A stretch of DNA of 41,755 nucleotides, taken from positions 1 through 41,755 of the forward strand of contig JAQXZB010000096.1 in the NCBI GenBank assembly GCA_029226975.1. Reading direction: 5' to 3'. The stretch's first letter is position 1; every line of letters begins with the position of its first letter. Source of the DNA: Clostridiales bacterium (GTDB taxonomy: Bacteria > Bacillota > Clostridia > UBA1381). A model generated the notes under the pieces. It did not search any database, was not told the origin of the DNA, and was given only the letters and a program-made list of their open reading frames with translations. Below are positions 1 to 41,755 of the stretch, in pieces. Made by a program: the position numbers and the translations under genes.

Positions 1-16
1 AAACACCTCCACATAT

Positions 17-45
17 ATTATACCACAACTTAACACAACGTGCAA
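17..45 (-). promoter_or_regulatory. SigA-type promoter of a gene beyond the left edge
   Basis: Read on the minus strand there is TTGCAC (40-45), a 17-base spacer and a perfect TATAAT (17-22). It is followed by a strong ribosome binding site, GGAGGTG, within positions 1-10. The coding region it serves lies outside the window, so that gene cannot be identified. The -35 box lies inside the left arm of an inverted repeat (41-49 and 88-96). Confidence 0.7.
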
Positions 46-96
46 TAGTAAATTTAAAATTTGACAAAAAAATTTAGTGCAAACCGCACTATTGCA
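41..96. repeat. Inverted repeat TGCAATAGT / ACTATTGCA
   Basis: Nine-base arms at 41-49 and 88-96 are perfect reverse complements, separated by 38 A+T-rich bases. The left arm covers the -35 box of the leftward promoter. A repressor-binding role is possible but is inference only. Confidence 0.4.
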
Positions 97-289
97 ATAT
101 TTTCTATCTATCTTGTATTTATCAAGGTGTCAAACTCCCGACTCGGATACCGTAAAAATGAATGTCAAGGGCTACGGCCACGGTGTGGGAATGAGCCAGT
201 ACGGAGCAAACTACCTTGCCCAAAACGGCATGGGCTATAAGGATATTTTAACACATTATTACACCGGAGTAGAAATATCTCAAAAATAA
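77..289 (+). pseudogene. spoIID: Truncated SpoIID-like C-terminal remnant
   Basis: The last ~45 codons carry the SpoIID/LytB C-terminal signature (GYGHGVGMSQYGA, then a YKDIL-HYYTGV ending). SpoIID is a sporulation peptidoglycan lytic transglycosylase of ~300-400 residues needed for engulfment. Only this tail is present. An in-frame stop at 62-64 closes the frame upstream, and the first ~17 codons (from a GTG at 77) have no family resemblance. Recognisable homology begins near 130, just after what looks like a promoter region of a different gene. The catalytic part is missing, so this is best read as a remnant left by a deletion or rearrangement. A short expressed peptide cannot be ruled out. 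Confidence 0.7.
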
Positions 290-301
290 TGTAATAAAAT
301 A

Positions 302-350
302 TTGACAAAATGAGAAATATAGTTTACAATATATATATAATTAACGGAGG
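302..350 (+). promoter_or_regulatory. Promoter and RBS of the DUF1292 gene
   Basis: TTGACA (302-307), a 17-base spacer and TACAAT (325-330) form a near-consensus SigA promoter. GGAGG (346-350) lies 8 bases before the ATG at 359. Confidence 0.8.
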
Positions 351-358
351 TAAAGAAC

Positions 359-625
359 ATGGAAAACAATATTATTATATTAGAGGACGAAAACGGCTGC
401 TCAATCGAATTTGAAACAATAGATGTGTTTGAGCTTGACGGAGTTGTGTATTTTGCGCTGCTTGAATGTATGCCGGAGGGTCAGGAAACGGACGAGGTGC
501 TTATCATGAAGGTGGAGGGTGATATCGACTCCGAGGAGGCTGAGCTTGTTATGGTGGACGATGAGGAACAGCTTCAAAAGGCGTTCGAGGAGTTCTGCCG
601 CAGAGATGAGGAAGCGGAAGAATAA
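359..625 (+). CDS. DUF1292 family protein (YrzB-like)
   Basis: This 88-residue protein is strongly acidic and begins with the pattern typical of DUF1292: a short strand (NIIILEDENG), a central FELDGVVYFALLE strand pair and an acidic end. Members are small, conserved Firmicutes proteins, in many genomes found near the ruvX/alaS/yrzL cluster, and their function is not established. Here it stands alone behind its own strong promoter, between the spoIID remnant and the 6S RNA. The ATG at 359 is supported by GGAGG 8 bases upstream. No membrane segment or catalytic motif is visible. The family call is firm; no function is claimed. Confidence 0.8.
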   Translation: MENNIIILEDENGCSIEFETIDVFELDGVVYFALLECMPEGQETDEVLIMKVEGDIDSEEAELVMVDDEEQLQKAFEEFCRRDEEAEE

Positions 626-664
626 TTGTAAAAAACTTTTAACATAAAATATAATAATTACCTA

Positions 665-693
665 TTGTAAAATTAAGAGTTTTGTGGTACAAT
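665..693 (+). promoter_or_regulatory. Promoter of the 6S RNA
   Basis: TTGTAA (665-670), a 17-base spacer and TACAAT (688-693) predict a start of transcription near position 700, just where the structured RNA begins. No open reading frame follows before 1029. Confidence 0.7.
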
Positions 694-699
694 ATATTT

Positions 700-914
700 A
701 ACAATTAAACATTGCCTAATACCCTGAGATTTCGCGTAGAAAAGTCTTCTTTTTACCAACACTTCTTAAACGGGATGTAAACTCCGAGCGCGGCGTATAC
801 GCCTCCTTTCCTTCGGGACTGCCAGTGGACATATAAAACGCTTGGGTACAGCCCACCTGCTAACGCAGGTAGAAATTTGACTTTATAAACGGTTATTTTG
901 GGGTTATTTTTTTT
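700..914 (+). ncRNA. ssrS: 6S RNA (SsrS)
   Basis: This ~210-base non-coding stretch has its own promoter and ends in a T-run (907-914). It shows features shared with known 6S RNAs. A 5' strand reads CCCTGAGATTTCGCG, close to the CUGAGAU-UUCGC 5' strand of E. coli 6S. A 3' strand carries a GGGTACAGCCC motif, and a small ACCTGC-TAAC-GCAGGT hairpin sits at 855-870. The 5' AATACCC and 3' GGGGTTATT (899-907) can close the molecule. 6S RNA mimics an open promoter and sequesters SigA-RNA polymerase in stationary phase. The call rests on remembered motif similarity and layout; a covariance-model search (RF00013) would settle it. Confidence 0.72.
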
Positions 915-963
915 GCCATTGGGTAAAAAAATTGTATATTATGTAGGAATTTTGTAATTATGG

Positions 964-992
964 TTGTAAAATATGTTAAAAAGTGTTAGAAT
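964..992 (+). promoter_or_regulatory. Promoter of ddh
   Basis: TTGTAA (964-969), a 17-base spacer and TAGAAT (987-992) precede the AAGGAG-type ribosome binding site and the ATG at 1029. Confidence 0.6.
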
Positions 993-1028
993 ATACTAAC
1001 TGAAAGAAAAAATAAGGAGTGAGGATTT

Positions 1029-2015
1029 ATGAAAATCAGAATAGGTATAATGGGTTACGGAAACCTGGGCAGAGGTATAGAATGTGCCCTGCGCCAAAAC
1101 GATGATATGGAGCTTGCGGCGGTATTTACAAGGCGCGATCCCAAAACGGTAAAGACTGTAAGCAATGATGTAAAGGTGTACAGAGCACAGGACGCTGTCG
1201 GTATGCAGGATAAGATAGACGTTATGATTTTATGCGGCGGAAGCGCAACGGATCTGCCGGTACAGACCCCTCAATACGCAAAATATTTTAACGTAATAGA
1301 CAGCTTCGATACTCATGCAAAAATCCCCGAGCATTTTGAAAATGTGGACAAGGCGGCAAAAGAGGGCGGCAATACCGCGGTTATTTCCGTAGGCTGGGAT
1401 CCGGGTATGTTTTCATTAAACCGTCTTTATGCAAACGCAATTCTTACGGACGGAAAGGACTATACTTTCTGGGGCAGGGGAGTAAGCCAGGGACACTCCG
1501 ACGCCATAAGAAGAATAGAGGGTGTAAAGAACGCAAAGCAGTACACCGTTCCCATACAGGCGGCTGTGGACGCGGTAAGAAACGGCGAAAATCCCGAGCT
1601 TTCAACAAGGCAGAAGCATTTAAGAGAATGTTATGTGGTTGCCGAGGAGGGCGCGGACAAGGAAAGAATTGAGCGCGAGATAAAGACCATGCCCAACTAC
1701 TTCGCGGATTATGATACAACGGTGCATTTCATAAGCGAGGAGGAACTTTTAAGAGAACACAGCGGTATTCCTCACGGCGGCTGTGTTATAAGAAGCGGCC
1801 GCACCGGCGAGAGGGGCGAAAACAGCCATGTTATCGAATACAGCTTAAAGCTTGATTCAAATCCCGAATTTACGGCTTCGGTGCTTATTGCCTATGCAAG
1901 GGCGGCGTACCGCTTAAACAAAGAGGGACAGACCGGCTGCAAGACCGTCTTTGACATTGCTCCGGCATATCTGAGCGCAAAGAGCGCTGCGGAGCTTAGA
2001 AAAACAATGCTATAA
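1029..2015 (+). CDS. ddh: meso-diaminopimelate D-dehydrogenase
   Basis: This 328-residue protein has the full family length. It would catalyse the NADPH-dependent one-step amination of L-2-amino-6-oxopimelate to meso-diaminopimelate, the shortcut branch of lysine and peptidoglycan precursor synthesis in the cytoplasm. It has an N-terminal Rossmann fold with GYGNLG at residues 9-14, then the family block around SVGWDPGMFSLNR and WGRGVSQGHSDAIRR, where the substrate-binding dehydrogenase domain lies. The start is supported by AAGGAG about 10 bases upstream. The gene is monocistronic, with its own promoter and a strong hairpin terminator shared with the converging gene. No other lysine-pathway gene is in the window. 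Confidence 0.95.
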   Translation: MKIRIGIMGYGNLGRGIECALRQNDDMELAAVFTRRDPKTVKTVSNDVKVYRAQDAVGMQDKIDVMILCGGSATDLPVQTPQYAKYFNVIDSFDTHAKIPEHFENVDKAAKEGGNTAVISVGWDPGMFSLNRLYANAILTDGKDYTFWGRGVSQGHSDAIRRIEGVKNAKQYTVPIQAAVDAVRNGENPELSTRQKHLRECYVVAEEGADKERIEREIKTMPNYFADYDTTVHFISEEELLREHSGIPHGGCVIRSGRTGERGENSHVIEYSLKLDSNPEFTASVLIAYARAAYRLNKEGQTGCKTVFDIAPAYLSAKSAAELRKTML

Positions 2016-2056
2016 AAAATAAGGCTGACGGCAAAAACTGCCGCAGCCTTATTTTT
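2015..2056. terminator. Bidirectional terminator between ddh and the activase gene
   Basis: A long hairpin (AAAAATAAGGCTG at 2015-2027 with its complement at 2044-2056, and an inner CGGCA/TGCCG stem) is flanked by A and T runs on both sides. It serves both converging genes. It touches the stop codon of the minus-strand gene. Confidence 0.85.
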
Positions 2057-5000
2057 ATCTGTTTTGAAATTCTTTTTCCTTATGTTCTTTAGGCTGCTTT
2101 TCCATGTTCTCAAATGCAACCGCCATCATAAGCTTTATTCTGTTAAGCTGATTTACCTCGCTTGCGCCGGGGTCATAGTCCACAGCCACAATATTTGACT
2201 GGGGATACTGGCGCCGTAATTCCTTTATCATGCCCTTGCCGGTAACATGATTGGGCAGGCAGGCAAAGGGCTGTACGCAGACAATGTTCGGTACGCCGCT
2301 TTCGATAAGCTCCACCATTTCTCCCGTCAGGAACCAACCCTCGCCGGTGCTGTGTCCCAACTGAAGCACGCTCTTTGCGCCCTCGGCTATATCCCGTATA
2401 TGCTTGGGTGCGCGGGAAGCGAATTTCGGGCTTGCTTCCATAAGCTTTACAATATGCTTTCTGTAGCTTTCTATTGCCCATATGCCTATGTTGCACATTG
2501 CCGCCGTTGAGGACTTGCCGCCTAAATTATCCTTCTTGAAGTTGGAATTGTACAGGCAGTAGAGCATAAAGTCCGCAATTCCGGGCATTACCGCTTCTCC
2601 GCCCTCGTTTTCTATAACGTCAACAATATTGTTGTTGGCATCCGGGTGGAATTTAACCAAAATTTCGCCCACCACGCCTACGCGGGGCTTTTTTACGGTT
2701 TCGTCTACTTCTATAGCGTCAAAGTCGGCAAATATTTCGTCAACCACCTTTTTAAGCTTTGTATTTTTGCGGTCATTGGAGGCTATTGCCTTGTAAAGCT
2801 TCTTAAGCCAGCGCCGGTAAACCTCGTTGGTTTCGCCCTTGTTGACCTCATAGGGACGTATGCGCATAAGCAGTGCCATGAGCAAATCTCCCCATACCGC
2901 CGCCTTGGCAAGCATATCCACAAGCCGCGGAGTAAGCTTAAAGCCCGGATTTCCCTCAAGACCGGAAATGTTTAAGGAAATTACCGGCACATTGGGGTAG
3001 CCCGCGTCCTTTAGGGCCTTTCTCAAAAAGGCTATGTAGTTTGTGGCGCGGCAGCCGCCGCCGGTCTGGGTTATCATGACCGAGGTGTTGTCGGGGTCTA
3101 CCTTGCCGCTTATAAAGGCGTTTATAAGCTGTCCCGTTACGATGATGGACGGATAGCAGGCGTCATTGTTGACACTCTTTAAGCCCGCTTCAACGTCCTC
3201 GGGAGTAACGCTTTCAAGCAGTACGGCATTATAGCCGTTGGCTCTTAGAGCCGCTTCAAACATTCCGAAATGAGTCGGGCTCATCTGCGGGAATATAACG
3301 GTGTGGTTTTTGCGTTCCTTTTCGGTAAACAGTACGCGGTTTATGGTGTAGTCCTCGATTTTATGAGGAACGAAATTATTATCGTTTCTCTCCTTTATTG
3401 CCGCCTTAAGGGAACGAACTCTTATTCTTGCAGTACCTAAATTTGACACCTCGTCAATTTTAAGGGTGGTATAAATCTTCTGATTGGACTGCAAAATCTC
3501 CTGCACCTGGTCTGTGGTGACAGCGTCCAGTCCGCAGCCGAAGGAATTAAGCTGAATAAGCTCAAGGCAGTCAAGCTTTATAACCTCCGCGGCAGACTCG
3601 TAAAGTCTTGTATGGTATGCCCATTGGTCAACCACGCGTATATCTCTTTGCAGATGCCCCAAATGTGCCACGCTGTCCTCGGTAAGCACCGCAAAGCCTA
3701 AAGAATTTATCATATCCGGGATACCGTGATTTATTTCCGGGTCTATATGATACGGACGTCCCGCAAGCACAATGCCCCTGCCGCCGTTGGCGTTGAGCCA
3801 TGCGATGGTTCTTTCGCCCTCCCGGCGCACATCCGCCTTAAATGCCGTAAGCTCCGCAAAACCCTTGTCCACAGCCGCGTCGATTTTTGAACGCTCTATG
3901 TTAAAGTCCGCAAGCGCCTTATATAGCTGCCGCTTTACCGAGGGCTTGTCGGCAAGGTTCAAAAACGGGTATATGAATTTTATGTCCTCGGCTCTTACCG
4001 CGTCCATGTTGTTGTGGATAACCTCCGGGTATGAGGTTACCATGGGGCAGTTAAAGTGGTTTCCGGCATCGGAATACTCAATCTGCTCATAGGGTATGCA
4101 GGGGTAGAATATTGTCTTTACGCCCTTGTCGATAAGGTCCTGTATATGCCCATGCACAAGCTTTGCCGGGTAGCAGGCGCTTTCACTGGGTATTGAGTCT
4201 ATGCCTTTTTCGTATATCTCGTGAGAGCTTCTTGCCGAAAGTCTGACCTCAAAGCCCAAATCGTCAAACACCGTAAACCACAGGGGATAATTCTCGTACA
4301 TATTAAGCACTCTCGGCATACCGATAACGCCCATGGGCGCGTCCTTTTTCGGCTTGTAGCCGAAGCAGCGGCGGTATTTGTAATCATACAAATTCGGCAG
4401 AGTGTTCTTTTTCTTCTCAACTCCCGCGCCGCGTTCACAGCGGTTTCCCGAAACAAAGGTGCTGCCGTCACCGAAATCGGTTACGGTAAGTTGGCAGTGG
4501 TTGCCGCATTTTTGACAGCGGGTAAGGGAGGTTTTAAAGGTGAACTCGTCAAGCTCGTCTGCCTTTAATATATCACATTCATTGCCGTCCCACCGCTCCT
4601 TGGCAACTATTGCGGAGCCGAAGGCTCCCATAATTCCCGCAATATCCGGGCGCACAACATTTTTGCCGGTCAAAAGCTCAAAGCAGCGCAGAATTGCGTT
4701 GTTGTTAAAGGTTCCGCCCTGAACAACGATATTTTCGCCCATAAGGCTCGGATCTCTCAGCTTTATAACCTTGTAAAGGGCATTTCTCACAACGGAATAG
4801 GAAAGCCCCGCGCTTATATCCGCAACGGTCGCACCCTCCTTTTGCGCCTGCTTGACGCGCGAATTCATAAATACCGTACAGCGCGTTCCCAAATCAACGG
4901 GATTTTCCGCGTCCAAAGCTACCTTGGCAAAGGAAACGGTGTCCATGCCCAGCGACTCCGCAAAGGTCTGTATAAAAGAGCCGCAGCCGGAGGAGCAGGC

Positions 5001-6329
5001 TTCGTTTAACATAATCGAATCGATAACTCCGTTGCGTATCTTCATGCATTTCATGTCCTGACCGCCTATATCGACAATGAAATCCACTCCGGGCGAGAAG
5101 TAGTTCGCCGCCTTGTAATGGGCTATGGTTTCTATTTCGCCCTCGTTTATGCGAAAAGCGGTCTTTAAAAGCAGTTCGCCGTAGCCGGTGGTGCAGGCGT
5201 TGGCTATCCATGCGTCCTTGGGCAGCTTTGAATAAAGCTCGCGCAGGATATTTATTCCGCACTGAATGGGCGAACCTTCATTTTTGCCGTAGTATGTATA
5301 TAAAATATCGCAGTTTTGGTCTATCAATGCGGCTTTTATCGTGGTCGAGCCTACGTCAAGCCCCAAAAATACCGGCCCGCTTGCACAGCTTATGTCACCG
5401 CGCTTTGCCTTATGTTCCTCGTGCCTTTGGAAAAATTCGCTCTTTTCTTCCTCGTTTTCAAATAAGCGGCGTATTCTTGTGATTTCTGCCGAGGCCTCCT
5501 TGGAGTTTTTGAGTTTATTCTTAAGCTCTGAAATGGTTGTGGTCTTTTTGCCATGCATCAGCGCCGCACCCATTGCCACAAAAAGCTGTGCGTTTTCGGG
5601 GGTGGTAAAGGATTTTGCATTTTCCTTTAAGGTTTCCTCAAACTGCCGCCGAAGCTGAGGAAGAAAATGCAGCGGACCGCCCAAAAATACAATATTTCCC
5701 TTTATGGGACGTCCCTGGGCAAGACCGCTTATGGTCTGGGTAACAACCGCCTGCAAAATCGAAGCGGCAACATCCTCCTTTGCCGCACCCTCGTTAAGCA
5801 GCGGCTGAACATCCGACTTGGCAAACACACCGCAGCGCGCCGCAATCGGATATATTATTTTGTGCTCTTGTGCAAGGGCGTTAAGCCCGTCCGCGTCGGT
5901 TTTTAACAGAATTGACATCTGATCAATAAACGACCCCGTACCGCCGGCGCAGGTACCGTTCATTCTCTGCTCAAGACCGCCCGAAAGATATAAAATTTTT
6001 GCGTCCTCGCCGCCAAGTTCAATCACCACATCCGTATCGGGGAGGTATTTTTGTATCGCCGTTTTATTGGCGATAACCTCCTGAACAAAGTCAAGTCCTA
6101 AAGTTTCCGAGAGCAAAAGTCCTCCCGAACCGGTTATAACAACCGTAAATTCTCTGCCCTCCACCACCTGTGAAACCTCGTCAAACAAGCCTGCCACAGT
6201 GCTTTTTATATCGGAAAAATGCCGTCTGTAGCGGGCAAAAAGCGTATTGTCATTTTCGTCAAGTACCACTACCTTGACGGTAGTCGAGCCTACGTCGATA
6301 CCCATGTGCAAAGCCCGGTTATCAGCCAT
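2055..6329 (-). CDS. Giant 2-hydroxyacyl-CoA dehydratase activase-like protein
   Basis: This 1424-residue protein fuses two BadF/BadG/BcrA/BcrD ATPase domains with DUF2229 and HgdB-like C-terminal parts, an architecture common in Clostridia (YjiL/YjiM-like). Domain 1 (about 8-262) has [14 protein letters not shown], and Cys127 and Cys166, the spacing of the cysteines that bridge a [4Fe-4S] cluster between HgdC monomers. Domain 2 (about 322-590) repeats [14 protein letters not shown], Cys445/449 and Cys484. A CxxCxxxC cluster near 620-630 may bind metal, and DUF2229 follows. HgdC-type activases inject an electron into dehydratases using ATP; the partner of this giant form is not established. 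No dehydratase subunits lie nearby. Start: ATG at 6329 after AAGGAGGG. Confidence 0.85.
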
Positions 6330-6385
6330 AGTATGTACCCTCCTTATCTAAAAAACTACAAATTATTACAAATTTCTTCTATTAT

Positions 6386-6414
6386 ATTATAAGGTTTTTA
6401 TCCCTTTTAGTCAA
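6386..6414 (-). promoter_or_regulatory. Promoter of the activase gene
   Basis: On the minus strand, TTGACT (409-414 of the 6 kb block), a 17-base spacer and TATAAT (6386-6391) lie about 57 bases before the ATG. Confidence 0.8.
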
Positions 6415-6452
6415 GCGGTAAATGTTTTTTTTACAAAACATTCATAAAGTTG

Positions 6453-6481
6453 TTGCAAAAGCCGCGCATATAGTGTATAAT
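6453..6481 (+). promoter_or_regulatory. Promoter of the nadK-argR-recN operon
   Basis: TTGCAA (6453-6458), a 17-base spacer and TATAAT (6476-6481) lie 43 bases upstream of the nadK ATG. The promoter is divergent from that of the activase gene. No obvious ARG-box palindrome was recognised here. Confidence 0.75.
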
Positions 6482-6524
6482 ATGTATAAATATACATTAC
6501 AAAGCACGAGGGGACAGCGCGGTT

Positions 6525-7370
6525 ATGAAGAAAATAGGAATTATATCCAATACCACAAAGGACGTAGGTCTTGAAAATACCAAAAGGATAATAGACATCC
6601 TTGCGGACAAAGCCTCTCTATATATGGATATTCAATACAAAGGATATGATGACAGGGTAAATTACATAAAGTACGAAAGTCTGTTTGAAACGGTAAAATA
6701 TATGATCGTTATAGGCGGGGACGGAACAATTTTGCAGATTGCCGCCGACTGCGCCCGAAAGGACATTGCGGTGCTGGGCATTAACATGGGCAAGGTCGGG
6801 TTTATGACCGAGATTGAAACGGAGAATATGGACGAGGCTCTTTTAAGGCTCATAGACGATGATTTTGACATTGAGCAAAGAATGCTTCTTCGGGTGGAGA
6901 AACGCTGCGGAAAAAGCATTGTTTTGCACAATCACGCCCTAAACGATGTTGTTGTGTCAAAAAGCGCCGGGGCAAAGCTTATAAGCATTGAACTTTACAC
7001 AAACGGCGAACTGGTAAACCGCTACAATGCCGACGGGCTGATTATTGCCACGCCCACAGGCTCAACGGGCTATTCCATTTCAGCCGGGGGACCTGTGATT
7101 GACCCGGCAATGCAGCTTTATGTTGCAACGCCCATATGCCCCCATATGCTTTCGGTAAGGAGCGCGGTGCTTTCGGCGGACAAGGAGCTTATAATCCGCC
7201 TTGACGATAAATATTTAAACAATAACGCCGTAATAAGTACCGACGGCGATGTGCAGGGGGATTTGACGGCAGGCGAGGAGCTTAGGATTACAAAGTCAAA
7301 ATATGAGCTTAAAATGATTAAAATAGGCAGCTATTCCTTCTATGATACGGTTTTGAGGAAGCTGTCGTAA
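6525..7370 (+). CDS. nadK: NAD kinase
   Basis: This 281-residue cytoplasmic enzyme phosphorylates NAD to NADP using ATP or polyphosphate. It shows the GGDGT motif (64-68), the NE/D-type nucleotide site as LNDVVVSK (about 139-146) and the second family motif NADGLIIATPTGSTGYS (168-184), with SAGGP after it. Length is normal. The start is the ATG at 6525 behind GAGGGG. It is the first gene of a run nadK-argR-recN with gaps of only 12 bases, a gene order well known from Bacillus and Clostridia. Confidence 0.95.
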   Translation: MKKIGIISNTTKDVGLENTKRIIDILADKASLYMDIQYKGYDDRVNYIKYESLFETVKYMIVIGGDGTILQIAADCARKDIAVLGINMGKVGFMTEIETENMDEALLRLIDDDFDIEQRMLLRVEKRCGKSIVLHNHALNDVVVSKSAGAKLISIELYTNGELVNRYNADGLIIATPTGSTGYSISAGGPVIDPAMQLYVATPICPHMLSVRSAVLSADKELIIRLDDKYLNNNAVISTDGDVQGDLTAGEELRITKSKYELKMIKIGSYSFYDTVLRKLS

Positions 7371-7382
7371 GCGGAGAGAATT

Positions 7383-7823
7383 ATGAAATATAAAAGACAG
7401 GGACAGATAATAAGGATTATAAGAGAAAATAAAATCAGAACTCATGAGCAGCTTATAGAGAAGCTGTCGGAAGCAGGCTTTAAGGTAACGCAGGCAACAA
7501 TATCGAGGGATATTAAGGAATTGGGTCTTGTTAAAGCACCGGACAAGGGCGGCGCGGTATACGCACAGCCTTCAGAGCCCAGAAGCACCTCCGAGAGGGT
7601 AAGCTCCTTTGCCGATACGGTGCTTAATGTGGAATGTGCCATGCATACAGTGGTGGTAAAGACCTATCCGGGCATGGCGCAGGCGGTGGCGGCGTCCATG
7701 GACGAGCTTATGAAAAATGAAATAATCGGCTCAGTTGCCGGGGACGATACGATTTTGGTGGTTACCGCCGATGAGAATGCGGCACACAGGGCGGCGGAGA
7801 AAATCTGTAAATTATTCAAATAA
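7383..7823 (+). CDS. argR: Arginine repressor ArgR/AhrC
   Basis: This 146-residue transcription factor senses arginine, represses arginine biosynthesis and may activate catabolism. The N-terminal winged helix (about 1-70) contains the recognition region VTQATISRDIKELGLVK. The C-terminal domain (about 75-146) carries the hexamerisation and arginine-binding part, including the GSVAGDDTILVV segment typical of the family. It sits 12 bases after nadK and 12 before recN. No arginine biosynthesis gene is in the window, so its targets, apart from possible co-regulation with proB-proA 26 kb away, cannot be seen here. Confidence 0.95.
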   Translation: MKYKRQGQIIRIIRENKIRTHEQLIEKLSEAGFKVTQATISRDIKELGLVKAPDKGGAVYAQPSEPRSTSERVSSFADTVLNVECAMHTVVVKTYPGMAQAVAASMDELMKNEIIGSVAGDDTILVVTADENAAHRAAEKICKLFK

Positions 7824-7835
7824 CGGGAGAAAGCA

Positions 7836-9494
7836 ATGTTAAATCAGCTGTATATAAAAAACGTGGCGGTAATAGACGAAATGGAAGTAACCGTAAATAG
7901 CGGAATGAGCGTTCTTACGGGTGAAACCGGCGCGGGAAAATCCATTATAATTGACTCGATAAATATGATTATGGGCGAGCGGGCAAATAAAGAGCTTGTG
8001 CGCTACGGTACCGAAAAGGCGCGGGTGCAGGCGGTGTTTGACACAAACCCGTATGTAAATAAAATCTTGGAGGACAATGATATTGACTCAGAGGACGAGC
8101 AGCTTATAATAACAAGAACGCTCACAAAGGACGGCAAGAGCGCGGCGCGGATAAACGGCATGGCGGTTACGCTTGGGGTTTTGCGCGAGGTGGCGGACGG
8201 GCTTATCAACATACATGGTCAGCATGACAATCAGGCTCTGCTTACACCTGCAAAGCATATACAGTTTCTTGACGCCTATGCCAAGGACGAACAGGAGCTT
8301 TACGATTGCCGCCGGGCTTATAAGGAGCTTCGTGAAATTCACAGCGAGCTTTCGGCTCTTAAAACGGACGAGAGCGAGAAAATGCAGCGTATGGATTTGT
8401 TAAAGTATCAGATAAACGAAATCGAAAAGGCGCGGCTTGAACCGGGCGAGGAGGAGGATTTAAAGGAACAGCGCGACATATGCGCCAATGCCGAAAAGCT
8501 TGCCTCGGCGGTGGAGGAGGCTTATACGGCGCTTTATGAGGGCGTCAAAATGCAGTCGGCATATGACGGAATAAGCATTGCCATAAATGCGCTTTCCTCG
8601 GTTAAGGAGCTTGCGCCGGCACTAAAGAGCGTGTATGAGAGCCTGTCGGACGCGGTGTATACTATTGAGGACGCGGCACATGAGCTTAAAGGATTTGGCG
8701 AGAGCGTGGAGTTTGACGAGGGCGCTTTGGATGAAATAGAGGACAGACTGGAGCATATATCGCGGCTTAAAAGAAAATACGGCAGGGATATAGAAGCGAT
8801 AAATGAATTTTTGAAAAAGGCGAAGCAGGAGCTTCATTCCATAGAAACAAGCGATGAAAGACTTGCAGAGTTGGAGGTAATCTATAAAGAGAAGCACACC
8901 GCCTTTAAGAAGCTTGCCGATAAGCTTTCAGCAAAGCGCAAAAAGGCGGCGGCGGAGCTTGAAGAAAGGATTGAGGAAGCGTTAGGAGAGCTTAATATGG
9001 AAAAGGCGCGGTTTAAGGTGCAGGTGGAGCCATCGGAGAAGCTTTCTCAAAACGGTGCGGACAGGGTCGAGTTTCTCATCGGAACAAACCCCGGCGAGCC
9101 ATTAAAGCCGTTGGTTAAAATTGCTTCGGGCGGTGAGCTTTCAAGGGTAATGCTTGCCATAAAGTCGGTTATTGCGGCGGACGATATTGTGGATACCATG
9201 ATATTTGACGAGATAGACACCGGCGTTTCGGGAAAGGCGGCGTTAAAGATTGCGGCGAAGCTTGCGCATATAGGAAAGCACAAGCAGGTCATATGCATAA
9301 CGCATCTGCCGCAGCTTGCCGCGGCGGCGGACAATCATTATCTTATTTCAAAGAATGTAGACGGACCGCTTGCTTCCACAACGCTCACAGAGCTTGACTA
9401 TGACGGCAGGGTTGAGGAGCTGGCAAGAATAATAGACGGCGGCGAGGTCAGCGAAACCGCCAAAAAACACGCGCGGGAGCTTTTGGACAGATAG
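7836..9494 (+). CDS. recN: DNA repair protein RecN
   Basis: This 552-residue SMC-like ATPase acts in double-strand break repair by tethering DNA ends. Walker A (TGETGAGKS, 28-36) is near the N terminus. The central ~150-390 region is a helical, charged coiled coil. The C-terminal part has the ABC signature as KIASGGELSRVMLA and Walker B as MIFDEIDTGVSGKAA, followed by ITHLPQLAA. Length is normal. The start is at 7836 after GGGAGAAAG. It is third in the nadK-argR-recN operon, and the next gene begins 8 bases later. Confidence 0.96.
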   Translation: MLNQLYIKNVAVIDEMEVTVNSGMSVLTGETGAGKSIIIDSINMIMGERANKELVRYGTEKARVQAVFDTNPYVNKILEDNDIDSEDEQLIITRTLTKDGKSAARINGMAVTLGVLREVADGLINIHGQHDNQALLTPAKHIQFLDAYAKDEQELYDCRRAYKELREIHSELSALKTDESEKMQRMDLLKYQINEIEKARLEPGEEEDLKEQRDICANAEKLASAVEEAYTALYEGVKMQSAYDGISIAINALSSVKELAPALKSVYESLSDAVYTIEDAAHELKGFGESVEFDEGALDEIEDRLEHISRLKRKYGRDIEAINEFLKKAKQELHSIETSDERLAELEVIYKEKHTAFKKLADKLSAKRKKAAAELEERIEEALGELNMEKARFKVQVEPSEKLSQNGADRVEFLIGTNPGEPLKPLVKIASGGELSRVMLAIKSVIAADDIVDTMIFDEIDTGVSGKAALKIAAKLAHIGKHKQVICITHLPQLAAAADNHYLISKNVDGPLASTTLTELDYDGRVEELARIIDGGEVSETAKKHARELLDR

Positions 9495-9502
9495 GAGTTT
9501 AT

Positions 9503-9895
9503 ATGCAGCAGATAGGAACGGTTGAAAGAACGGACGGCGAATATGCCGAGGTGAGAATAAAAAGGCAATCTGCCTGCGGCGGTAACTGTGCCGGCTGCGG
9601 CGGCTGCGGCGGCAGGGAACAGGTGGTAAAGGCCCGGAACAAGGCGGGAGCAAAGGTGGGTGATACAGTGGCTCTTGAAATGGATTCGGGCAAGGTAATC
9701 GGTGCGGCGGCAGCGGTGTACATAGTACCTCTCGGGGTACTGGCGGCGGCGTTTATGGTGTTTAACCGAAAAATGGGCGAAGGCTCATCGATTTTGGCGT
9801 CACTGGCGGTAATGGCACTGCTTTATGTGTTTATTGCCCTTGCAAGCAGAAAAATAAAAAATAAATACAGATTGGTTATTGAAAAAATACTTTAA
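9503..9895 (+). CDS. RseC/MucC family (SoxR-reducing system) membrane protein
   Basis: This 130-residue protein has an N-terminal soluble domain with four closely spaced cysteines (C25, C29, C32, C35: C-GGN-C-AG-C-GG-C). A small beta domain follows (VGDTVALEMDS), then two membrane helices at about 70-117 and a basic tail. That is the layout of RseC/MucC proteins, which in other bacteria work with the Rnf-type SoxR-reducing complex and with anti-sigma factor RseA. In Clostridia they often sit alone or near rnf genes. Here it trails recN by 8 bases (AGGAG at the recN stop), so it is probably co-transcribed. No rnf genes are visible. The cysteine cluster suggests iron-sulfur or redox chemistry, which is inference. 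Confidence 0.82.
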   Translation: MQQIGTVERTDGEYAEVRIKRQSACGGNCAGCGGCGGREQVVKARNKAGAKVGDTVALEMDSGKVIGAAAAVYIVPLGVLAAAFMVFNRKMGEGSSILASLAVMALLYVFIALASRKIKNKYRLVIEKIL

Positions 9896-9907
9896 ATGTG
9901 GTATAAT
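9879..9907 (+). promoter_or_regulatory. Promoter of the 98-residue gene
   Basis: TTGAAA (9879-9884), a 17-base spacer and TATAAT (9902-9907) overlap the end of the preceding gene. A GAAAGGAG binding site precedes the ATG at 9941. Confidence 0.75.
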
Positions 9908-9940
9908 AAAATTTACAAATAACAGAAAGGAGCATAAAAA

Positions 9941-10237
9941 ATGGCATCAGTGAAGAAAAAGAAGATATTGAAGTATAACGGTAAGCCTCTTATAAGAGTG
10001 GGTGACAGGCTCTATTACGGCAACTTGGAGGATAAGCTGATTTTGGTTTTGGATATTGTTGACAAAAAGGAAATAAGCGGAGTGGAGGCAGCGTCAAAGG
10101 TAAAAATTTCGCTCATGGACAACACCGGAGAGATAGGCAAGGGTCAGGTATTCAGAAAAGCGGAGCGCGATGATATAAGGAAGGCTCTGGATATAGGAGA
10201 ATGGTGGCTTCAGGACGCACTTACAATGATGGCATAA
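9941..10237 (+). CDS. Small protein of unknown function
   Basis: I do not recognise this 98-residue protein. It starts with a lysine-rich stretch (MASVKKKKILKYNGKPL), continues with a predicted beta-rich middle (RLYYGN, KLILVLDIVDKKEI, KVKISLMDN), and ends with a helix (RDDIRKALDIGEWWLQDALTMMA). There is no signal peptide, membrane segment or cysteine. Good ribosome binding site (AAAGGAG), its own consensus promoter and a strong terminator support a real, separately expressed gene. The basic start and compact size would fit nucleic acid or ribosome contact, but that is only a guess. Confidence 0.75.
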   Translation: MASVKKKKILKYNGKPLIRVGDRLYYGNLEDKLILVLDIVDKKEISGVEAASKVKISLMDNTGEIGKGQVFRKAERDDIRKALDIGEWWLQDALTMMA

Positions 10238-10248
10238 TAAGGTAAAAG

Positions 10249-10294
10249 CAGGCACAAAATCAGTCCCTCGGGGATTGCTTTTTGGCCTGTTTTT
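10249..10294 (+). terminator. Rho-independent terminator
   Basis: A long hairpin (CAGGC 10249-10253 with GCCTG 10285-10289, and inner CAGTCCC/GGGATTG with an A/T-rich link) ends in TTTTTG. It closes the 98-residue gene's transcript. Confidence 0.85.
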
Positions 10295-10325
10295 GTATTA
10301 TTGGTTCATATATATATTTTACACC

Positions 10326-10363
10326 GGAAGTTCGCATTTGTAAAGTGCGGCTTCTGTTTTTTT
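10326..10363 (+). terminator. Second weaker terminator-like hairpin
   Basis: GGAAG..CGCA pairs with TGCG..CTTC with a small internal loop, followed by a run of seven T on the plus strand. It lies just past the stop of the minus-strand cobO gene and may act as a back-up in either direction. Confidence 0.45.
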
Positions 10364-10863
10364 CAGTATTCAATACCGGGTCTTGCCGAAATTCCCTTGT
10401 CATAGGGATGCTTTACCTTTTCTATGCATGAAGCATAGTCGGCAAGCTCCAAAAATTTGCCCGCATGAGCGCCTGTGAGGATTATTTCCTTATCAGCCCC
10501 AAAACGCTTTATAAGGCTCACAAGCGGCGCTTCCCTTATATAGCCCAGCTCACAAGCCCACAGGGCTTCGTCGAGAACAAGCATATCAAAGCTTAATTTG
10601 CTGATTTCACCAAGGGCTTTTTCGTAAAAAACAGCCGCTTGGGCAATTTCTTGGGCGGAAAACTCCCAGGAGGGCTTTTTAAAGGATAAGCCCTCTATTA
10701 AGGTGATGTTTTCAATATCGGAAAGAGCCTTTCTCTCGCTTGAGGAATTGTCCTTTAAAAACTGGAATATCACAACCCTCATTCCTGCGCCCGCCGCTCT
10801 CAGTGCCTGACCGAAGGCGGCGGTGGTTTTGCCCTTGCCGTTTCCGAAATAGATTTGAAGCAT
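10363..10863 (-). CDS. cobO: Cob(I)alamin adenosyltransferase, CobO/BtuR type
   Basis: This 166-residue cytoplasmic enzyme transfers the adenosyl group of ATP to reduced cobalamin, making coenzyme B12. The P-loop GNGKGKTT is at residues 7-14, the Walker B-like LVLDEALWA lies in the middle, and the typical ARPGIEY ending is present. Length is a little under the ~190-200 of enterobacterial BtuR, as usual for clostridial forms. It is the last gene of a minus-strand run D,D-carboxypeptidase-dUTPase-cobO, 13 bases after dut. No cobalamin synthesis or B12 riboswitch was seen, so it may serve salvage of imported corrinoids. Confidence 0.92.
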   Translation of the reverse strand: MLQIYFGNGKGKTTAAFGQALRAAGAGMRVVIFQFLKDNSSSERKALSDIENITLIEGLSFKKPSWEFSAQEIAQAAVFYEKALGEISKLSFDMLVLDEALWACELGYIREAPLVSLIKRFGADKEIILTGAHAGKFLELADYASCIEKVKHPYDKGISARPGIEY

Positions 10864-10876
10864 AATTTATCTCCGC

Positions 10877-11371
10877 TTATTTTGTGGTTGAACCAAAGCC
10901 GCCGTTTCTTATATCGGTAGTATCGTCGTCAACCGTAATCCCGTATTCGACAAATATTCCCTGGGCAAAGCCCTCGCCCGCATTTAGGGACACTGTTTTG
11001 TCCTCGTTTGACGCGTTTGTCAGCTTGCAGAAAATATGTCCCTCGTTGTCGCTGTAATAATAGTCGCTGTCTATAATGCCTACGGTGTTGTTCATCTGAA
11101 GCCTGAACTTAAAGCCCAGGCCGCTTCTGGGATAAAGCTTTAAAACCCAGCCGTCATCGATTTTTACCCTGATGCCGGTGGGGATTTTTATTGTTTGATT
11201 GGGCTTTAGGGTAAATGATATGGGGGCAAAGAAGTCATAGCCCGCCGAGCCTACGGTGGCGCGGCGCGGCAGTTTGATTTCCTCATATATTTTCTCGGCA
11301 TCGCCGCCCAAGTCCCAGTCCTTTATAAATTCCCCTTTGGAAACCTTTTCAAATTTTGCTATTCTTTTCAT
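10877..11371 (-). CDS. dut: dUTP diphosphatase
   Basis: This 164-residue trimeric enzyme hydrolyses dUTP to dUMP, keeping uracil out of DNA and feeding thymidylate synthesis. All five family motifs can be read in order: SAGYDFFAP, PRSGLGFK, NTVGIIDSDYYY, GEGFAQGIFVEY and the C-terminal RNGGFGSTTK. The N-terminal ~35 residues are longer than in minimal forms. Motif 3 has YYY where YRG is more common, but the catalytic Asp is present. The ATG at 11371 follows GAGGAG, which lies inside the end of the upstream D,D-carboxypeptidase gene (gap 6 bases), so translation is probably coupled. Confidence 0.92.
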   Translation of the reverse strand: MKRIAKFEKVSKGEFIKDWDLGGDAEKIYEEIKLPRRATVGSAGYDFFAPISFTLKPNQTIKIPTGIRVKIDDGWVLKLYPRSGLGFKFRLQMNNTVGIIDSDYYYSDNEGHIFCKLTNASNEDKTVSLNAGEGFAQGIFVEYGITVDDDTTDIRNGGFGSTTK

Positions 11372-11377
11372 AATTTA

Positions 11378-13042
11378 TTACTCCTCGTTATTGGTGTATC
11401 GTGAATTGGAGCCTCTTGCCTCCTCCTGTATGCGTGCCGTTCTTGACGCACTGCGGTCGGGGCTTTTTTGCTGCTTACTGCGTCTTAGTGACTGTATACG
11501 CTTTTGGCGCTCACGCTTTTTCTTCTTATTGTTGGCAACCATAAGCAGAATTATCAAAATGATTACGGGAATAAAGAAGAACGGGCTTGTTATTATCTTT
11601 ATTACTATATTCAAGGCGTGTATCAGATTATTTCTCTCAACATCATTTGTTGCGATAAGATTTGAGGTGCCTATCTGAGTACCCTTGTAGGTGTAGGTAA
11701 CGCTTCCCAAAACATCACCCTTTTTAATGGGTGCGTTTAGAGTGTCGGGAATGTTTATGCTGGGTATAATATCGGCACTGCTGTCCACGTTTGCGGGTAC
11801 AAGCGCGTTTACCTGTGCTTCAACTGTCAGCGCAACCCGGGTGTTGTTCTTTGCCTCGGCAACCTTTGAGTCGGAAACCACATCGCCGGGGGAGGCGATA
11901 ACCTGATTTACATAATTGTCAAAGCCGAAATCGAACAGCGTTCTGCTGTCGATATAGGAATACGCCTTGTCCTTTACGTCCTCGTTGGGGCAGTTGAGGG
12001 TTATGGCAAGAAGCTGAATGTCATTGTACTGCGCCGAGGAAACCAGACAGTAGCCCGCCTGTGAGGTGTGACCGGTTTTGATACCGGTACAGGGCGGGTA
12101 GTAATGGCTCATGGAACGCGAGGTACTCAAAAACAAATTCGTGTTTACGAGAATACGTTCGCTTGTGTACTTGTTGGTGGGCGCGATTTTGTATATCGGC
12201 ATCTTGACTATCTCGCGGAAGGTTTCGTTATGCATTGCGTACTGGGAAATAATTGCCAGGTCGCGGGCGGTGGTATAGTGATTGTCATCGTGAGTACCGC
12301 AGGAATTTGCAAAATGGGTGTTGGTCATGCCCAGCTCCTGTGCCTTTTGATTCATCATGGCAACAAATGCGTCCATTGACCCGGCAAGATGAATTGCCAG
12401 TACATTTGCCGCATCGTTTGCCGAATAAACAAGCATACCCGTAAGAAGCTGCTCAAAGGTAAGCTCCTCACCCGTAAGAATACCCATGTGCGAATCCTCC
12501 AGAGTAATCGGCGCGATTGCCTCATAGGGCGCGGTAATGACCTCATTCATATCTTGGCACAACTCAATGGCAAGAATACCCGTCATTATCTTGGTGGTGC
12601 TGGCGGGATAAAGCTTTTGGTCAATGTTCTTGCCGTAGAGAAGTCTGCCGGAATTTAAGTCCATTAAAAGCGCCGCCTGTGCATAGCGGACATCGGGCTC
12701 GCCCATTGACTCGTCCTCAAGATAAACCGAGCCGTTGCCGCTGCTGTAGGCAATATCCATATTTGCGCCTATGTCGCCCGAAGCCTTTATAGCCGGGTCA
12801 AGCTCTGCCGGCTCCTGTGCGGGAGCAATGTCCTCGGTCTGCACATCTAAAACAGGCTGCTCCGTTTCTTTTACAGGCTCTGCGGTGGGAGCGGCTGTGG
12901 CTATGGTATTATTGGTCGTTCCGCTTACCGCGGCGTCGGTGGTCGTAGTTGTTGAATTTTTCGGTGCTGCCGTTGCTGATAAAAAGCTTGCGGCACACAG
13001 CACCGACGCAAGTATCAAAGAAATTGTTTTTTTCATTCTCAT
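11378..13042 (-). CDS. Serine-type D-Ala-D-Ala carboxypeptidase (PBP5-like)
   Basis: This 554-residue protein is a membrane-anchored penicillin-binding protein that trims the terminal D-alanine from peptidoglycan stem peptides outside the membrane. A signal peptide spans about 1-26 (MRMKKTISLILASVLCA..). A Thr/Ala/Pro-rich linker of ~85 residues follows. The peptidase S11 domain has the active-site tetrad S148-TT-K151, S207-A-N209 and K322-T-G324. The C-terminal PBP5 beta domain leads to a membrane helix at about 480-503 and a very basic cytoplasmic tail of ~50 residues. The long low-complexity linker and the charged tail are unusual compared with DacF. It is the first gene of the run with dut and cobO. 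Confidence 0.93.
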   Translation of the reverse strand: MRMKKTISLILASVLCAASFLSATAAPKNSTTTTTDAAVSGTTNNTIATAAPTAEPVKETEQPVLDVQTEDIAPAQEPAELDPAIKASGDIGANMDIAYSSGNGSVYLEDESMGEPDVRYAQAALLMDLNSGRLLYGKNIDQKLYPASTTKIMTGILAIELCQDMNEVITAPYEAIAPITLEDSHMGILTGEELTFEQLLTGMLVYSANDAANVLAIHLAGSMDAFVAMMNQKAQELGMTNTHFANSCGTHDDNHYTTARDLAIISQYAMHNETFREIVKMPIYKIAPTNKYTSERILVNTNLFLSTSRSMSHYYPPCTGIKTGHTSQAGYCLVSSAQYNDIQLLAITLNCPNEDVKDKAYSYIDSRTLFDFGFDNYVNQVIASPGDVVSDSKVAEAKNNTRVALTVEAQVNALVPANVDSSADIIPSINIPDTLNAPIKKGDVLGSVTYTYKGTQIGTSNLIATNDVERNNLIHALNIVIKIITSPFFFIPVIILIILLMVANNKKKKRERQKRIQSLRRSKQQKSPDRSASRTARIQEEARGSNSRYTNNEE

Positions 13043-13084
13043 AAAAATTTATCCTCCCTGAAAAAACATACTGACTCATTATCT

Positions 13085-13113
13085 ATTATACATTAAAAAA
13101 GGCGGGAAGTCAA
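13085..13113 (-). promoter_or_regulatory. Promoter of the D,D-carboxypeptidase-dut-cobO run
   Basis: On the minus strand, TTGACT (13108-13113), a 17-base spacer and TATAAT (13085-13090) lie 43 bases before the ATG at 13042, which has GGGAGG upstream. Confidence 0.82.
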
Positions 13114-13268
13114 AAAAATTGTAAAAAAGTATAGAAAATTTAATATTTGATAAATAAAATATCCTAAAATCGGCGTATATACCGTATTTTAACGGACAAC
13201 GGTTTGATTTAAAGGCTGTTTTTGATATTGTATTTGAATACCGTAACAGAAATTTAAACTGCATTTAA

Positions 13269-13305
13269 ATCCCGCTTAATATTAAAATATAAAATATCCC
13301 GCTTA
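13269..13305 (+). repeat. Two direct repeats ATCCCGCTTA
   Basis: Identical ten-base copies at 13269-13278 and 13296-13305 lie directly upstream of the -35 box at 13313. The 27-base period and the position suggest a binding site for the response regulator encoded next. This is inference. Confidence 0.4.
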
Positions 13306-13312
13306 TTGGGTG

Positions 13313-13341
13313 TTGAATATTTTAATATTTTATGTTATACT
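13313..13341 (+). promoter_or_regulatory. Promoter of the first two-component operon
   Basis: TTGAAT (13313-13318), a 17-base spacer and TATACT (13336-13341) precede GAAAGGA and the ATG at 13379. Confidence 0.78.
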
Positions 13342-13378
13342 ATAATATATAGATTATTGGAAAGAAAGGAAAAAGCAG

Positions 13379-14062
13379 ATGAAAATACTTGTTGTTGATG
13401 ACGAAAAGGTAATCGTCAAGGGAATAAAATTCAATCTTGAGCAGGACGGCTATCAGGTGGAAACTGCCTTTGACGGCGAGGAGGCAATACGTCTGGCGCA
13501 TGACGATACTATTGACCTTATCCTTTTGGATCTGATGCTTCCCAAGGTGGACGGATTTACGGTGTGCCGCACTATAAGGGGCTTTTCAAATGTGCCGATA
13601 ATAATGCTCACTGCAAAGGGTGAGGACATTGACAAAATTCTCGGTCTTGAATACGGTGCGGACGATTATATCACCAAGCCCTTTAATATCCGCGAGGTGA
13701 CGGCAAGAATTAAGGCAATACTGCGCCGCGTAAACCCGGAGCCCAAGGGCGACAAGGAAAAGCTCATTGTTTCGGGGGATATACGGCTTGATTACAATTT
13801 CCGTCATGTTACGGTAAACGGAAAGACAATAGAGCTTACGGGAAAGGAATTTGACCTGTTGGAGCTGTTTTTGAAAAATCCCGGCAAGGTTTATACAAGG
13901 GAGCAGCTTCTCGATATTGCCTGGGGCTTTGATTATCCGGGAGATGTGCGTACGGTTGACGTGCATATAAGAAGGCTTAGGGAAAAGATAGAGGAAAAGC
14001 CCGCCGAGCCTAAGTATCTTAAAACGAAATGGGGTGTAGGCTATTACTATAAAAAAGCCTGA
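13379..14062 (+). CDS. OmpR/PhoB-family response regulator
   Basis: This 227-residue regulator has a receiver domain (1-~120) with the acidic pair D7/D8, phospho-acceptor D51 (LLDLMLPKVDG) and the MLTAKG / DDYITKPF motifs. A winged-helix DNA-binding domain (about 130-227) follows, with the RTVDVHIRRLREKIE recognition helix and the WGVGYYY ending. It resembles the WalR/PhoP/ResD group, but the sequence alone does not fix which. The kinase gene follows 46 bases later, and a GerMN protein is third in the operon. That arrangement suggests an envelope-sensing system. Confidence 0.93.
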   Translation: MKILVVDDEKVIVKGIKFNLEQDGYQVETAFDGEEAIRLAHDDTIDLILLDLMLPKVDGFTVCRTIRGFSNVPIIMLTAKGEDIDKILGLEYGADDYITKPFNIREVTARIKAILRRVNPEPKGDKEKLIVSGDIRLDYNFRHVTVNGKTIELTGKEFDLLELFLKNPGKVYTREQLLDIAWGFDYPGDVRTVDVHIRRLREKIEEKPAEPKYLKTKWGVGYYYKKA

Positions 14063-14108
14063 CTTAAAAAAAGCATTAAACGGCATAACCGGCTCTCTGC
14101 GCTTTACG

Positions 14109-15524
14109 ATGATTGCCTCGTACATAGCGGTTATACTGGTAACGCTTATCCTTATGACGGTGTACATTATAGGGATTTTGTCGGATAATCTGTATTCCTC
14201 CGAAAAAACGGATATGTTTGCAAAGGCGAATATAATAGCCGAGAGCATATCGGAAATATGGGACGCAAATACCGAAATATCCTTTGCCCAGGCGGAAAGC
14301 GTGGTTGACCATCTGCTTGCGGGAACGAGCATAAGAGGTGTGGTAACAAATACCGCATATTCGGTGCTTTATGATACCAATAAGGAGTCAAATCTTCAGG
14401 GAAAGGCGTTTGTGCGCGATGTTTTAAAGCGTGCCGTTGACGGTGAGCAGGCGGACATAACCTCCGATGACGAAACCGGAATAAAAATGATTTCCGTATC
14501 CGTACCCATATACCGGGGCGAGGTTATTGTGGGCGGCGTGTATCTGGCAAAAACGGTGAGCAATGTGGCAAATACGGTGCAGTCCACGCAAAACAGCCTT
14601 GTTGTGTTTTCCATCATGATTATTATACTTATAGGCATGATGTCCTGGGGCTTTAGCTTTATCATCACTTCGCCCTTAGAGGAGTTTAAGGAAGCGGCGC
14701 ATAAAATCTCAAAGGGGGATTTTTCGTGCCGGGTCAAGATAAACGGACACAACGAGCTTGCTCAGATGGGCGAAACCTTAAATTATATGTGCAATGAATT
14801 GAGCCACTTGGAGGAAAAACGGCGCAAGTTCGTTTCGGATGTTTCCCACGAGCTTAAAACGCCGATGGCGGGAATAAAGCTTATATGCGACTCACTTGTG
14901 CAGACAACCGAGCCGGACCCTGAAATGGTCAGGGAGTTTTTAACGGATATGTCCGAGGAGGTTGACCGCCTTACAAGGCTTATAGAACGGCTTTTGACCC
15001 TTACCCGCCTTGATAACGGAGCCTCAAACCTGAAGCTTGAAAAAACCGATGTGGGCGCAATGCTCACTCGGATTATAAGAAAGCTTACGGGCATAGCGGA
15101 CTCTAAGACAATTAAGATAGAGCGCGCCTATGACGGGGAGGAGCTGCCGGCGGCAATGCTTGATTATGACAAAATATATGAGGCTGTGTATAACATTGTC
15201 GACAACGCCATAAAATACACGCCCGAGGGCGGCGAGGTCAAGGTAGAGGCTCAAAAAAGAGAGGGCTTTTTGGTGATACGCGTTGAGGATACCGGTGACG
15301 GTATACCCGAAAAGGACAGGGAGAAGGTGTTCGAGCGTTTTGTGCGCTTGGATGATTCAAGAAGCCGCGAAACCGGCGGAACCGGTTTAGGACTGGCAAT
15401 TACCAAGGAAGCGATAACCATGCACGGCGGAACGATAAAAATATCCGAGGGCGCAGCGGGCGGAAGCGTGTTTACCGTATTGCTGCCGTGTATGCCTGCA
15501 CAGGGAGGCGAGAAGTTGACATGA
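14109..15524 (+). CDS. Membrane sensor histidine kinase
   Basis: This 471-residue kinase is the cognate of the preceding regulator. A first membrane helix is at about 1-24 and an extracytoplasmic sensor at about 25-160. The second helix is at about 162-184, a HAMP linker follows, and the HisKA dimerisation domain has phospho-accepting H247 in SHELKTP. The HATPase domain has the N box (NIVDNAIKYTP), the G1 box (DTGDGIPE) and the G2 box (GGTGLGLAI). The start is uncertain: ATG at 14109 has no visible ribosome binding site and puts the first residue directly at the helix. The same frame stays open upstream through the regulator's stop, but offers no ATG, GTG or TTG. The stop overlaps the next gene's ATG (ATGA). 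Confidence 0.92.
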   Translation: MIASYIAVILVTLILMTVYIIGILSDNLYSSEKTDMFAKANIIAESISEIWDANTEISFAQAESVVDHLLAGTSIRGVVTNTAYSVLYDTNKESNLQGKAFVRDVLKRAVDGEQADITSDDETGIKMISVSVPIYRGEVIVGGVYLAKTVSNVANTVQSTQNSLVVFSIMIIILIGMMSWGFSFIITSPLEEFKEAAHKISKGDFSCRVKINGHNELAQMGETLNYMCNELSHLEEKRRKFVSDVSHELKTPMAGIKLICDSLVQTTEPDPEMVREFLTDMSEEVDRLTRLIERLLTLTRLDNGASNLKLEKTDVGAMLTRIIRKLTGIADSKTIKIERAYDGEELPAAMLDYDKIYEAVYNIVDNAIKYTPEGGEVKVEAQKREGFLVIRVEDTGDGIPEKDREKVFERFVRLDDSRSRETGGTGLGLAITKEAITMHGGTIKISEGAAGGSVFTVLLPCMPAQGGEKLT

Positions 15525-16456
15525 GTGGAAAAGTAAAGATTGCGGCCATGGCGGCAGCCGCCGCGGCGGTGATAATCGCATTGATTGCCGCGGCGGTGAT
15601 ACGCATGGATCAGAGTATGTTAAGAAAGCAGTGCGAGCTGTATTTTCTTAATGAAACAAAGACAACTCTTATTGCCGAAAGCCGCGAGATTAAATATGAA
15701 AATCCGAATACTTTAAGCGTGGCAATGATTGAAGCCCTCATAGACGGTCCGCAAAACAAAAGCTGCAAGCCGGTGCTGGGCAGAAAGACAAAGCTTTTGA
15801 GCGTTGATTTGACACAGCCGGGAAGCATAATAGCGGATTTTAACGAGGATTTTATAAGCGGTGATGAGGCAAAGGACGTTATGGCGGTTTACGCAGTGGC
15901 AAAAACCCTCTGTACCATAGACGAAACAGAAAGGGTAAAGGTCACGATAAACGGCGGCGATATTACCACCGCCAACGGCACGCTTATAGATTTTTTGAGT
16001 GATGCGGATATAAACCTCTCCACCGATACCAACACTGACGAAACCCGTTCCGTAGTGCTGTATTTTAACGAGAAGGGAACGGAATATTTAAAGGGTGAGG
16101 ACAGGACCATAAAGGTGACGGATCAGATGCCGCTTGCCTATTATGTCATAAATGAGCTTATCAAGGGTACCGAAAACGAAGCGCTTTCGGATGTAATAAG
16201 CCGCGATACGCAGCTTATCGGAGTGTACATAACAAATAACATATGCTATGTTAATCTTGATGTGAGCTTCATAAACAAAAATTCCGGCTCCGAAAAGAAG
16301 CAGGAGCTGGCGGTGTATTCGATAGTCGATTCCTTAACGGAGCTTGATAATATTGCGAGAGTGCAGTTTTTGATAGACGGAAAAAAGGTTGAACGCTTCG
16401 GGAAAATGGATTTTTCCAAGCTGTTTGAAAGAAATCTTGATATTATATCCTGGTAG
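15521..16456 (+). CDS. GerMN double-domain membrane-anchored protein
   Basis: This 311-residue protein has an N-terminal membrane helix (Ala-rich, about residues 6-26) and two GerMN repeats. Each repeat contains a strand-turn-strand pattern and an ISxDxxQLIGV- or GRKTKLLSV-like segment followed by DFNEDF or NLDVSF. GerM of Bacillus is a lipoprotein needed for sporulation and germination; GerMN domains occur in many envelope proteins of unknown role. I chose the ATG at 15521 over the upstream GTG at 15488. It overlaps the kinase stop as ATGA and has GGGAGGCG ten bases before it. Tight coupling to the kinase suggests that it modulates or reports to that sensor at the cell surface, by analogy with YycH/YycI, though it is not homologous. 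Confidence 0.85.
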   Translation: MSGKVKIAAMAAAAAAVIIALIAAAVIRMDQSMLRKQCELYFLNETKTTLIAESREIKYENPNTLSVAMIEALIDGPQNKSCKPVLGRKTKLLSVDLTQPGSIIADFNEDFISGDEAKDVMAVYAVAKTLCTIDETERVKVTINGGDITTANGTLIDFLSDADINLSTDTNTDETRSVVLYFNEKGTEYLKGEDRTIKVTDQMPLAYYVINELIKGTENEALSDVISRDTQLIGVYITNNICYVNLDVSFINKNSGSEKKQELAVYSIVDSLTELDNIARVQFLIDGKKVERFGKMDFSKLFERNLDIISW

Positions 16457-16460
16457 GGCA

Positions 16461-16489
16461 TTGACAAAACTGACAATATAAGGTATAAT
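16461..16489 (+). promoter_or_regulatory. Perfect-consensus SigA promoter of rhaB
   Basis: TTGACA (16461-16466), 17 bases, then TATAAT (16484-16489): both boxes are perfect, and the promoter starts 4 bases after the stop of the GerMN gene. No sugar-responsive operator was recognised, so expression may be constitutive. Confidence 0.9.
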
Positions 16490-16524
16490 ATAAATAATTA
16501 TTTTGTGCAAAGGGGAATGTTACA

Positions 16525-18015
16525 ATGTCAAAAGTATACAAATTTTTAGCGTTTGACTTCGGCGCTTCATCGGGGCGCGCGATGTTGGCGAAATTCGACG
16601 GAGAACGGCTTGAATTAGAGGAGAAACACCGTTTCTCCAATGACCCGGTAAACATCAACGGTGATCTGCACTGGGATGTTTTAAGGCTGTTTTTTGAAAT
16701 AAAGCAGGGAATTTTAAAATGCGTGAACTCCGGCGACCGGGATATCGACTGCATAGGCATAGATACCTGGGGAGTTGACTACGGTCTTTTGGATAAAAAC
16801 GACAAGCTTATCACAAATCCATATCATTATCGTGACACGAGAACGGAGGGTATGTATGACAAGGCGTTTGAGCTTGTTGACAAGGAGGAGATTTTTAACC
16901 GCACAGGCATAGCCTTTAACTGGTTCAATACTCTGTATCAGCTTTTGGCGGCAAAGCTTGGCGGCGATACGGGACTTAAGGAGGCTAAAACGCTTCTTAT
17001 GATGCCGGATTTGTTTAATTTCTTCCTGACGGGAGTTAAGAAAACGGAGTACACAAACGCGTCCACAACTCAGATGTACGATTCGGTAAATTATGAGTGG
17101 TGCACCGATTTGCTTGATAAAATGGGAATAAGAACGGATATACTGACCGATGTGGTATTCCCGGGCGAGATTATAGGCAGGGTTAAGCCGGAGCTTGCCG
17201 AGGAATTGGGAATAGAGCAGATACCGGTTGTGGCGGTTGCGTCCCATGACACAGGATCGGCGGTTGCGTCGGTGCCTGCGCCGGATCAGAAGGACTTTAT
17301 CTATATTTCGTCGGGAACATGGTCGCTTATGGGCGTGGAGCTTGACAAGCCCAATATTACTCGCGACGCCATGAAGTATAACTTCACAAACGAGGGCGGC
17401 GTTGAAAAGACAATAAGATTTTTGAAGAATATAATGGGTCTGTGGCTGATACAGGAGTCCAGACGTCAGTGGGACAGAGAGGGCGAGCTTTTGAGCTTTG
17501 ACGAGCTGGAAAGACAGGCAAACGAAGCAAAGCCCTTTGAAAGTCTCATAGACCCCGATTACCCGGCGTTCCAGACACCCGGAAATATGCCTAAGCGCAT
17601 ACGCGAATATTGCAAGATGACCGGTCAGAAGGTACCCGAAACAAAGGGCGAGATTGTGCGCTGCATAGCTCAGTCCCTTGCGTTTAAGTACCGCCAGACG
17701 GTTGACGGCATGGAGGAGGTTACCGGTAATAAGTACAATGTGGTGAACATTGTGGGCGGCGGAATAAAGGACAAGATGATATGCCGCTTTACCGCCAATG
17801 CTACGGGCAGAACCGTAAGCGCGGGCCCCGTTGAGGCAACAAGCATAGGAAACGTTCTCGTTCAGGCAGTGGCAATGGGTGCGATAAAGGATATAAACGA
17901 GGGCAGACGTGTTGTTAAAAATTCCTTCGATATAACTACATACGAGCCGCAGGACCGAGAGGAATGGGAAGCCGCATACGAAAGATGGCTTGAAATTATT
18001 GCAAAGACCAAATAA
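16525..18015 (+). CDS. rhaB: Rhamnulokinase
   Basis: This 496-residue FGGY-family kinase phosphorylates L-rhamnulose at O-1. Motifs run in order: the N-terminal phosphate-binding DFGASSGRAM, the IDTWGVDYGLLD catalytic Asp region, the HYRDTRTEGM segment, then VASHDTGSAVASVPA, YISSGTWSLMGVE and the C-terminal NIVGGGIKDKMICRFTA. These are typical of RhaB rather than of glycerol or xylulose kinase. The ATG follows AAAGGGG. No rhaA, rhaD or transporter lies in the window, so the gene is an orphan with a perfect promoter and its own terminator. A related deoxysugar kinase role cannot be excluded. Confidence 0.9.
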   Translation: MSKVYKFLAFDFGASSGRAMLAKFDGERLELEEKHRFSNDPVNINGDLHWDVLRLFFEIKQGILKCVNSGDRDIDCIGIDTWGVDYGLLDKNDKLITNPYHYRDTRTEGMYDKAFELVDKEEIFNRTGIAFNWFNTLYQLLAAKLGGDTGLKEAKTLLMMPDLFNFFLTGVKKTEYTNASTTQMYDSVNYEWCTDLLDKMGIRTDILTDVVFPGEIIGRVKPELAEELGIEQIPVVAVASHDTGSAVASVPAPDQKDFIYISSGTWSLMGVELDKPNITRDAMKYNFTNEGGVEKTIRFLKNIMGLWLIQESRRQWDREGELLSFDELERQANEAKPFESLIDPDYPAFQTPGNMPKRIREYCKMTGQKVPETKGEIVRCIAQSLAFKYRQTVDGMEEVTGNKYNVVNIVGGGIKDKMICRFTANATGRTVSAGPVEATSIGNVLVQAVAMGAIKDINEGRRVVKNSFDITTYEPQDREEWEAAYERWLEIIAKTK

Positions 18016-18037
18016 TATAGGCATATATAGCGAAAAG

Positions 18038-18067
18038 ATCTCATAGTATAAACTATGAGATTTTTTT
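18038..18067 (+). terminator. Terminator of rhaB, possibly an attenuator of the next gene
   Basis: A perfect 10-bp stem (ATCTCATAGT / ACTATGAGAT, loop ATAA) is followed by seven T. It ends only 4 bases before the GGAGG of the next gene, so it sits in that gene's leader if the leader starts upstream. Confidence 0.9.
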
Positions 18068-18084
18068 GTTCAGGAGGCATTTTA

Positions 18085-19632
18085 ATGGAATTGATAAATG
18101 AAAGTATAAATGTTACGCAAACGGCGGCGAGCGGAAAAACGCAGACGCTTGCCGAGGGTGATGTCATAGTGCCGGACATTAAGCCGGATATTTTAAAGCT
18201 GCTGCAGGTGGACGCGGTCTGCTCCGTAACGGACAAGGAGGTAGAGGACGGCGCGGTGTCGCTTTGTGGGGTTGTGGATTTAAAAATACTGTACATACCC
18301 GACAATGAGAGCGACCGTATAAAAAGCATAATCACCTCCTTTGATTTTGCGGACAGGATAGAAAACAGAAAAATTCTTCCCTCAAGCACCGCAATGGTAA
18401 ATTCGGCGGTGGAGAGGGTGGAGTTTTCCATGATAAACAGCCGCAAGCTCAGAGTAAAGGCTGTGGTGGGCTTTGAATATGAGATAGTCAATACCGCCGA
18501 TATGGAAGTAACTGTGGACATAGCGGACTGTGATGAGATGGAAATGGAAAAAGAAACTATTTCCGTACAAAACTGCGTTGATTTGTCGGAGCATATGTTT
18601 ACCGTTTCGGACAATGTGGAAATTCCTACGGGACAGGGCTCTGTAAGGGAACTTTTAAAGCTTGACGCATCCATAAGCGATACCGAGTACAAGGCTATGA
18701 GCGGCAAGGTAATCGCAAAGGGCGAGGTAAATATCAGCGCGCTCTACAATAATACCGACGGAGAAATAGAATACTGCGAAGCCCAGCTTCCCTTTACCGA
18801 AATTTTTGAGGGTGCGCTCATAAGCGAGGAAAGCTGCTGTGATATAGATTATGCCATAAGGGAGGGAGAGGTAACTCTTGAGGAGGACAGCGACGGAGAT
18901 TTAAGGATAATCAACGCTTCAATGGAGGTGACGGCGCAGCTTAAGGCATCGGAAACAGTAGAAATGCAGATGGTCAGCGACTGTTACCGTCCTTTTGCAA
19001 AAACTACGGTGGAAAAGCAAAAAATTCGCCTTGAAGAGGTAATCTCAAAGCCGGTAATGCAAAATACCGTCCGCGAAACCATCGAAACAGGCGCAAAGCT
19101 GCCGCGGGTTTTGGGAGTGTACAACGTTATAACCAAGCCGGTGGTGAAAAAAGCACAGCTTGAGGGCGGCAGACTGCTTTGCGAGGGCTATATAGAGGCG
19201 TGTGTGCTCTATCTTTCCGACAGCGCGGAAAACCCGGTCTACAGCATTAAAAAGGATATTCCCTTCAGCTATATGATGGACGCGGAAATGAAGGAGAACG
19301 GAGATGACAATGTCCAGGCAAGGGTCAAGGCTGAGATAAAGCATACCGGCTATAATCTGAACGCCGCCGGGGAGGTAGAGGTCAGGTGCATACTGCTGCT
19401 TTCGGCAAATATCGTAAAGAGCCGGGATTTGGAGCTTATAAGTGCAGTGGAGAGCGAGGAACAGCCCTGCGGCTGCGGACGCGGAATTGTAATATGCTTT
19501 GTGCAGCCCGGCGACACGCTCTGGAGCATAGCCAAGCGCTACAGCGTTCCCAAGCGGGCGATTATGGAATTTAACGATATGCAGGAGGAGAGCCTAAAAA
19601 CGGGCGCAAGGCTTCTGATACCGGGGAAATGA
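18085..19632 (+). CDS. SipL-like DUF3794/LysM sporulation protein
   Basis: This 515-residue protein has DUF3794 segments in its N-terminal and central parts (patterns such as GDVIVPDIKPDILKLL and GAKLPRVLGVYNV) and a C-terminal LysM domain in the last ~50 residues (VQPGDTLWSIAKRYSV...AIMEFND...GARLLIPG). It matches SipL of Clostridioides difficile, which binds the spore-coat ATPase SpoIVA through the LysM domain and is needed for coat assembly at the forespore surface. I chose the ATG at 18085 over 18055, because AGGAGG sits 7 bases before it while 18055 lies inside the terminator hairpin. No clear SigE/SigK promoter was recognised, which is odd for a coat gene. The spoIVA gene is not in the window. 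Confidence 0.88.
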   Translation: MELINESINVTQTAASGKTQTLAEGDVIVPDIKPDILKLLQVDAVCSVTDKEVEDGAVSLCGVVDLKILYIPDNESDRIKSIITSFDFADRIENRKILPSSTAMVNSAVERVEFSMINSRKLRVKAVVGFEYEIVNTADMEVTVDIADCDEMEMEKETISVQNCVDLSEHMFTVSDNVEIPTGQGSVRELLKLDASISDTEYKAMSGKVIAKGEVNISALYNNTDGEIEYCEAQLPFTEIFEGALISEESCCDIDYAIREGEVTLEEDSDGDLRIINASMEVTAQLKASETVEMQMVSDCYRPFAKTTVEKQKIRLEEVISKPVMQNTVRETIETGAKLPRVLGVYNVITKPVVKKAQLEGGRLLCEGYIEACVLYLSDSAENPVYSIKKDIPFSYMMDAEMKENGDDNVQARVKAEIKHTGYNLNAAGEVEVRCILLLSANIVKSRDLELISAVESEEQPCGCGRGIVICFVQPGDTLWSIAKRYSVPKRAIMEFNDMQEESLKTGARLLIPGK

Positions 19633-19636
19633 TGAA

Positions 19637-19910
19637 AGGGTGCGGCAAATCGCCGCACCCTCAGACCGTCGACAAATTGGTCAGACCGTGCGGGATTTTA
19701 AATCAAAAGCAAAAATATAATCTCTTAATATTACCAAAGGCATTCCATCGAAGAATGCCTTTGGTATGCACTTTCCGCGAAAATAAACTCTACCGTACCA
19801 ACGTACGCCTACGAGTTCATTTTCGCGAAATCTGACTCAATTTTTCGCAGTCTGCCGGCGTGTAGACAAGTTTGTCTACACGCTTAGGGTGCGGCAAATC
19901 GCCGCACCCT
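19637..19910. repeat. Cluster of palindromes bounded by identical hairpins
   Basis: In this 284-base intergenic gap, identical 25-base sequences occur at 19637-19661 and 19886-19910. Each is a hairpin with 9-bp core arms GGGTGCGGC/GCCGCACCC and loop AAATC. Between them lie three further hairpins. 19732-19766 has a perfect 14-bp stem (TACCAAAGGCATTC). 19776-19827 has 15-bp arms with one mismatch, enclosing a CGTAC-CAAC-GTACG hairpin. 19858-19883 is a 26-base palindrome (GCGTGTAGACAA and its complement). CAGACCGT is repeated at 19662 and 19682. No open reading frame has coding character. It resembles a mosaic of extragenic palindromic repeats. Confidence 0.8.
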
Positions 19911-19916
19911 GTATTG

Positions 19917-20228
19917 TTATGCCATTTTTGCTTTTTCGAGAGTTTCTATTATGTAATCCTCCACCACATCGTAAAGGGACGTGGGCGTTACCTTTCCCTG
20001 CTTTATTATCCGCACAAATTCCTCTATATCCGATTTTTTGTAGAATATATTGTTTATTTGCTTGGTTTCAACGGATTTGCCGCCGCCCTCGTAAACATTT
20101 ATTTTCTCGACGCGTACCCCGTAGCTTTCAAGATCACTGTAACGCTCCGATATGCTCTGTACCACAATATAATAGCGCAGCTCCGCGTCATTTAGATATT
20201 CCTCTCCGCAGAATATACTTCTTTCCAT
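19917..20228 (-). CDS. DUF6514 family protein
   Basis: This 103-residue, mostly hydrophilic protein begins MERSIFCGEEYLNDAELRYYIVV and has the central YGVRVEKI..GG...ETKQINNIFY and the terminal LYDVVEDYI region of a small clostridial family listed as DUF6514. Its function is unknown, and there is no signal, membrane helix or catalytic motif. A TTG two codons further upstream is possible, but the ATG at 20228 has GGGAGG 8 bases before it and is preferred. A promoter at 20279-20307 (TAGACA, 17, TATAAT) reads into it. It lies between the palindrome cluster and the SRP RNA. Confidence 0.75.
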   Translation of the reverse strand: MERSIFCGEEYLNDAELRYYIVVQSISERYSDLESYGVRVEKINVYEGGGKSVETKQINNIFYKKSDIEEFVRIIKQGKVTPTSLYDVVEDYIIETLEKAKMA

Positions 20229-20278
20229 TTCCAAATCCTCCCATTATTACATTCATGTTACTGTTTTATTTCAAAAAG

Positions 20279-20307
20279 ATTATACAACAATTTCATTTGT
20301 GTGTCTA
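20279..20307 (-). promoter_or_regulatory. Promoter of the DUF6514 gene
   Basis: On the minus strand, TAGACA (20302-20307), a 17-base spacer and TATAAT (20279-20284). The remaining A+T-rich bases up to 20512 show no coding signal or structure. Confidence 0.65.
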
Positions 20308-20512
20308 TAGTAAAATATCGCGTAATTTTACATATTTCGTCAAAAATCGTTATTTTCCCATAAAAATAATGGCACATTTTGTCTTTTTTATAAATTTCTT
20401 AATATTTTTTATCGTTTTTTGACATACGAAACCCTTTAAAATCACACTTTATCAATATATGAAAATATTTCTTAAAATATTCTAAAAAAATTTCAAAGAA
20501 ACTCTTGCCTTT

Positions 20513-20542
20513 TTGACAAAAATATATTATAATATATATGAT
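20513..20542 (+). promoter_or_regulatory. Promoter of the SRP RNA
   Basis: TTGACA (20513-20518) with TATGAT (20537-20542) at an 18-base spacer, within an A+T-rich run that also offers other -10 choices. Transcription would begin near 20550. Confidence 0.65.
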
Positions 20543-20549
20543 GTGCTTT

Positions 20550-20690
20550 TGAGCGCAGTGTAATTATTGAACATTCGGCGATGAAGACCGAGCCTGTGCG
20601 ATTTTGACCTGCGAACATTGTCAGATGGGGAACCAAGCAGCAATAAGCAGTGCTCAAGATGTGTTACAGTCACCTCGGTCGGAGCCAATT
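20550..20690 (+). ncRNA. ffs: Signal recognition particle RNA (4.5S/scRNA)
   Basis: The apical domain IV, which binds Ffh, is clear: TGTCAG, then TGG-GGAA-CCA as the GNAR tetraloop stem, then AAGCAGCAATAAGCA (about 20620-20650). A basal helix pairs GACCGAG (20586-20592) with CTCGGTC (20674-20680). The core therefore spans about 20584-20685, the size of a short bacterial SRP RNA; the first ~35 bases of the transcript may be extra leader. Its place directly upstream of dnaX-ybaB-recR is the same as in Bacillus subtilis. The RNA scaffolds targeting of membrane and secreted proteins. Exact ends are estimates. Confidence 0.88.
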
Positions 20691-20696
20691 TTAAAG

Positions 20697-20718
20697 TACG
20701 CCTTTCGGGCGTTTTTTA
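20697..20718 (+). terminator. Terminator of the SRP RNA
   Basis: ACGCC-TTTCG-GGCGT followed by a T6 run. It lies 25 bases before the dnaX ATG, so dnaX must use readthrough or an undetected promoter. Confidence 0.8.
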
Positions 20719-20742
20719 ACTTAATTCAGGAAGGGATATGCC

Positions 20743-22563
20743 ATGGCGCATCAGGCGATTTACCGTAAATGGCGGCCGATGATATTTGAGGATATAATCG
20801 GTCAGGGTCATATTACGCAGACTTTAAAAAATCAAATTCTGACCGACAAGGTCGGTCACGCATATCTTTTCTGCGGAACTCGCGGAACAGGAAAAACCAC
20901 CTGTGCAAAGGTGTTCTCCCGTGCGGTAAACTGCCTTAACAACCATAACGGCAGCCCCTGCAACGAATGTGAGATATGCAAGGGTATTATTGACGGTTCA
21001 ATAATGGACGTTACCGAAATAGACGCCGCTTCAAACAACGGCGTTGACGATATAAGAGGGATAAAAGAGGATGTAAACTATGTTGCGTCCCTTGCCAAAT
21101 ATACGGTATATATTATAGACGAGGTGCATATGCTCTCGGGAGCAGCCTTCAACGCGCTGTTAAAAACGCTTGAGGAGCCGCCGGAGCACGTTATATTCAT
21201 TCTTGCAACAACGGAACCCCACAAGGTTCCCCAAACGATACTGTCGCGGTGTCAGCGCTTTGACTTTAAGCGTATAAAAAATTCGGATATAATTGTAAGA
21301 ATGAAGGAGATTGCCCACGGCGACGGGCTTACCGTAACGGACGATGCATATGAAATGCTTGCCGCTCTTGCCGACGGCTCAATGCGCGACGGCTTAAGCT
21401 ATCTTGAACGCGTGGCGGGAGCCTGCACCGGCACTATAGGCGCAAAGGAAATTACCGCGGCTTTGGGACTTTCCGACGCGGACTCTGCCTTTGAAATGAC
21501 GGACGCTCTTTGCGGGGGAAATGTGGACAGTATGCTCTCGGTAATGGATCGAGTGGTTTCGGACGGAAAGGATTTGAGGGTTTTTATAGATTCTCTCATA
21601 AAGCATTTGAGGGATTTGATGGTTGTGCAGGTAAGCTCCGACCCGGCATCCGCACTTCAGTGCGGAGCACAGCGGCTTGAAAGGCTTAAGGCACAGAGCA
21701 AAAAAATAACCTTTGAAAAGATTTCCCATGCGGTATCGGTGCTTTGTGAAGCACATTCCGAGGCAAAATGGGTAAAATCTCCCAGAGTGATATATGAGCT
21801 TGCGCTGATAAAGATTACAAAGCCGGAGCTTGACCGAACACCTCAGGCACTTATGGACAGGCTCAGCGCCATGGAACATAAAATAGAGCATGGCGTAAAG
21901 GCTGAGCCGGATGAGTCCCTTGCCGAGAGGGTTAAGCTTTTGGAGGACAGGCTAAAGGGTGTCAATGCTCCGATTGCCGAAACAGCTAAGGAGGAAAAGC
22001 CGGCTCCCAAGCCGAAGCGTGAAACCTTAAAGCGGCTTTATAATCCGATTCCGGAGGAAGAGTTAAACGGCGAAAATCCAATCGTTAAGGCGGCAAAAAA
22101 CTGGAGCAACGCCGCAAAGGCAATAGTTGCCGATAATCCGCCGTTGGGTGCATTTTTGAGAAACCGCAGCATTACCATAGACAGGGACGGAATTATTCTG
22201 ATTTACAAGCGTGACGAGGGCGTTGCCAGAAGCATTGTGACCTCGAAGCTTGCAAATATCCAAAAAAGCTTTGCAAAGTTCACCGGTCAAAGCTTTAAGA
22301 TAAAGGTGGCGGTTGACGATGAGCTTTCGGAGGATAACTATATTGATTTTTGGAATCTTCCCGCCCCGGCAAAGGAGGCTAAGCAGCCTGACGAAAATGT
22401 CGATCCCCTTGACACGCTGACGGAAAATTTTCCGGAAATTGTCGATGTGACCGATGACCGGGAATTTTTGGAGCATAATTTCGAGGAGGACAGCTTCTCG
22501 CAGTCCAACTTCGGTGACAAGGAAGAATTTTTAGAACAGAAAGAAATGTCCGATGAGGACTAA
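20743..22563 (+). CDS. dnaX: DNA polymerase III subunits gamma and tau
   Basis: This 606-residue clamp-loader ATPase loads the sliding clamp at the replication fork. The AAA+ module has Walker A GTRGTGKTT (45-53), a zinc site C64, C73, C76, C79, Walker B YIIDEVHMLS and the SRC motif (TILSRCQRFDF). The collar domain follows. The C-terminal tau-like part (about 360-606) has a charged linker and an acidic end, as in Gram-positive forms. No slippery frameshift signal for a separate gamma was recognised. The ATG at 20743 follows AGGAAGGG. It heads the conserved dnaX-ybaB-recR operon. Confidence 0.95.
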   Translation: MAHQAIYRKWRPMIFEDIIGQGHITQTLKNQILTDKVGHAYLFCGTRGTGKTTCAKVFSRAVNCLNNHNGSPCNECEICKGIIDGSIMDVTEIDAASNNGVDDIRGIKEDVNYVASLAKYTVYIIDEVHMLSGAAFNALLKTLEEPPEHVIFILATTEPHKVPQTILSRCQRFDFKRIKNSDIIVRMKEIAHGDGLTVTDDAYEMLAALADGSMRDGLSYLERVAGACTGTIGAKEITAALGLSDADSAFEMTDALCGGNVDSMLSVMDRVVSDGKDLRVFIDSLIKHLRDLMVVQVSSDPASALQCGAQRLERLKAQSKKITFEKISHAVSVLCEAHSEAKWVKSPRVIYELALIKITKPELDRTPQALMDRLSAMEHKIEHGVKAEPDESLAERVKLLEDRLKGVNAPIAETAKEEKPAPKPKRETLKRLYNPIPEEELNGENPIVKAAKNWSNAAKAIVADNPPLGAFLRNRSITIDRDGIILIYKRDEGVARSIVTSKLANIQKSFAKFTGQSFKIKVAVDDELSEDNYIDFWNLPAPAKEAKQPDENVDPLDTLTENFPEIVDVTDDREFLEHNFEEDSFSQSNFGDKEEFLEQKEMSDED

Positions 22564-22587
22564 AATATAAAGAAAGAGGTATTTAAA

Positions 22588-22941
22588 ATGGGTAAATATA
22601 AGGGATTTTCAGGCTCCGGCATGAATAACAACACAAAGATGAGCAATGTTGTTAAGCAGGCTCAGAAGATGCAGGAGGAAATGGAAAGAGTTCAGAGCGA
22701 GATTGAGGAAAAGACCGTTGAAGCCACCGCAGGCGGCGGCGCGGTAACGGTTGTGGCATCGGGTAAAAAGGAAATTCTTTCCTTAAAGATTGACCCGGAC
22801 GCCGTTGACCCCGAGGACGTTGAAACTCTTGAGGACCTTGTTATGGTTGCGGTGAATGACGCAATAAAGAAGGCTGACGAGATGATGGCAGAGGGCATGG
22901 GCGCAATCACCGGCGGACTTAACATTCCGGGACTGTTCTGA
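22588..22941 (+). CDS. YbaB/EbfC nucleoid-associated protein
   Basis: This 117-residue member of the YbaB/EbfC family, small dimeric DNA-binding proteins, has the typical layout. A Gly/Asn/Met-rich start precedes a first helix ([31 protein letters not shown]). The beta hairpin [19 protein letters not shown] and a final helix of the [12 protein letters not shown] type follow. It lies 24 bases after dnaX and 1 base before recR, the standard order in bacteria. Start supported by AAAGAGG. Confidence 0.93.
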
Positions 22942-22942
22942 T

Positions 22943-23539
22943 ATGCACGCGGCATCAATAGAAACGCTTATCGAAAAATTCGCCCGCTTTCCCGGCATAG
23001 GCAGAAAAAGCGCGGAGCGCATGGCTTTTTACATTCTTGAAAGAATGTCCGAGGAGGACGCTTCACAAATGGCGTCCGCAATTTTAGATGCAAAAAAAAG
23101 CATACATTTCTGCTCACAGTGTCAAAATCTTACGGATATTGACCCTTGCAGAATATGCGGCTCCCAAAAGCGCGACCGTTCGGTCATATGCGTTGTGGAA
23201 AGCCCGGAGGATGTAAATGCGATAGAGCTTACAAACGAGTATAACGGTCTTTATCATGTGCTTCACGGCGCGCTTTCGCCGGTTGATGGGATAACGCCGG
23301 ACGATATACGCATAAACGAGCTTTTATTAAGGCTTTCGGACACTGCGGTCAAGGAGGTCATTATGGCGACCAATCCCACCGTAAACGGTACTGCTACGGC
23401 AGTGTATATCTCAAAGCTGCTTGCTCCCTTTGACGTTAAGGTCACAAGGATAGCCCATGGTATTCCCATAGGCTCCGACCTTGAATATGCGGACAAGATT
23501 ACACTTATAAAGGCTTTGGAAAACAGACAGATTATGTGA
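22943..23539 (+). CDS. recR: Recombination protein RecR
   Basis: This 198-residue protein acts with RecF and RecO to load RecA on gapped DNA. The N-terminal helix-hairpin-helix part reads LIEKFARFPGIGRKSAERMAFYIL. A C4 zinc finger has C57, C60, C69 and C72. The Toprim domain contains VVESPEDVNAIE, and the end carries ARGIPIGSDLEYAD-like residues (IAHGIPIGSDLEYAD). Length matches the family. The ATG at 22943 starts one base after the ybaB stop, so the two are translationally coupled. Confidence 0.95.
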   Translation: MHAASIETLIEKFARFPGIGRKSAERMAFYILERMSEEDASQMASAILDAKKSIHFCSQCQNLTDIDPCRICGSQKRDRSVICVVESPEDVNAIELTNEYNGLYHVLHGALSPVDGITPDDIRINELLLRLSDTAVKEVIMATNPTVNGTATAVYISKLLAPFDVKVTRIAHGIPIGSDLEYADKITLIKALENRQIM

Positions 23540-23541
23540 TG

Positions 23542-23577
23542 AAAGGACGGACAGGGCATTGCCTTATCCGTCCTTTT
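23542..23577 (+). terminator. Terminator after recR
   Basis: AAAGGACGGA pairs with TCCGTCCTTT around a GGCATTGCC core, with T4 after it on the plus strand. It also lies just past the stop of the converging GH13 gene and may serve both. Confidence 0.8.
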
Positions 23578-23583
23578 GATATG

Positions 23584-25119
23584 TTATCTTTTTATATAAG
23601 TTACCGAGCCGCCGGGAACGACCATGCCGCCGTTTTCGGCATATGCTGCCTTGCCTTGGGAGTATATAACCTCACCCTCGATTATATAGCTTACGCGCTT
23701 TTTGTCCGCATGGGGATTTATGATTACATATACCGAGTCGGTATCGGTAAAGCGTCTGTATATAAAGGGGTATCCGTCATATTTTATAAATTCAATATCC
23801 GCCGTATTTGAAAGCGCGGGGTTTTGATTTCTTATTTCTATAAGCCGTTTTACCTCGCTTCTTAAGGAATTTTCGTCCTGCATCTGCTTGGATGCGCAGG
23901 GTCTGTCGCTGCTGTCGTCAAGGCGTATATAAAGCTTGTCCCCATCGGAAAAACCGGCGTTTTTGCTCTCGTCCCACTGCATGGGGCTTCTTGAGCCGGT
24001 TCTCTCATATCCGCCCTCAACCGAGGTTATACCGTCGAGGTATCTCATGCCTATTTCATCACCGTAATAGATAAAGGGTGCGCCGGGCATGGACAGCAAA
24101 AATGCAAACGCAAGCTTTAATTCGTCCTCGTTAAGCTTATGTGAAATACGCGCCATATCGTGATTTCCCGAGGGAATACAAATCATGCCCTTGCCGCCCG
24201 TTGATGCGCGGTAGCCCATATAGGCTCTTGTAAATTCGGATATATCTCCCTCGCCCTCATGGGAAAAATAGGGATGCTCACATCTGAAAAGGTCATTGTA
24301 ATGACTGGGTCCGAAATGGAGCAGAAAATCCGCGTGAAATCCGCCTTCCAAGGATAATGACGGATCGCCCCACTCCGATATAATCATGGCTTCGGGATAT
24401 TCCTCGTCAAGGAAACCGCGAAATTCCTGCCACAGCTTTATTGTGGCTCTTGCACAGTCGTCATTTTTTACCAAAGAGCCTGCCATATCAACTCTGAAGC
24501 CGTCACAGCCCATACCAAGCCAGAAACGCATAATATTCTTTATTTCCTCAACGGTTGAGCGTACCTCGGGCGAATTTACATCGCTCATCCATTTCTCTGT
24601 CGGATTGGCAAAGCCGTAATTTAAAGCCGGCTGCGAGGAGAAGAAGTTTAAAAGACAGCTTCCGTCTCTGTCGGATATGCCCCTAAGACTGCCGCCGACG
24701 CCTTGTATTCCTTCGCCGCCCTTCCAAACGCTGTCCGTCCAGATATATCTGCCGCTGTATTCGTTTTTCTCCGGCTTCATGGACTCCTTAAACCAGGGGT
24801 GCTCAACGGAGGTATGTCCGGGCACAAGGTCAAGAATTATGTGCATATCCATCTCATGCGCCTTATCAAACAGCGCCTTTAAATCCTCATTGGTACCATA
24901 TCGGGGCGCAACCTTATAGTAATCCGCCACATCATACCCGGCATCGTTAAAGGGCGAAACAAAGCAGGGATTGAGCCACAGGGCATTGCAGCCAAGCTCC
25001 TTTATATAGTCAAGCTTTTCCGTGATACCGTTAATATCTCCGATACCGTCCCCGTTGGTATCGTTGAAGCTTTGAGGGTACACCTCATAAAAAATTGCAT
25101 TTTCCAGCCATTTCGGCAT
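23584..25119 (-). CDS. GH13 alpha-glucosidase/amylase-family enzyme
   Basis: This 511-residue glycoside hydrolase has the four GH13 signature regions: DLVPGHTS (97-104), GFRVDMAGSL with nucleophile D211, MIISEWGDP with acid/base E249, and SGNHDMAR with transition-state stabiliser D321. There is no signal peptide, so it probably acts inside the cell on imported alpha-glucans or oligosaccharides. The set of residues fits oligo-1,6-glucosidase, alpha-glucosidase or trehalose-type enzymes; the exact substrate cannot be read. I chose the ATG at 25119 over 25128, because AAAGGA is only 1 base from the first and ~10 from the second. The AraC-type regulator gene lies divergently beside it. Confidence 0.88.
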   Translation of the reverse strand: MPKWLENAIFYEVYPQSFNDTNGDGIGDINGITEKLDYIKELGCNALWLNPCFVSPFNDAGYDVADYYKVAPRYGTNEDLKALFDKAHEMDMHIILDLVPGHTSVEHPWFKESMKPEKNEYSGRYIWTDSVWKGGEGIQGVGGSLRGISDRDGSCLLNFFSSQPALNYGFANPTEKWMSDVNSPEVRSTVEEIKNIMRFWLGMGCDGFRVDMAGSLVKNDDCARATIKLWQEFRGFLDEEYPEAMIISEWGDPSLSLEGGFHADFLLHFGPSHYNDLFRCEHPYFSHEGEGDISEFTRAYMGYRASTGGKGMICIPSGNHDMARISHKLNEDELKLAFAFLLSMPGAPFIYYGDEIGMRYLDGITSVEGGYERTGSRSPMQWDESKNAGFSDGDKLYIRLDDSSDRPCASKQMQDENSLRSEVKRLIEIRNQNPALSNTADIEFIKYDGYPFIYRRFTDTDSVYVIINPHADKKRVSYIIEGEVIYSQGKAAYAENGGMVVPGGSVTYIKR

Positions 25120-25138
25120 AATAATCATATCCTTTCTT

Positions 25139-25156
25139 ATATGTCTGTTGACATAT
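25139..25156. promoter_or_regulatory. Operator-like palindrome ATATGTC-TGTT-GACATAT
   Basis: Perfect 7-base arms (25139-25145 and 25150-25156) overlap the -35 box TTGACA (25148-25153) of the AraC-type gene and lie 20 bases upstream of the GH13 start. It is well placed to control both divergent genes. Which protein binds is unknown. Confidence 0.55.
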
Positions 25157-25176
25157 TTATTATTTTATAATATAAT
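25148..25176 (+). promoter_or_regulatory. Promoter of the AraC-type regulator gene
   Basis: TTGACA (25148-25153), a 17-base spacer and TATAAT (25171-25176), both perfect. The leader to the ATG at 25253 is about 70 bases with CGGAGG before the start. Confidence 0.85.
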
Positions 25177-25252
25177 ATCACCATACCGGGTGGATTTACT
25201 AACATAATTTACTCAAAAAATAACACTATTTTATCTTTTCGGAGGTAATTGT

Positions 25253-26107
25253 ATGAGCCACACTCTTAAGGAAAACAAAATTCATGGCAGCAGTGACTAT
25301 CCCTTTGAGGTTTACCGTTTCGATGCAAGGCCGAATACGATAATAATATTGCCCCATTGGCACGGTGAGCTGGAGTTTTTGTACATAAAAAAAGGCGCTC
25401 TTTGCGTAAACATAAACGGTACGGAGTATACTGCATCTGAGGGCAGGCTGTGTATTATAAACAAAAACGAGCTTCATTCCATAGTAAGCGCCGGCGGCGA
25501 CACCGAATATTATGCGGTTGTATTTTCGATAAGGCTTCTTTCATCGGGCATGGCGGACTATGTGCAGACAAGCTTTATAAATCCCATTGAACAGCGGAAG
25601 CTGATTTTTCCGAATATAACGGACATAACTCCCGCCATTTCCCAATGCTTTGATGAAATTATAAGGACTGATTCAGAAAGGCCCGAGCATTACCGGATAA
25701 TAATAAAATCCGAGCTGTTTCGTCTGCTCTCCAATACCGCCGGACTTCTGCACGAAGCCCAAAGCTCCGCTTTTTCAAAAAACGAAGCGATTATGAAAAA
25801 AATCGTTCAGTATGTCAGTGAAAATTACGCCCGCGACATCGGCATAAGCGACACAGCCAAGCATGTAGGAATGAGCCGTAACTATTTTTGCAGATTTTTC
25901 TCCGAGAACTTCGGCGAGCCGTTCACCTCATATCTTAATCGAACACGGGTTGAGGCGGCGGCAAGACTGCTTATAGACGGCGGCAAAAACGTAACGGAGG
26001 CGGCGTTTGAGTGCGGATATAATAATCTGAGCTATTTCATAAAGCGTTTCAGGCAGGTAACGGGACTGAGCCCCAAGGAATTTAAGTGCCGCTTTGGCAA
26101 GGCTTAG
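25253..26107 (+). CDS. AraC-family transcriptional regulator
   Basis: This 284-residue regulator has an N-terminal cupin sensor (about 15-150: HWHGELEFLYIKKGALCVNINGTEY and INKNELHSIVS are typical). Its C-terminal double helix-turn-helix domain (about 185-284) shows ISDTAKHVGMSRNYFCRFFSENFGEPFTSYLN and VTEAAFECGYNNLSYFIKRFRQVTGLSPKEFK. Proteins of this type usually activate nearby sugar-use genes on binding a sugar in the cupin. The divergent GH13 gene is the likely target. The start follows CGGAGG with 8 bases spacing. Confidence 0.92.
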   Translation: MSHTLKENKIHGSSDYPFEVYRFDARPNTIIILPHWHGELEFLYIKKGALCVNINGTEYTASEGRLCIINKNELHSIVSAGGDTEYYAVVFSIRLLSSGMADYVQTSFINPIEQRKLIFPNITDITPAISQCFDEIIRTDSERPEHYRIIIKSELFRLLSNTAGLLHEAQSSAFSKNEAIMKKIVQYVSENYARDIGISDTAKHVGMSRNYFCRFFSENFGEPFTSYLNRTRVEAAARLLIDGGKNVTEAAFECGYNNLSYFIKRFRQVTGLSPKEFKCRFGKA

Positions 26108-26197
26108 CAAAAGTTTCATATTTTACAATAAATATGCCGAAATTACTGAGAAATCATTGACCGGAATGGGAAATTAAATTGAAAGGAGAATACAGAT

Positions 26198-26560
26198 ATG
26201 GGATTTTTGTTTGTGGGGCTCGGAGGTGCACTGGGTTCGGTGCTTCGTTATGCCATAAGCTTGATACCATATAAGCAAAGTTTTCCGCTGCTCACGCTTA
26301 TAACAAATATATTGGGTGCGCTGCTTATAGGCTGTATAGCTGCGGCAGCGGCAAGGAAGCCGCTTGCGCAAAATGCCGTATTATTTCTGAAAACGGGATT
26401 ATGCGGAGGATTTACCACCTTTTCCACATTTTCATTGGAAGCCTATACCCTTATGCAAAGCGGAAATCGTGTTGCCGCCGGGATTTATGCCGTATTGAGT
26501 GTTTTGGGATGCTTACTCGGAATATGGATAGGACAGGCGCTTTCAAAATTGCTTTTTTAA
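26198..26560 (+). CDS. crcB: Fluoride channel FluC/CrcB
   Basis: This 120-residue, four-helix membrane protein exports fluoride as a dual-topology dimer. Family marks are GGALGSVLRY near the N terminus, LTLITNILGALLIG and the signature GLCGGFTTFSTFSLE in helix 3. Only one crcB copy is present, which fits a homodimer rather than the paired form of some Gram-positives. AAAGGAG precedes the ATG. I saw no fluoride riboswitch in the 90 bases upstream. The hairpin CCGGAGC/GCTCCGG at 26587-26608, inside the converging gene's end, may stop its transcript. Confidence 0.94.
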   Translation: MGFLFVGLGGALGSVLRYAISLIPYKQSFPLLTLITNILGALLIGCIAAAAARKPLAQNAVLFLKTGLCGGFTTFSTFSLEAYTLMQSGNRVAAGIYAVLSVLGCLLGIWIGQALSKLLF

Positions 26561-26578
26561 AACGGTTAAAGAAATACA

Positions 26579-27262
26579 TTACGGATCCGGAGCAATAATA
26601 AGCTCCGGTCTTTTATTTGCCCGTATATATTCCACAAAATCCTTGGTGGTGTCAATATCGGACGGGATAAGCATACCGCAATGCGCCTTGTATGTATCTC
26701 CATGATAATCCGAGCCGCATGAAAGTCTGAGATCAAACTTATCCGCAAATGCTCTTACCCGGTTTTCGGCACAGGTACCGTAGAGCGGGTGGCAGTTTAT
26801 TTCCGTACCGTCAATCATGGTACCGTCAACGGGCGTGGTATTCCGAAAGGGATGGGCATGGTAAATCAGTGCATTATTTGAATGTACAAAATCGCAAAGC
26901 TCCGGAAAAGTCATTTTATATAACTCAGAACTGCCTAAAATTATATCCTCCGTTAAGCCGTATATGGTGAAATCATTTTGGGGCATGCAATCAAGAGTAA
27001 CCTCCACACCGAAAAACACCTTTATGCCGCGCGCCGTACCGTACTGCTTTGTAAGTGTGTATTCATCAACGTAGCGCTTGCGCCACTTGTCGAAGGGCTC
27101 ATGTATTTGCGCGCTTTTATAATGATTGGTCAATACCATACCGTCTACATTGTCATTTATACAAACATCTATCATTTCTTTGGCGGAAATTCGGCTGCAC
27201 AGGCTTATGCCCGACGTATGGGTATGGGCATCTATCAATATTTTGCTGCTTTCTTGTTTCAT
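26579..27262 (-). CDS. PHP-domain metal-dependent phosphoesterase
   Basis: This 227-residue protein has a PHP fold. Metal-binding motifs can be followed: IDAHTHTSG near the N terminus, MVLTNHY, FFGVEVTL, LIYHAHPF, and near the C terminus LRLSCGSDYHGD. These histidines and aspartates would hold a multinuclear metal site. PHP proteins include nucleoside mono- and oligo-phosphatases and histidinol phosphatase; the exact substrate cannot be told. I chose the ATG at 27262 over 27322 because AAAGGA lies 9 bases before it and the extra 20 residues do not fit the family. It has its own promoter. Confidence 0.85.
   Translation of the reverse strand: MKQESSKILIDAHTHTSGISLCSRISAKEMIDVCINDNVDGMVLTNHYKSAQIHEPFDKWRKRYVDEYTLTKQYGTARGIKVFFGVEVTLDCMPQNDFTIYGLTEDIILGSSELYKMTFPELCDFVHSNNALIYHAHPFRNTTPVDGTMIDGTEINCHPLYGTCAENRVRAFADKFDLRLSCGSDYHGDTYKAHCGMLIPSDIDTTKDFVEYIRANKRPELIIAPDP
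26587..26618 (+). terminator. Terminator-like hairpin of crcB inside the PHP gene's end
   Basis: CCGGAGC (26587-26593) and GCTCCGG (26602-26608) are followed by TCTTTTATTT. It overlaps the last codons of the converging gene. Confidence 0.6.
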
Positions 27263-27293
27263 GGTTGTGGTCCTTTCCGTAAAGTTCGCTACT

Positions 27294-27322
27294 ATTATAT
27301 CACAAAAATCCCATAAAATCAA
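27294..27322 (-). promoter_or_regulatory. Promoter of the PHP gene
   Basis: On the minus strand, TTGATT (27317-27322), a 17-base spacer and TATAAT (27294-27299). Confidence 0.78.
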
Positions 27323-27346
27323 TGCCTTTGCGATTTAAAAATGAGG

Positions 27347-27375
27347 TTGATAATATCTTAATTCTGTGTTATACT
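27347..27375 (+). promoter_or_regulatory. Promoter of the larC-like gene
   Basis: TTGATA (27347-27352), a 17-base spacer and TATACT (27370-27375), followed by GGAGAAG before the ATG at 27416. Confidence 0.72.
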
Positions 27376-27415
27376 TAAAGCAAGGACAAAAAGCAGGATT
27401 TTTGGAGAAGTGATT

Positions 27416-28159
27416 ATGAAAATTTTATATATTGACTGTAATATGGGCGCTGCCGGCGATATGCTTATGTCGGCACTTTCGGAGCTTCATCCAAGCCCCG
27501 ATGATTTTTTAAAACGCCTGACGGCTCTTAATATTCCGGGAGTTAGGGTCAAGAGAAGTAAATCTGTAAAATGCGGTGTCAGCGGGACGCATATGGATAT
27601 TTCCGTCCATGGACACTGCGAAAATGAGGGTGTTAAGCATCATCATCACACCGGTATGCATGAGATTGAACATATTATCGCCGATTTTGACCTGCCCCAA
27701 AAGGCGAAAAACGATATTTGGTCCGTTTATCGGCTTATTGCCGATGCGGAAAGCCATGCCCACGGCGTACCTGTAAGTCAAGTACATTTTCATGAGGTGG
27801 GGAGTATGGACGCGGTGGCTGATATTACGGGCGTTTGCATGCTGATAAACGAACTCGCACCGAAAAAGATTATTTCCTCGCCTGTTCATGTGGGATGCGG
27901 ACAGGTAAAATGCGCTCACGGAATACTGCCCGTACCGGCACCGGCGACTGCGTATATCTTAAAGGGCGTACCGACCTATGGAGGAAGTATCAGGGGAGAG
28001 CTGTGTACACCTACGGGAGCGGCATTATTAAAATATTTTGCGGATTGCTTCGGGGATATGCCGGTTATGAAAGTATCAGCCATAGGTTACGGCATGGGCA
28101 GTAATGATTTTGAGAGGGCAAATTGTCTGCGCGCCCTGCTTGGAGAAAGTCTGATTTAA
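27416..28159 (+). CDS. larC: LarC N-terminal-domain protein (nickel insertion), stand-alone
   Basis: This 247-residue protein has the LarC/DUF111 start MKILYIDCNMGAAGDM, a His-rich stretch (KHHHHTGMHEIEHI), the HAHGVPVSQVHFHEVGSMDAVADI block, then GELCTPTGAALLKYF and GYGMGSNDFERANCLR. LarC inserts nickel into the pincer cofactor of lactate racemase; full LarC is ~400 residues. This gene stops just after the N-terminal (LarC1-like) part. In Lactiplantibacillus, larC1 and larC2 are joined by programmed frameshift, but the 80 bases after this stop have no open frame in any phase. larA, larB and larE are absent. A GTG two codons upstream is possible; the ATG has better GGAGAAG spacing. Confidence 0.85.
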   Translation: MKILYIDCNMGAAGDMLMSALSELHPSPDDFLKRLTALNIPGVRVKRSKSVKCGVSGTHMDISVHGHCENEGVKHHHHTGMHEIEHIIADFDLPQKAKNDIWSVYRLIADAESHAHGVPVSQVHFHEVGSMDAVADITGVCMLINELAPKKIISSPVHVGCGQVKCAHGILPVPAPATAYILKGVPTYGGSIRGELCTPTGAALLKYFADCFGDMPVMKVSAIGYGMGSNDFERANCLRALLGESLI

Positions 28160-28238
28160 TAAATCTGCACAAAAAAATCATATTTAAAGTCCAAAAATAT
28201 ACCATAATATAAAAAATAAAATTTTTTGAGATATTATA

Positions 28239-28267
28239 TTGACAAAATAGGTTAGTCATGTTAAACT
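28239..28267 (+). promoter_or_regulatory. Promoter of the feo operon
   Basis: TTGACA (28239-28244), a 17-base spacer and TAAACT (28262-28267). The first operator palindrome covers the spacer and -10 box, so a bound repressor would block polymerase. Confidence 0.75.
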
Positions 28268-28272
28268 AACCT
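28249..28272. promoter_or_regulatory. feo operator 1
   Basis: AGGTTAGT (28249-28256) and ACTAACCT (28265-28272), perfect 8-base arms spaced by 8 bases. It overlaps the -10 box. Confidence 0.65.
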
Positions 28273-28277
28273 GTAGA

Positions 28278-28295
28278 GGTTAGGGAATACTAACC
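28278..28295. promoter_or_regulatory. feo operator 2
   Basis: GGTTAG (28278-28283) and CTAACC (28290-28295), spaced by 6, just after the predicted start of transcription. Confidence 0.62.
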
Positions 28296-28312
28296 ATAAT
28301 TTTTTGAAATTC

Positions 28313-28330
28313 GGTTAGTTTAAACTAACG
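28313..28330. promoter_or_regulatory. feo operator 3
   Basis: A perfect palindrome GTTAGTTTAAACTAAC (28314-28329) lies in the leader, 6 bases before the GGAGG of feoA (28336-28340). Confidence 0.65.
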
Positions 28331-28345
28331 GAATGGAGGTTAAAT

Positions 28346-28558
28346 ATGATGCCGCTGTCGCTTGCAGATGTGGGGGAAGAAAACACCATTAAGAAGGTCG
28401 GTGGAAATCCACAGGTAAAAAAACACCTTGAAAATCTCGGTTTTATTGTAGGCGGAAATGTCAAGGTAATCAGTACATTAGGGGGGAATGTAATCGTAAA
28501 TGTCAAAGAAACGCGTGTTGCCATAAGCAAAGAAATGGCAATGAAAATTATGGTCTGA
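28346..28558 (+). CDS. feoA: FeoA family protein, first copy
   Basis: This 70-residue protein has the SH3-like FeoA fold: PLSLADVGEENTIKKVGG at the start, the HLENLGFIVGGNVKVISTLGGNVIVNVKETRVAISKEMAMKIMV core and no membrane helix. FeoA binds or tunes the ferrous iron transporter FeoB in the cytoplasm. The gene is followed 24 bases later by a second feoA and then feoB. The ATG at 28346 (a second ATG follows at 28349) comes after GGAGG. The sequence differs clearly from the second copy, so the two are diverged paralogues, not a recent tandem duplication. Confidence 0.92.
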   Translation: MMPLSLADVGEENTIKKVGGNPQVKKHLENLGFIVGGNVKVISTLGGNVIVNVKETRVAISKEMAMKIMV

Positions 28559-28582
28559 AATTTTTTGGGAAGGAAGAATGTC

Positions 28583-28804
28583 ATGAAAACATTAAAAGAG
28601 GCAAAAATAGGTGATACGGTTAAGGTTGTAAAGCTTAACGGCGAAGGTGCCGTAAAGCGCAGAATTATGGACATGGGTATCACAAAAGGGGTAGAGGTGC
28701 ATATCCGTAAGGCTGCGCCGCTGGGCGATCCTATCGAGGTGACTGTTCGCGGTTATGAACTGTCGCTGCGCAAGGCGGACGCTGAAATGATAGAAATTGA
28801 ATAA
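28583..28804 (+). CDS. feoA: FeoA family protein, second copy
   Basis: This 73-residue protein has the classical FeoA pattern: MKTLKEAKIGDTVKVVKLNGEGAVKRRIMDMGITKG, then VEVHIRKAAPLGDPIEVTVRGYELSLRKADAEMIEIE. I chose the ATG at 28583 over 28565 because GGAAGGA lies ~10 bases before it. It is a better match to typical FeoA than the first copy, whose role may be different. A separate promoter and a fourth operator follow before feoB. Confidence 0.92.
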   Translation: MKTLKEAKIGDTVKVVKLNGEGAVKRRIMDMGITKGVEVHIRKAAPLGDPIEVTVRGYELSLRKADAEMIEIE

Positions 28805-28808
28805 TTTT

Positions 28809-28836
28809 TTGATATTGGGTTAGTTGTAACTAATAT
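28809..28836 (+). promoter_or_regulatory. Internal promoter of feoB with operator 4
   Basis: TTGATA (28809-28814), a 16-base spacer and TAATAT (28831-28836). The palindrome GGTTAG-TTGTAA-CTAA (28818-28833) fills the spacer, with the same half-site and 6-base spacing as operators 2 and 3. Confidence 0.6.
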
Positions 28837-28854
28837 GAAAGTGAGGAATTAACA

Positions 28855-31353
28855 ATGAATTTAAGAATTGCCCTTGCGGGTAACCCTAACAGCGGTAAAA
28901 CAACGCTGTTTAATGCGCTGACCGGCTCTAACCAGTTTGTGGGAAACTGGCCGGGTGTAACGGTTGAAAAGAAGGAAGGAAAGCTTAAAAAGCATGACGG
29001 TGTTACTATTTGCGACCTTCCGGGTATTTATTCTTTATCTCCCTACACATTGGAGGAGGTAGTGGCGAGAAACTATCTTATCGGAGAAAGACCTGACGCG
29101 ATACTTAACATTGTAGACGGAACAAACCTTGAAAGAAACCTTTATCTTACCACACAGCTTACCGAGCTTGGAATTCCGGTTGTTGTTGCAATCAACATGA
29201 TGGATATTGTAAAAAAGAACGGCGATAAAATAAACATAACGGAGCTGTCGCGGGAGCTGGGCTGTAAAATAGTTGAAATATCAGCCTTAAAGGGAGCAGG
29301 AATTAAGGAGGCTGCCGAAGCGGCGATTGAGGCGGCAAAGAACGGAAAAACAGTTCCCATGCATACATTTTCGGGAGCGGTGGAGCATGCAATAGCCCAT
29401 ATCGAGGAAGCGGTGCTTCATTCCATGCCGGAGGAGCAGCAGAGATGGTATGCCATAAAAATCTTTGAACGGGATGAAAAGGCGATGCAGTCGCTTAATA
29501 TTGAAGAACAAATTCTTTCCCATATCGAAAAGGACATAAAGGCGGCGGAAACGGAGCTTGACGATGACGCGGAAAGTATCATTACAAATGAAAGATACAT
29601 TTATATCGCACAGCTTATGAAGGGCTGTTATAAAAAGAAGAATGCGGGAAAGCTTTCAACTTCCGATAAAATCGATAAGATTGTAACTAACCGTTGGCTT
29701 GGACTTCCGATTTTTGCGGTTATAATGTTTTTGGTTTATTACATATCGATGATTTCGATAGGCTCTATGGCAACGGATTGGGCAAACGACGGGCTTTTCG
29801 GTGACGGCTGGCATTTATTCGGCATTGGTTCGTCCGAGTATTCCGAGGCCGCCGATGAATTTTTAGAGGCATCGCAGATTGTAACCGGATATATTGAATA
29901 CGCAGCCGAAAATGACGTTGATACCGAAGCGGCTGAAGCAGCACTTGATACGGAAGCCGAGGATTTTAATGCAGATACTGCAAAATCCGCGCTGACTGCA
30001 TTTATAGAGAGCGCAAAGAATATTGACGAGGTGACTTATACGGTCGTTGATGAGGAAACAATGGCGGATGAGGAGGTTACGGCGTCATATGAAGATTTGC
30101 TTGCAGCAGCTGACATCTACGATAAATATGAATATGCAGGGCCTGACCCTGCCGATTACGGCGTATGGATTTTGGGTATTCCGGTTTTGGCGGAAAACGG
30201 CTTGAATGCAATAAACTGTGCAGATTGGCTCAGCGGGCTTATACTTGACGGTATTATAGCCGGTGTGGGTGCGGTCCTTGGTTTTGTGCCGCAGATGCTT
30301 GTGCTGTTCTTGCTGCTTGCGTTTTTGGAAGCGTGCGGATATATGGCGCGTATTGCCTTTGTTCTGGACAGAGTATTCAGAAAGTTCGGACTGTCGGGCA
30401 AATCCTTTATTCCGATGCTTATAGGTACCGGCTGCGGAGTTCCGGGGGTTATGGCGTCGAGAACTATTGAAAATGACCGCGACAGAAAAATGACGATTAT
30501 GACAACCACATTTATTCCCTGCGGCGCAAAGGTTCCCTTTATTGCGATGATTGCCGGAGCAATTTTCGGCGGCTCGGCATGGGTTGCGACTTCGGCGTAT
30601 TTTGTGGGCATGGCATCGATTATCATATCGGGTATTATGCTTAAAAAGACAAAAATGTTTGCGGGTGACCCGGCACCGTTTGTTATGGAGCTGCCGGCCT
30701 ATCATATGCCAACGTTGATAAATGTCCTTCGCAGTATGTGGGAGCGGGGCTGGTCATTTATAAAGAAAGCGGGAACAATTATTCTTCTTTCCACGATTGC
30801 GGTTTGGTTTACCACCTATTTCGGCTTCGTTGACGGACATTTTACCATGCTTGCCGAGGAGCAGATAGATTCAAGCATACTGGCGGTTATCGGAAACGCG
30901 ATTGCATGGATATTCGCACCTTTAGGCTGGGGCAGGTGGCAGGCGGCGGTTGCGTCCATTACGGGACTTGTGGCAAAGGAAAACATTGTCGGTACAATGG
31001 GTATTCTCTACGGCGGAAGCACAACGGTATACGGCAATCTTGCAAATGCCTTTACGCCTGTTACGGGATATTCGTTCCTTGTGTTTAATCTTTTGTGCGC
31101 TCCGTGCTTTGCGGCAATCGGCGCTATCAAGCGTGAGATGAACAATGCGAAGTGGACTTGGTTTGCGATAGGTTATCAATGCGTATTTGCTTATGCGGCG
31201 GCACTTATGGTAAATCAGTTCGGGCTGCTGTTTAGTGGAAATGTAAATGTAATCGGTCTGATATTTGCACTGGCGGTGATGGCGGTTATAATTTATATGC
31301 TCTTTAAGCCCCACAAGGAGCCGGGAAAGCTTAAAGCGAAAGCTGTTTTTTAA
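28855..31353 (+). CDS. feoB: Ferrous iron transporter FeoB
   Basis: This 832-residue membrane protein imports Fe2+. The N-terminal GTPase domain has G1 GNPNSGKTT (9-17), G3 DLPG (54-57), G4 NMMD (114-117) and G5 SALKG (143-147). A cytoplasmic helical region (170-265) and ~8 membrane helices with the two gate repeats follow (first: DGIIAGVGAVLGFVPQML; Cys-containing GTGCGVPG at about 524-531). Residues about 325-435 are an unusual acidic, Ala/Glu/Asp-rich insertion after the first membrane helix, at a loop that is much shorter in typical FeoB. The start at 28855 follows GTGAGG. The FeoC part is absent. Transcription is probably iron-controlled through the GTTAG palindromes. Confidence 0.95.
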   Translation: MNLRIALAGNPNSGKTTLFNALTGSNQFVGNWPGVTVEKKEGKLKKHDGVTICDLPGIYSLSPYTLEEVVARNYLIGERPDAILNIVDGTNLERNLYLTTQLTELGIPVVVAINMMDIVKKNGDKINITELSRELGCKIVEISALKGAGIKEAAEAAIEAAKNGKTVPMHTFSGAVEHAIAHIEEAVLHSMPEEQQRWYAIKIFERDEKAMQSLNIEEQILSHIEKDIKAAETELDDDAESIITNERYIYIAQLMKGCYKKKNAGKLSTSDKIDKIVTNRWLGLPIFAVIMFLVYYISMISIGSMATDWANDGLFGDGWHLFGIGSSEYSEAADEFLEASQIVTGYIEYAAENDVDTEAAEAALDTEAEDFNADTAKSALTAFIESAKNIDEVTYTVVDEETMADEEVTASYEDLLAAADIYDKYEYAGPDPADYGVWILGIPVLAENGLNAINCADWLSGLILDGIIAGVGAVLGFVPQMLVLFLLLAFLEACGYMARIAFVLDRVFRKFGLSGKSFIPMLIGTGCGVPGVMASRTIENDRDRKMTIMTTTFIPCGAKVPFIAMIAGAIFGGSAWVATSAYFVGMASIIISGIMLKKTKMFAGDPAPFVMELPAYHMPTLINVLRSMWERGWSFIKKAGTIILLSTIAVWFTTYFGFVDGHFTMLAEEQIDSSILAVIGNAIAWIFAPLGWGRWQAAVASITGLVAKENIVGTMGILYGGSTTVYGNLANAFTPVTGYSFLVFNLLCAPCFAAIGAIKREMNNAKWTWFAIGYQCVFAYAAALMVNQFGLLFSGNVNVIGLIFALAVMAVIIYMLFKPHKEPGKLKAKAVF

Positions 31354-31390
31354 GGAAAAGAGTGGGGGGCAAAATAGTGCAGAATGAATA

Positions 31391-31419
31391 AGAGGCTGTT
31401 GCAGTTTTGAACAGCCTCT
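31391..31419. terminator. Terminator hairpin between feoB and glmS
   Basis: AGAGGCTGTT (31391-31400) and AACAGCCTCT (31410-31419) form a perfect 10-bp stem. The T-tracts on both sides are short, so it is probably a modest bidirectional terminator. Confidence 0.65.
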
Positions 31420-31432
31420 CCTTTACATTTAA

Positions 31433-33259
31433 TTATTCAACAGTAACCGATTTTGCCAGGTTTCTCGGCTTGTCAATGTCGCAGCCCTTTAGGGAGGCTA
31501 CATAATAGCCGAACAGCTGCAGCGGTACTACGCTTAATGACGGCAGCAGCATTTCATCGGTGTCGGGAACGGTAATAACATGATCCGCAACCTCGCTCAT
31601 GTAGGTTTGACTCTCGGTTGTCAAACCGATTACCACAGCACCCCTTGCTTTTACTTCTTTAACATTTGAAACGGTTTTGTCAAACAGCTCCCGTCCCGTT
31701 GCAAGAGCCACAACAAGCGTTCCGCTCTCGATAAGGGAAATTGTTCCGTGCTTAAGCTCGCCCGCGGCGTATGCCTCGGAGTGAATGTATGATATTTCCT
31801 TAAGCTTTAAGGAGCCCTCTAATGAAACCGCATAATCAAGGTTTCTTCCTATAAAGAATATCGACTGTGAATTAAAGAACAGCGATGCAAGGTACTGTAC
31901 CTTATCCTTCTGCTTTATAATTTCCGCTACCTGGTCGGGAAGGGCTTCTATCTGTTCTATAAGCTTTTTATACTGACCCGAGGTTACCATGCCCAGTTTA
32001 TCCGCCATGTACAGCGATATTAAATACATAACCGCAAGCTGAGTGCTGTAAGCCTTTGTTGTTGCAACGGCGATTTCGGGACCTGCCCAGGTGTATATAA
32101 CATCATCTGAGGCATTGGCTATTGCGCTGCCCACAACGTTTACTATGGAAAGTATTCTTGCGCCCTTGCTCTTTGCCTCCTTTAAAGCCGCCAGTGTGTC
32201 CGCGGTTTCTCCGGACTGGGAAATAACGATAACAAGGTCGTTTTTGCCCACTATGGGATCACAGTAACGAAATTCCGAAGCCACCTGCACCTCAACGGGA
32301 ATTCGGCACATTTTCTCAATTGCATATTTGCCCACAACTCCCACATGGTAGGCACTTCCGCAGGCAACTATAAAAATCTTTTTGATTGCTTTTATATCGG
32401 CGGCTGTCAGGGAAATATCGTCAAGAACAATTCTTCCGTCCTTAATTCTCGGACTGATGGTATCTCTTAACGCCTTGGGCTGTTCCTCGATTTCTTTCAT
32501 CATAAAATGCTCGTAACCGCCCTTTTCCGCAGCGCTTACGTCCCAGTTTACGGTGAATACTTCCTTTTCAACCTCTTCCTTGTCGGTGTTGTACACCTTT
32601 ACGCCGTCGCTTTTTAATATGACTATTTCATTATCCTCAAGATAATATATATTTCTTGTATGATTAAGTATGGCGGTAACATCCGAAGCGATAAAATTCT
32701 CGCCCTCGCCAAGACCGATAATCATGGGGCTTGCCTTTCTTACCGCAACAAACTGATCCGGGTAATCCGCGCACAGCACACCTATGGCATATGAGCCTTC
32801 AACCCGGTTTATTACCTTAATCATCGCGTCTATAATATCCCCGTTATAGTAATATTCAAACAAATGAGCAATGACCTCCGTATCGGTTTCCGATTTAAAC
32901 TCAAAGCCCTTGCTTATAAGCTTTTCCTTAAGGGAAATGTAATTTTCTATAATTCCGTTATGTACAACGCTGAAGCGTCCGTCCATGGAAACATGGGGGT
33001 GGGAGTTAATGTCCGACGGCTCGCCGTGAGTTGCCCATCTGGTGTGACCTATTCCGACCGTTCCGGGAACATTTTTACCCTCATCTGTAAGCTCCGACAA
33101 TACGGCAAGACGGCCCTTAGCCTTTGCAACGTCAATCTTTCCGTCGTTTAGGGTGGCAATTCCCGCACTGTCATAGCCTCTGTATTCAAGCTTTGCCAAT
33201 CCGTCAAGAAGAATGGGCGCAGCCTGCTTTTGTCCTATATAACCAACAATACCGCACAT
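31433..33259 (-). CDS. glmS: Glutamine-fructose-6-phosphate aminotransferase (isomerizing)
   Basis: This 608-residue enzyme makes glucosamine-6-phosphate from fructose-6-phosphate and glutamine, the entry to cell-wall amino sugars. The class II glutaminase half (2-~225) has nucleophile Cys2 (MCGIVGYIG) and HTRWATHGEPS. Two SIS domains (about 290-420 and 460-590) hold the isomerase half (ACGSAYHVG, ISQSGETADTLAAL). The end DKPRNLAKSVTVE is typical. Length is normal. Start after GGAGG at 33268-33272. I found no glmS ribozyme signature in the leader, so control by the ribozyme is not supported. Confidence 0.97.
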   Translation of the reverse strand: MCGIVGYIGQKQAAPILLDGLAKLEYRGYDSAGIATLNDGKIDVAKAKGRLAVLSELTDEGKNVPGTVGIGHTRWATHGEPSDINSHPHVSMDGRFSVVHNGIIENYISLKEKLISKGFEFKSETDTEVIAHLFEYYYNGDIIDAMIKVINRVEGSYAIGVLCADYPDQFVAVRKASPMIIGLGEGENFIASDVTAILNHTRNIYYLEDNEIVILKSDGVKVYNTDKEEVEKEVFTVNWDVSAAEKGGYEHFMMKEIEEQPKALRDTISPRIKDGRIVLDDISLTAADIKAIKKIFIVACGSAYHVGVVGKYAIEKMCRIPVEVQVASEFRYCDPIVGKNDLVIVISQSGETADTLAALKEAKSKGARILSIVNVVGSAIANASDDVIYTWAGPEIAVATTKAYSTQLAVMYLISLYMADKLGMVTSGQYKKLIEQIEALPDQVAEIIKQKDKVQYLASLFFNSQSIFFIGRNLDYAVSLEGSLKLKEISYIHSEAYAAGELKHGTISLIESGTLVVALATGRELFDKTVSNVKEVKARGAVVIGLTTESQTYMSEVADHVITVPDTDEMLLPSLSVVPLQLFGYYVASLKGCDIDKPRNLAKSVTVE

Positions 33260-33292
33260 AGTATATACCTCCAGTTTAATTTCTTAAAGTAC

Positions 33293-33321
33293 ATTATAGC
33301 ATAGAAAGTGTAAAAATTCAA
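33293..33321 (-). promoter_or_regulatory. Promoter of glmS
   Basis: On the minus strand, TTGAAT (33316-33321), a 17-base spacer and TATAAT (33293-33298), about 35 bases before the ATG. Confidence 0.8.
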
Positions 33322-33393
33322 CTGTAGTTATTAAATTGTAATAAAATGTTCGTATTTTTTTTGGTATCGGAGGATTTTGTGTGCATATTTTTC

Positions 33394-33422
33394 TTTACAA
33401 ACTCACAAAAAGGGTATATAAT
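33394..33422 (+). promoter_or_regulatory. Promoter of proB-proA
   Basis: TTTACA (33394-33399), a 17-base spacer and TATAAT (33417-33422). The leader is ~45 bases to the ATG at 33468. No T-box or other riboswitch was recognised in it. Confidence 0.78.
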
Positions 33423-33467
33423 AAGTATAGCTGTGATTTTTTGGAAAGGAGTTAATTTGTCATAAGT

Positions 33468-34283
33468 ATGGATAAAATATTAAAGGATGTGTCTATGGCG
33501 CACAGAATAGTGGTTAAGGTGGGAACTTCAACCCTCACATACGATACGGGAAAGCTTAACCTTAAGCGCATAGACCGTATGGCAATGATTTTAAGTGATT
33601 TGAGAAACAGGGGAAAGGAAATAATTCTCGTTTCCTCCGGAGCAATAGGCGTGGCGGTGGGAAAGCTTGGTCTTTCAAAAAAGCCTGAGGACACAAAGGG
33701 TAAGCAGGCGGCTGCGGCGGTAGGACAGTGTGAGCTTATGTATCTTTACGATAAAATGTTTTCGGAGTACAACAATACTGTGGCTCAAATTCTTTTGACT
33801 AAGGATGATATAGATATTCCCAGGCGTAAGAGAAATACGCAAAACACCATAAATGCACTGTTGGATATGGGAATAATTCCGGTCGTTAATGAAAATGATA
33901 CGGTGGCGGTTGACGAGATTGAGATAGGCGATAACGATACGCTTTCGGCTCATGTGGCGGAGCTGGTGGACGCGGATTTGCTGGTGCTGTTTTCGGATAT
34001 TGACGGCTTGTTTTCCGCAGACCCCAGAAAAAATCGTGACGCGCGGCTTTTGCCGATTGTATACGATATAGACTCGGTGCGCCAAAGCGCGGGCGATGCG
34101 GGAACGTCAATGGGCACCGGCGGCATGGTTACAAAGCTTGACGCGGCGCAGATTGCCTCGGAAGCTGGAATACACATGATAATAGCAAACGGCGCGGACA
34201 TGGACATTATGTATGACATTTTGGAGGCAAAGGAAATAAGGGGTACGCTGTTTGTATCAAAGAATTTCAGAAATATCGATTAA
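33468..34283 (+). CDS. proB: Glutamate 5-kinase
   Basis: This 271-residue amino-acid kinase phosphorylates glutamate, the first step of proline synthesis. Motifs: IVVKVGTSTLT, ILVSSGAIGVGVGKLG-like (VSSGAIGVAVGKLG), VVNENDTVAVDEIEIGDNDTLSA and the MGTGGMVTKLDAA block. It lacks the C-terminal PUA domain of the ~370-residue form, like many clostridial versions. The start is uncertain. The ATG at 33468 has AAAGGAG 16 bases away, which is far. The ATG at 33495 has AAAGGA 7 bases before it and would still keep the whole kinase domain. proA follows after 13 bases. Confidence 0.93.
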   Translation: MDKILKDVSMAHRIVVKVGTSTLTYDTGKLNLKRIDRMAMILSDLRNRGKEIILVSSGAIGVAVGKLGLSKKPEDTKGKQAAAAVGQCELMYLYDKMFSEYNNTVAQILLTKDDIDIPRRKRNTQNTINALLDMGIIPVVNENDTVAVDEIEIGDNDTLSAHVAELVDADLLVLFSDIDGLFSADPRKNRDARLLPIVYDIDSVRQSAGDAGTSMGTGGMVTKLDAAQIASEAGIHMIIANGADMDIMYDILEAKEIRGTLFVSKNFRNID

Positions 34284-34296
34284 AGAGGTGGTAAAT

Positions 34297-35547
34297 ATGC
34301 GAGAGGAGCTTATAAAAAAGGGTGAGCTTGCCCGCAATGCGGCATTTGGAATGATGAGCGTTTCGACCGAGGTGAAAAACAAAGCCCTCGAAGCTATTGA
34401 AAAGGCTTTGGTTGAACACTCTGCCGAAATTATGGCGGCAAACAGGACGGATATAGAAAATGCCGTAAAAAACGGAACAAGACAGGCAATGATAGACAGG
34501 CTTCGTCTTGACGAGGACAGAATAAGGGGCATTGCCGAGGGCGTAAGGCAGGTGCGTGAGCTTGATGATCCCATAGGCAAAACGGTGGGGAAGTGGACGC
34601 GCCCCAACGGTCTTGAAATTTCGCAGGTCAGAGTGCCTATGGGCGTTATTGCAATAATATATGAAGCCCGTCCCAATGTGACGGTTGACGCGGCGGTGCT
34701 GTGTTTAAAAGCGTCAAACGCGTGTATACTGCGTGGCGGAAGCGACGCTTTAAATTCCAATCTTGCGATTATGAAAATTATGCAGGAAGCGGCATATGCC
34801 GAGGGAATACCCGAGGGAACGCTTAATATAATTGAAGACACAAGCCGCGAAACGGCAGCCGAGCTTATGAAAATGAACGGCTATATCGATTTGCTCATAC
34901 CCAGAGGGGGAAAGGGGCTTATAAGAAGTGTTGTCGAAAATGCAACTGTGCCGGTGGTTGAAACGGCGGCGGGAAACTGCCATGTTTACGTTGATGGGGA
35001 CGCGGATTTGGAAATGGCAAAGAAAATTGTCCTAAACGCCAAGGTGCAAAGACCGTCTGTGTGCAATGCCGCGGAAACGCTGCTTATAGACAGAAAAATC
35101 GCAAAGGTATTTGTGCCTGAAATATTTGCGGCTCTTGAGGACAAGGGAGTGGAGATAAGAGCGGACGAGGAAAGCAGGAGCATATACGGCAGTGCAAAGA
35201 CCGCAAGCGATGAGGACTACTATACGGAATACAATGATTATATCATGGCTGTGAAAATAGTTGACGGCGTTTGTGAAGCAATTGCCCATATAAACAAGTA
35301 CAATACAAAGCATTCCGAAGCAATCGTAACCGAGAACAAGGAAACGGCAAAGCGATTCCTTAATGAAGTTGACGCGGCGGCGGTATATGTAAACGCTTCC
35401 ACCCGATTTACCGATGGCTTTGAGTTCGGATTTGGTGCGGAAATAGGAATAAGCACCCAGAAAATGCACGCAAGAGGTCCCATGGGTCTTGAAGCCCTGA
35501 CCTCGGTAAAATACAGTATTACGGGAAACGGACAGATACGGGAATAA
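34297..35547 (+). CDS. proA: Gamma-glutamyl phosphate reductase
   Basis: This 416-residue aldehyde dehydrogenase-family enzyme reduces gamma-glutamyl phosphate to glutamate semialdehyde with NADPH, the second proline step. Family marks: IYEARPNVTVDAAVLCLKASNACILRGGSDA, LLIPRGGKGLI, the catalytic Cys region PSVCNAAETLLI and the end RGPMGLEALTSVKYSITGNGQIRE. I chose the ATG at 34297, with AGAGGTGG 8 bases before it, over the open frame from 34252 that overlaps proB. The third gene of the pathway, proC, is not in the window. A strong terminator follows. Confidence 0.96.
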   Translation: MREELIKKGELARNAAFGMMSVSTEVKNKALEAIEKALVEHSAEIMAANRTDIENAVKNGTRQAMIDRLRLDEDRIRGIAEGVRQVRELDDPIGKTVGKWTRPNGLEISQVRVPMGVIAIIYEARPNVTVDAAVLCLKASNACILRGGSDALNSNLAIMKIMQEAAYAEGIPEGTLNIIEDTSRETAAELMKMNGYIDLLIPRGGKGLIRSVVENATVPVVETAAGNCHVYVDGDADLEMAKKIVLNAKVQRPSVCNAAETLLIDRKIAKVFVPEIFAALEDKGVEIRADEESRSIYGSAKTASDEDYYTEYNDYIMAVKIVDGVCEAIAHINKYNTKHSEAIVTENKETAKRFLNEVDAAAVYVNASTRFTDGFEFGFGAEIGISTQKMHARGPMGLEALTSVKYSITGNGQIRE

Positions 35548-35553
35548 AAACAG

Positions 35554-35591
35554 AAAAAACTCTTGAAACAAACCGATTTCAAGAGTTTTTT
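35554..35591. terminator. Bidirectional terminator after proA
   Basis: AAAAAACTCTTGAAA (35554-35568) and its perfect complement (35577-35591) form a 15-bp stem with A and T runs at both ends. It serves proA and the converging membrane protein gene. Confidence 0.9.
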
Positions 35592-35594
35592 GTT

Positions 35595-36803
35595 TCACCA
35601 GGGTATATTATTGGTGTAATAGGCAATATTCCACCAAATATTAAGTCCCGCGCCTGCCGCAAAGGGCAGTGCGTTTAGGTATGATATTTTGCCCTTTGCC
35701 CCAAAAACAACAGCAAGATAAATAAAGGGCAGTATGTCATTTGTATAGCGGTTGCCTATGTGGGAGCCGCCCATGGTCTTGTGCAGGGCAATAAAAACCA
35801 GGTGGCATATAAAGCATATCAATATTATTGAAAGCATTGCCCTGTCTTTGCCCTTTATAAAGCCCTTTAGGGTATAGCAGACATAGGATATGAATATGGG
35901 GCTTGCAATAAATATGCAGAAGCCCTCGGCGGTGAAAAAGTTGATTTTTCCGTTTTCAAAGGGCAGCCGCCAAAAATGCGGGAAGTTGGTTTTAAAATAA
36001 GCAATATTAAACTGCCCGGTCGAAACCCGCGTAAATTCCGGAAGATAATTGTGTCCGAATTCCGTTATTGAGCCGAAACGGGCGTAATTTAAGACCATAT
36101 ACGATACCGCAATCAAAAACGGTGCAATCAGACACTTTATATTCTTTTTAAGCATTTCCATGGGCGTATCCTCGGGGGAGAGCGCCTTTTTTTCACGATA
36201 AATCAGATACAGAAGCAGCACAATATAAATCGCCTGAAAGGGTCTGCATCCGACCGCACATGCCCAAAAGGTAAGCGAAAGCCCCGCCTTTCCCTTTACG
36301 GCGAAGTAAAGTGCCGCCATGGAAAGGGTAAAGGCAAGATTTTGCGCAATAAACCATACCCATGCGTTTGCGGCGCAAAAAAGCCAGTTTGAGCCGATTG
36401 TCACAAATAAAGCCATGAGCAGGGCAATGGGACGGCTTTTTATAAAATGCCTTGCTGTCATAAGGGCAAAGACCACGCCCGTAAGCGAGGAGGCAAAGGC
36501 TATAAAGCCGTCGCCCCGGTCAATGCCCAAAAGGGCAAAGGGCAGCATAAGGTATGAGGGAAAGGGCGGAAAGCTTACATAATATTTGCCGCCAAATATG
36601 GCAAGCTCCAAATACTCATAATTTCTGCCCAAATCCAACCGACCCTCAAGCCATGACTTTGCCTGAAGCATATAGGAATTATACGGATTTTGACTCCAAA
36701 ACCACTGCCCGGTGCGCGACCATATTATAACAAAAAGCACCGCCGTTATAAGCACTGCCGCCGCGTAAAGGGAAAATTCGGCGTATTTTGACTTTTTCAT
36801 CAT
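35595..36803 (-). CDS. Polytopic membrane protein, GT-C glycosyltransferase-like
   Basis: This 402-residue protein has roughly ten hydrophobic helices (first at about 12-29, last near the C terminus). After helix 1 lies the extracytoplasmic WSQNPYNSYMLQAKSWLEGRLDLGRNYEYLE segment. The pattern of an acidic, aromatic first loop followed by YVSFPPFPSYLMLPF resembles GT-C (GT39/dolichyl-phosphate-mannose-type) transferases that use lipid-linked sugars; a conserved DD or DE pair in the first loop was not clearly found, so activity is unproven. The ATG overlaps the stop of ychF (ATGA), so the two are translationally coupled. That coupling is probably genomic convenience rather than shared function. 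Confidence 0.7.
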   Translation of the reverse strand: MMKKSKYAEFSLYAAAVLITAVLFVIIWSRTGQWFWSQNPYNSYMLQAKSWLEGRLDLGRNYEYLELAIFGGKYYVSFPPFPSYLMLPFALLGIDRGDGFIAFASSLTGVVFALMTARHFIKSRPIALLMALFVTIGSNWLFCAANAWVWFIAQNLAFTLSMAALYFAVKGKAGLSLTFWACAVGCRPFQAIYIVLLLYLIYREKKALSPEDTPMEMLKKNIKCLIAPFLIAVSYMVLNYARFGSITEFGHNYLPEFTRVSTGQFNIAYFKTNFPHFWRLPFENGKINFFTAEGFCIFIASPIFISYVCYTLKGFIKGKDRAMLSIILICFICHLVFIALHKTMGGSHIGNRYTNDILPFIYLAVVFGAKGKISYLNALPFAAGAGLNIWWNIAYYTNNIPW

Positions 36804-37894
36804 ACGTTGAACCTAAAGAGAACAACATCTCCGTCCTCCATGACATATTCCTTGCCCTCGCTTCTTACAAGACCCTTTTCCTTTGCCGCCGCCATTGAGC
36901 CGCAGTCTATGAGGTCATTGTAATGAACTACCTCCGCGCGGATAAAGCCCCGCTCAAAGTCGGTGTGTATCTTTCCGGCAGCCTGGGGAGCCTTTGTGCC
37001 CTTGGTTATTGTCCAGGCCCTTACCTCCGGCTCTCCGGCGGTAAGATAGCTTATAAGCCCAAGGAGAGTGTAGCTTGCTTTAATAAGCCTGTCAAGCCCG
37101 GATTCGCTCATGCCCAGTTCCTCTAAGAACATTTCGCGCTCCTCGCCCTCAAGCTGTGAGATTTCCTCCTCGATTTTTGCCGAAACGGGCATTACCTGAG
37201 AATTTTCACCGGCAGCAAATTCCTTTACCCGGTTTACAAATTCGTTGTTTTCTATGCCCTTTGAAAAATCGTCCTCCGCAACGTTTGCCGCGTAAATTAC
37301 GGGCTTCATGGTTATTAAGAAAACGTCCTTCATAACCGCAAGCTCGTCCTCGCTGTAGCCGGCTGTTCTGGCGGGCTTGCCCTCCTCCATATGCGCCTTT
37401 ACGCGCTCGAACAGCTCAAGTTCTGCGGCAAGGGATTTGTCACCCTTCATTGCCTTTTTCGTTCTGTCAATGCGTCTTTCGAGCATTTCAAGATCGGAGA
37501 AGATAAGCTCTAAATTGATTGTTTCGATGTCGCGTATGGGGTCTATGGAACCGTCAACATGGGTTATGTTGGTGTCCTCAAAGCAGCGTACAACATGAAC
37601 TATGGCGTCCACCTCTCTTATATGCGAGAGGAATTTGTTTCCCAGTCCCTCGCCCTTTGACGCGCCCTTTACAAGACCCGCAATATCCACAAATTCAATA
37701 TAGGCATGAGTAACCTTTTTGGGATTATACATTTTTGCAAGTGTGTCAAGCCTTTCGTCGGGAACATCCACTATTCCGACATTGGGCTCTATTGTGCAGA
37801 ACGGGTAATTGGCCGATTCTGCGCCCGCCTGAGTTATGGCGTTGAATAAAGTTGATTTGCCTACATTGGGCAATCCTACAATTCCGAGTTTCAT
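36800..37894 (-). CDS. ychF: Redox-regulated ATPase/GTPase YchF (OLA1 family)
   Basis: This 364-residue, ribosome-associated P-loop protein prefers ATP to GTP. The G domain starts [21 protein letters not shown] (P-loop GLPNVGKST), followed by [15 protein letters not shown] and the [20 protein letters not shown] segment. A coiled-coil insert is central, and a C-terminal TGS domain ends [30 protein letters not shown]. Length matches the family. The start has AAAGGACG before it. It is conserved across bacteria and linked to oxidative stress and translation. It leads the two-gene run with the membrane protein. Confidence 0.96.
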
Positions 37895-38011
37895 TATGAT
37901 TCGTCCTTTCGGTTAATACTGAAATATTAAACAAACTTTTCCAAATTATGAACGCTTTGTAAAATATCACATATTACATTATACAACAATTAAAAAAATT
38001 TCGCAATAGTC

Positions 38012-38040
38012 TTTAAAATTTTTTTTAAATGTGTTATAAT
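38012..38040 (+). promoter_or_regulatory. Promoter of the second two-component operon
   Basis: TTTAAA (38012-38017), a 17-base spacer and TATAAT (38035-38040). AAAGGAGG follows only ~5 bases later, so the leader is very short. Confidence 0.65.
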
Positions 38041-38062
38041 ACAAAAAAAGGAGGTAATAGCC

Positions 38063-38749
38063 ATGGCTAACAATAAGGTTTTAATAGTTGATGATGATGA
38101 GCATATCGTGGAGCTTATAAAGCTGTATCTGGAAAAGGAGGGCTTTGCGACCGCGGCGGCTTATAACGGAGTGCAGGCGGTGGAGAAATTCAAGTCCGAA
38201 GCACCGTCAATTGTCATACTGGACGTGATGATGCCGGAGATGGACGGTATGCAGGTGTGCAGGGAAATACGGCGCGTGAGCAATATTCCCATAATCATGC
38301 TTACCGCAAAGGGTGAAACCTTTGATAAGGTACTGGGACTTGAAATGGGCGCCGATGACTATATGGTAAAGCCCTTTGAAACAAAGGAGCTTGTGGCAAG
38401 AGTAAAGGCGGTGCTTAGAAGAACCGAAACCAAGGAAACCAATTCCGACAAGGAGATAGTTTTCCCCAAGCTTACAATAAATCTTTCCAATTATGAGCTT
38501 AAAATTGAGGGCAAAATAATCGAAATACCGCCCAAGGAGCTGGAGCTTTTGTATTTTCTTGCGTCAAATCCCAACAGGGTGTTTACAAGAGAACAGCTGT
38601 TGGAGGAGGTATGGGGCTTTGATTATTTCGGCGACTCCCGTACCGTTGACGTGCATATAAAGCGACTCAGAGAAAAGCTTGAGGGCGTTGAGGCAAACTG
38701 GCAGCTTAAGACCGTTTGGGGTGTAGGCTATAAGTTTGAGGTCAGATAA
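38063..38749 (+). CDS. OmpR/PhoB-family response regulator
   Basis: This 228-residue regulator has a receiver domain (1-~120) with D10-D12, phospho-acceptor D53 (VILDVMMPEMDG) and MLTAKGET and DDYMVKPF motifs. The winged helix (about 132-228) has the SRTVDVHIKRLREKLE recognition helix. It is similar in build to the regulator at 13379, but clearly a different gene. Its stop overlaps the kinase start (TAATG), so the pair is coupled. Its target genes are not visible. Confidence 0.93.
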   Translation: MANNKVLIVDDDEHIVELIKLYLEKEGFATAAAYNGVQAVEKFKSEAPSIVILDVMMPEMDGMQVCREIRRVSNIPIIMLTAKGETFDKVLGLEMGADDYMVKPFETKELVARVKAVLRRTETKETNSDKEIVFPKLTINLSNYELKIEGKIIEIPPKELELLYFLASNPNRVFTREQLLEEVWGFDYFGDSRTVDVHIKRLREKLEGVEANWQLKTVWGVGYKFEVR

Positions 38750-40164
38750 TGGGTATTTTTAAAAGGCTGCGCCGCTCGTATATCATAATTACAGCTGTGC
38801 TTGTTGCCGTATTTGCAACGATGTTTTCGTTTTACCTTAGGTACTATACCATTAACACCCAGGCGGATATGGTCAGAGCCGCGGCAAGTGCGGTTGAACG
38901 CTGGACGGGCGGTATGCATATTGAGGAAAATGACATAAGGGCGCGGACTGCTTTTAAAATGACGCTTAATGAGTGGAAGGACCTGCTTCATGCGGATATT
39001 GTGATTTTTAACAACAACGGACAGCGCACCGAGGCAACCGCCGATATAAGCGGCATATCAGAGCAGTACCTAAAAAGCGTAAGCGAGGGCAAGGTTGTAA
39101 AGACCATATGTCATATAGACGGTCTTGATGATGACAAGATGTATCTTCTTATAGGGATGCCCATATATTATCAAAACACCATAATAGGCTCGTCCTTCTA
39201 TGTAAGCGGCATACCGGTTATATATAAAACCGCAACGGAACTGACGGTAATGTTCATTATAGCCGGCTTGATTACGCTTGCTCTTGCGGCTGTGATGGTA
39301 TACACTCAGTCAAAGAAAATTTCAAGACCGATAATAATGATAAACGATGCCGTAAGGGATATTGCGGCGGGGAATTTCTCGGAGAGAGTGCCTGTGGAGT
39401 CAAATGACGAGATAGGACAGCTTGCGTCAAGCTTTAATTTCATGGCGGAAAACTTAGGAAAGATGGAAGAGAAAAACAACACCTTCGTAAGCGATGTTTC
39501 CCATGAGCTTCGTACTCCGATGACGAGTATATCGGGCTTTATAGAGGGTATTTTGGACGGAACGATACCCAAGGACAAGGAGGAGTATTATTTAAAAATA
39601 GTCCTCGACGAAACAAGGCGTCTTACAAAGTTTGTAAATGATACATTGGAAATGTCCAAGATGTCCACAAAGAACTATCAGCTCGATATTGACCAGTTTG
39701 ATATAAATGAGCTTGTAAGAACCTGCATAATATCTTTAGAAAGCCGCATTGAGGAAAAAAATTTAGAGCTTAACGTGGATTTTAAGCATGAGGTGTTAAA
39801 TGTTCTTGCGGATAAGGACTCCATAAAGCGGGTAATCCTAAATATTATGGACAATGCAATAAAATTCAGTTATCCCAATACAACCATCGGAATATCCGTA
39901 TGGACGGAGAGGGGAAAGGCATATGTTTGCATAGGCAACTTCGGCGACGGTATAGACAGCGCGGATTTGAGCAATGTATTCGAGAGATATTATAAAACCG
40001 ACAGGTCCAGAAAAAACGAAAAGAGCGGCGCGGGACTGGGGCTGTCCATGGTTAAAAACATACTCGTACTGCATAAGCAGTCCATCTGGGTTGAGAGTGT
40101 GGATACAAAGGAAGGCTCCAATGCAAAATATACAAAATTTACTTTTACTTTGGAAAAAGCTTAA
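38749..40164 (+). CDS. Membrane sensor histidine kinase
   Basis: This 471-residue kinase pairs with the preceding regulator. The first membrane helix is at about 10-30, with an extracytoplasmic domain of ~130 residues. The second helix (about 162-185) ends in VYTQSKK, and HAMP follows (ISRPIIMINDAVRDIAAGNFSERVPV). HisKA has H252 in SHELRTPM. HATPase has NIMDNAIKFSYP, GNFGDGIDSADLSNVFERYYKTD and the G2 box GAGLGLSMVKNIL. The start is the ATG overlapping the regulator stop. The next gene, galT, has its own promoter, so a functional link is not implied. Confidence 0.93.
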   Translation: MGIFKRLRRSYIIITAVLVAVFATMFSFYLRYYTINTQADMVRAAASAVERWTGGMHIEENDIRARTAFKMTLNEWKDLLHADIVIFNNNGQRTEATADISGISEQYLKSVSEGKVVKTICHIDGLDDDKMYLLIGMPIYYQNTIIGSSFYVSGIPVIYKTATELTVMFIIAGLITLALAAVMVYTQSKKISRPIIMINDAVRDIAAGNFSERVPVESNDEIGQLASSFNFMAENLGKMEEKNNTFVSDVSHELRTPMTSISGFIEGILDGTIPKDKEEYYLKIVLDETRRLTKFVNDTLEMSKMSTKNYQLDIDQFDINELVRTCIISLESRIEEKNLELNVDFKHEVLNVLADKDSIKRVILNIMDNAIKFSYPNTTIGISVWTERGKAYVCIGNFGDGIDSADLSNVFERYYKTDRSRKNEKSGAGLGLSMVKNILVLHKQSIWVESVDTKEGSNAKYTKFTFTLEKA

Positions 40165-40171
40165 AAAACTA

Positions 40172-40200
40172 TTGACTAAGACCCGTAATGGGTGTAAAAT
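40172..40200 (+). promoter_or_regulatory. Promoter of galT
   Basis: TTGACT (40172-40177), a 17-base spacer containing a small ACCC-GTAAT-GGGT repeat, and TAAAAT (40195-40200). AGGAGG precedes the ATG at 40234. Confidence 0.78.
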
Positions 40201-40233
40201 ATATTAAGATAAACACATTTAGGAGGTATTCTC

Positions 40234-41211
40234 ATGGCAGAACTACGTTGGAACCCGCTTATAAAGGATTGGGTTATGATTGCATCACACAGACAAAACA
40301 GACCCCAGATGCCCAAGGACTGGTGTCCGTTTTGCCCCGGCTCGGGCAAGGTGCCGGATAATTTTACGGTATATAAATACGATAATGACTTCCCGGCATT
40401 GTCCCAGGACCCGCCAAAGCCCGATGATGTTGAAACAAGATTATACAAGACAAAGCCCTCATACGGCAAATGCGAGGTAATATTATACTCGCCGGAGCAT
40501 ACGGTAACGCTGCCGGAGCTGCCTGTTGACCATATAAGAGAGCTTGTGGATTTGTGGACGGAAAGATTTGTTGAAATCTCAAAGGATGAAAACATTAAGT
40601 ATGTGTTCATATTTGAAAACCGAGGCGATGTTGTGGGCGTAACAATGCCGCATCCTCATGGACAGATTTACGGCTATTCCGTAATCCCCAAGAAGATCGA
40701 GTTAGAGCTTGACTCATGCAGGGAGCATAAAGAGGAAACCGGCAGATGCCTTATCTGCGATATGATAGAGGACGAAAAGCAATCAGGGGACAGAATTATT
40801 TTTGAAAATGACGATTTTGTTGTATTTTTGCCTTTCTACTGCGAATACCCCTATGGTATCTACATAGCCGCAAAGCGTCATATTCAAAATCTTACCGAAA
40901 TGACCGACAAGGAAAAGAACAGCCTTGCAAAAACTCTTAAAGAGGCGGCAGGTACACTGGATTCGCTCTTTGACTATGCGTTCCCGTATATGATGTGTAT
41001 GTACCAAAACCCGGTAAACGGCGAGGATACCTCGGAGTATTACCATTTCCATATAGCCTTCTATCCGCCCATGAGAAGCGCGGACAAGGTTAAGTTCAAT
41101 GCGTCATCGGAAACCGGAGCATGGGCTCACTGCAACCCGACCGCACCTGAGGAAAAGGCTAAGGAGCTAAGAGCAGCTCACGAAAAATTCCTTAAAAAAA
41201 CAGATAAATAA
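40234..41211 (+). CDS. galT: Galactose-1-phosphate uridylyltransferase
   Basis: This 325-residue HIT-superfamily enzyme exchanges UDP between UDP-glucose and galactose-1-phosphate in the Leloir pathway. The N-terminal MAELRWNPLIKDWVMIASHR is typical, as is the zinc site with CPFCPGSG. The catalytic motif is HPHGQIYGY (HxHxQ), and the C-terminal half repeats the HIT fold with YYHFHIAFYP. Length is normal. The gene has its own promoter; galK and galE are not in the window. Its 3' end lies 16 bases from the start of the insertion sequence, so any downstream partner gene may have been displaced. Confidence 0.95.
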   Translation: MAELRWNPLIKDWVMIASHRQNRPQMPKDWCPFCPGSGKVPDNFTVYKYDNDFPALSQDPPKPDDVETRLYKTKPSYGKCEVILYSPEHTVTLPELPVDHIRELVDLWTERFVEISKDENIKYVFIFENRGDVVGVTMPHPHGQIYGYSVIPKKIELELDSCREHKEETGRCLICDMIEDEKQSGDRIIFENDDFVVFLPFYCEYPYGIYIAAKRHIQNLTEMTDKEKNSLAKTLKEAAGTLDSLFDYAFPYMMCMYQNPVNGEDTSEYYHFHIAFYPPMRSADKVKFNASSETGAWAHCNPTAPEEKAKELRAAHEKFLKKTDK

Positions 41212-41227
41212 TCAAAAAAAAATAAAA

Positions 41228-41755
41228 GGGGCTGTTAAAAAAGTCCCCAAATAGTGAAAAGGAATCTCAAAATGGGATTCCTTTTCTGCATATTTCTTTA
41301 AATCTATATAGAATATGGTTTTTTGAAATCAAAACAAAGCCCATCGTTTTAAGGACTCAAATTTTAAAAAATATTGATAGTTTAGGCTGCTGTTTTTGCA
41401 AGCCGTTGTTTTTTCATATGGTATTTGTATAGGTTAAAACCACAACAAATTGTCATAAACTCAAAATTTACAGATTTTAACCCACGTCTGTGTATCCGTT
41501 CGTACCCTCTATCACTTTTGATTACTCCATATGTTCCTTCGGATTGAATACTTCTATTCATTCTGAGCAGTGCCCCGTGGATACAGTTTAAGTTATTTAA
41601 AACTTCTATGTGAAAACTTGTTAATTCTTCATTCATACGGATAATTCTGTTTTTCTCACTTTTATGACATTGACTTCGATATTCACATCCACTGCAATCT
41701 TCACATTGATAGTATTCTTCAGTTCTTCCAAATTTATTGCCTTTAATTGGTCTGT
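41228..41755 (-). mobile_element. IS1182-type insertion sequence, 3' part, runs off the window
   Basis: The region from GGGGCTGTTAAAAAAGT (41228-41244, the likely terminal inverted repeat) to the right edge belongs to an insertion sequence whose transposase reads leftward. A hairpin at 41257-41286 (AAAAGGAATC/GATTCCTTTT) lies between the transposase stop and the end. The other end and the target duplication are outside the window. Insertion is just 16 bases after the galT stop. Confidence 0.8.
41382..41755 (-). CDS. IS1182-family transposase, C-terminal part
   Basis: About 124 codons of the C terminus are visible; the rest is beyond the right edge, and the frame is open across the edge. The segment upstream of the internal ATG at 41636 is coding: it reads a cysteine-rich stretch (YYQCEDCSGCEYRSQCHKSEKNR) followed by IIRMNEE. 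The conserved catalytic-Glu block follows (MNRSIQSEGTYGVIKSDRGYERIHRRG), then the basic end YKYHMKKQRLAKTAA. That order is typical of the DDE transposase of the IS1182 family. Whether the element is intact cannot be judged here. Confidence 0.88.
   Translation of the reverse strand, partial: RPIKGNKFGRTEEYYQCEDCSGCEYRSQCHKSEKNRIIRMNEELTSFHIEVLNNLNCIHGALLRMNRSIQSEGTYGVIKSDRGYERIHRRGLKSVNFEFMTICCGFNLYKYHMKKQRLAKTAA

Follow-up and report, generated by a model that had tools for sequence, protein, structure and literature searches.

A non-coding, MITE-like element in a clostridial intergenic gap, probably inserted at a terminator stem-loop that now flanks it in two copies

A hairpin-filled gap between two convergent genes

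The window, that is, the whole stretch of 41,755 nucleotides analysed here, contains a 284-base gap for which the initial annotation had described five hairpins within positions 19637-19910, the outer two being exact copies 224 bases apart. All five were located (stems of 10 bp in the two outer hairpins; between them 14 bp, 19732-19766; 18 bp at 89%, 19773-19830; and 12 bp, 19858-19883) and they fill that interval. The outer pair corresponds to 25-mers, AGGGTGCGGCAAATCGCCGCACCCT, at 19637-19661 and 19886-19910, which are 100% identical and have a spacing of 224 bases. The neighbours had been read as a sporulation gene and a DUF6514 gene, and this reading held, the former encoding a SipL/SPOCS and LysM protein and the latter being convergent with it. 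The features are as follows.

18055-19632, + strand: gene for a SipL/SPOCS-LysM sporulation protein
19633-19916: gap between the convergent genes, 284 bases
19638-19660: putative target stem-loop, copy 1 (target-site duplication), GGGTGCGGC-AAATC-GCCGCACCC; identical to 19887-19909 and stopping exactly at the start of the repeat
19661-19886: putative mobile element in its full-length form A, 226 bp; ends common to dispersed copies
19661-19679, + strand: left terminal inverted repeat TCAGACCGTCGACAAATTG; kept in all subfamilies, pairs with 19840-19854
19732-19766: hairpin H1, 14 bp; sequence varies between genera with pairing retained, two-sided changes in 10 of 10 pairs
19773-19830: hairpin H2; two-sided changes in 12 of 13 stem pairs
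19794-19809: inner loop of H2, CGTACCAACGTACGCC, nearly invariant
19840-19854, - strand: inner right inverted repeat ATTTTTCGCAGTCTG; paired to 19661-19679, and form-B copies end here
19858-19883: right terminal hairpin H3, GCGTGTAGACAA-GT-TTGTCTACACGC; 99% of cells paired, two-sided changes in 3 pairs
19887-19909: putative target stem-loop, copy 2; a terminator-like tail then follows
19917-20234, - strand: gene for a DUF6514 protein, convergent with the sporulation gene

The DNA fold of the gap reaches -85.3 kcal/mol, compared with -33.4 +/- 3.9 for shuffled sequences (z -13). Shuffles likewise predict 0 matches for the 25-mer, while 4 were found with both strands counted, and TCAGACCGT is present twice, at 19661 and 19681. 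Elsewhere in the window, Rfam models place a 6S RNA at 718-908 (+ strand) and a bacterial small SRP RNA at 20585-20683 (+ strand); a DNA polymerase III gamma/tau-like gene (20743-22563) begins shortly downstream of the latter.

The inner hairpins belong to one dispersed element

Partial or whole copies of the sequence between the two stem-loops, about 35 in number and up to 96% identical, are dispersed in the same genome; the true copy number may be higher, because many copies lie at contig ends. Aligning the copies fixed the ends of the element at TCAG...CTGA, which corresponds to 19661-19886 in the window; the copy studied here reads TCAG...CTTA, the former being the family consensus. Full-length copies measure 177-241 bp, and the element is non-coding and too short for a transposase gene; the listed open reading frames that overlap the gap are short, and they extend into its flanks. 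Its terminal inverted repeats are nested: the inner right arm is the pairing partner of the left end, and H3, which sits beside the second stem-loop, lies beyond that arm. The left end also resembles the outer right end, TCAGnnnGTnGACAAA, although this match is weaker than that to the inner arm. Within H2, the loop core CGTACCnnCGTACGCC is nearly invariant across copies. The inner hairpins thus form one conserved element and the outer hairpins lie outside it, a point absent from the initial annotation. That annotation had suggested a mobile or modular element, either a mosaic of extragenic palindromes or a MITE. The dispersed copies with constant ends bear out the MITE-like reading and not the mosaic; in a REP or BIME array the palindrome would be a genome-wide repeated unit, and the 25-mer occurs at one site only.

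Diverged relatives, mostly 70-90% identical, were found in at least seven further Clostridia genomes of the order, and exact matches to the left end, searched across 84,980 species genomes, fall among named genomes mainly in gut Clostridia and Oscillospiraceae MAGs; the hairpin pairing is identical in those relatives. The copies come from draft genomes, mainly MAGs. No relative of the element was detected in the two same-genus genomes searched, and no match to it in plasmids and phages. Another family of dispersed repeats (GGGGCTGTTGC... with CTCGACGTACCNNCGTACGCCTTCGGG) was observed in several element-bearing genomes (L161 around 1240-1760, L180, L153, L040 and L041). It has the loop motif GTACCNNCGTACGCC in common with H2, the remainder being unlike, and elements resembling it also occur in genomes G001 and G002, both of which are devoid of the first family.

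The fold is conserved across 38 diverse aligned copies, with 91% of cells paired and two-sided (compensatory) changes in 35 of 62 pairs. Cells with such changes number 277, as compared to 84 in shuffles, and slid controls score far lower. Stem mismatches outside the outer stem are about equally G-T (35) and A-C (29). This lack of strand preference gives no sign that the RNA of one strand is the selected form, and on these alignments a fold of the element at the DNA level appears at least as likely; it is a lean and not proof, because the copies compared are related to one another and were aligned automatically. The earlier idea of a structured RNA found no counterpart among known families, as no Rfam covariance model matches the element at the gathering score. 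Strong covariation would suit a conserved structured or regulatory RNA of 3' untranslated regions that is not a mobile element. Such an RNA would be hard to reconcile with copies that are dispersed, patchy, truncated and located at unrelated genes, with the lack of Rfam matches and of strand bias, and above all with the target duplications described below, which largely refute it; we consider it very improbable.

Full-length copies usually sit between duplicated terminator stem-loops

The left flank of the copies usually ends in a stem-loop, and full-length copies usually show the same stem-loop at the start of the right flank. Among 47 full-length copies, a stem-loop abuts the left end in 40 and the right end in 44, while in 39 the similarity of the left and right flanks exceeds the 99th percentile of cross-pairs. 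In the 28 clean duplications, of 18-29 bp, duplication length follows stem-loop length closely (r = 0.96); a few longer hairpins, of about 40 bp, are likewise present in two copies. A larger set gave a duplicate in 44 of 54 full copies, 27 of these 44 being identical across the aligned stretch. Unlike flanks were seen in the other 10, in some of which two different hairpins stand on the two sides. We attribute them, short of proof, to recombination between copies or to assembly joins, as indicated in the case of L014, whose flanks match up with flanks at two other copies. At another copy (L005, G000:C36:66609) the right stem-loop has an inverted loop (AGAA versus TTCT).

The sites have the surroundings of intrinsic terminators. 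The 3' end of a gene adjoins 43 of 49 copies, 21 of them in convergent arrangement, and the distance from stop codon to element is mostly 25-50 bases. Over eight bases, the upstream side averages 4.6 A and the downstream side 4.9 T; the A-rich sequence precedes the left stem-loop and the T-rich sequence follows the right one, as would result from splitting one bidirectional terminator and copying its hairpin. Since duplicates are frequent and their length tracks that of the stem-loop, we interpret the 25-mers as a whole terminator hairpin that underwent target-site duplication. The identical end hairpins had been taken as a feature of the element; instead, the 25-mer is unique and every copy has its own, different pair, the duplicated local terminator. 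For the same reason a search of the genome with the 25-mer, which the initial annotation had proposed with the absence of other copies as a refutation, is misleading in that role: it was run and returned only the two known copies in 2.8 Mb, as is explained by the 25-mer being the target and not the element. A clean empty site was not obtained among relatives, same-genus genomes included, where synteny did not extend to both sides; orthologous sporulation genes in relatives often end in one terminator, with a different neighbour beyond it.

Altogether, the sequence comparisons indicate that the gap probably holds a non-autonomous, MITE-like element that inserted at a terminator stem-loop, the whole stem-loop being duplicated. 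In its general form, as a mobile element with stem-loop duplication, this is a reading in which we have high confidence.

Truncation is one-sided and tied to loss of the duplicate

Among interior copies whose left end is intact, 54 are complete and 48 are shorter or interrupted on their right side, and only 1 of these 48 has a duplicate stem-loop. Many of the breaks fall at model position 201-205, immediately before H3, often with T-rich sequence next to them; some of the 48 carry internal deletions and retain H3. Part of this set had been retrieved by the left end, and a separate search by H3 alone was added. It returned 65 sites. With left and right ends matched up from hand-copied coordinates, a left end accompanies H3 at 44 of them and a more diverged one at a further 2; 16 sites lie at contig edges, and 3 are truly without any left end. 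The left end is thus missing in about 3 of 49 interior H3 copies (L045, L236 and L238), as compared to the loss of H3 in near half of the left-end copies. As the search by H3 alone agrees, one-sided truncation is not an effect of copy retrieval. Solo H3 palindromes, CAGCGTGT...ACACGCTGA, stand by stem-loops with the rest of the element absent at L236 (240-270) and L238 (298-330). Tandem copies of the element were observed at L207 and L192, with the junction GTCTGC|TCAGAC corresponding to the inner end; L207 has H3 after the last unit only.

That one-sided truncation goes together with a missing duplicate gives a clear hint of the mechanism, and neither this truncation nor truncated copies lacking the duplicate are predicted by plain cut-and-paste transposition. 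They would follow from a reverse-transcriptase route in which complete copies jump onto the overhang of the stem-loop and duplicate it, while copies that stall stop short of H3 and are joined to the T-tract with no duplicate. The position of the breaks, before the stable H3 and often beside T-rich sequence, their one-sidedness, and the presence of the duplicate in full rather than shortened or split copies all fit this route. It is at odds with the stem mismatches, which show no strand preference, and with the RVT_1 model of reverse transcriptases (PF00078), which finds no match in several hosts, including one 99% and one 97% complete. Moreover, the terminator-seeking retroelements that are known, group IIC introns, use the opposite end for attachment. 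We regard this route as improbable.

Alternatively, DNA transposition could always duplicate the stem-loop, and the right side could be lost later, when a polymerase skips H3 together with the target copy. As a variant of our preferred explanation, this covers the truncations. The right side, with its two stable hairpins next to each other, is a typical deletion substrate, and several form-B copies retain T-rich sequence directly after the break; such a course would, however, predict left-side losses too, and these are rare. Later loss therefore seems to us rather doubtful, if still easier to accept than reverse transcription.

Search for a partner element or helper enzyme

A transposase-bearing copy was found neither with the left end, allowing one mismatch, in eight genomes nor with the exact left end in the species genomes and in viral contigs. 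An autonomous parent with the same ends was accordingly not encountered; orphan MITEs do not require one. Left-end-like matches in genome G007 (TCAGACTGTAGACAAAA, L147 and L149) lie beside ordinary genes and were discarded as partners. The IS1182 transposase model gave any match in 3 of the 8 genomes and one above the curated cut-off in 1, and with the IS1182 and DDE_Tnp_1 models nothing convincing was seen in several hosts, two of them 99% complete. Local IS1182 elements were rejected as parent, their ends (GGGGCTGT...) differing from that of the element (TCAGACTGTCGA), as were DDE_Tnp_1 and RVT_1 enzymes as common helper, each being missing from several hosts. At the end of the window's own contig, an IS1182-family transposase fragment (DDE_Tnp_1_6, 41421-41741) has ends unlike those of the element; in the same region (41200-41755), a gene stop is directly followed by an A-rich stretch and then by the presumed IS1182 end, GGGGCTGTTAAAAAAG, as if this had replaced a terminator.

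Long-lived element families in hosts with no resident IS1182 or DDE_Tnp_1 enzyme would be in line with another palindrome-reading recombinase, be it a Cas1-like integrase, a DEDD (IS110-like) enzyme or a single-copy HUH (RAYT-like) enzyme. To our knowledge, target duplications are not normal for HUH and DEDD elements, and we hold a recombinase of this group to be unlikely, although slightly less so than the reverse-transcriptase route.

Proposed mechanism and significance

For the preferred reading, insertion of a mobile element with duplication of the stem-loop, we propose that a recombinase acting in trans would read the hairpin or cruciform by its shape, that the element would be joined on both strands at the stem-loop's 5' feet, and that gap repair would copy the loop to each side. 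Joining at the 5' feet by a DDE-type enzyme is a candidate chemistry, which we favour only tentatively and at somewhat less than even confidence. Because the A-tract stays on the left and the T-tract on the right, each copy of the stem-loop would still terminate one direction; transcripts of the neighbours would then cross the element and stop, and insertion would do little harm. This suggests how a parasite may occupy terminators without harming neighbouring genes. A duplication length set by the hairpin, a folded gene-less element working from one end and a helper other than a DDE_Tnp_1/IS1182 transposase or a reverse transcriptase form, taken jointly, a combination that we put forward with considerable doubt.

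Since duplication length tracks the hairpin, structure-directed target choice becomes testable. A caution also follows, in that paired intergenic hairpins may represent a target duplication and not a functional RNA.

Comparison with known systems

Like bacterial MITEs (PMC10969869), the element is short and non-coding, with inverted-repeat ends, many dispersed intergenic copies and target duplications. It differs from other MITEs in that its target is a hairpin structure that sets the duplication length, and in its nested right ends, conserved internal fold and lack of a known parent. With REP/BIME sequences and their RAYT enzymes it has in common palindromic extragenic repeats near gene ends; unlike these, it is flanked at each site by palindromes not shared with other sites, and target duplications are present. 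Group IIC introns also insert beside intrinsic terminators, but the element duplicates the terminator and occurs in hosts without any RVT_1 match; moreover, no intron-like core, domain V or intron ends were recognised in it by eye, and no group II Rfam model matches it. An analogy exists with CRISPR adaptation, where Cas1-Cas2 integrates at both feet of the palindromic repeat, the whole repeat being thereby copied; here, by contrast, the targets are many unrelated terminators.

Within the open-access literature, the papers on IS1272 were the sole close precedent for terminator duplication. IS1272/TnSha1, of the IS1182 family in staphylococci, has terminator hairpins among its insertion targets (PMC4923244), and ISfinder gives direct repeats of 2-60 bp for IS1182 (PMC7335449). 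As with our element, stem-loops, terminators included, are targeted by shape with no sequence consensus (PMC4923244, PMC5678879). IS1272 differs in removing all or part of the stem-loop with no duplication, in having a transposase and in its other ends, while the element described here is gene-less and duplicates its target. Joining at the 5' feet, which would duplicate the whole stem-loop, was drawn in that work only as a possibility beside the observed stem-loop removal (PMC5678879); the copies compared here appear to represent dozens of natural cases of it, in several genera.
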